DNA of 34,497 nucleotides, taken from positions 1 through 34,497 of the forward strand of contig JAFWAT010000029.1 of NCBI GenBank assembly GCA_017507525.1, given 5' to 3'. How positions within the stretch are numbered: the first letter of the stretch is position 1; each line of letters opens with the position of its first letter. Below the pieces are notes generated by a model. That model had not been told where the DNA came from. It was given only the letters and a program-made list of their open reading frames with translations, and did no database searches. Shown piece after piece: positions 1 to 34,497 of the stretch. The DNA is from Clostridia bacterium. GTDB taxonomy: Bacteria; Bacillota; Clostridia; UBA1381; UBA9506. Made by a program: the position numbers and the translations under genes.

Positions 1-1395
1 GCCTACGAAAGCGCCTGTTTCAGGGTCAACTGCGGTAAAGTAGCTCCGAAGATTCCAGGCAAGCAAAATGGTTAATAATACCGGCGCAATGACCTTAATA
101 GATGCATTAAACCACCAACCGGGCATTTTGTACTTAATGGTATTGCGGTTTATCTCATCTAAGACCTTTGAGGTTTTAAAGAGCCAGCCCACCGCCAAAG
201 CTTCTAAGATGCCGACAATGAGCATGTTATACTGATTTGTCCAGTTATCTACGATATCCAGTCAGCCGACACCGGCACCGGTTGCAAAAATCAGAGAAAT
301 CAATCCGGCAATAAAACAAATTGCAATGGTTGTCTTTCTGGGGCGCAGATCGAATTTATCGGAAACAGCAGAAGAAACGCCTTCGACAATGGAGAAGGCA
401 GAGTCAATTGCCAAAGTCGCCAGACACAGATAAAACAGCGAGCCAAAAAGTGCATTAAACCATCCAATGTCGGTCATGTTGACGATTGCCATGGGATAAA
501 TTTTAAATGCGGTTGCAATGCCGGAGGCTGACATATCGCCTAACATACCGACACCGCCCATGGTAGAGAACATAACAACGCCGGCAAGCACACTGATTGC
601 CATATCAGAAAAAGCAATGATGATAGCATCTACAGCAATGTTGGCGCTGTCATCTAAGTAGGAACCGTAAGCAAACATGATAGCCATCATGATAGAAAGG
701 CTATAAAACACCTGCCCGATGGCATCAACCCATAAATTAGACTGCGCTAAAGCTGAAAAATCGGGAATAAACAGCTTTTGCATGGCAGCACCTGCGCCGG
801 GCATAGTCAGACCTTTGATTGCCATGATGACCATAATCACAACAGGCGCAAACACGGTAAATTTAACAACTTTGCTGACGCTGTGGGCACCGTTACGGAT
901 ACAGTAATAAATCAAAGCCCAAGCGACTAAAATTGCAATTAATGTAGGGGTAGAGATAATACTTAATCCGTCAACACCCCAGGTTGTTTTGATGGTGGTT
1001 TCCCAAAGTGTGCTGGCGGCATCTGCATTGCCTGTCATGCCGGCAAATTTATAGCTCATGACCATCATCAGAAGTACCCAGCCAAAAACGGCTGCATAAT
1101 AGCAGGCAATTAAAAAGGCGTTTGCCGTTGCGCCCCAGCCAATGTATTCAGCACTTTTGTGGATGCCCCGCAGAGAACCGGGAGCACCTTTTTTTATTTT
1201 TCGACCAATGGCAATTTCCATTGAAAGTAAGGGAATACCTAAAACCAGCATTGCCAACAGGTAAACCAGTAAAAAAGCACCGCCGCCGTGCTTTGCCACA
1301 AGTCCGGGGAAACGCCATGCGTTACCGAGGCCTACAGCAGAGCCTACAGCTGCTAAAATAAAGGTGCTTCTTGAAGCCCAACTCGCTCGTTTCAT
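1..1395 (-). pseudogene. Sodium-dependent transporter (NSS/SNF family), interrupted by an in-frame TGA
   Basis: Sodium-coupled symporter of the neurotransmitter:sodium symporter family, which imports amino acids or amines across the cytoplasmic membrane. The N-terminus (MKRASWASRSTFILAAVGSAVGLGNAWRFP split across residues 1-30) carries the NSS TM1 signature with the unwound G-N-x-W-R-F-P segment, followed by many hydrophobic helices. The frame is open from 1395 to 265, meets TGA at 264-262 (codon 378), then stays open to the window edge with typical NSS sequence (LDIVDNWTNQYNM, then VGWLFKTSKVLDEIN). The stop sits where a residue before the conserved LDxxD is expected; a TGG-to-TGA change would explain it. 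The 3' end lies outside the window. An SD (GGGAGAGG) and a good promoter precede the start. Whether the lesion is real or a sequence error cannot be decided here. The substrate is unknown. Confidence 0.88.
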
Positions 1396-1430
1396 AATAC
1401 ATCCTCTCCCATTTTAAAAATATATCTAAG

Positions 1431-1459
1431 ATTATATCAAAGAAAAATACAAAAATCAA
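1431..1459 (-). promoter_or_regulatory. Sigma-A promoter for the NSS transporter gene
   Basis: On the minus strand TTGATT (1459-1454), a 17-nt spacer and a perfect TATAAT (1436-1431), about 35 nt upstream of the ATG at 1395. Seen directly; transcription is inferred. Confidence 0.7.
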
Positions 1460-1501
1460 CACAATCTATTATAATATGATAAAAAGCCAGGAGAGGCAAG
1501 C

Positions 1502-2191
1502 TTAGTTATCTGTTGCAAAATAATCAAGGGGATTGACTAATTCATTATTTTGTGTTAATGCAAAATGCAGATGCGGGACATCCAAAAGCTCTGCGCTGGC
1601 AGAGCTTCCGGCTTCAGCAATTGCCTGCCCTTGCACAACAGTGTCACCTGCAGATACAGAATCAATGGAAGAAAGGTTTTGGTAAATCGACCGAAAATCA
1701 TCCTGATGCAAGATGACGATGGTATAGCCCATCAGCGGGTCTGCATACACGTTTTCAACTGTGCCGTCTGCTGCGGCAACAACATTTTTGGTAACCACAG
1801 CAGAAAAGTCAATGCCTGTATGCGTGCGCCAGTCTGACATGGTTTTGGAGTAAAGCAATGTATCGGTGGAAAACGGCTTTATGATGTCACCGTCAGAGGG
1901 GCGAACGATTTGAAAGGGTTCCGGCTGATTGAATACAGGTGCAGCTTCCTGTAAAACGGGTGGTGTAGGCTCCTTGGATGGTTCGGGCGGCATGGCAGAG
2001 GCAACGGGGTAGGACGTGGGACTTGGCGGCAATGTTACAGTCAAACTGTTTTCAGACGGCAATATCACGCGGGAAGTATAGCGGATGGAAAGCAGACTTA
2101 TGAGCCCGGCAATCACAAAGGTCAAAACGCCTATGTAAGACGTTTTCTGCAACAAAGATATTTTCTTTTTCTGTTTTTTTTTCTGCTTCAT
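1502..2191 (-). CDS. spoIIQ: SpoIIQ-like M23/LytM endopeptidase
   Basis: Membrane-anchored LytM-domain protein, probably the forespore partner of SpoIIIAH that links the two membranes during engulfment. It is 229 aa: a very basic N-terminal tail (residues 2-10), one TM helix (about 17-37), a Pro/Ser-rich linker (50-90) and a C-terminal M23 domain. The block YSKTMSDWRTHTGIDFSA (114-131) is the SpoIIQ-type form. Zinc ligands H124 and D128 (HxxxD) and H207/H209 (HLHF) are all present, unlike the degenerate Bacillus subtilis protein, so hydrolase activity is possible. The start has AAGGAG 8-9 nt upstream, and a possible sigma-F promoter lies further up. The alternative is a generic M23 peptidase; the forespore-type promoter and the WRTHTGID block favour SpoIIQ. 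Confidence 0.8.
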   Translation of the reverse strand: MKQKKKQKKKISLLQKTSYIGVLTFVIAGLISLLSIRYTSRVILPSENSLTVTLPPSPTSYPVASAMPPEPSKEPTPPVLQEAAPVFNQPEPFQIVRPSDGDIIKPFSTDTLLYSKTMSDWRTHTGIDFSAVVTKNVVAAADGTVENVYADPLMGYTIVILHQDDFRSIYQNLSSIDSVSAGDTVVQGQAIAEAGSSASAELLDVPHLHFALTQNNELVNPLDYFATDN

Positions 2192-2219
2192 ATATTTTCT
2201 CCTTTTGATGTTTTGTTGT

Positions 2220-2248
2220 TAGGATTTCCTGCAAAAGGAAAAATATAC
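2220..2248 (-). promoter_or_regulatory. Candidate sigma-F/sigma-G promoter for spoIIQ
   Basis: Minus strand GTATA (2248-2244) fits the GYATA -35, and GGAAATCCTA (2229-2220) fits the sigma-F -10 GGnnAnAnTR at all but one position. The spacer is 14 nt, slightly short. It lies about 30 nt upstream of the start. spoIIQ is a known sigma-F target in B. subtilis. Confidence 0.4.
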
Positions 2249-2271
2249 GAAGAAAACATTTATAAAACGTC

Positions 2272-2299
2272 TTGTGTTTTTTGAAAAAAGAGATATAAT
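2272..2299 (+). promoter_or_regulatory. Sigma-A promoter for the rubredoxin gene
   Basis: TTGTGT (2272-2277), 16-nt spacer, perfect TATAAT (2294-2299), 32 nt before the rubredoxin ATG. Confidence 0.55.
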
Positions 2300-2330
2300 A
2301 TTATAAAGAATGAAAAAGGAGGATATGTCT

Positions 2331-2489
2331 ATGAAGTATGAATGTACTGCTTGCGGCTATGTTTATGACCCCGCTGAGGGAGATCCGGAAAACGGCATTG
2401 CTCCCGGCACAGCATTTGAGGATTTACCTGAAGATTGGGTTTGCCCGCTGTGTGCTTTGGGTAAAGACGTTTTTGAAGTTGTAGAATAA
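2331..2489 (+). CDS. Rubredoxin
   Basis: Small cytoplasmic electron carrier with one Fe(Cys)4 centre, used in anaerobes for oxygen or peroxide detoxification and other redox reactions. The 52-aa product begins [20 protein letters not shown] and has C5-x-x-C8 and C38-P-L-C41, plus the usual DLPEDWVCP core. The residue after the last Cys is Ala where Gly is more usual. The start at 2331 is chosen because AAGGAGG (2316-2322) is 8 nt upstream; the in-frame ATG at 2325 would be only 2 nt from the SD. It has its own promoter and is followed by a long hairpin at 2509-2569, so it is probably monocistronic. No redox partner gene is adjacent. Confidence 0.95.
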
Positions 2490-2508
2490 TTTCATTGTAC
2501 AAATTCTA

Positions 2509-2569
2509 AAAAAAATACCACCTCTATATATTGATAGTAAATATCAAACAGATAGGGTGGTATTTTTTT
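2509..2569 (+). terminator. Terminator hairpin after rubredoxin, overlapping the M14 gene start
   Basis: Left arm A7-TACCACC (2509-2522) pairs perfectly with GGTGGTA-T7 (2556-2569), 14 bp. After a bulged T, CTAT (2524-2527) pairs with ATAG (2552-2555), and an inner TTGATA/TATCAA hairpin (2531-2547) fills the loop. The right arm ends in a T-tract whose last two T are the first bases of the TTG start codon of the next gene. Confidence 0.7.
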
Positions 2570-3479
2570 GTTGATTGTCAAGTCTAAAACCTATACTTAT
2601 GATATTTTGCAAAGAGATATTGCAAGCCTTGTGCAAGAGTATCCCTTCCTGCGCTCTTTTTCTATTGGGAAAACCGTGGGCGGCAGAGAGCTTTTCGTCC
2701 TTGTGTGGGGAAGGGGAGATAAGAAAATTTTTCTAAACGGAGCCCATCACGGCATGGAGTGGATTACCTCACTGCTTCTTATGAAAATGCTGGAAACCTG
2801 TTGTCATCACTATGCAAACCGAACATCTAGAGGGGAAACAGATTTTTATACATTGTTTTCAGAGGTCACGCTGGCCGTTTGCCCTATGGTGAATCCGGAT
2901 GGCGTGGAACTGGCAATTCGTGGGTTGCCTGAAACGCTTTCACCCATTACAAAAACCCGCCTGAAAGCATATAACGGTGACAGTACGGATTTTTCCAAAT
3001 GGCAGGCAAATTTAAACGGGGTGGATTTAAACCATAACTATGATGCCGCTTTTTACAAAGGGGTTTTCATGCAGCATAAGCTGGGGATTTTTTCTCCGGG
3101 GCCCACGCGCTACAGCGGAGCAGAACCGGAAAGTGAGCCGGAATCTCGTGCGGTAGCCGATTTTACCCGTTCGTTTCATCCTGATATTGCAGTGGCGTAT
3201 CACACACAGGGTGAAGTAATTTATTATAATTTTGAATCAAAGGCCACAGAGCAGGGAAAAGCCATGGCAAATGACCTTTCGAAAATCAGCGGTTATCAAT
3301 TGGATGAAACAGAGGGGATGGCAAGCTACTCGGGTTATAAGGATTGGGTGATTGATGCATATAACATCCCAGCGTTTACCATTGAGGCGGGCTTGGGTGA
3401 AAATCCCCTACCTCTGTCGCAAATTGACAAAATATATCAGGATAATCTGCCCATGCTTTTATACCTGTTAAGGGCATAA
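2568..3479 (+). CDS. M14-family zinc carboxypeptidase (gamma-D-glutamyl-diamino acid endopeptidase type)
   Basis: Probably cleaves gamma-D-Glu-(L)-meso-diaminopimelate bonds in peptidoglycan peptides, like endopeptidase I/YqgT. The 303-aa protein has the M14 set: HxxE zinc motif H61-G-M-E64 (in NGAHHGMEWIT), VDLNHNYD (152-159) substrate-binding block, third zinc ligand H212 (AYHTQGE) and catalytic E273 (FTIEAGLGENP). No signal peptide or LysM domain is visible, so it probably acts in the cytoplasm or the forespore/mother cell. The start is TTG at 2568 (or TTG at 2571); the only SD-like stretch is GGGTGG at 2555-2560, inside the right arm of the preceding terminator. No separate promoter is evident. 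The end abuts the left arm of the 3480-3618 inverted repeat. Confidence 0.88.
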   Translation: MLIVKSKTYTYDILQRDIASLVQEYPFLRSFSIGKTVGGRELFVLVWGRGDKKIFLNGAHHGMEWITSLLLMKMLETCCHHYANRTSRGETDFYTLFSEVTLAVCPMVNPDGVELAIRGLPETLSPITKTRLKAYNGDSTDFSKWQANLNGVDLNHNYDAAFYKGVFMQHKLGIFSPGPTRYSGAEPESEPESRAVADFTRSFHPDIAVAYHTQGEVIYYNFESKATEQGKAMANDLSKISGYQLDETEGMASYSGYKDWVIDAYNIPAFTIEAGLGENPLPLSQIDKIYQDNLPMLLYLLRA

Positions 3480-3618
3480 AAAGAGGCTGCCTTTTTAAAC
3501 ATTTTAAATACATAATAGCTGCAGGAGCGATTTATGAATCTCCCGTGGGTCATTCTTGCATGACCCCTATAAAAGAAATATTTATGTATTTTGTTTTGTT
3601 TATTGAGGCAGCCTCTTT
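3480..3618. repeat. Convergent terminator arms split by a palindromic (MITE-like) element
   Basis: AAAGAGGCTGCCT (3480-3492) and its exact complement AGGCAGCCTCTTT (3606-3618) abut the stop codons of the M14 gene and the zinc-ribbon gene, and would form a bidirectional terminator. They are 113 nt apart. Between them is a nested structure: AAATACATAA (3506-3515) with TTATGTATTT (3582-3591), enclosing GGAG/CTCC with ATT/AAT (3524-3543) and GGGTCAT/ATGACCC (3547-3566). The layout suggests a small palindromic element inserted into a terminator loop. It has no ORF. Insertion is inferred; the pairing is seen. Confidence 0.6.
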
Positions 3619-3625
3619 TTTTTAT

Positions 3626-3997
3626 TTAGTCTACGAATGTTTCAATGTCTTCCATAGGATTACCGCAGGCAGGGCAGAAAGAAAATTCTGCATTCAATGC
3701 TTTGTCACAATGGGGGCAGATTTTTTTGCCACCAAGCTCAGCGGCTTTTGCTTCTTGCTCTGTTAACGTTTGTTTCAGTTCATCAATCTCGGTCACAATG
3801 GTCTCAATATCTGCTGCCGGCATATCTTCACCTTTGGCGGCAAGATATGTCAGTTCACCCAGCTTTGTGAATTTATCCTGAATAGAGTTTTTTGTATCAG
3901 CAGCAGCCATTTTAATTTTTGTCAGTTCAATTAATTCGCCGGATTTTTTCACGGCACCGTTAACCGTTTGTTTTAAATCAGAAATAAATTTTTCCAT
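3626..3997 (-). CDS. Zinc-ribbon protein with N-terminal helical region
   Basis: A 123-aa protein of unknown function. Residues 1-90 are predicted helical and charged (MEKFISDLKQTVNGAVKK, later ETIVTEIDELKQTLTEQEAKAAEL), likely a coiled coil. Residues 93-112 form a zinc ribbon with CPHC and CPAC pairs separated by about 14 residues. The family is common in Clostridia and usually annotated only as zinc ribbon domain protein; a regulatory or scaffold role is a guess. AAAGGAG precedes the ATG, and a TTGTTT-17-TATAAT promoter lies at 4044-4072. The stop codon is close to the right arm of the split terminator. Confidence 0.75.
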   Translation of the reverse strand: MEKFISDLKQTVNGAVKKSGELIELTKIKMAAADTKNSIQDKFTKLGELTYLAAKGEDMPAADIETIVTEIDELKQTLTEQEAKAAELGGKKICPHCDKALNAEFSFCPACGNPMEDIETFVD

Positions 3998-4043
3998 TTT
4001 ATATTCTCCTTTCAGTTTTTATTTTACCATTGTATCTAATTAT

Positions 4044-4072
4044 ATTATACACCTGTTTTTTTGAAAAAACAA
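4044..4072 (-). promoter_or_regulatory. Sigma-A promoter for the zinc-ribbon gene
   Basis: Minus strand TTGTTT (4072-4067), 17-nt spacer, TATAAT (4049-4044), about 46 nt before the ATG at 3997. The -35 overlaps a near-palindrome AAAACAAT-CC-ATTGTTTT, which could be an operator. Confidence 0.6.
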
Positions 4073-4157
4073 TCCATTGTTTTCAGTTTTTACGCTGTAT
4101 GTAAAAAAGAAAAGAGGCAATACTGAAAAGGAATGGATGAAGAGAGGATGTTTATAA

Positions 4158-5417
4158 GTGGAAAAATTTGTGATTTGCGGCGGCAAACCTCTTTGCGGAA
4201 CAGTTTCGGCTTCGGGGGCTAAAAATGCAGCGTTGCCGATTTTGGCGGCTTCTATTTTGGCAGACGGCATTGTGACGCTTTACAATATACCCCGATTATC
4301 TGATGTTTTTTCTATGTGTGATATTTTAATTTCTTTAGGCTGTGATCTTACATTTTCAGACGGAGAGATCATAACGGTCAATACAAAAGGTTTAAAAAAC
4401 AGCGAGGTTTCTTACCAGTTGGCAGGACGGCTGCGAGGTTCTTTCCTTATTATGGGACCGTTGCTTGCTAAAACCGGGTATGTCAGCATATCCATGCCTG
4501 GCGGATGCCCTATCGGTGCACGTCCGATAGACCTTCATCTAAAAGGGCTTTCAGCACTGGGTGCTGAGATTGAAAACAGACGCGGCAGTGTGGTGGCAAA
4601 GGCAAAAAAACTTTCCGGTGCGAAAATCTATTTGGATTTCCCCAGCGTTGGCGCCACAGAGAACATTATGAGTGCCGCTGCTTTGGCAGAGGGCACAACG
4701 GTGATAGAGAATGCCGCTGTAGAGCCGGAGATTGTAGATTTGGCAAATTTTTTATGCGCTATGGGTGCTAAAATCAGCGGAGCAGGGACTGATACTGTTA
4801 AAATTGAAGGTGTTTCTGCCCTTTCGCCTGTTCAATATTCTGTGATTTCAGACCGCATTGAGGCAGGAACATATCTGGTGGCGGCTGCAGCTACGGGTGG
4901 TGATGTGACGGTGAAAAATATTTTGCCGGACTACGTAAAGCCCCTGACAGCCAAAATGACAGAAATGGGCATTTCAGTGGAAATCGGTGAGGGGAGCATT
5001 CGGGTGAATCATCGCAAACCCTACCACTCTGTGGATGTTAAAACCTTGCCGTTTCCGGGCTTTCCTACGGATATGCAGGCGCAAATGACCACGCTTTTGT
5101 CTCTTTCAGAGGGGATAGGCATCATTACGGAAACGATTTTTGAAAATCGGTTTATGCATGCATCTGAGCTGGCTCGCATGGGTGCAAACATTAAGGTGAC
5201 AGGCAGAAGTGCTGTTGTTGAGGGAAAAAAAGCCTTGACCGGTGCAAAGGTCAAGGCTACAGATTTGCGTGCAGGTGCCGCGCTGGTTATTGCCGGACTG
5301 GCGGCTCGGGGCGACACAGAGATTTCAGATATTTACCACATAGACAGAGGCTATATGGATATGGCAGATAAATTACGGCAATTGGGTGCAGAAATTTATC
5401 GGGAAGAGGAGCATTAA
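4158..5417 (+). CDS. murA: UDP-N-acetylglucosamine 1-carboxyvinyltransferase (MurA)
   Basis: Catalyses the first committed step of peptidoglycan synthesis: transfer of enolpyruvate from PEP to UDP-GlcNAc, in the cytoplasm. The 419-aa length is typical. Visible hallmarks are K22-N23 in SGAKNAALP, the LAGRLRGSFLIMGPLLA block, and the catalytic loop GGCPIGARPIDLH with the PEP-reactive Cys at 117, which is the residue fosfomycin alkylates. The start is GTG at 4158, with AGAGAGG about 10 nt upstream; no ATG fits better. It converges with trxB; the two stop codons overlap by 4 nt, leaving no room for a terminator. Whether it is the MurAA or MurAB paralogue cannot be told. Confidence 0.96.
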   Translation: MEKFVICGGKPLCGTVSASGAKNAALPILAASILADGIVTLYNIPRLSDVFSMCDILISLGCDLTFSDGEIITVNTKGLKNSEVSYQLAGRLRGSFLIMGPLLAKTGYVSISMPGGCPIGARPIDLHLKGLSALGAEIENRRGSVVAKAKKLSGAKIYLDFPSVGATENIMSAAALAEGTTVIENAAVEPEIVDLANFLCAMGAKISGAGTDTVKIEGVSALSPVQYSVISDRIEAGTYLVAAAATGGDVTVKNILPDYVKPLTAKMTEMGISVEIGEGSIRVNHRKPYHSVDVKTLPFPGFPTDMQAQMTTLLSLSEGIGIITETIFENRFMHASELARMGANIKVTGRSAVVEGKKALTGAKVKATDLRAGAALVIAGLAARGDTEISDIYHIDRGYMDMADKLRQLGAEIYREEEH

Positions 5418-6325
5418 TGCTCGCTTAAATATCGCAGGGCAGAAAATGCCGCCACAGCACCGTCTGACGCGGCGGTGATGACCTGACGGAGTAATTTCTG
5501 TCGCAGGTCACCCGCAGCAAAAACACCGGGGAGAGCAGTTTGCATGGCATCATCTGTAACCACATATCCTTGGTCGTCTAAAGGCAGCTGTTCTTTTACT
5601 AAATCTGTATTGGGAACTGTTCCCACAGCAATGAAAATACCATCTAACAAAATTTGATGTGTAGATCCGTTTTTGCGGTTTTCCACTGTCAGAGCGGATA
5701 CACGGGCTTCCCCTTTAATCTCGGTCACAACATGGCTCATAACAAGCTCAACATTTTCCAAAGCTTTAACTTTTTCTGCAAGGGTATGAGTGCCGCGAAA
5801 GGCATCACGCCGGTGGATTAGATATACCTTTTTGCAATATTTGGCAAGGAATAGCGCATCCTCTAATGCGGTATCTCCGCCGCCAACCACTGCAACGGTT
5901 TTTCCTTTATAGAGTGCCCCATCACAGGTGGCACAGTAGGAAACGCCACGGGCACGGAGACGGTCTTCGCCGTCTGCCCCTAGCTGTCTGGGGGAAGCTC
6001 CCATGCAGAGAATAATGGTTTTTGCTTCAAAGGTCTCTTTTTTTGTGGTAATTTTTTTTATTTCATCTTGCAGTTCTACAGAAATAATCTCGTCATAACG
6101 GATTTCGGCACCGGCACCTTTTGCCTGCTGTTCCATTTGCATGGCAAGGGTTACGGCATCAATTCCATCAGGAAAACCAATGTAATTTTCTAAGGAAGAA
6201 GTTGTTGCCATTTGACCGCCGGCAAACATCTTCTCAAGCACCAGACAGGAAAGCCCGCTGCGGGCAGCGTATAGCGCTGCATTTAATCCGGCAGGACCGC
6301 CGCCTGAAATGATGACATCATACAT
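5414..6325 (-). CDS. trxB: Thioredoxin reductase (TrxB-like)
   Basis: FAD-dependent pyridine nucleotide disulfide oxidoreductase that reduces thioredoxin. The 303-aa protein has the FAD-binding GGGPAG (8-13), the redox pair C131-A-T-C134 in SYCATCDGALY, the NAD(P)H-binding VVGGGDTALEDA near 150 and the C-terminal FAD motif GVFAAGDLR. The start at 6325 (MYDVIISGGG) is preferred over ATG 6343 because GGAGG lies between them, 7 nt before 6325; the earlier ATG would place the SD inside the gene. It follows DUF4364 closely, so the two are probably co-transcribed. A ferredoxin- or flavin-dependent relative in the same fold cannot be excluded. Confidence 0.9.
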   Translation of the reverse strand: MYDVIISGGGPAGLNAALYAARSGLSCLVLEKMFAGGQMATTSSLENYIGFPDGIDAVTLAMQMEQQAKGAGAEIRYDEIISVELQDEIKKITTKKETFEAKTIILCMGASPRQLGADGEDRLRARGVSYCATCDGALYKGKTVAVVGGGDTALEDALFLAKYCKKVYLIHRRDAFRGTHTLAEKVKALENVELVMSHVVTEIKGEARVSALTVENRKNGSTHQILLDGIFIAVGTVPNTDLVKEQLPLDDQGYVVTDDAMQTALPGVFAAGDLRQKLLRQVITAASDGAVAAFSALRYLSEH

Positions 6326-6339
6326 ATAGATTCCTCCGT

Positions 6340-6906
6340 TCATTTTTCCTCTTCATGATAGTCTGAAAGAAGGGTGCTGAATTTTTCGTAAAAGCCGTAT
6401 GGGTTATGTCGGAAGGCACGGCACATAGTCAGGGCTTTATTTTTATTGCCGGCAAAAATTGAAAGAGTTAAAAGAGACGTTTTGCCCTCTTTTAGTTCCA
6501 GTTCTACCTGAAACATCTGATCCCTCAAGGGAACAACATCGCACCGCAGAGATTTTCTGGCGGTTTCATTTTTATAATACTGGTCAACAGAGTTTTTAAT
6601 ACTGGACTTTACACTGGGCAAAAGCTTATTTTCAAACATGGAAATCATATCTTCACCGGAGGGAGTCAGGACATATTTATCCATTTCGTCACGCCAAACG
6701 GTTTTCATGTGGTTTTCGTCCAAAAGCTGCCCGATAATATCGCAAAGCTCCAGAAAATCTACACTGGTAGCCTCTAACATACAGTGTTTCAGCTCCACAT
6801 CACTGACGGGAATATCAGCGTGAAAGATAACATATAAAATCGCCAGTTTGATTTCAACCGGGTCTTTGAGTCTATAGTATACATTTTCCCAAATGTTTTT
6901 TTTCAT
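6340..6906 (-). CDS. DUF4364 family protein, winged-helix-like
   Basis: A 188-aa cytoplasmic protein of the DUF4364 family, found mainly in Clostridia and of unknown function. The N-terminal ~75 residues (KLAILYVIFHADIPVSDVELKHCMLE, then DIIGQLLDENHM) look like a PadR/winged-helix DNA-binding fold. The remainder, including FQVELELKEGKTSLLTLSIFAG, is a separate alpha/beta part. A transcriptional regulatory role is plausible but not shown. It ends with TGA overlapping an ATG by the ATGA arrangement just before trxB. AGGAGG and a TTGATT-17-TATAAC promoter precede it. Confidence 0.8.
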   Translation of the reverse strand: MKKNIWENVYYRLKDPVEIKLAILYVIFHADIPVSDVELKHCMLEATSVDFLELCDIIGQLLDENHMKTVWRDEMDKYVLTPSGEDMISMFENKLLPSVKSSIKNSVDQYYKNETARKSLRCDVVPLRDQMFQVELELKEGKTSLLTLSIFAGNKNKALTMCRAFRHNPYGFYEKFSTLLSDYHEEEK

Positions 6907-6927
6907 ACATTTCGCCTCCTGTAATTA

Positions 6928-6956
6928 GTTATAACATAATAAAAAAAGGAAATCAA
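6928..6956 (-). promoter_or_regulatory. Promoter for DUF4364-trxB
   Basis: Minus strand TTGATT (6956-6951), 17-nt spacer, TATAAC (6933-6928), about 20 nt before the start codon at 6906. Confidence 0.6.
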
Positions 6957-6973
6957 TAAAAATGTGGATTTAG

Positions 6974-7002
6974 TTGAAAAAATTTCTATATTGTGTTACA
7001 AT
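6974..7002 (+). promoter_or_regulatory. Promoter-like sequence reading into the hairpin string
   Basis: TTGAAA (6974-6979), 17-nt spacer, TACAAT (6997-7002). No ORF follows for about 300 nt; the predicted transcript would start at the first hairpin of the 7004-7159 region and could run into the ZIP gene. Confidence 0.45.
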
Positions 7003-7003
7003 G

Positions 7004-7159
7004 ATTTCAAGCAATGCTTGAAATTAATGAATTGCCTTCGGCATGAATTGAAATTAAAAATTTCATGAATTGCACCTTTGGTGCATTAAGGCAATTCAAT
7101 TCATGGAGCGAAGCGAGAAATCATGGCGGAACGCCAATTCATGACAACGGATGTTGTCA
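7004..7159 (+). repeat. String of short hairpins in a gene-free region
   Basis: Successive inverted repeats: ATTTCAAGC/GCTTGAAAT (7004-7024), TGCC/GGCA (7033-7043), TGAAATT/AATTTCA (7049-7065), TGCACC/GGTGCA (7071-7085), a weaker GAGCGAAGCGA segment (7107-7117), GGCG/CGCC (7125-7135) and TGACAAC/GTTGTCA (7142-7159). Loops are 3-4 nt, and the linkers repeat ATGAATTG or its complement CAATTCAT. No coding potential is seen. It may be a dispersed intergenic repeat or a structured RNA. Confidence 0.6.
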
Positions 7160-7187
7160 ATTCATTTAAAATTAAGTGGCATCTAAT

Positions 7188-7217
7188 TTGTACACTGATT
7201 TTACAATTATATATAAT
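7188..7217 (+). promoter_or_regulatory. Sigma-A promoter for the ZIP transporter gene
   Basis: TTGTAC (7188-7193), 18-nt spacer, TATAAT (7212-7217). The predicted start of transcription coincides with the first arm of the leader stem at 7221. Confidence 0.6.
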
Positions 7218-7220
7218 TAT

Positions 7221-7265
7221 GTTTCGCAGATGGAGCGTGCTCTATAGCATCAAACCGGGCGAAAC
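7221..7265 (+). ncRNA. Structured 5' leader of the ZIP transporter gene (class unknown)
   Basis: GTTTCGC (7221-7227) pairs perfectly with GCGAAAC (7259-7265), enclosing GATG/CATC and GAGC/GCTC helices. The structure begins at the predicted transcription start and ends about 20 nt before the SD GGGGGAG (7284-7290). I do not recognise it as a known riboswitch. Metal or ligand sensing is only a hypothesis. Confidence 0.4.
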
Positions 7266-7298
7266 CATTACACGTTAAAACAAGGGGGAGTAAATGAT

Positions 7299-8051
7299 AT
7301 GGAAATGGTACTGTTAACAGCCGTTGGTGTGGGTGGTGCTACGGTGTTTGGCGCACTGATTGGCTTTTTGTTTAAGGGTATCTCCCATAAATTTTCTGAT
7401 ATTGTCCTGTCCTTTGCGGCAGGGGTCATGCTGGCAGCTGCGGTGTTGGGGCTGGTTGTGCCCTCTTTGGAGTATGGCGGAAAATACGGCATTATTATGA
7501 CTGTCTGTGGCATTTTTGCGGGTGCTGTTTGCCTGAACTTCATTGATAAGTTGGTTCCGCATTTACATAAACTGGTGGGACCTGACATAGAAGCCCATCG
7601 CAATGCAGACCTCAGCAAAGTGCTTTTGTTTGTGATGGCGATTGCCATTCATAATCTGCCGGAGGGAATTGCTGCCGGTGTGGGCTTTGGTTCTGATAAC
7701 GCTTCGCAGGCGTTTTTAATTGCCGGCGGTATTGCTTTGCAGAACATCCCCGAGGGCATGGTGATTATTGCCCCCATGCTGTCAGCCGGCATTACGCCCA
7801 AGCGCACGTTTATCTGTGCGGCACTTACCGGACTTGTTGAGGTAGCGGGTACGCTGATTGGTTATTTTGCCGTCAGTGTATCTCAGGCGATTCTGCCTTT
7901 TGCCCTGGCATTTGCCGGGGGCACCATGCTTTATGTCATCAGCGATGAAATGATTCCTGAAACCCATGCACACGGAAGCGAAAGAGGTGCAACCTATGCC
8001 CTTTTGGTTGGATTTTGCGTGATGCTGATTTCAGATGTGCTTTTGGGTTAA
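7299..8051 (+). CDS. ZIP-family divalent metal transporter (GufA/ZupT type)
   Basis: Membrane transporter that probably imports Zn2+ or related divalent metals. The 250-aa protein has about eight hydrophobic helices. The metal-path motifs are HNLPEGIAAGVGFG (TM4) and LQNIPEGMVIIAP (TM5), and a His-containing loop PHLHKLVGPDIEAHRNAD lies between TM3 and TM4. The C-terminal part has DEMIPETHAHGSE. The start at 7299 has GGGGGAG 8 nt upstream; the ATG at 7294 is out of frame. It is followed after 20 nt by a TrmH-family gene, so co-transcription is likely. The structured leader and own promoter suggest regulated expression. Metal specificity cannot be read from sequence. Confidence 0.92.
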   Translation: MEMVLLTAVGVGGATVFGALIGFLFKGISHKFSDIVLSFAAGVMLAAAVLGLVVPSLEYGGKYGIIMTVCGIFAGAVCLNFIDKLVPHLHKLVGPDIEAHRNADLSKVLLFVMAIAIHNLPEGIAAGVGFGSDNASQAFLIAGGIALQNIPEGMVIIAPMLSAGITPKRTFICAALTGLVEVAGTLIGYFAVSVSQAILPFALAFAGGTMLYVISDEMIPETHAHGSERGATYALLVGFCVMLISDVLLG

Positions 8052-8071
8052 TTGGTTAATTGGAGGATGCT

Positions 8072-8851
8072 ATGATACAGGAAATTACCAGCAGTGACCA
8101 TAAACTGGTTAAAAAAATAGCCAGTTTAAAAGAAAAGAAATATAGAGAGCGGTACGGAGAATTTTTGGTAGAAGGCGCACTTTCGGTTGAATGGGCACTT
8201 TCTTCACCCTATCAGGTTTCAGACATCGTGTTTTCAGAGAATTTTTGTCTGCCGGACAGCTTGCGTCAAAGCCTTGAGGGTCGGAGCTTAGTTAAGGTGC
8301 CAAATCATATTTTTGCCAAAATGGCAGACACCAAAACGCCGCAGGGAATCTTGTGCACCTGCGCTCTGCCAACTGTGCCGGATGCACCGGAACAAGGGCT
8401 TTTTGTATATTGCGATCGGGTACGCGACCCGGGAAATTTAGGAACCATTATCAGAACGGCAGACGCCATGGGTTTTGATGGGGTTATACTATCGCCGGAC
8501 TGCGTGGATCCTTACAACCCGAAGCTGGTGCGCTCGACCATGGGTTCGCTGTTTCATGTTTCCCTCTTTGACGGCATCAGCTATGACGATTTGATTGCGT
8601 GGCAAAAAAACGGCTTTCAGTTGGTGGTGTCGGCGCTATCTGAGGCTTCCGTCAGCCCGGACAAGCTGCGGCTTTCCGGCAAAACGGTTATCGTTATGGG
8701 GAATGAGTCATCAGGGGTCTCTCCGACACTCATTGCCTGCGCTGACAGTGTGGTGAAAATCCCTATGGCAGGTAGTGCGGAATCGTTGAATGTAGCAGCG
8801 GCTGCCGCCATTTTGATGTATGAAGCTGCAGGACGGCTTAATAGAATTTAA
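8072..8851 (+). CDS. TrmH/SpoU-family RNA 2'-O-methyltransferase
   Basis: SAM-dependent SPOUT methyltransferase, probably modifying ribose 2'-OH in 23S rRNA. The 259-aa protein has an N-terminal L30e-like substrate-binding region (ITSSDHKLVKKIASLKEKKYRE at 4-25; FLVEGALSVEWAL near 33-45) and the three SpoU motifs: NLGTIIRTADAMGFDGVIL, VIVMGNESSGVS, and IPMAGSAESLNVAAAAAILMYE, the last forming the trefoil-knot SAM site. The start ATG 8072 has GGAGG 5 nt upstream; the in-frame TTG at 8060 would put the SD inside the gene. It lies between the ZIP gene and tadA with short gaps. Confidence 0.92.
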   Translation: MIQEITSSDHKLVKKIASLKEKKYRERYGEFLVEGALSVEWALSSPYQVSDIVFSENFCLPDSLRQSLEGRSLVKVPNHIFAKMADTKTPQGILCTCALPTVPDAPEQGLFVYCDRVRDPGNLGTIIRTADAMGFDGVILSPDCVDPYNPKLVRSTMGSLFHVSLFDGISYDDLIAWQKNGFQLVVSALSEASVSPDKLRLSGKTVIVMGNESSGVSPTLIACADSVVKIPMAGSAESLNVAAAAAILMYEAAGRLNRI

Positions 8852-8865
8852 AAGGAAATGGTCGA

Positions 8866-9306
8866 ATGAACAATCAGTTTATGCAAGAGGCGCTTTATGA
8901 GGCAAAAAAAGCTGCAGAGGCAGGAGAAATTCCTGTTGGAGCAGTCATTGTGCAGAATGGAGAAGTGATTGCCCGGGGGCACAACCTGACTGTGGAAAAA
9001 GATAATATTCTTGCTCATGCAGAATTTCTTGTGATTGAAGAAGCTCTGCATAAACTTTCCAAAAGAAGGTTGTCCGGTTGCTCGCTGTATGTAACCTTAG
9101 AGCCTTGCGCCATGTGCGCCGGGGCTATTTTACTAGCGCGACCCGACAGAGTATATTTTGGGGCATACGATGCAGCTGCCGGTGCCTGCGGCGGCAAGCA
9201 TGATGTACTTTCAGGCAGCGGCATTGAGGTATATGGCGGTATCATGGAAGAGGCGTGTTCTCACATTTTGCAGTGTTTTTTTAAGGATTTACGAAAGAAC
9301 TTGTAG
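8866..9306 (+). CDS. tadA: tRNA-specific adenosine deaminase
   Basis: Deaminates adenosine 34 to inosine in tRNA-Arg(ACG), which is needed to read CGN codons. The 146-aa protein is a typical zinc-dependent deaminase: H51-A-E53 supplies the zinc-binding His and the catalytic Glu, and P80-C81-A-M-C84 the two zinc-binding Cys. RPDRVYFGAYDAAAGACGG matches the TadA substrate loop. GGAAATGG with AAGGAAA precedes the ATG. It is the last gene of the ZIP/TrmH group; the tandem repeat region begins about 35 nt after its stop. Confidence 0.95.
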   Translation: MNNQFMQEALYEAKKAAEAGEIPVGAVIVQNGEVIARGHNLTVEKDNILAHAEFLVIEEALHKLSKRRLSGCSLYVTLEPCAMCAGAILLARPDRVYFGAYDAAAGACGGKHDVLSGSGIEVYGGIMEEACSHILQCFFKDLRKNL

Positions 9307-9340
9307 GTTTATGAAAAAAACGCTGGAAAACAGATTGTTT

Positions 9341-9619
9341 TTGTGATATAATGAACGCATACCTTAATAAATTTTAATATGTTGCGTTCATTGCACCACA
9401 AATAACCTTAAAAAGTTTAAATCGGCAATTTGTGGTATAATGAACGCATACGTTAATGAATTTTAATAGGTTACGTTCATTGCACCATAAATTACCTTAA
9501 AAATTTAAATCGGAAATTTATGGTATAACGAACGCATACCTTAATAAATTTTAATATGTTGCGTTCATTGCACCACAAATAACCTCAAAAATTTTAATTT
9601 GTAAATTTGTGGTGTAATA
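9341..9619 (+). repeat. Three tandem copies plus a partial copy of an ~89-bp double-palindrome element
   Basis: Units start at 9341, 9430 and 9518 (89, 88 and 89 bp), with a fourth partial copy at 9607. Each opens with an extended -10-like TGnTATAAT (TGTAAT form in the last) and carries the palindrome ATGAACGCA ... TGCGTTCAT. Adjacent units are linked by ACCACAAAT ... ATTTGTGGT, which becomes ACCATAAAT ... ATTTATGGT at the 2-3 junction, so both arms changed together. No ORF is present. It lies directly upstream of ftsK and may supply promoters, an operator or transcript structure. Confidence 0.85.
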
Positions 9620-9670
9620 AAAATGATTTTATCAAATAGGTTTACGAAAGATAAAGGAGATATGATATAT

Positions 9671-12124
9671 ATGGCAGCGAAGAAAAAGAAAGCGACTGCA
9701 AAGCAAAAGAAAGGAAAACAGCAGGCTGAAACAACCATGATGAACGAGATTGTTTCATTATTGATTATTGTAGCAGGCTTGCTTTTGGGTGTGTTTTTAT
9801 ATGCTCCCAGCGGTGTTGTTGGCGAGGCCATCAAAAGCTTTTGCACCGGTCTTTTGGGGCTCCCTGCTTATGCTTTGCCGGTTTTAGTACTTGCCTTTGG
9901 CATTCACCGTGCGATTGGTAAAGGGTTTGAAACACATAAAAATAAATATACGCAGCTCTCACTGATTCTTTTGGTGCTGTCTGCTTTATTTCAGCTTTTT
10001 TCTGGAGATGCAGGGGCGAATCCCTTTTATAATATTTCCTCTTATTGGGAATGGGGTAAAATCGGCTGGGGCGGTGGTGTTTTAGGCGGTTTTCTTTGTG
10101 ATATATTTGCGGCAACAGCCGGACGGATTGCTGCCGGTATTATTTTATTTGCAGTGCTCATCATTTTAGTGATGATTTTAACAAAGTGGTCACCCTTGAA
10201 AGCGTTTTTGCGGGTGATTGTTCGCTTGTTTGTTGATGTAAAAGCTGTTCAGAAAAAGGCGGCAGAGGAAGCAAGAAAAATAGCGGCAGAAGAGCAGGAA
10301 CAGAGCGCAGCATCTAGACCGACAAAACGGAAGATGCCGAATTTCAGCGATGAGGAAGTTGTATGTTCTTCCAGCGAAACGGCAACACCTTTGGTAATTC
10401 CCAAGCCTTACGATGATGCTAGCTATATTCCGGAGTCGATTCGTGACATTCCCGTTGACGGTGATGCCCTTGGCTATGATTTTCAGGAGCTGGACGCAAT
10501 TTTAGATCAGGTTGTGCCGGAAGAATTTAAGTCAGAGCCGGAAGCGGCTGCCGCATCGAAAGCATCTGATTTTGCAGAGGAAACAACCAAAACAGAGCTT
10601 CAGACCAAGGCAGAATCTCTCTCAGCAGAAGAAGCAGAAGAAATTGTTCAGGAGCTGGATGAAGCTTTTGAAAAAATTCCCTATACATACCCTGACATTA
10701 CGCTTTTAGACCGCGCATCAACTGATTTTGACAGCGCTGATTCCCGTACAGAATTAAGGGAGACGGCAACCAAGCTGATTTCGACTTTAAAGAGCTTTAA
10801 TGTTGAGGCAAAGCTTTTAAATGTCAGCAAGGGTCCCACCGTTACCCGGTATGAATTAAAACCCGGTGAGGGCGTTAAAGTCAGCAAAATCGTAGGTCTT
10901 TCCGATGACCTTTCTCTGCGCCTTGCTACCACCGGTGTTCGTATTGAAGCCATCCCCAACAAAGAGGCTATCGGCATTGAAATTCCCAATAAAACCGTTT
11001 CGGCAGTCAGTATTCGTGAGGTGTTGGATTCTGATGAATTTAAAGGCTTTCCTTCAAAGCTTGCCTTTGCACTTGGCAAAGATATTGCCGGTAAGAATAC
11101 GGTCGTTGACCTTGGTAAAATGCCACACTTGTTAATTGCCGGCACCACCGGTTCCGGTAAGAGTGTTTGTATTAACACGCTGATTACCAGCATTATTTAT
11201 AAGGCAGACCCTAACGAGGTAAAGCTTTTAATGATTGACCCCAAGGTGGTTGAGCTGAATGTGTATAATGGCATTCCGCATTTGATGATTCCTGTTGTAA
11301 CCGATCCCCGTCGCGCATCCGGTGCCCTTTACTGGGCGGTGCAGGAAATGACTCGGCGTTATGCTATGTTTGCTGAAAGCAACGTACGTGACATTAAGGG
11401 TTATAACGAAATGATTACCGAAAGCGGCGGCGAGAACACCATGCCGTATATTGTTATCATCATTGATGAGCTTGCTGATCTTATGATGGTTGCGCCCGGT
11501 GAGGTAGAAGATTCTATCTGCCGTTTAGCGCAAATGGCACGTGCTGCCGGTATGCATTTGGTGGTTGCAACCCAGCGCCCCTCGGTTGATGTTATTACCG
11601 GTCTTATCAAAGCTAACATTCCCTCCAGAATTGCCTTTGCGGTGTCTTCTCAAATTGACAGCCGCACCATTTTAGATGCTGCCGGTGCCGATAAACTCTT
11701 GGGTCGCGGTGATATGCTGTTCTCTCCTGTGGGCTCGGCAAAGCCTACGAGACTCCAGGGTGCCTTTATTTCCGATAAAGAAAGAGAAAGAGTTGTAGAC
11801 TTTATTAAGAGCGGTCACACGGCGCGGTATGATGAAGATGTTTTAGAAAAAATTGAGAACGGTAAAACCGTGAATATCTCCGGCCATGACGATGATCCAG
11901 GGGATAGTGACGAGCTTCTGCCCCGTGCAATTGAAATTGCTGTTGATACAGGTAAAATTTCAGCTTCCTATCTGCAGAGACGCTTAAAAATCGGCTTCTC
12001 CCGTGCGGCAAGAATTGTTGACCAGATGGAAGAACGCGGCTGGATTGGACCTCAGGATGGCAGCAAGCCCCGAGAGGTGCTGCTTTCTAAAGAAGATTAT
12101 TTAGAAATGAGCATCCAATCATGA
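9671..12124 (+). CDS. ftsK: DNA translocase FtsK/SpoIIIE
   Basis: Membrane-anchored ATP-driven DNA pump that moves chromosomes through the closing septum, and into the forespore in spore formers. From ATG 9671 it is 817 aa: a lysine-rich N-terminus, four hydrophobic helices within about residues 10-165, an acidic linker rich in Glu/Ala (about 190-350), the RecA-like motor with Walker A GTTGSGKS (491-498) and Walker [11 protein letters not shown] (Asp near 599), and a C-terminal winged-helix gamma domain ([19 protein letters not shown]) that reads orienting DNA motifs. The start is 9671 because AAAGGAG (9653-9659) is only 2 nt from the ATG at 9662. Its TGA overlaps the ygiQ ATG. SpoIIIE and FtsK cannot be separated by sequence alone here. 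Confidence 0.95.
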
Positions 12125-14076
12125 GTGGATTAGATGCTGGCTTTTTGCCGGTAACCAAAGAAGAGATGGACGCCTTAGGCTGGGATGCCCTTGATTTTCT
12201 GTATATCTCCGGCGATGCCTATGTAGACCATCCTTCTTTTGCTGTGTCTGTCATTACCCGGGTGCTGACAGCTGCCGGGTATCGGGTAGGGGTGATTTCG
12301 CAGCCGGACTGGCAAAGTGCGGATGCGTTCCGTGTGTTGGGCTGCCCCCGATTAGGGGTTATGATTGGCGCAGGGAACTTAGATTCCATGGTTGCCCATT
12401 ATACGGCGGCGAAGAAGCCGCGGCGACAGGATTTATATTCTCCCGGCGGAGAAAGTGGCAAACGCCCTGACCGCGCTGCTATTGTTTATGCAAACCGGGC
12501 AAGAGAAGCGTTTCCCGGTGTGCCGATTATCCTTGGTGGTATTGAGGCAAGCCTTCGTCGGCTTGCCCATTATGATTATTGGCAGGATAAGGTGCGACGC
12601 TCTGTTTTGTTTGACAGCCGCGCAGATCTTTTGGTTTACGGTATGGGCGAGCAGTCCGTGGTTGAGGTGGCAGACGCCTTAGCTTCCGGTACAGATATTT
12701 CTCAGCTTAAGCATATCCGCGGCACTTGCTATGCTACAGGGTCGCTTTCTGATATACAATCAGCGTATTTGTTGCTGCCTTCTTATGAAGCAGTTTGTGA
12801 GGATAAACAAAAATATGCCGAAATGACACGGGATTCCTTTTATGAACAAGACCCCCTAAGGGGTAAGACCCTCGTGCAGCCTCACGGCAATCGGTTTTTG
12901 GTGCAAAATCCTCCAATGCCGCCCCTTGCCGGAAAGGCGCTAGATGCGGTGTATGAACTGCCTTACGTACGAAGGGCACATCCTATGTATGATGAAAAAG
13001 GCGGCGTTCCGGGGTTATTGGAGGTACAGTTTTCACTTACCTCATCCCGTGGGTGCTTTGGTTCCTGCAATTTTTGTTCCCTAACCTTTCATCAGGGCAG
13101 AGTGGTCACGGCAAGAAGCCATGAATCCATCCTGCGGGAGGCAGAACTGTTAAAAGACCTGCCCGGCTTTAAAGGATATATCCATGATGTAGGCGGCCCT
13201 ACGGCGAACTTTCGAAAGGTTGCCTGCGAAAAACAAAAGACAGACGGCACCTGCCGTAATAAGCGTTGCTTATATCCCGGAGTTTGTAAAAATATTCAGG
13301 CTGACCATTCAGATTATCGGTTGCTTTTAAAAAAACTCCGTGCACTGCCTTATATTAAAAAGGTTTTTGTCCGGTCAGGCATCCGTTTTGACTATTTAAT
13401 GGCAGATAAAAACGACGCTTTCTTTCGTGACTTGTTAGAGCACCATGTCAGCGGTCAGTTAAAAGTGGCACCGGAGCATATTGCAGATTCTGTGTTATCC
13501 TGCATGGGCAAGCCTTCTGCCGGTGTGTTTGAGGCATTTAAGAATAAGTTTTATAAGCTGAATGAAAAACTGGGTAAAAAGCAGTTTTTAGTACCATATT
13601 TAATGTCATCTCATCCCGGCTCAACGCTATCGGAGGCCATAGCGCTTGCAGAATATTTAAGACGGGAGAAAATCAAGCCGGAACAGGTGCAGGACTTTTA
13701 TCCCACACCCGGCTCTGTTTCAACAGCTATGTATTACACGGGGCTAGACCCCTTTACCATGAAGCCGGTTCATATCCCGAAAGGGGAGGAAAAGGCGATG
13801 CAAAGGGCACTTTTGCAAGCTTTCTTGCCGGAAAACCGAAAGCTTGTCATAAAAGCACTACAAAAAGCAGGCCGCGAGGATTTAATCGGATTCGGACCCA
13901 ATTGTCTGATTCCGCCGCGACCGGTAAATACAGGAGGACAAAAGAATGATGGAAGCAAAAATCTTAGACGGAAAAGCGGTATCTCAGAGAATCAAAGACG
14001 AACTGAGAAGCGAAGTAGAAAATCTCAAGGCAAAGGGCATAAATCCGGGTCTGGCGGTTATCATCGTGGGAGATGA
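12121..14076 (+). CDS. YgiQ-family radical SAM protein
   Basis: Uncharacterised radical SAM enzyme of the UPF0313/YgiQ family. The 651-aa protein has an N-terminal domain ([16 protein letters not shown] at 25-40, [20 protein letters not shown] near 135-154), then the 4Fe-4S/SAM motif C312-x3-C316-x2-C319 in [14 protein letters not shown], and a further Cys-rich stretch ([13 protein letters not shown]). The function is unknown. It begins in the ATGA overlap with ftsK. The C-terminal 40 or so residues, very basic, are encoded in a 131-nt overlap with folD; the normal family end is probably near CLIPPRPVN, so the tail may be a read-on after a small indel or a genuine extension. Confidence 0.88.
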
Positions 14077-14806
14077 TCCGGCATCGAGAATTTATGTTAA
14101 TAATAAGAAAAAAGCCTGCGAATACTGCGGCATTCGTTCTTTTGAATATGCTTTGCCCGGGGACACAACCCAGGAAGAGCTCATGGATTTAATTGAAAAG
14201 CTAAATGGTGATGATAGCGTTGACGGGATTCTTTGCCAGCTTCCTATCCCCAAGCATCTGGACGAAAAAGCGGTGATTAATGCCATCCGCCCTGATAAGG
14301 ATGTGGATGCCTTCCATCCGGCAAACGTTGGTAAAATTATGATTGGCGATTATGATTTTCTGCCCTGCACACCGGCAGGCGTTATGGAACTGATTCGAGA
14401 GAGCGGCATTGATATAGCCGGTAAGGAATGTGTTGTCATCGGTCGCAGTAACATTGTGGGTAAGCCAATGGCAATGCTTCTGCTCCATGCACACGGTACG
14501 GTGACCATTTGCCATTCTAAGACAAAGGATTTGGCAGAAACCGTTCGCCGTGCTGATATTGTGGTTGCGGCAGTTGGTGTGCCCGAGCTCATTACCGGTG
14601 ACATGATTAAAGAGGGTGCTGTGGTGATTGACGTCGGCATGAACCGTTTGCCGGATAAAAAGCTGGTAGGGGATGTGGCATTTGAGAGTGCTGCAAAAAA
14701 AGCATCTGCCATCACGCCAGTGCCCGGCGGCGTTGGCCCCATGACCATTGCCATGCTGATGAAAAACACAGTGAAAGCTGCCTTGGTGCATCACGAGAAT
14801 AAATAA
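13946..14806 (+). CDS. folD: Bifunctional methylene-THF dehydrogenase/methenyl-THF cyclohydrolase
   Basis: Interconverts 5,10-methylene-THF and 10-formyl-THF in one-carbon metabolism. The 286-aa protein has the substrate block [18 protein letters not shown] with catalytic Tyr and Lys (about residues 46-64), [24 protein letters not shown], and the NAD(P)-binding [17 protein letters not shown], ending with [16 protein letters not shown] perfect AGGAGG (13932-13937) is 8 nt before ATG 13946; the ATG at 13949 is the alternative. The start lies within the 3' end of ygiQ. No terminator is obvious before rpmB, which has its own promoter. Confidence 0.96.
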
Positions 14807-14827
14807 AGAAAAAAATTAAAAAAACTC

Positions 14828-14856
14828 TTGCATTTAGTGAAAAAATCTGGTATAAT
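14828..14856 (+). promoter_or_regulatory. Sigma-A promoter for rpmB
   Basis: TTGCAT (14828-14833), 17-nt spacer ending in TGG, TATAAT (14851-14856), giving an extended -10. It is about 113 nt upstream of the rpmB ATG, leaving a long leader. Confidence 0.75.
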
Positions 14857-14864
14857 ACTTTGTG

Positions 14865-14900
14865 CTGGCTTGTTTGTAAGACAAATTGCAAAAAAGCCAG
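14865..14900 (+). ncRNA. Hairpin in the rpmB 5' leader
   Basis: CTGGCTT (14865-14871) pairs with AAGCCAG (14894-14900); inside, TTTGT and ACAAA add a second helix. It would lie at the very 5' end of the transcript, about 70 nt before the SD. It may stabilise the mRNA or be an autoregulatory L28 site; neither is shown. Confidence 0.4.
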
Positions 14901-14969
14901 TGCATGACAAAGTTAAAAATTTGCCGTATATTTTAATTGTTTTTTGAACATATGGGAGGTGTACGATCA

Positions 14970-15158
14970 ATGGCAAAATGTGAAGTTTGCGGAAAAGGCC
15001 TGGTTTTTGGTATTAAGGTCAGCCATTCCCACAGAAGAACAAACAGAACCTGGAAGCCCAACTTAAGAAAGGTTAAGGCAATGGTTAACGGAACACCGAA
15101 GACCATCAGTGTTTGCTCCAGATGCCTTCGTTCCAACAAGGTAACGAGAGCTGTCTAA
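14970..15158 (+). CDS. rpmB: 50S ribosomal protein L28
   Basis: Small ribosomal protein of the large subunit, 62 aa. The sequence MAKCEVCGKGLVFGIKVSHS with later CSRC gives a four-Cys zinc site (C4, C7, C49, C52), so this is the zinc-binding (C+) form of L28. The conserved HRRTNRTWKPNLRKV follows. The SD GGGAGGT is 9 nt before ATG 14970. The gene has its own promoter and leader and ends in a strong hairpin with GAAA loop, so it is a single-gene transcription unit. Confidence 0.97.
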   Translation: MAKCEVCGKGLVFGIKVSHSHRRTNRTWKPNLRKVKAMVNGTPKTISVCSRCLRSNKVTRAV

Positions 15159-15171
15159 TTGAAGATGCATG

Positions 15172-15200
15172 AAAGGTATCGAGAAATCGATACCTTTTTT
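15172..15200 (+). terminator. Intrinsic terminator of rpmB
   Basis: AAAGGTATCGA (15172-15182), GAAA tetraloop, TCGATACCTTT (15187-15197), then more T. An 11-bp stem with U-tract. Confidence 0.9.
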
Positions 15201-15202
15201 GT

Positions 15203-15244
15203 ACCATAAAGAAAGCCACGCAATTGCGTGGCTTTCTTTATGGT
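15203..15244. terminator. Perfect 42-nt palindrome between rpmB and the HAD gene
   Basis: The two 21-nt halves, ACCATAAAGAAAGCCACGCA-A and its exact complement, meet with no spacer. It lies just after the HAD stop on the minus strand, so it probably terminates that operon; the stem ends in CTTTCTTT on either strand. It directly follows the rpmB terminator. Confidence 0.7.
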
Positions 15245-15249
15245 GTAAA

Positions 15250-15900
15250 TTAGCTTAACAACAGTGTTTTCAAATCCTCCACAGTTTCGGCAAAATATGC
15301 AGCACCAGCACAAGTTAGTTCATTTCTGTCACCGTAGCCGTAGAGAACCCCAATGGTTGTGAGTCCGGCAGCTCTTCCTGCCGATACATCAAAAGAGCGG
15401 TCGCCCACCATGATTGCGTTTTCGGGGTCAATTTGCTTTTCTTTTAAAACATAATCAATGACATCTTTTTTTTCAACACGTTCTCCGGATAAAAGACTGC
15501 CGCCAATAAAATCAAAATATTTCGCCAACTGAAAATGTTCTAAAATTTGCGTAGCATAAACAGTGGGCTTTGAAGTGGCAACATAGAGATGAAAATTTTG
15601 TTCTTTCAGTGCTTTTAAAAGCGAGGGAATGCCTTCATATACCTGATTTTCAAACAAGCCGGTTTTTGAAAAATATTCCCGGTATTTTTGCAGAGCGGTT
15701 TCTGCATCTTCTTCAGAAAAACCGTAAAAATGCTGAAATGAACCCTTAAGAGGCGGACCGATAAACGGAGTTAATTCCTCCAGTGCGGCAACCTCGATGC
15801 CAAAATGGGCAAGGGCATAGCGCACGGATTTTGTTATCCCTACCATGGGGTCTGTCAGCGTTCCATCTAAATCAAATAATATATTCCGTTTCTTCAGCAA
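15250..15900 (-). CDS. HAD-superfamily phosphatase (phosphoglycolate phosphatase-like)
   Basis: Cytoplasmic phosphohydrolase of HAD subfamily IA. With a TTG start at 15900 the product is 216 aa and begins MLKKRNILFDLDGTLTDP: nucleophile D10 and acid/base D12 (motif I), motif II in LYVATSKPTVYA, and motif IV in IMVGDRSFDVSAGRAAG. A cap domain fills about residues 15-85. The open frame extends much further upstream, but that part only mirrors the SSB-like gene; the family start and GGGAG about 10 nt upstream support TTG 15900. It overlaps the SSB-like gene by 29 nt, suggesting translational coupling. The substrate is unknown. Confidence 0.85.
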   Translation of the reverse strand: MLKKRNILFDLDGTLTDPMVGITKSVRYALAHFGIEVAALEELTPFIGPPLKGSFQHFYGFSEEDAETALQKYREYFSKTGLFENQVYEGIPSLLKALKEQNFHLYVATSKPTVYATQILEHFQLAKYFDFIGGSLLSGERVEKKDVIDYVLKEKQIDPENAIMVGDRSFDVSAGRAAGLTTIGVLYGYGDRNELTCAGAAYFAETVEDLKTLLLS

Positions 15901-16546
15901 AGTTTTCTGTCTCCCTTTCGCGACTCCCTTCGTCACCGATTTCCAGTCTGTTAATGGAAACCTCGTAAGCAGTTTTGGTGACGGCTTCTGATTCGCTGAT
16001 TTTCTTTTGATATTCCCTTGACTGCATTCTGCCCCAGATTTTAATGTTTTGCCCCACATCTAAGTGTTTGACAAAACGGGCATTTCTGCCCCAGGCAATA
16101 CAGGGTATGTAGTCTGACTTATTAAATGCGCGGTTTACCGCAAGTAAAATATCGGCAATTTCTCTGCCGAAGGGGGTTACGCGATACACAATGGGTTTAC
16201 AAACATAACCGTTTAAATAAATTTCGTTAATGGGTTCATCAGCTTCTTCTGCCAATGTAACATCCTTTGCAAACAGGGTCAGAACCAATTTATTTCCTAC
16301 CCCTGTGTAGTTGTTGTAGGAACGGAATTGACCAAAAACAGCAAGATGCATGCCTATGTCAATGCTGATGTCCGTCAACATCTTTTCTGAAATGGTTACA
16401 CAAATTAAATCGCTGTTTTGACTTAAGCGATCAGAGCGAAGCATGAAGCGGTAAAACCGTTCGCCGTAAACATCATGGCTGTAGGAAAGATAGCCACAAA
16501 CCACGCCCACAACATAGGCTTCGTTATCTTCAATGCAGTTTAACAT
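15872..16546 (-). CDS. SSB-like protein with two OB folds
   Basis: Probable single-stranded DNA-binding protein of 224 aa. The C-terminal half (about 105-190) matches the SSB OB fold: YLNGYVCKPIVYRVTPFGRE, ILLAVNRAFNKSDYIPCIAW, and VGQNIKIWGRMQSREYQKK. The N-terminal half (about 10-95) looks like a degenerate second OB fold (GERFYRFMLRSDR, MHLAVFGQFRSYNN). The tail is Glu-rich (RERETENFAEETEYII) but lacks the DxPF tip that classic SSB uses to recruit partners. A canonical ssb is present at 30873-31322, so this is a second, specialised SSB. AAAGGAG precedes the ATG. The role is not known to me. Confidence 0.75.
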   Translation of the reverse strand: MLNCIEDNEAYVVGVVCGYLSYSHDVYGERFYRFMLRSDRLSQNSDLICVTISEKMLTDISIDIGMHLAVFGQFRSYNNYTGVGNKLVLTLFAKDVTLAEEADEPINEIYLNGYVCKPIVYRVTPFGREIADILLAVNRAFNKSDYIPCIAWGRNARFVKHLDVGQNIKIWGRMQSREYQKKISESEAVTKTAYEVSINRLEIGDEGSRERETENFAEETEYII

Positions 16547-16660
16547 ACCGTATGTCTCCTTTCGTAGTAGACAAAGAGGAGCATCCCTCTTTTAAATAGG
16601 ATATACGGTATATTGTATTATGGCAAATGAACTTTTATGACCGATTTTCTCTGCGGACAA

Positions 16661-18055
16661 TCACTTTTTTTCTGTAACGAGATTTTCGGCAATTGTATTG
16701 ACATCACCGGCACCTAAGGTGATGATAAAATCGTTCGGTTTTGCCCATTGCTTTAGTATTTCTTCAGCTTTTTCAAAGCTTTCAACATACTGCGCATTGT
16801 GAGAGTGCTTTTCAATTTCTTCTGCTAAGGTTCGGGAATGAATCAGCCCTGTGTCCTTTTCTCTGGCAGCATAAATATCTACCACCAAAACGCCATCACA
16901 GTCAGAAAAGCTTTGAGCAAACTCATCTTTCAGTTTATATGCCCGGGTATAGGTGTGTGGCTGGAAAACACAAAAAACCTTGCCCGCTGTGGCATTTTTC
17001 GCTGTTTTTAAGGTGGTCATAATCTCTGTGGGATGATGTGCATAATCATCAATCACCCGGGCACCATTATAAAGTCCTTTTTGTTCAAACCGGCGCTTTG
17101 TTCCAAAAAATGCATCAAAGCCTTTTTGCACATCTTCGGGCAAAACGGCTAACAGGTCAGCCGTGGCAATGACAGCCAAAGCATTTTTAACATTATGCGG
17201 ACCGGGAACGGAGAGCTTTGCCGACATATAAAATTCGCCGTTTTTCAGCACGGTAAAGGCAGCGCAGCCGGATTCGTCATAGCTGACATCCTCAGCGTAG
17301 AAATCGGCGTTTGTATCCTCGGTTGAGAAAGTAATGACGGTTCGGTTTACACCGTTTACAGCTAACAGTGCATTCTTATCGTCACCGTTTACGATGATGG
17401 CACCGTCTTCCGGCGTTTTTTCTGCAAAAGCGTGAAAACAGTCAATAATATCGTTAATATCTTTAAAATAGTCCAAATGGTCTTCTTCAACATTTAGAAT
17501 TAGGCTGATTTTCGGGAAGAATTTTAAGAAACTGCCGCAATATTCACAAGCTTCCGTCACAAGATATTCCTGTGCACCAAGGCGCATGTTGCTGGCGATG
17601 GAAGGAAGAATGCCACCAACTAAAATGGTAGGATTCAGATTTGCTTCTAACAACACCTGAGAGAGCATGGACGTTGTGGTGGTTTTACCGTGGGTGCCGC
17701 TGACGGCAATGGGTGTGCTGTATCGTTTCATAATGGCACCCAATAGAACCGCTCGTTCCACAACGGGAACACCCAGGGTTTTCGCATGCATAAGCTCAGG
17801 GTTATCCTGAGAGATGGCGGCGGTATAAACAACCGCAGAAGGATTTCCGACGTTTTGGGGATTGTGACCAACGGCAACGGGGATTCCTTGGTTAATTAGC
17901 TTTTGCACAGCAGAGCTATCTTTAAAATCTGAGCCGGTTACAGAAAAACCGTCTGATTGTAAAATGACCGCCAGTGCACTCATGCTGATGCCGCCAATGC
18001 CGATCATGTGAATCGGCTTTTGTTTATCTAAAATTTCTAAGTTGAATTGTTCCAT
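16661..18055 (-). CDS. murC: UDP-N-acetylmuramate-L-alanine ligase
   Basis: Adds L-alanine to UDP-MurNAc using ATP, the first amino-acid step of the peptidoglycan stem peptide. The 464-aa protein shows the N-terminal Rossmann motif GIGGISMS (19-26), the ATP loop SGTHGKTTTTS (119-129), EACEYCGSFLKFFP, LNVEEDHLDYF and the C-terminal DDYAHHPTEI. The start ATG 18055 has GGGAGC 7 nt upstream; a TTG two codons earlier is less likely. A TATAAT at 18098-18093 with a weak -35 may be its promoter. It is divergent from spoVG. Stop is TGA, which supports the standard code. Confidence 0.96.
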   Translation of the reverse strand: MEQFNLEILDKQKPIHMIGIGGISMSALAVILQSDGFSVTGSDFKDSSAVQKLINQGIPVAVGHNPQNVGNPSAVVYTAAISQDNPELMHAKTLGVPVVERAVLLGAIMKRYSTPIAVSGTHGKTTTTSMLSQVLLEANLNPTILVGGILPSIASNMRLGAQEYLVTEACEYCGSFLKFFPKISLILNVEEDHLDYFKDINDIIDCFHAFAEKTPEDGAIIVNGDDKNALLAVNGVNRTVITFSTEDTNADFYAEDVSYDESGCAAFTVLKNGEFYMSAKLSVPGPHNVKNALAVIATADLLAVLPEDVQKGFDAFFGTKRRFEQKGLYNGARVIDDYAHHPTEIMTTLKTAKNATAGKVFCVFQPHTYTRAYKLKDEFAQSFSDCDGVLVVDIYAAREKDTGLIHSRTLAEEIEKHSHNAQYVESFEKAEEILKQWAKPNDFIITLGAGDVNTIAENLVTEKK

Positions 18056-18199
18056 CTTCAAAGCTCCCTGTCAAAAGGTAATATATAACATTATTATATT
18101 ACATTTTATAAAAAATTAAAAGCACTTTTTTTGAATTTATGTATATTTCTGCGATGGAAGTGAAAAATAAGGATACATTTAAGGCAAAGGAGCAGACAA

Positions 18200-18481
18200 A
18201 TGCAGATAACAGATATCAGAATCAGAAAAATAAATTTAGATTCCAAAATGAAAGCGGTGGTTTCCGTTACCTTTGATAACTCTTTGGTGATTCACGACAT
18301 TAAGGTGATTGAGGGAACGGACAAGCTGTTTATCGCTATGCCCAGCCGCAAAACGCCGGAGGGGGAATTTAAGGATATTGCACACCCCATTAACATGGAT
18401 ATGCGTGATAATTTAGAAAAAAATATTTTAGAAAAATATCAGTCCGCGTTGGTTGCTGAATCAGAAGACCTGCCGTCTTAA
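18200..18481 (+). CDS. spoVG: SpoVG regulator
   Basis: Small nucleic-acid-binding regulator (93 aa) that influences sporulation, septation and, in other Bacillota, virulence and capsule genes; it can bind DNA and RNA. The sequence [20 protein letters not shown], with [40 protein letters not shown], is close to the family consensus. AAAGGAG is 8 nt before the ATG. I could not find a convincing sigma-H promoter in the gap to murC. It is followed after 30 nt by spoVAF, an unusual pairing that may be one operon. Confidence 0.96.
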
Positions 18482-18511
18482 AGAACCTGATACGCAAAGC
18501 GAGGTAATGAT

Positions 18512-19921
18512 ATGATTTTAAAAACAAGCCTAAAAGAAAATATGGCGATATTAGACAGCATCTTGCCGGTGGGGAAAAGTCAAGATTTACTGGTCAGAAA
18601 TTTCAACTTGGGCGGACGGACAGCAAGAGTCTATTATTTAGACGGCTTTTTAAATGATGTGGTCATGGAACGCATGGTCAGCCGCCTGTTTGAAATCACC
18701 CCGGAGCAAATAGAACAGACGAAAGACCTGAGAGATTTTGTAGATAAATTTATCACCTACACCGAGGTGGATATTTACACCAAGACAGATGATGTTATTT
18801 TGCAAATTCTATCGGGTAAAAGCGTTTTTTTAGTTGATGGCTTAGAGGGTGCACTGGCGGTAGACCTTCGTGAATATCCGGCACGAAGCGTGAATGAACC
18901 AGAAAAAGAACGGGTTTTGCGAGGCTCACGGGACGGGTTTGTAGAGACAATTATCTGGAATGCGGCGCTCATTCGCAGGCGCATCCGTGACCCGAAGCTG
19001 GTGGTAGAAATCATCCATGTGGGGGAGCGTTCTAAAACCGATGTCGCCATTGTATACATTGAAGATTTGGTGAAGCAGGACGAGCTTTCCATCATCAAAA
19101 GCAAACTAAACGGCATTAAGGTGCAGTCTTTAACCATGAACATGGAAAGCTTGACAGAATGCTTGGTTAAAAAGCGCTGGTATAATCCCTTTCCAAAGGT
19201 TCGGTATACGGAACGACCCGACTCGGCGGCCGCAGCAATTTTAGAGGGTGATATCATTGTTTTGGTGGATAACGCACCACAAGCAATGATTATGCCAACC
19301 ACAATTTTCAGTTTTATGGAAGAGCCCAACGACTATTACTATCCACCGTTGGTGGGAAGCTACATCCGTTTTATCCGGACGGCGGTATTTTTGGTGACGC
19401 TGGTGCTGTCGCCGCTTTGGTATTTGGCAGTGGAGTACATTGATAAGCTGCCGCCGGCACTTTCCTTTTTAAATATCTCAGAGCCTGCCATGGTGCCTGT
19501 TATCATTCAGCTACTCCTATTAGAAGGAGCCATTGATGTCCTGCGGCTTGCTTCGGTGAATACACCGAATATGCTGGGAAACTCGCTGAGTATTATCGGT
19601 GCACTTTTGCTGGGTGAGTTTGCAGTTAAATCAGGGTGGCTGGTGCCTGACACAATTTTATACATGTCCTTTATTGCCATTGCAAGCTTTACCCAGCCCA
19701 GTATTGAATTGGGCTATGCCTTTAAATTTATGCGGGGAATTCTTTTAATCCTCACATTTTTCTTTAAGATTTGGGGCTTTATTGGCGGATTGGTTTTGAT
19801 ACTGCTTTTGGTGGCAAGCAACAAAACTGTTACCGGCAAAGGATATTTATACCCCTTGATTCCTTTTAACTGGAAGGCAATGAAGGCACATTTATATCGC
19901 CGTAAGCTGAGAGTAAAATAA
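18512..19921 (+). CDS. spoVAF: SpoVAF/GerA-family spore germination protein
   Basis: Inner spore membrane protein related to the A subunit of germinant receptors. The 469-aa protein has an N-terminal soluble region of about 280 residues and then five or so membrane helices (from about 285 to 440). Blocks typical of SpoVAF rather than GerAA are EPEKERVLRGSRDGFVETI, HVGERSKTDVAIVYIED, YNPFPKVRYTERPDSAAAAI and, at the C-terminus, PFNWKAMKAHLYRR. In B. subtilis, SpoVAF is encoded at the end of the spoVA operon; no other spoVA gene is seen here. The alternative is a GerA-type receptor A subunit without B and C neighbours. A palindromic terminator covers its stop codon. Confidence 0.85.
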   Translation: MILKTSLKENMAILDSILPVGKSQDLLVRNFNLGGRTARVYYLDGFLNDVVMERMVSRLFEITPEQIEQTKDLRDFVDKFITYTEVDIYTKTDDVILQILSGKSVFLVDGLEGALAVDLREYPARSVNEPEKERVLRGSRDGFVETIIWNAALIRRRIRDPKLVVEIIHVGERSKTDVAIVYIEDLVKQDELSIIKSKLNGIKVQSLTMNMESLTECLVKKRWYNPFPKVRYTERPDSAAAAILEGDIIVLVDNAPQAMIMPTTIFSFMEEPNDYYYPPLVGSYIRFIRTAVFLVTLVLSPLWYLAVEYIDKLPPALSFLNISEPAMVPVIIQLLLLEGAIDVLRLASVNTPNMLGNSLSIIGALLLGEFAVKSGWLVPDTILYMSFIAIASFTQPSIELGYAFKFMRGILLILTFFFKIWGFIGGLVLILLLVASNKTVTGKGYLYPLIPFNWKAMKAHLYRRKLRVK

Positions 19922-19965
19922 GCATAAAAAAAGCTCATTTTAAAAATGAGCTTTTTTTATGCTTA
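19919..19965. terminator. Perfect bidirectional palindromic terminator spanning two stop codons
   Basis: 23-nt arms (19919-19941 and 19943-19965) are exact complements around one central A. The left arm begins with the TAA of spoVAF and the right arm ends with the complement of the TAA of the minus-strand gene. The inner GAGCTTTTTTT/AAAAAAAGCTC gives T-tracts on both strands. Confidence 0.9.
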
Positions 19966-20574
19966 TTTTTTTCTTTTTAAAATCAGTTGTTTTAAATGGG
20001 AAAAATCGCTGTTGCGAATGGTATCTGCCGACAGGGAAACCGAGGCGCCGCATAGACAGCATTCTAATACCAAATCATTTTCGCGAACTTCTACATCAAT
20101 CATGTTGGAACCGCATTCGCAGTAAAGATTTTCATTGTCAGACAGTTCCTGAATTTTATCCAGTGCTTTTAGCATGGTAACACCGTTTTTGCCGGTGTGT
20201 TCTAAACCGCAGGCAGTAATGACTTCTTCAATATACTGCTCGTTGCGAACAACGGCACCCCGAACGGCATCGTTTCTGCCGATAAACACAAGACCAACAG
20301 CCACATTCGGGCAGACAAATTCTGTGCAGTCTTTTTTGGCGAGAGACTGAAAGGGGAGAGAAAATTTATGGGTCTCATCGCAAACCAAACAGTCAATCGA
20401 AACAATAAAATTATTTTTATTTTCCGGAATCATAATCAGGTTAGACTGACCGCAGGAGCATTCAATTCGCACGCCCTTTTCGCCGGAAAGCTCAAACATA
20501 GAAAAGCTGCCAAAAGCAATCTCTCCACAACTGGGGCATCGGTAAGCAGCCGTTCTGTCAAAGTTAATAATCAT
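19963..20574 (-). CDS. Conserved cysteine-rich zinc-ribbon protein of unknown function
   Basis: A 203-aa soluble protein I cannot assign. It has up to four potential metal sites: C13-P-S-C16 with C39/C41, C62-L-V-C65, C152/C154 and C172/C173/C175. The start (MIINFDRTAAYRCPSCGEIAFG) and SDNENLYCECGSNMIDVEV segments look like rubredoxin-type zinc ribbons. A basic C-terminal tail ends KQLILKRKK. It may bind nucleic acid or act as an adaptor, but there is no direct evidence. It has its own promoter (20611-20639), is separated from secF by a terminator, and converges on spoVAF. Confidence 0.7.
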   Translation of the reverse strand: MIINFDRTAAYRCPSCGEIAFGSFSMFELSGEKGVRIECSCGQSNLIMIPENKNNFIVSIDCLVCDETHKFSLPFQSLAKKDCTEFVCPNVAVGLVFIGRNDAVRGAVVRNEQYIEEVITACGLEHTGKNGVTMLKALDKIQELSDNENLYCECGSNMIDVEVRENDLVLECCLCGASVSLSADTIRNSDFSHLKQLILKRKK

Positions 20575-20610
20575 GTTTTTTCCTCACTCATTTATTCTAA
20601 TCCACTACTA

Positions 20611-20639
20611 ATCATACTACAAATTAAGCGAAAAGTAAA
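20611..20639 (-). promoter_or_regulatory. Promoter for the Cys-rich protein gene
   Basis: Minus strand TTTACT (20639-20634), 17-nt spacer, TATGAT (20616-20611), about 36 nt before the ATG. Confidence 0.55.
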
Positions 20640-20649
20640 GACTATAATC

Positions 20650-20684
20650 AAAAAAAGAGCCATGGCTTATGCCATGACTCTTTT
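20650..20684 (-). terminator. Terminator after secDF
   Basis: On the minus strand AAAAGAGTCATGGC (20684-20671), loop ATAA, GCCATGGCTCTTTT (20666-20653), then more T. One G-U pair; otherwise perfect. Confidence 0.85.
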
Positions 20685-20695
20685 ACATGCTATCT

Positions 20696-21589
20696 TTATC
20701 TTTTTGCTAATTTCTTTTTCTTGCGGTTAGCCTGGATATTTTTCATGCCTACCCAGATAGGACCTGCAAGCAGTAGAGAAGAATAGGTACCGGCTAACAG
20801 TCCAACCATCAGAGGAATGGTGAACTGACGGATGGAGGTCACGCCGAAGATAAACAGCATGATAACCGGTAGCAGTGTTGTAATGGTGGTGTTAATGGAA
20901 CGGGTCAAGGTCTGCTTAATGCTCATGTTAACAGTTTCAGCAAAGGGAGCCCGTTTGTTCTTAGCATAGTTTTCACGAATGCGGTCAAACACAACGATGG
21001 TGTTATTGATAGAATAACCAACAATGGTTAAGATTGCCGCAATGAAGTTTGAGTTAATGGGAATCCGGAAGATAACGTACACTGCCAGCATGATTAACAC
21101 GTCATGCAATAAGCAGATAACGGCAGCAATACCGGTTCTCATTTCAAAACGGATGGTGATGTAAATGAGCATCAAAACGGCAGCGATTAAAGTTGCGGTT
21201 AAAGCCTGGGTTTTCAGTTCGTTACCAACGCTTGCATCAACGTTGTCAACCTGCAGAATAGCTTCTTCACCCAGTTCGTATTTCTCTAAAATAGCAGCCT
21301 GCAGTTTGTCGCGGTCTTCAGTACCGATGGGGGTTGTTTTAATAACAACCTGTGTTCCGTCAGACTTTTGAACGGTGGGGTTAACGCCATCGGGTGTATT
21401 TTCGACGATGTGCTTTGACAGCTCATCTAAGTTAACATCCTTGCCCATTTCAACGTACATAGTCATACCGCCGGCAAAGTCAACGTCTTGTGCAAAACCG
21501 CCGTAAACGCCGAACATAATAGCACCGATTAAGATGATGACCAAAGAGATGGGCGCGAAAATTTTAAACTTTTCTACAATTTTAAACAT
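20696..21589 (-). CDS. secF: Protein translocase subunit SecF
   Basis: Partner of SecD in the accessory membrane complex that uses the proton-motive force to help proteins leave the Sec channel. The 297-aa protein has TM1 near residues 12-30, the VDFAGGMTMYVEM block after it, an external domain, and five more helices. The family motif TIVGYSINNTIVVFDRIREN lies in TM4-5. A basic tail (NRKKKKLAKR) ends the protein. The start codon lies within the last 8 nt of secD, with GGGGGAAC as SD, so the two are translationally coupled. Confidence 0.96.
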   Translation of the reverse strand: MFKIVEKFKIFAPISLVIILIGAIMFGVYGGFAQDVDFAGGMTMYVEMGKDVNLDELSKHIVENTPDGVNPTVQKSDGTQVVIKTTPIGTEDRDKLQAAILEKYELGEEAILQVDNVDASVGNELKTQALTATLIAAVLMLIYITIRFEMRTGIAAVICLLHDVLIMLAVYVIFRIPINSNFIAAILTIVGYSINNTIVVFDRIRENYAKNKRAPFAETVNMSIKQTLTRSINTTITTLLPVIMLFIFGVTSIRQFTIPLMVGLLAGTYSSLLLAGPIWVGMKNIQANRKKKKLAKR

Positions 21590-22877
21590 TTTCGTTCCCC
21601 CTTTTCACGCCGTAAAGGCTCAGATTCGTAATTTTTAAACCAACCAATTGCTTCAGCAGGAACTTGGTAATGACAATTGCGCTGAACATGCTGACAATGG
21701 TACCGATAGCCAGGGTGATTGCAAAGCCTTGAATCGGACCGGTGCCGAAGTAATACAGCACAACGGCAGCAATCAGTGTGGTCACGTTTGCATCTAAAAT
21801 TGCAATAAATGCACGGTTAAAGCCGGATTCAACTGAAGTTTTAACGGTTTTGCCAAGTGCCAGCTCTTCTTTCATTCTGGCAAAGATAATAACGTTTGCA
21901 TCAACTGCCATACCCACTGACAGAATGATACCGGCAATACCCGGCAGGCTTAAGTTCACTCTGAACCAAGACATGATAAAGGCAACGATTGCAATGTAGG
22001 CAATCAGTGCAATGTCTGCCATCAGACCGGGCAGGCGATAGCAAATGACCATGAATACCAAAATTAACAGAATACCGATACCTGCTGCAAATAAGCTGGT
22101 TTCCAGTGCGCGCTCACCCAGAGTAGGTCCAACGCTTCTGAGCTCAACGTCTTTAATTGAGAAGGGCAGGTTACCGGAATTAATTAAGGTTGCCAGCTCG
22201 CTTGTTTCGCTGCGGTCAGTAAAACCACCGGAAATTACACAGGTGTTTGAGTTGATGGTCTGGCTGACTGAGGGCTGACTGATGACTTCTTCATCCAGCA
22301 TAATGGCAATGTAATTGCTGCCCTCAGCTTTAGCGGCGGCGGCAGCAGTTGCTTTGGCAAACTTAGAAACACCGCTGTCGTTTAACTGGAGCTGAACATA
22401 ATGCTGGTCGCTGCCATTTTCACTAACCTGACCAAAGGCTGCGGTAGCACTTGCTACGTCAGTACCCTCCAGTACGACGTTGCCATCGGCATCCCGGAAA
22501 GTCAGCTTTGCAGTTTGACCCAAGGTCTGAACGGCTTCTTCAGGGTTCTGAATTGCCGGAATTTCAACGCGAACCTTCTTTTCACCCTGACGGGTAACGG
22601 TTGCTTCATTGTAACCTAATGCATCAAGACGTTTTCTTAATACATTTTTAACGGATTCCATATCAGAATCCAATGCTGTTTCTGTCTGTGCCTCATAGGT
22701 AATAACCGAACCGCCAACAAGATCTAAGCCTTGTCTGATGCCGTTTTCTTCATCCAAAGCGGACGGATAACTTACGTGCCAACCGAACATTTGAATGTTA
22801 AAGCCGAACAGGGCGATATACGCACCTAAGGCAATGACTAGGAACGCAATCACAAGTTTTGTGATGCTTTTGCCCAT
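21582..22877 (-). CDS. secD: Protein translocase subunit SecD
   Basis: The larger SecDF subunit, 431 aa, with one N-terminal TM helix (about 8-28), a periplasm-side domain including GIRQGLDLVGGSVITYEAQ and IPAIQNPEEAVQTLGQTAKL, and five C-terminal helices with GMAVDANVIIFARMKEEL, the conserved TM4 motif. SecD and SecF are separate proteins here, unlike the fused form of B. subtilis. AAAGGAGGAG precedes the ATG and a TTGACT-18-TATAAT promoter lies at 22912-22941. YajC is not adjacent. Confidence 0.97.
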   Translation of the reverse strand: MGKSITKLVIAFLVIALGAYIALFGFNIQMFGWHVSYPSALDEENGIRQGLDLVGGSVITYEAQTETALDSDMESVKNVLRKRLDALGYNEATVTRQGEKKVRVEIPAIQNPEEAVQTLGQTAKLTFRDADGNVVLEGTDVASATAAFGQVSENGSDQHYVQLQLNDSGVSKFAKATAAAAAKAEGSNYIAIMLDEEVISQPSVSQTINSNTCVISGGFTDRSETSELATLINSGNLPFSIKDVELRSVGPTLGERALETSLFAAGIGILLILVFMVICYRLPGLMADIALIAYIAIVAFIMSWFRVNLSLPGIAGIILSVGMAVDANVIIFARMKEELALGKTVKTSVESGFNRAFIAILDANVTTLIAAVVLYYFGTGPIQGFAITLAIGTIVSMFSAIVITKFLLKQLVGLKITNLSLYGVKRGNENV

Positions 22878-22911
22878 AATTGTCTCCTCCTTTGTGAAAT
22901 CACATAAGGCT

Positions 22912-22941
22912 ATTATAATATATTTGCTAATAGATAGTCAA
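22912..22941 (-). promoter_or_regulatory. Sigma-A promoter for secD-secF
   Basis: Minus strand TTGACT (22941-22936), 18-nt spacer, TATAAT (22917-22912), 34 nt before the ATG at 22877. Confidence 0.7.
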
Positions 22942-23031
22942 CTAAAATCTTAAATTTTAATGAATTTGTAAAGATTTTCTATCTTTTTTTATATAAATTA
23001 GAAAAAAGTCATGAAAAACAGTAAATAAATG

Positions 23032-23060
23032 TTGCACTGCAAATAAAAAAATGATATAAT
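23032..23060 (+). promoter_or_regulatory. Sigma-A promoter for the mnmG operon
   Basis: TTGCAC (23032-23037), 17-nt spacer, TATAAT (23055-23060). The -35 overlaps a small palindrome TTGCA-C-TGCAA. The leader of about 65 nt contains a 6-bp hairpin (TGTGCT/AGCACA). Confidence 0.75.
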
Positions 23061-23131
23061 ATGATAGAATGTCTATAGTGTGCTTATTTAGCACAAAACT
23101 TACGTTTTAAAGGATTTAAAAGGGTTTATTT

Positions 23132-25039
23132 ATGAAAAACGAATGCAAAAATTTACCGGAAGAAGCTTCCTACTATGCCGGTCGGTATGATGTTATCATT
23201 GTCGGCGGCGGTCACGCCGGCTGTGAGGCGGCGCTAGCCTGCGCCCGCTTAGGCGTTCAAACGGCTATGTTTGCCATTAATTTGGATTCTGTTGCTAATA
23301 TGCCCTGTAATCCATCCATCGGCGGCACGGCTAAGGGTCATTTGGTGCGGGAGATTGATGCACTGGGCGGCGAAATGGGCAAAGCGGCAGACCGGACCTT
23401 TTTGCAATCCCGCATTTTAAATCGCGGCAAAGGCCCTGCGGTATATTCCCTTCGCGTGCAGTCTGACAGACGTGCCTACCAGATTGACATGAAGCATACT
23501 CTGGAAAAAACGGAACATTTAGACGTTAAGCAGGCTGAAATTGTCGGGCTTCACTTAGATGGCGGCAAGGTCTGCGGCGTTACTACTCATACCGGTGCCT
23601 ACTATGAGGCTTCCTGCGTGATTTTAGCTACCGGAACGTTTTTAAAAGGTAAAATCATTATTGGCGATGTATCCTACAGTGGCGGACCGGACGGCTTGTT
23701 TCCGGCAGACAGATTGTCTGATAGCTTAGCCTCTTGCGGCGTGGTTTTGCGCAGGTTTAAAACCGGTACGCCGGCACGCGTCAGCCGGAGCAGCATTGAT
23801 TTTTCAAAAATGGAAGAGCAAAAAGGCGATGACCCTATTACGCCCTTTTCCTTTGAAACGGAAGAGCCCGGGGAGAATAAGGTCAGCTGTTTTTTGACAT
23901 ATACCAATGAAAAAACCCATCAGGTGATTCGTGATAATCTGCATCGCTCGCCCTTGTTTGGCGGCAAAATTGAGGGCGTTGGTCCCCGGTATTGCCCGTC
24001 TATTGAGGATAAGGTGGTGCGGTTTGCTGATAAAAGTAGGCATCAGCTATTTATTGAACCCATGGGCATGCAGACGGAAGAAATGTATGTGCAGGGGCTA
24101 TCAAGCAGCTTGCCGGAGGATGTGCAGCTTGAAATGATTCGCACCATCAGCGGCCTTGAGAACGTTAAAATGATGCGAACGGCTTATGCTATTGAATATG
24201 ACTGCGTGGACCCGACGGAGCTTTTGCCGACCTTGGAATTTAAGAAAATAAAAGGTCTTTTCGGTGCTGGTCAGTTTAACGGCAGCTCTGGCTATGAAGA
24301 GGCGGCAGCCCAAGGTCTTATGGCGGGAATCAATGCCGCTATGCAGATTCAGGGCAAAGAGCCTTTTGTGCTGGACCGTTCAGAGAGCTATATCGGCACT
24401 TTAATTGATGATTTGGTTACGAAGGGAACACCGGAGCCTTACCGCATGATGACCTCTCGTTCAGAGTACAGACTCCTGCTCAGGCAGGATAATGCAGATT
24501 TGCGCTTGACGGAAAAGGGCTATAAAATAGGCTTAATCAGCGAAGAACGGTATCAGCGTTTTCTGGCTAAACGTGATGCAATAGAAAAGGAAATCAAGCG
24601 TCTTTCGGAGACTGTGATTCCACCGTCAGAAGCCGTTCGTGCCTTTTTAAAAGAACATAACTCGGCGGATATTCATACAGGCATTCGGCTGTCTGAGTTA
24701 TTGCGGCGTCCTGAATTTTCTTATGAATTGCTTGCACCCTTAGACCCTGAGAGGTCATCCCTTTCGCGGGCAGAAGCAGAGCAGGCAGAGATTCAAATTA
24801 AATATGAAGGCTATATTAACAGACAAATGCGGCAGGTAGATGCCTTTCGTAAAATGGAGGACAAGCTCTTGCCGGAGGATATTGATTACACAAATATTGA
24901 CGGGCTGCGCTTAGAAGCCAGGCAGAAGCTTGATAAAATCCGCCCTCGGTCTTTGGGGCAGGCAAGCCGTATTTCTGGTGTAAGTCCGGCGGATGTTTCG
25001 GTGCTTTTGATTTATTTAGAACAACATAAATCTTTATAA
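23132..25039 (+). CDS. mnmG: tRNA uridine-5-carboxymethylaminomethyl enzyme MnmG
   Basis: FAD protein that, with MnmE, makes cmnm5U34 in tRNAs reading purine-ending codons. The 635-aa protein has the FAD motif [11 protein letters not shown] (24-34), [25 protein letters not shown], the block [37 protein letters not shown] with catalytic-region residues, and the C-terminal helical domain ending [17 protein letters not shown]. The SD is weak (AAAGGGTTTATTT). It heads a row of plus-strand genes (yicC, remA, gmk, rpoZ) with short gaps. mnmE is not in the window. Confidence 0.97.
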
Positions 25040-25059
25040 ACTGATAAAGAAGGTAGATT

Positions 25060-25944
25060 ATGAGTACAGTAAAAAGTATGACCGGCTTCGGTCGCTGTGA
25101 GTGCATTGATGCACAAAAGAAAATGGTTATTGACTTGCGTAGTGTCAATCATCGGTATTGCGATATTAACGTAAAACTGCCTAGAATGTATATGTACTTA
25201 GAGGATAAAATCAAAGAGTATGTGGGCAAGCGTGTTCGTCGCGGTAAGATTGATGTATCGTTATATTTTGAAAGCTACGTCAGCCAGAACAAAGCGATTT
25301 CGCTGGATAAGGACCTTTTAAAAAATTATTATGAGGTTTTGACGGAAATTCGCGAAACCTGTAATATCCGCTATGAAATCGGTCTTTCCGACCTGACGCG
25401 TTTTTCTGAAATTTTTATCGCCCGTCAGGAAGAGGAAGACCAGGAAGCCGTTTGGCAGATGGTTTTAGAGTGCCTTACAAAAGCTGTGGATGATTTTGAA
25501 GCTATGCGCAAGCGGGAAGGAAAGCGCATGGTAGAAGATTTGCGCCTTCGCGCATCTAATGTGCTTTCAGATTTGGAGAAGGTTGAGGTGCTGGCAGACA
25601 AAATGGCAGATGGTTATGCACAGCGCCTGCGTGAACGTATGAAAGAGCTTTTAGAGGATGTTCCTGTAGATGAACCCCGGTTTTTAACAGAGGTTGCCTT
25701 AATGGCAGACAGAGTTTGCGTCAGCGAGGAAACCGTTCGACTGCGGAGCCACTTTCATGAACTGGAAAACATTTTAGGCGAAGCAGAAGGCATTGGCAGA
25801 AAGCTGGACTTTTTAGTGCAGGAAATGAACCGTGAGGTTAACACCATTGGTTCTAAGGCGAATGATTTACAGATTTCTAAGCTGGTTGTGAACATGAAGG
25901 CAGAAATCGAAAAATTAAGAGAACAAATTCAGAATATTGAATAA
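25060..25944 (+). CDS. yicC: YicC-family endoribonuclease
   Basis: YicC/YloC-type endoribonuclease of 294 aa. Visible hallmarks are the N-terminal [17 protein letters not shown], the [17 protein letters not shown] block (about 27-43), [13 protein letters not shown], and the C-terminal [32 protein letters not shown] with the conserved acidic and Arg residues. Escherichia coli YicC degrades some small RNAs; the targets here are unknown. The yicC-remA-gmk-rpoZ order is conserved in Bacillota. AGAAGG precedes the ATG at 25060. Confidence 0.94.
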
Positions 25945-25958
25945 AAGAGGGAACAGCC

Positions 25959-26234
25959 ATGAAACTTATTAACATTGGATTTGGCAACATTGTATCTTCA
26001 GAGCGCTTAGTTGCCGTTGTTTCTCCTGAGTCTGCACCCATTAAGCGCATGGTGCAGGAGGCAAGAGAGAGAAGTATGCTAATTGATGCAACTTACGGTC
26101 GCCGTACCCGTGCGGTTATTATTATGGATAGCGACCATATCGTGCTGTCAGCCTTGCAGCCGACCACTGTTGCAAATCGCTTACATGACAATGGTGACGT
26201 GCTGCTTGAGGAGGAAGAGGAAGATGAAGAATAA
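25959..26234 (+). CDS. remA: RemA-family DNA-binding regulator (DUF370)
   Basis: Small (91 aa) DNA-binding protein; in B. subtilis RemA forms ring-like oligomers and activates matrix and osmoprotection genes. The sequence [20 protein letters not shown] with [40 protein letters not shown] matches the family well, including the Arg-rich DNA-binding surface. The C-terminus ends in an unusual acidic run ([10 protein letters not shown]) whose codons double as the SD for gmk. It overlaps gmk by 11 nt. Expect a housekeeping regulatory role; targets unknown. Confidence 0.93.
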
Positions 26235-26853
26235 AGGTCTTTTATTAGTGGTTTCCGGTCCTTCCGGCGCTGGTAAGGGAACGGTTTGCAAAGCACTGAT
26301 GGACAAGCATCCTGAGGTTTGTATGTCTGTTTCAGCAACCACCCGAAAGCCCCGCCCGGGTGAGGCAGATGGTGTGAACTACTACTTTTTGGAAGAAAAT
26401 CAGTTTCGCTTAATGATTGAAAATCATGAGTTTATTGAATGGGCATGCTTCTGCCAGAATTATTACGGCACACCAAAGAAAAAGGTGGAAGACCTTTTGG
26501 CAGAGGGCAAGGATGTGATTTTGGAAATTGAAGTGCAGGGTGCCATACAGGTAAAGAGCAAGTTTCCTGAAGCTGTTTTCATTTTTGTTATGCCCCCCTC
26601 TTTAGATGAACTCAGAAAGCGCTTGTCCGGCAGAGGGACAGAAACCCCTGAGGTGGTGGAAGAGCGTTTGAAAACCGCCCTGTGGGAATGCTCGAATATG
26701 GAAAAATATAATTACATATTAATAAATGATGATGTAAATGATGCGGCTGACCGTTTTGCGGCGATTATTCAAGCTGAAAAAATGAGAATCGAACGGAACG
26801 GGCAGTGGATTCAAGATATATGTAAAGCAAAAGAAAGGACTGATATTTTATGA
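26224..26853 (+). CDS. gmk: Guanylate kinase
   Basis: Phosphorylates GMP to GDP with ATP. From ATG 26224 the product is 209 aa: P-loop GPSGAGKGT (12-20), the GMP-binding [20 protein letters not shown] and [17 protein letters not shown], then [13 protein letters not shown] and the lid [14 protein letters not shown] 26224 is chosen because it fits family length; the GAGGAAGAGGAAG run just upstream (within remA) acts as SD. A frame-open extension upstream is antisense to family expectation. Its TGA overlaps the rpoZ start (ATGA). Confidence 0.96.
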
Positions 26854-27167
26854 TGCTGTATCCTTCTATTATGGATTTGATGGAAAAGGCAGGCAACCGT
26901 TATTCTTTGGTGATTGCAGCTTCTAAGCGTGCAAGAGACATTTTGGAGGACGCAAAAGACGAAATGGCAAACATTGACGGTGCAAGAAGCATTACCAAAG
27001 CAGTGGAAGAAATTGCTGAAGGTGAAATTTTAATTGTGAATGAAACAAAAGAGCAGGAGCTGGAGCGCGAGGCTGAATACCAGGCAAAGGTTGATGCTTT
27101 GGAAGCTGCTGAGCAAAAGCAGGCAGAAGAAGCGTTAAAAGCTACTGAACCAACTGAAGCAGAATAA
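26850..27167 (+). CDS. rpoZ: DNA-directed RNA polymerase omega subunit
   Basis: Small RNA polymerase subunit that chaperones beta' and supports assembly, 105 aa. The core [30 protein letters not shown], with ARSITKAVEEIAEGEI, fits the family. The last 40 residues are a Glu/Ala/Gln-rich helical tail (LEREAEYQAKVDALEAAEQ) that is longer than in E. coli. It starts in the gmk stop (ATGA) with AAAGGA 10 nt upstream. The MM start leaves 26853 as an alternative. Confidence 0.93.
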   Translation: MMLYPSIMDLMEKAGNRYSLVIAASKRARDILEDAKDEMANIDGARSITKAVEEIAEGEILIVNETKEQELEREAEYQAKVDALEAAEQKQAEEALKATEPTEAE

Positions 27168-27180
27168 GGGTGAGAGTTCT

Positions 27181-28502
27181 TTGAATATCGGAATTGTATC
27201 ACTGGGGTGTGCAAAAAATCTGGTTGACACAGAGGTTATGCTGGGCTTTTAGACGGCGACGGTCACAAAATTGTGGCAGATCCGCAGGAAGCAGATGTGA
27301 TTATTGTTAATACCTGTGCTTTCATTGACTCGGCGAAGGAGGAATCCATACAGACGATTTTAGAGATGGCAGCTTATAAAGAAGACCGCTGTCAGCTTTT
27401 AATTGTCTGCGGTTGCTTAGCTGAGCGGTATCGTGATGAAATTCTTCGGGAACTACCGGAGGTAGATGCTGTGGTGGGCACCGGCGATTATGCCAAAATC
27501 GCCGATGTTGTCCGTCAGGCAAATCTGGGCGAGCAGGTGGTTTTATATGGTCACATGAATGAACCCCTAGCAGAAGAGAATCGTATGCTGGCAACGCCGG
27601 GTTATATGGCATATTGTAAAATTGCCGATGGCTGTGATAATCTATGCACTTATTGCATCATTCCCCAGCTTCGGGGCAGTTACCGCAGCCGCCGGATGGA
27701 GGATATTGTTTCTGAAGCTGAAAGATTAGCAGAGGGTGGCGTTCGTGAACTTATTATTATTGCGCAGGACACATCCCGTTACGGTATTGACCTGTACGGT
27801 GCATATATGCTGCCGGAGCTTTTAAGGCGCCTTTGTGCCATAGAAAAGCTTCATTGGGTGCGGGTTTTATATTTGTATCCCGAAATGATTACAGATGAGC
27901 TGATTGATGTTTTTGCAAGGGAAGAAAAGCTTGTTAAATACATGGATATTCCCATTCAGCATGCAGACAGTCAGGTTCTTAGACGTATGGGCAGACACCT
28001 GAATCATGAGGATTTGACTACGCTGATTAAAAAGCTGAGAAGCCGTGTGCCTGGTATTGTGCTTCGTACAACGGTGATTGCCGGTTTTCCGGGAGAAACA
28101 GAGGAGCAGTTTGAAACCCTGCTTTCCTTTGTCTGCGATATGCGGTTTGACCGTTTGGGTGCTTTTGCCTATTCTCAGGAGGACGGCACACCGGCGGCGA
28201 AGCTGCCTGACCAGTTATCAGAAGACATTAAAAATGAAAGAGCCGGTAAAGTTTTAGCTGTGCAAGAGGAGATTTCACTCTCTTTGCAGATGGATAAAAT
28301 CGGCACCCTCATGGAGGTTTTGGTTGAGGGCTATGAGGAGGAGAGCCTGATGTATTTCGGGCGTTCTGCCGGCGATGCACCGGAGGTAGATAACACCGTG
28401 TATTTTGCTTCAGAGGATGAGCATGCGCCGGGGGATTTTGTGATGGTTAAAATTCTCAATGCCGACACCTATGAACTGGTAGGGAGCGCAGTCTTAGAGT
28501 AG
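27181..28502 (+). pseudogene. rimO: Ribosomal protein S12 methylthiotransferase RimO, one-base frameshift
   Basis: Radical SAM enzyme that methylthiolates Asp88 of ribosomal protein S12. The start TTG 27181 gives MNIGIVSLGCAKNLVDTEVM and then LGF followed by TAG at 27250-27252. The rest resumes in the -1 frame as LDGDGHKIVADPQEADVIIVNTCAFIDSAKEES. One extra T in the T4 run at 27247-27250 would restore a 440-aa RimO. Downstream are the first-domain Cys (VNTCAF, VCGCLAER), the radical SAM motif CDNLCTYC and a C-terminal TRAM domain. The lesion is at a homopolymer, so a sequencing or assembly error is plausible; a genuine pseudogene is possible. The TTG start has AAGGGTGAG upstream. Confidence 0.92.
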
Positions 28503-28517
28503 AAAGGAGCCATGGGT

Positions 28518-29042
28518 ATGAATACCCCGAATAAATTAACACTTTTGCGTGTGGTGATGGTGCCACTGTTTATGGTTTTTATGATGTATGAATGGTTTCC
28601 GCAGAGCCGTTTGGTTGCGACAGCCGTTTTTGTGCTGGCATTTGCAACTGATTGGCTTGATGGCTACCTTGCCAGAAAAAACAATCAGGTGACCAATTTC
28701 GGAAAAATTATGGATCCTTTAGCAGATAAAATGCTGACAACGGCGGCGCTGGTTTGCCTAAATGCAGCCGGAGATGTTTCAGCCTGGGTTACCGTGATTA
28801 TTTTAGCCCGGGAATTTATTGTATCCGGGGTGCGGATTGCAGCAGCTTCTGAGGGCAATGTGATTGCCGCAAGCATCTGGGGCAAGATTAAAACCATGTG
28901 GCAGTTTATTGCGCTGACACTGATTCTTTGCTTCGGTAAGAATGTTTTTACCGATATTGGAATTTGGTTGGCTGCCGTTTTGACAATTGTGTCCGGTGTG
29001 GATTATTTAGTTAAGAATGCAAAGTTTTTATCTATGAAATAA
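28518..29042 (+). CDS. pgsA: CDP-diacylglycerol-glycerol-3-phosphate 3-phosphatidyltransferase
   Basis: Membrane enzyme that makes phosphatidylglycerol phosphate from CDP-diacylglycerol. The 174-aa protein has about five hydrophobic helices and the CDP-alcohol phosphotransferase motif with D45, D48, G49, A52, R53, G62, D66 and D70 (DWLDGYLAR, then FGKIMDPLADK). The start ATG 28518 is 9 nt from AAAGGAG, while ATG 28512 would be only 3 nt away. It follows rimO by 15 nt, a pairing common in Clostridia, where ftsK and ygiQ are often nearby; here they are elsewhere in the window. Confidence 0.95.
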   Translation: MNTPNKLTLLRVVMVPLFMVFMMYEWFPQSRLVATAVFVLAFATDWLDGYLARKNNQVTNFGKIMDPLADKMLTTAALVCLNAAGDVSAWVTVIILAREFIVSGVRIAAASEGNVIAASIWGKIKTMWQFIALTLILCFGKNVFTDIGIWLAAVLTIVSGVDYLVKNAKFLSMK

Positions 29043-29082
29043 TTTTATTCATATTCTACGGTAAAGAAAGGGAAAGATGACA

Positions 29083-30390
29083 ATGGAAAGATATTATCAA
29101 CCCGACATAGAATGTGCTTCCCGTGAGCAGATTCGTGCCTGGCAAAGTGAACGTTTAGTGGCGCAGGTTGCACATGTTTATAAAAACGTTCCGTACTATC
29201 GGAATTTGATGGATGAAAAGGGTGTAACACCGGCAGATATTCAGTCGGTTGATGATTTACATAAGCTTCCGTTTTTAACCAAGAATGACTTGCGTGAAGC
29301 CTATCCTTATGGACTTTTGGCAATGCCTCTTTCAGATTGTGTCCGTATTCAGTCCACCAGCGGAACAACGGGAAAACGCGTTGTGGCGTTTTACACTCAG
29401 CATGACCTTGACCTTTGGGAAGAATGCTGTGCCCGTGCCCTGATGGCTGCCGGTGCAACCAATGAAGATGTGGTGCAGGTTTGCTACGGCTATGGGTTGT
29501 TTACAGGCGGTCCCGGTTTAAATGGCGGTTCTCACAAGGTGGGTTCTTTAACCCTGCCTATGTCCTCCGGTAATACAGACCGTCAGCTACAGTTTATGTG
29601 TGATTTAGGCGCAACGGTTCTTTGCTGTACCCCCTCTTATGCAGCCTATCTTGCTGAGAGCATTCATGAACAGGGCCTGCGTGACCAGATTCAGTTAAAA
29701 AGCGGTATTTTCGGAGCAGAAGCCTGGAGCGAGGCAATGCGCCGTGATATTCAGGAAAAACTGGGCATTAAAGCCTATGATATTTATGGATTAACGGAAA
29801 TTTCCGGTCCCGGCGTTGCGTTTGAATGTAGCGCACAGACCGGTATGCATATTAATGAAGACCATTTTATTGCTGAAATTATTGACCCCGAAACCGGTGA
29901 GGTTCTGCCGGATGGTGAAAAGGGTGAGCTGGTATTTACAACCATTACCAAGCAGGCATTTCCCATGATGCGTTACCGTACCCGTGATATCTGTATTTTA
30001 ACCCGCGAAAAATGTTCCTGTGGCAGAACTCATGTTAAAATGTGTAAACCCATGGGCAGAAGCGATGATATGCTGATTGTTAAGGGTGTTAATGTATTCC
30101 CGTCGCAGATTGAGTCTGTTTTAATTGCCAAGGGTTATCCTGCAAACTATCAAATTATTGTAAGTCGTGAAAACAACAGCGATAAGCTTGAGGTTCAGGT
30201 GGAAATGACGCCGGAAATGTTCTCTGACACGGTTCGTGAAATTGCAACAAAAGAAAAGGAACTCATTGATGCCTTAAAAGCCATGCTGGGTATTTATGCA
30301 AAGGTTCAGCTTGTTGCGCCTAAAACAATTACCCGCAGCGAAGGCAAGGCAGTTCGTGTTATTGATAAGAGAAATCTATACGATAATTAA
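29083..30390 (+). CDS. Phenylacetate-CoA ligase family protein (PaaK-like)
   Basis: AMP-forming adenylating enzyme that ligates CoA to phenylacetate or a related aryl acid. The 435-aa protein begins MERYYQPDIECASREQIRAW, then shows the P-loop SGTTGKRVVAFYT, the YGYGLFTGGPGLNGG block, the AMP-site IYGLTEISGPGVAFEC and the hinge GRSDDMLIVKGVNVFPSQIE. The usual partner, indolepyruvate ferredoxin oxidoreductase (iorAB), and the paa pathway are not in the window, so the substrate is uncertain. ATG 29083 is preferred to 29077, since AAAGGGA lies 9 nt before it. It stands between pgsA and the rpsF promoter. Confidence 0.88.
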   Translation: MERYYQPDIECASREQIRAWQSERLVAQVAHVYKNVPYYRNLMDEKGVTPADIQSVDDLHKLPFLTKNDLREAYPYGLLAMPLSDCVRIQSTSGTTGKRVVAFYTQHDLDLWEECCARALMAAGATNEDVVQVCYGYGLFTGGPGLNGGSHKVGSLTLPMSSGNTDRQLQFMCDLGATVLCCTPSYAAYLAESIHEQGLRDQIQLKSGIFGAEAWSEAMRRDIQEKLGIKAYDIYGLTEISGPGVAFECSAQTGMHINEDHFIAEIIDPETGEVLPDGEKGELVFTTITKQAFPMMRYRTRDICILTREKCSCGRTHVKMCKPMGRSDDMLIVKGVNVFPSQIESVLIAKGYPANYQIIVSRENNSDKLEVQVEMTPEMFSDTVREIATKEKELIDALKAMLGIYAKVQLVAPKTITRSEGKAVRVIDKRNLYDN

Positions 30391-30404
30391 TTGGGAAAAA
30401 GTTC

Positions 30405-30433
30405 TTGACAAAAATGTTTTTGTCATATATAAT
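30405..30433 (+). promoter_or_regulatory. Consensus sigma-A promoter of rpsF-ssb-rpsR
   Basis: Perfect TTGACA (30405-30410), 17-nt spacer, perfect TATAAT (30428-30433). Inside it lies an inverted repeat TGACAAAAA-TG-TTTTTGTCA (30406-30425). Confidence 0.9.
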
Positions 30434-30440
30434 TATACTG

Positions 30441-30493
30441 TTATATCATGCTTTGTGATATAAGTATCCTTGCCCTTAGCAAAAGCTATGGGC
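30441..30493 (+). ncRNA. Leader of rpsF with two hairpins
   Basis: Hairpin 1: TTATATCA (30441-30448) with TGATATAA (30456-30463). Hairpin 2: GCCC-T-TAGC (30472-30480), AAAA loop, GCTA-T-GGGC (30485-30493), just upstream of the SD. It is in the right place for an S6:S18 autoregulatory leader, but I cannot match the published consensus. Confidence 0.45.
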
Positions 30494-30518
30494 CTAAGTC
30501 CAGAAGGAGGTGAAAAAG

Positions 30519-30833
30519 ATGATTGAAGTAATCAACAAGTACGAAACCATTTTTGTAATCGATGCTTCTTTAGAAGAAGAAAAGATTCAGGCTTTGGTTG
30601 AAAAGTTCAAATCATTAATTTCTGACGCAGGTGAAATTGAATCTGTTGATGAATGGGGTAAGCGCAGACTGGCGTATCCGATTAATGATTTAACCGAAGG
30701 CTACTATGTGTTGATTCAGTTCAGCGCCAAACCGGATTTTCCGCAGGAGCTTGAAAGAATCTACCGGATTACCGATGGCATTTTACGTGACATTGTAATC
30801 AAAAAGGAAGAAAAAAGAAAGATCAGCAAATAA
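30519..30833 (+). CDS. rpsF: 30S ribosomal protein S6
   Basis: Small-subunit protein that pairs with S18 on the platform of the 30S subunit. The 104-aa product MIEVINKYETIFVIDASLEE, with GKRRLAYPINDLTEGYYVLIQFSA, is typical. AAGGAGGTG is directly upstream, 8 nt from ATG 30519; the frame-open GTG at 30510 is inside the SD and is not the start. First gene of the rpsF-ssb-rpsR operon behind a consensus promoter. Confidence 0.97.
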   Translation: MIEVINKYETIFVIDASLEEEKIQALVEKFKSLISDAGEIESVDEWGKRRLAYPINDLTEGYYVLIQFSAKPDFPQELERIYRITDGILRDIVIKKEEKRKISK

Positions 30834-30872
30834 CAAAAGGAAACTTTTCGTATGCGGAAAGGATGAGGAAGC

Positions 30873-31322
30873 ATGAATAAAGTCGTTTTAGTGGGAAGAC
30901 TTGCTCGCGACCCGGAACTTCGGACAACCCAGTCCGGAACAGCTGTGGTTAGCTTTACAGTTGCCTGTGACAGACGTTTTGCCCGTCAGGGTGAAGAGCG
31001 TCAGGCAGATTTTATCAACTGTGTTGCCTGGAATAAAACCGCTGAATTTGTTAGCCGCTACTTTACCAAGGGTATGCGTATCGCATTAGATGGTCGCATT
31101 CAGACCCGGTCTTATGATGACCAGAATGGTAACAAACGGTACATTACAGAGGTTGTTGCAGAGGATGTTGAGTTTGCCCAAAGCAAAAATGAAAGCGGTG
31201 CTGGTGGCTATCAGGCAGATGCTCCGGCATATTCAGCGCCTCAGGCACCTGTAACGCCGCAGGCTCCGTCAGCTGATATTGACGGCTTTATGCCTGTTGA
31301 AGAGGAAGATTTACCCTTTTAA
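30873..31322 (+). CDS. ssb: Single-stranded DNA-binding protein
   Basis: Replicative SSB, 149 aa. The OB fold is clear: MNKVVLVGRLARDPELRTTQ, FINCVAWNKTAEFVSRYFTKGMRIALDGRIQTRSY, and TEVVAEDVEFAQ (to about residue 108). A Pro/Ala/Gln-rich linker follows, and the tail ends VEEEDLPF, the acidic tip that recruits replication and repair partners. Its position between rpsF and rpsR is the standard Bacillota arrangement. This is the canonical ssb; a divergent two-OB homologue is at 15872-16546. ATGAGGAAGC precedes the ATG as a modest SD. Confidence 0.97.
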   Translation: MNKVVLVGRLARDPELRTTQSGTAVVSFTVACDRRFARQGEERQADFINCVAWNKTAEFVSRYFTKGMRIALDGRIQTRSYDDQNGNKRYITEVVAEDVEFAQSKNESGAGGYQADAPAYSAPQAPVTPQAPSADIDGFMPVEEEDLPF

Positions 31323-31358
31323 TGTTTAGCGGAAGATTACCGGAAGGAGGCGTTTTAC

Positions 31359-31595
31359 ATGGCAGAAAGACCCATGAGATCCAGAAAGGCTAAGAAAAAA
31401 GTTTGTGCCTTTTGTCAGGATAAGATTGACTATATTGATTACAAAGATACAGCAAAGCTGAGACGTTTTGTATCTGAGCGTGCCAAGATTCTTCCCAGAA
31501 GAATTACCGGTACCTGTGCAAAGCATCAAAGACAGCTTACAGAGGCTATCAAGCGTGCAAGACATATCGCACTGCTGCCCTTTACCTCTGAATAG
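31359..31595 (+). CDS. rpsR: 30S ribosomal protein S18
   Basis: Small-subunit protein, 78 aa, partner of S6. The sequence has a zinc-site form with C16-A-F-C19 and C53-x-x-H56 ([15 protein letters not shown]), then [17 protein letters not shown] precedes the ATG. It is last in the operon and followed immediately by a strong terminator with a GAAA loop. Confidence 0.97.
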
Positions 31596-31604
31596 AATGA
31601 AGTT

Positions 31605-31636
31605 AAAAACCTCGGACGAAAGTCCGGGGTTTTTTG
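31605..31636 (+). terminator. Terminator of the rpsF-ssb-rpsR operon
   Basis: AAAACCTCGGAC (31606-31617), GAAA loop, GTCCGGGGTTTT (31622-31633), one T-G pair, then T. A further hairpin, TGTGTCA/TGACACA (31635-31656), follows. Confidence 0.92.
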
Positions 31637-31667
31637 TGTCATGTTCTGTTGACACATTTTTGCAAAT

Positions 31668-31715
31668 AGAAAGAGTCTTTAGCAAAACCAAATCATTTTG
31701 CTAAAGACTCTTTCT
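31668..31715. terminator. 20-bp perfect hairpin at the end of the COG2426 gene
   Basis: AGAAAGAGTCTTTAGCAAAA (31668-31687) and its exact complement (31696-31715) flank an 8-nt loop. It lies 22 nt after the stop of the minus-strand gene. Both strands end in pyrimidine-rich TTTCT, consistent with a bidirectional terminator. Confidence 0.75.
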
Positions 31716-31737
31716 TTGCTTTCATTTACTTTCATGT

Positions 31738-32238
31738 TTATGCAAACAGGGTAATAAACCAATCTACAATAGTGCTGCCGAAAATCATAATAATCCCAGC
31801 GGTTACAACCCCGAGGGCGATAGATGGAAATGCATCCTTAAGACGCATATTCATCAGTGCTGCAAGCAGCGCACCGGTCCATGCACCGGTGCCGGGCAGA
31901 GGAATGGCAACAAAAAGATACAAACCGCCAACCTTATATTTTGTAATCTTATGGGAATTTTTTCTGACCTTGTTTTCCAACCAGTTTCCGATGGGCCGCA
32001 GGAACTTTACTTTTAAAAAGAAGTCCACAATGGGTCTGGCACATAGAATGATAAAGGGGATAGGCAGAAGATTGCCTATGACTGCCAGGGAAAATGTAAC
32101 CCAGGGGTTCATGTTGAAAAATACGCCCAAAGGAATGGCACCGCGCAGTTCAACAATGGGTAGCATAGAAACGATGAAAACAACTAATTCATTTGAAATG
32201 CCAAGAGTTTGCAAGAAAGCACGGATTGTTTCTAACAT
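31738..32238 (-). CDS. COG2426 small multidrug-export-type membrane protein
   Basis: Integral membrane protein (166 aa) of the putative small multidrug export family (COG2426). It has four to five hydrophobic helices and the motifs LPIVELRGAIPLGVFF (near 26-41) and AIPLPGTGAWTGALLAALMNM, the latter conserved in the family. The real function has not been established; the export name is historical. The start ATG 32238 has a perfect AGGAGG 8 nt upstream; the in-frame extension to 32283 runs back into thiI and is not likely. It lies 16 nt after thiI, so it is co-transcribed with it. Confidence 0.8.
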   Translation of the reverse strand: MLETIRAFLQTLGISNELVVFIVSMLPIVELRGAIPLGVFFNMNPWVTFSLAVIGNLLPIPFIILCARPIVDFFLKVKFLRPIGNWLENKVRKNSHKITKYKVGGLYLFVAIPLPGTGAWTGALLAALMNMRLKDAFPSIALGVVTAGIIMIFGSTIVDWFITLFA

Positions 32239-32254
32239 GTCGTTCCTCCTAACT

Positions 32255-33421
32255 TTATAATCGAATAATTTCGATGCCCGCAATCGCGTCAGCGATTAGC
32301 TTCTCAACATCCAGTTTTTGTTCTGATTCTATAATCCGCTCCAGCTTTGGCTTGGTATTAGGATGCTTCGGCGTAAAGATGGTGCAGCAATCCTCATAGG
32401 GGAGAATGGATGTTTCAAAAGTGCCGATTTGGCGAGCAATGGTAACAATTTCTTCTTTATCCATGCCAATCACGGGGCGAAACACCGGAAGCTGACGAAC
32501 AGCCTGATTGGTAACCGTTAAAGCCTCAACGGTTTGGCTTGCCACCTGACCGATGCTTTCACCGGTAATCAGAGCTTTTGCGCCGGTTTTTAAAGCAACC
32601 TCTTCTGCAATGCGCATCATTAGGCGACGCATAATAATGGTCAGCTGCTCAGCAGGACAGTACTTTTTGATTGCAAGCTGAGCCTCGGTAAAGGGCACAA
32701 CATGAACATCTAAACGAGGGGCATATTCAGCCAAGATTTTACCTAATGTTAATACCTTTTCCTTGGCGCGTTCACCGGTATAGGGATAAGAGAAAAAGTG
32801 AACGGCGTTTAATTTAACACCGCGCTTGGCGGTCATATAGCCTGCAACAGGACTGTCAATGCCGCCGGAGAGAAGCAGGGTTGCCTTAGAGTTAGAGCCT
32901 ACCGGCATGCCGCCTGCACCTTTCACACGACCGCAATATACATAGGCATATTCCTCCCGAACTTCAACCATGACGGTTTCTTCAGGGTGGTTCACATCTA
33001 CCGTCAGATGGGGAAACGCATCGTGCAAGTAGCCACCAACCTCACGGCAAATTTCGGGCGAGGTCATGGGGAACTTTTTGTCAGCACGCTTAGCCTCCAC
33101 CTTAAAAGAGTGAATCCGGTTTAAAACAGGCGCCAGCACCTCTGCAGCACCTTTTTGCATGCCCTCAAGGTCCTTCGGCAGACAATAAGCACGGGTGACG
33201 GACGTGATGCCGAACACCTTCGTCATGCGACGGATAATTTCATCAATTAACGCTGCGTCCTCCGGCTCAACATATATGGTTGCCTGGGCGCGATGCACAG
33301 TGCCTTTAAAGTCCTTCGGCAGAGCATCCTTAATGTTTTTCACCAAGGCTTCTTCAAAAAAAGGACGGTTTAATCCCTTTAAAATAATTTCTCCGTATTT
33401 AATCAAAACAAGCTGTTTCAC
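32255..33421 (-). CDS. thiI: tRNA 4-thiouridine synthase ThiI
   Basis: Sulfurates U8 of tRNA, using a persulfide from an IscS-type desulfurase. The 388-aa protein has an N-terminal ferredoxin-like/THUMP part (about 1-165, with KYGEIILKGLNR), then the PP-loop SGGIDSP (185-191) and the sulfurtransferase part with GESIGQVASQTVEAL and EDCCTIFTPKHP. It lacks the C-terminal rhodanese domain of E. coli ThiI, as usual in Bacillota, where a NifS/NifZ-like partner is often adjacent; none is adjacent here. GTG start at 33421, with GGAGG 6 nt upstream. The methyltransferase gene is 12 nt upstream. Confidence 0.95.
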   Translation of the reverse strand: MKQLVLIKYGEIILKGLNRPFFEEALVKNIKDALPKDFKGTVHRAQATIYVEPEDAALIDEIIRRMTKVFGITSVTRAYCLPKDLEGMQKGAAEVLAPVLNRIHSFKVEAKRADKKFPMTSPEICREVGGYLHDAFPHLTVDVNHPEETVMVEVREEYAYVYCGRVKGAGGMPVGSNSKATLLLSGGIDSPVAGYMTAKRGVKLNAVHFFSYPYTGERAKEKVLTLGKILAEYAPRLDVHVVPFTEAQLAIKKYCPAEQLTIIMRRLMMRIAEEVALKTGAKALITGESIGQVASQTVEALTVTNQAVRQLPVFRPVIGMDKEEIVTIARQIGTFETSILPYEDCCTIFTPKHPNTKPKLERIIESEQKLDVEKLIADAIAGIEIIRL

Positions 33422-33433
33422 GTTGTTCCTCCA

Positions 33434-34177
33434 TCACAGTTTTTTTACTTCATAAACAATGCGTTGACTTTGCTTATGTGGGCAATCTGATGTATAACCG
33501 TCATATGTGGCAACGACGGTTAATCCCGCATTTTTAAGTGCGTTTTTCAGCTCCTCGTCAGAATAGGCACGCTGGATGTGCACTTCATCAACTCGACGGT
33601 ATAAGCCGGAATCTTCTAAACAGAAGAAGGTGAGATACAGATTGCACAGCCGGCTTTTTGGGTCATATTCATTTTCCCAGTTATAGAAAATCTCGTCTGT
33701 TTCATATGCATAGGTCTGGCTGCCTAAAACAGAGGAAAATTTATATTCGGAATTGACATCAAAAATTAAAACACCACCGGGATTTAAGTAGTTTGCACAA
33801 AGGTGAAAGGTTTTGTGCAGTTTCTCCGGCTCTGTCAGGTAGTTGATACTGTCCAGTACGCAAACAATGGCATCTACGGTGCCGTAGAGCTCAAAATCAT
33901 CCATAGGCTGATTTAAAAATAGAATATTTTCAGCGCCCGGTTTTTGCCGTGCAACCGAAAGCATATCCTCTGATAAATCAGCACCCAGCATTTCGTAGCC
34001 CTTAGAAGCTAAGGCCAGTGTCAGGGTGCCGGTGCCACAGGCAAGGTCTAATACAAGCCCGCTTTCCAGTCCGTGTTTTTTTAAAAGCGACTGAATAAAA
34101 GAAGCAATATTTTCATAGTCAACATCAAATGTGAGTGCATCATATAGCGGGGCAAAGCCCTGATAGCTGTTTGTCAT
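33434..34177 (-). CDS. Class I SAM-dependent methyltransferase
   Basis: A 247-aa Rossmann-fold methyltransferase. Motif I is VLDLACGTGT (42-51), after the N-terminal YQGFAPLYDALTFDVDY block that marks this small-molecule methyltransferase group (YqeM/UbiE-like). Motif II/III is near GADLSEDMLSVAR and post-motifs near DAIVCVLDSINYL and GGVLIFDVNSEYKFS. The substrate cannot be named. ATG 34177 overlaps the TGA of rarA by 4 nt; an ATG 10 codons upstream is inside rarA. It is co-linear with thiI and may be co-transcribed. Confidence 0.85.
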   Translation of the reverse strand: MTNSYQGFAPLYDALTFDVDYENIASFIQSLLKKHGLESGLVLDLACGTGTLTLALASKGYEMLGADLSEDMLSVARQKPGAENILFLNQPMDDFELYGTVDAIVCVLDSINYLTEPEKLHKTFHLCANYLNPGGVLIFDVNSEYKFSSVLGSQTYAYETDEIFYNWENEYDPKSRLCNLYLTFFCLEDSGLYRRVDEVHIQRAYSDEELKNALKNAGLTVVATYDGYTSDCPHKQSQRIVYEVKKL

Positions 34178-34497
34178 GAATCTTCTCTTTTCTTTATTTT
34201 GTCCCAATATTGGCGAATGAGTTCCTCATTTTTATTTTGACCGCCAACATAATAGACTTTATCTTTAATTTTATCCGGCAGATATTGCTGGGAAACATAG
34301 TTATTTGGGTAGCTATGGGGGTATTCATAGGTGAGCCCCCGACCCATTTTTTGTGCGCCGGAATAGTGGGTGTCTTTTAAATGCATAGGCACGTCGCCGG
34401 TATCCATGCTTGCAATGTCTGCCATGGCAGCATCAATTGCACAAATGGCGGAATTACTTTTGGGTGCCGTTGCAAGTAAAATAGTAGCTTCAGCCAA
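34174..34497 (-). CDS. rarA: RarA/MgsA replication-associated recombination ATPase, C-terminal part
   Basis: C-terminal 107 residues of a clamp-loader-like AAA+ ATPase that works at stalled replication forks. The AAA+ core lies outside the window. The visible part matches the family tail: LATAPKSNSAICAIDAAMADI, VPMHLKDTHYSGAQKMGRGLTYEYPHSYPNNYVSQQYLPD, the signature of the RarA tetramerisation domain. The first in-frame Leu at the edge is not a start. It is followed by the methyltransferase through an ATGA overlap. Confidence 0.93.
   Translation of the reverse strand: MAEATILLATAPKSNSAICAIDAAMADIASMDTGDVPMHLKDTHYSGAQKMGRGLTYEYPHSYPNNYVSQQYLPDKIKDKVYYVGGQNKNEELIRQYWDKIKKREDS

Follow-up and report, generated by a model that had tools for sequence, protein, structure and literature searches.

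The repeat array upstream of ftsK/spoIIIE is very probably made up of a non-coding mobile cassette with two hairpins, present in three tandem copies, which integrates at the -10 element of sigma-A promoters. The cassette is dispersed, the same place is filled in some genomes and empty in others, and a native -35 element lies 17 bp (16–18 bp) from the consensus TATAAT at its left edge. We further observed its position and orientation, the covariation of arms that include parts of both -10 copies, the shuffling of hairpin modules in a relative, and a second, unrelated cassette family with the same landing site. The window, i.e., the whole stretch of 34,497 nucleotides that was analysed, is contig C5 of G000, a 1.36-Mb draft genome that is 96% complete.

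The array and its neighbours

TRF reported a period of 89 with 3.1 copies and 86% matches at 9340–9618, and a repeat search of the region upstream of ftsK gave spacings of 89 and 88. The initial annotation had described three units of 89, 88, and 89 bp; read from the -10, these are the three head-to-tail cassettes listed in Table 1, which lie between tadA (8866–9306) and the ATG of ftsK. Both neighbours had been named correctly, as Pfam found FtsK_SpoIIIE and gamma domains in the ftsK product and confirmed the tadA-like gene. An extended -10 indeed opens every unit, in the form TRTGNTATAA(T/C)GAACGCA, and the GAACGCA/TGCGTTC arms are present, with TACGTTC in unit 2. What had been taken for a partial fourth unit is the right-hand -10 with a stem arm, which is found in every complete cassette. 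After the closing hexamer the native leader reads TAATAAAAATGATTTTATCAAATA here and CAATAAATATACTATTGTCAAATA in the related genome G008.

The ends of the cassette, GAACGCATACC and ...GGAAATTTGTGG, are not inverted repeats of each other; the symmetry is internal to each half and relates TGGTATAAT to ATTGCACCA. The latter is a near-inverted copy of the former with the antisense -10 altered to TGCAAT, and it is kept in most units of a 22-unit alignment.

Table 1. Features of the ftsK array (window positions) and RAYT-like genes of the same genome
Feature	Position	Strand	Remarks
Native -35 of the ftsK promoter, TGGAAA	9324–9329	+	17-bp spacer to TATAAT; the uninserted ftsK promoter of G008 is TGGAAA-N17-TACAAT
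Left -10, TATAAT	9347–9352	+	TGA before it, as in relatives; links native -35 to cassette 1
Cassette 1, 89 bp, two hairpins	9347–9435	+	115.2 bits
Hairpin 1 of cassette 1	9349–9393	+	Arms 9349–9358 and 9384–9393; consensus fold, covariation
Central box ATTGCACCA of cassette 1	9390–9398	+	22-unit alignment
Hairpin 2 of cassette 1	9395–9436	+	Arms 9395–9403 and 9428–9436; consensus fold, covariation
Cassette 2, 88 bp, compensated stem ACCATAAAT/ATTTATGGT	9436–9523	+	
Cassette 3, 89 bp	9524–9612	+	110.9 bits
Right -10-like hexamer TGTAAT, closes the array	9613–9618	+	
ftsK/spoIIIE coding sequence, ATGGCAGCG	9671–12124	+	Shine-Dalgarno AAAGGAG 9653–9659; start conserved in relatives
RAYT-like genes, G000 contig C71	L225 513–905; ~7815–8190	-; +	HUH-motif stretch replaced by GTAG-foot palindrome

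Dispersed sites and empty promoters

The search for the unit in the genome and its relatives, which the initial annotation had proposed, placed the cassette at ten sites in G000 with one to four copies per site, copy numbers being uncertain since all assemblies are drafts and several of the relatives are metagenome assemblies. A covariance model found it in 8/10 genomes of the genus and in 11 of the 20 family genomes, and in none (0/75) of the genomes sampled from the order's other families; site counts lie in the tens, and part of the sites are common by descent. The relatives include Oscillospiraceae and Clostridia metagenome assemblies, one of them from goat colon. Downstream genes, named from their translated starts with a Pfam check for ftsK and tadA only, include ftsK, dnaA, prfA, rnpB, a phoH-like gene, and a transporter in G000. 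G008 carries cassettes ahead of the SRP RNA gene and hisS, G005 ahead of a PBP1A gene, parA, and an mcsA-like gene, G006 ahead of tRNA-Leu, and G012 ahead of an integrase. A phage or plasmid origin was considered and rejected, since the window cassette matched nothing in the plasmid and phage collections and its exact pattern did not occur in viral contigs.

At eight loci (ftsK, rnpB, dnaA, prfA, phoH-like, hisS, SRP RNA, and transporter) a close relative has the orthologous promoter free of the cassette, so that empty and filled sites exist side by side, the insertion polymorphism by which MITEs are recognised. The ftsK promoter of G008 reads TGGAAA-N17-TACAATAAATATAC and holds no insert. At rnpB, TTGACTTTGCAATTTTATTATGGTATACTGATTCGG in G008 and G002 compares with TTGACTTTACACCGAAGTTATGTTATAAT-cassette-TATACTAATTCG in G000; at dnaA, G008 has TTGATTCTTTCTTGTTGATATGGTATAATATTTTTCCAAGCC and G000 has two cassettes between TATAAT and TGTATTAATTTTCCAAGCC. 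Comparing copy number, here between related species, the phoH-like promoter holds 0 copies in G008, 1 in G002, and 3 in G000. The prfA promoter, empty in G002, is a hot spot with this cassette in G000 and a different one in G008, while in G001 and G005 other palindromes follow directly after the same -10 as the other insertions. The one at the prfA -10 of G001 (L177) is a near-perfect palindrome, TGGTATAATGAGTGCATACGG-CAAAAT-CCGTATGCACTCATTATACCA, and possibly represents a simpler ancestral state in which a single hairpin had a -10 on either side.

The ten sites, the insertion polymorphism against close species, and the differences in copy number bear out one of the two readings first offered, that of tandem copies of a small mobile palindrome. 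The other, an operator array controlling ftsK, is not supported: the unit precedes unrelated genes, and ftsK of close relatives lacks it except in G005, where a degenerate cassette lies in reverse orientation upstream of the gene (L092). An ftsK-specific operator was rejected in view of the ten genome sites together with the uninserted ftsK promoters.

Search for a parent element and a mobilising enzyme

A pattern search with left and right ends found no autonomous copy in the ten genus genomes. The right end lies 37–40 nt from nearly every left-end match, the exceptions being remnants or internally deleted copies, and an autonomous parent was rejected because no end was found with a distant partner end. 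Nearly all end matches in these genomes are the short cassette, and neither a parent insertion sequence sharing the ends nor a transposase or recombinase carrying them was found there. In G001 an internally deleted cassette of 56 bp (L159 712–767) retains the outer arms only and still lies between two TATAATs.

Genes resembling Y1 or RAYT transposases occur in most genomes of the genus, and the cassette could be a REP- or REPIN-type element mobilised by such a RAYT (Y1 HUH) enzyme. It is palindromic and non-autonomous, with inverted boxes alternating, and like REP, BIME, and REPIN elements it has alternating inverted hairpins, forms mosaic clusters, and is a possible single-strand substrate (PMC6006769, PMC2817692, PMC3116915). 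Canonical REPs, however, have a GT[AG]G foot and no tie to promoters (PMC6006769, PMC2817692, PMC3116915); the cassette has no such foot, its boxes being TGGTATAAT and ATTGCACCA. No cassette flanked the Y1 genes in the stretches inspected, and no IS200/IS605-type ends common to an active TnpA (Y1) element were found. Both RAYT-like genes of G000, one of them still open as a 130-aa frame, lack the HUH core and have in its place a GTAG-type palindrome, GTAGGGGCGATTC[AG][CT]GAATCGC[CT]CCTAC, and the cassette-richest genomes (G000 and G005) have defective RAYT copies only. We consider this origin unlikely. The local Y1/RAYT genes seem to belong with GTAG-type REPs and, being found with such palindromes and without flanking cassettes, were rejected as the partner.

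The -10 hexamer as the probable landing site

At nearly all sites the cassette follows a TATAAT and is oriented with the promoter. A -35 with at least 4/6 matches to TTGACA, 16–18 bp from the -10, was present in the left flanks of 23/40 sites compared to 13.6% in shuffled flanks, and at 0/19 internal and 0/30 right-hand junctions. When TTG was scored at each spacing, one sharp peak appeared, at 17 bp. For the window cassette, TTG stood exactly 17 bp upstream of TATAAT at 16/35 sites, and at none of the 22 internal junctions; the value for other TATAATs was 98/581 (17%), a background taken from stretches fetched around cassette loci, which are promoter-rich, so that the test is conservative, if anything.

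A second cassette family is unrelated in sequence (TATAAT-TGGCATA...TATGCCAA-TTGACGG...CCCTTGCAAGCAAG...TGGTARAAT) and was found in 12/20 family genomes. It also begins directly after TATAAT, with TTG at exactly 17 bp in 24 of 25 distinct sites; its loci are L273–L302, e.g., L283 1350–1600 (G000 contig C12) and L292, in the prfA promoter of G008. In most left flanks of the two families a TG also stands a single base ahead of the -10 (89% and 70%; background 16%).

As in IS200/IS605 derivatives, the cassette follows a fixed short target in one orientation at nearly all sites. Every cassette closes with another TRTGG and TANAAT-like hexamer, so that a -10-like hexamer stands on both sides, and this hexamer also behaves as part of the cassette hairpins, whose feet in the aligned units are TATAAT/ATTG and ATTGCACC/TGGTA; it may thus belong to the cassette instead of being a classical target-site duplication. 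At rnpB the right-hand hexamer TATACT is identical to that of the native promoter, so that an insertion immediately 5' of the -10 would account for the site as well as one 3' of it. The link to promoters proposed by the initial annotation is real, but its kind differs: the cassettes occupy promoters that existed before them and have a native -35, and at the internal junctions an extended -10 occurs with no -35.

Selection for a regulatory array, made of operators or tandem extended -10 promoters that tune growth genes (dnaA, ftsK, rnpB, PBP1A, parA, hisS), would be in keeping with junctions that are nearly all TRTGNTATAAT extended -10s, with most sites being directed at a gene, and with the many housekeeping genes downstream. 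Housekeeping promoters may simply be common targets, however, and the downstream genes are mixed, with a tRNA, transporters, and an integrase among them. The -10s on the right-hand side are often degenerate, as in TGTAAT, TGTATT, and GATAAT, and the sites vary between close species, with empty promoters at the eight loci. Taken together, we regard such an array as very unlikely.

Covarying hairpins

At the unit junctions, units 1 and 3 have the stem ACCACAAAT/ATTTGTGGT, and unit 2 has ACCATAAAT/ATTTATGGT. That both arms had changed together, as first noticed here, is confirmed and exceeds chance: among 22 units from eight genomes pairing holds in 96.9% of cells, 8/19 pairs show double-sided changes, and the covariation score was reached in 0/500 shuffles. 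The compensatory change is real but not local to ftsK, since the C-G/T-A exchange recurs throughout the family. TAATGAACGC and GCGTTCATTG form helix 1, ACCAYAAAT and ATTTRTGGT helix 2. Helix 1 includes the AAT of each -10 box, which in cassette 1 lies in the left arm of hairpin 1, and helix 2 includes the TRTGG of the next extended -10, which there lies in the right arm of hairpin 2. A single unit folds with z = -4.7 as RNA and -5.4 as DNA.

Stable, covarying hairpins would also be expected of a structured RNA, either a 5'-leader riboregulator or a small RNA, and the left promoter would transcribe the cassette. With the AAT of the -10 lying upstream of the start, however, transcripts would be without the full helix 1, and the hairpin modules are exchangeable. 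Non-standard cells comprise 6 G-T (one fixed T.G pair left out) and 8 A-C, i.e., the two departures are about equally frequent. No Rfam 15 family reached its gathering score, the best relevant match being the dfrA-dnaX RNA with 37 bits against 48.6; as only weak dfrA-dnaX and microRNA matches below the gathering scores were obtained, identity with a known RNA was rejected. A role as RNA is highly unlikely. The stems are probably needed as DNA, because part of helix 1 precedes any start from the same -10 and because the departures from Watson-Crick pairing show no RNA-type wobble bias.

Comparison with known elements

The cassettes work like non-autonomous palindromic mobile elements. We assign them neither to MITEs nor to REPs or PATEs, since for each of these classes some defining features were looked for and did not hold. 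MIRU-VNTR loci of mycobacteria are likewise dispersed intergenic units of 50–100 bp with variable tandem number; neither -10 targeting nor covarying two-hairpin units are known for them.

MITEs with promoters (Correia, BrickBuilt, MITEAba12; PMC10969869, PMC4596501) resemble the cassette in being short, non-coding, palindromic, intergenic, and mobile, and some of this type carry sigma-70-like promoter sequences and tandem internal repeats (PMC10969869, PMC4596501). Their descriptions include terminal inverted repeats and a parent IS family, and they bring their own promoters (PMC10969869, PMC4596501), whereas neither such repeats nor a parent IS were found for the cassette, and it lands at an existing -10 with the host -35 kept. 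YPAL/RU-2 of Yersinia is also a palindromic mobile repeat with internal inverted repeats and empty and filled sites; its targets lie at or next to dyad symmetry and its target duplications are variable, but, unlike for the cassette, a -10 specificity is not described in PMC2229807. PATEs, derivatives of IS200/IS605 (PMC7290912; mechanism in PMC6006769), share with the cassette the hairpins near both ends, an oriented insertion beside a short fixed target on one strand, and possibly the lack of a classical duplication (PMC7290912, PMC6006769). The cassette differs from them in that no Y1 gene with cassette ends was found, the hairpin directly abuts the target, and no guide sequence was identified. 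No -10-targeted palindromic cassette appears in the MITE review (PMC10969869), the review of small mobile sequences (PMC2229807), or the HUH/RAYT survey (PMC6006769); such cassettes are undescribed in the literature searched by full text, the coverage of which is partial, so that this absence is no proof.

A proposed landing site that would spare the promoter

We read the cassette as a selfish element with a promoter "safe-site" strategy. Integration would occur at the -10 hexamer or immediately 3' of it, with the result that the promoter survives and the cassette joins the 5' leader. The left promoter would remain formally complete, transcription is predicted to start inside hairpin 1, and the leader would become ~89 nt longer per cassette. 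As each integration would recreate the -10 target, further copies could land and tandem arrays could build, with block duplication helping. The hairpins may act as DNA, as the substrate of a putative recombinase supplied in trans. The benefit would fall mainly to the cassette, for which a place to land would exist at all times and be tolerated even in front of essential genes. Judging from the promoter consensus, the internal TRTGNTATAAT junctions are possible extra extended -10 promoters lacking a -35, and a correctly started RNase P RNA would need the extended -10 to fire at internal junctions. The central ATTGCACCA mirrors the -10 in inverted form, and since its hexamer has become TGCAAT on the antisense strand, an antisense promoter would be avoided there.

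Mobile elements are usually thought to harm the promoters they hit. Here several unrelated cassettes follow a common rule in that they land at the -10 of a working promoter whose -35 is exactly 17 bp away, and they leave the promoter formally intact even before essential genes, e.g., ftsK, dnaA, and the RNase P RNA gene. If this holds, it is a natural case of promoter-directed integration and a way in which tandem promoters and long 5' leaders arise throughout a gut-bacterial family, and it raises the question whether insertion is guided by RNA polymerase or by the DNA melted by it. We put forward, as a speculative and rather doubtful option, that cassettes are joined by a single-strand-specific recombinase into the non-template strand where RNA polymerase has melted it, immediately 3' of the -10, the target being the sigma-A promoter itself. 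TTG-N17-TATAAT would then be the targeting signal, recreated by each insertion, and the system a bacterial parallel to retrotransposons that home to RNA polymerase III genes.

Mosaic arrays and copy number

In G005 and G018 the arrays are mosaics of exchangeable hairpin modules. Hairpin-1 types (GAACGCA, AAACACA, GAATGCA...) combine with hairpin-2 types (ACAAAT..ATTTG, GGTGTGTAGCAAGCC..GGCTTGCAC) in a way that varies by unit, and the boundaries are constant, TGGTATAAT and ATTGCACC, with minor variations. Two-unit blocks are repeated in some G005 arrays, and thus recombination also adds copies. Units in G000 diverge by 0.09 within an array and by 0.117 between arrays, and since the two values are nearly equal, the sequences favour repeated insertion over recent slippage. 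A passive minisatellite, i.e., one promoter-proximal sequence amplified by slippage or unequal recombination, would account for the head-to-tail units and the repeated blocks, but it is extremely unlikely, as this divergence speaks against it, the ten dispersed promoter sites and species-specific insertions are left unexplained, and the empty sites refute it as a full account, leaving it as a contributor to copy number.

As to the direction in which arrays grow, in the four G000 arrays with at least two complete copies the last copy is further from the consensus than the first, a number too small for a claim. Arrays of small hairpins joined by CATGAATTG or GCGATATA were also seen directly after the cassette's right-hand TATAAT (TATAATGAGTTCAAG...), at L026 (G000 C63) and at L127 and L128 (G003).
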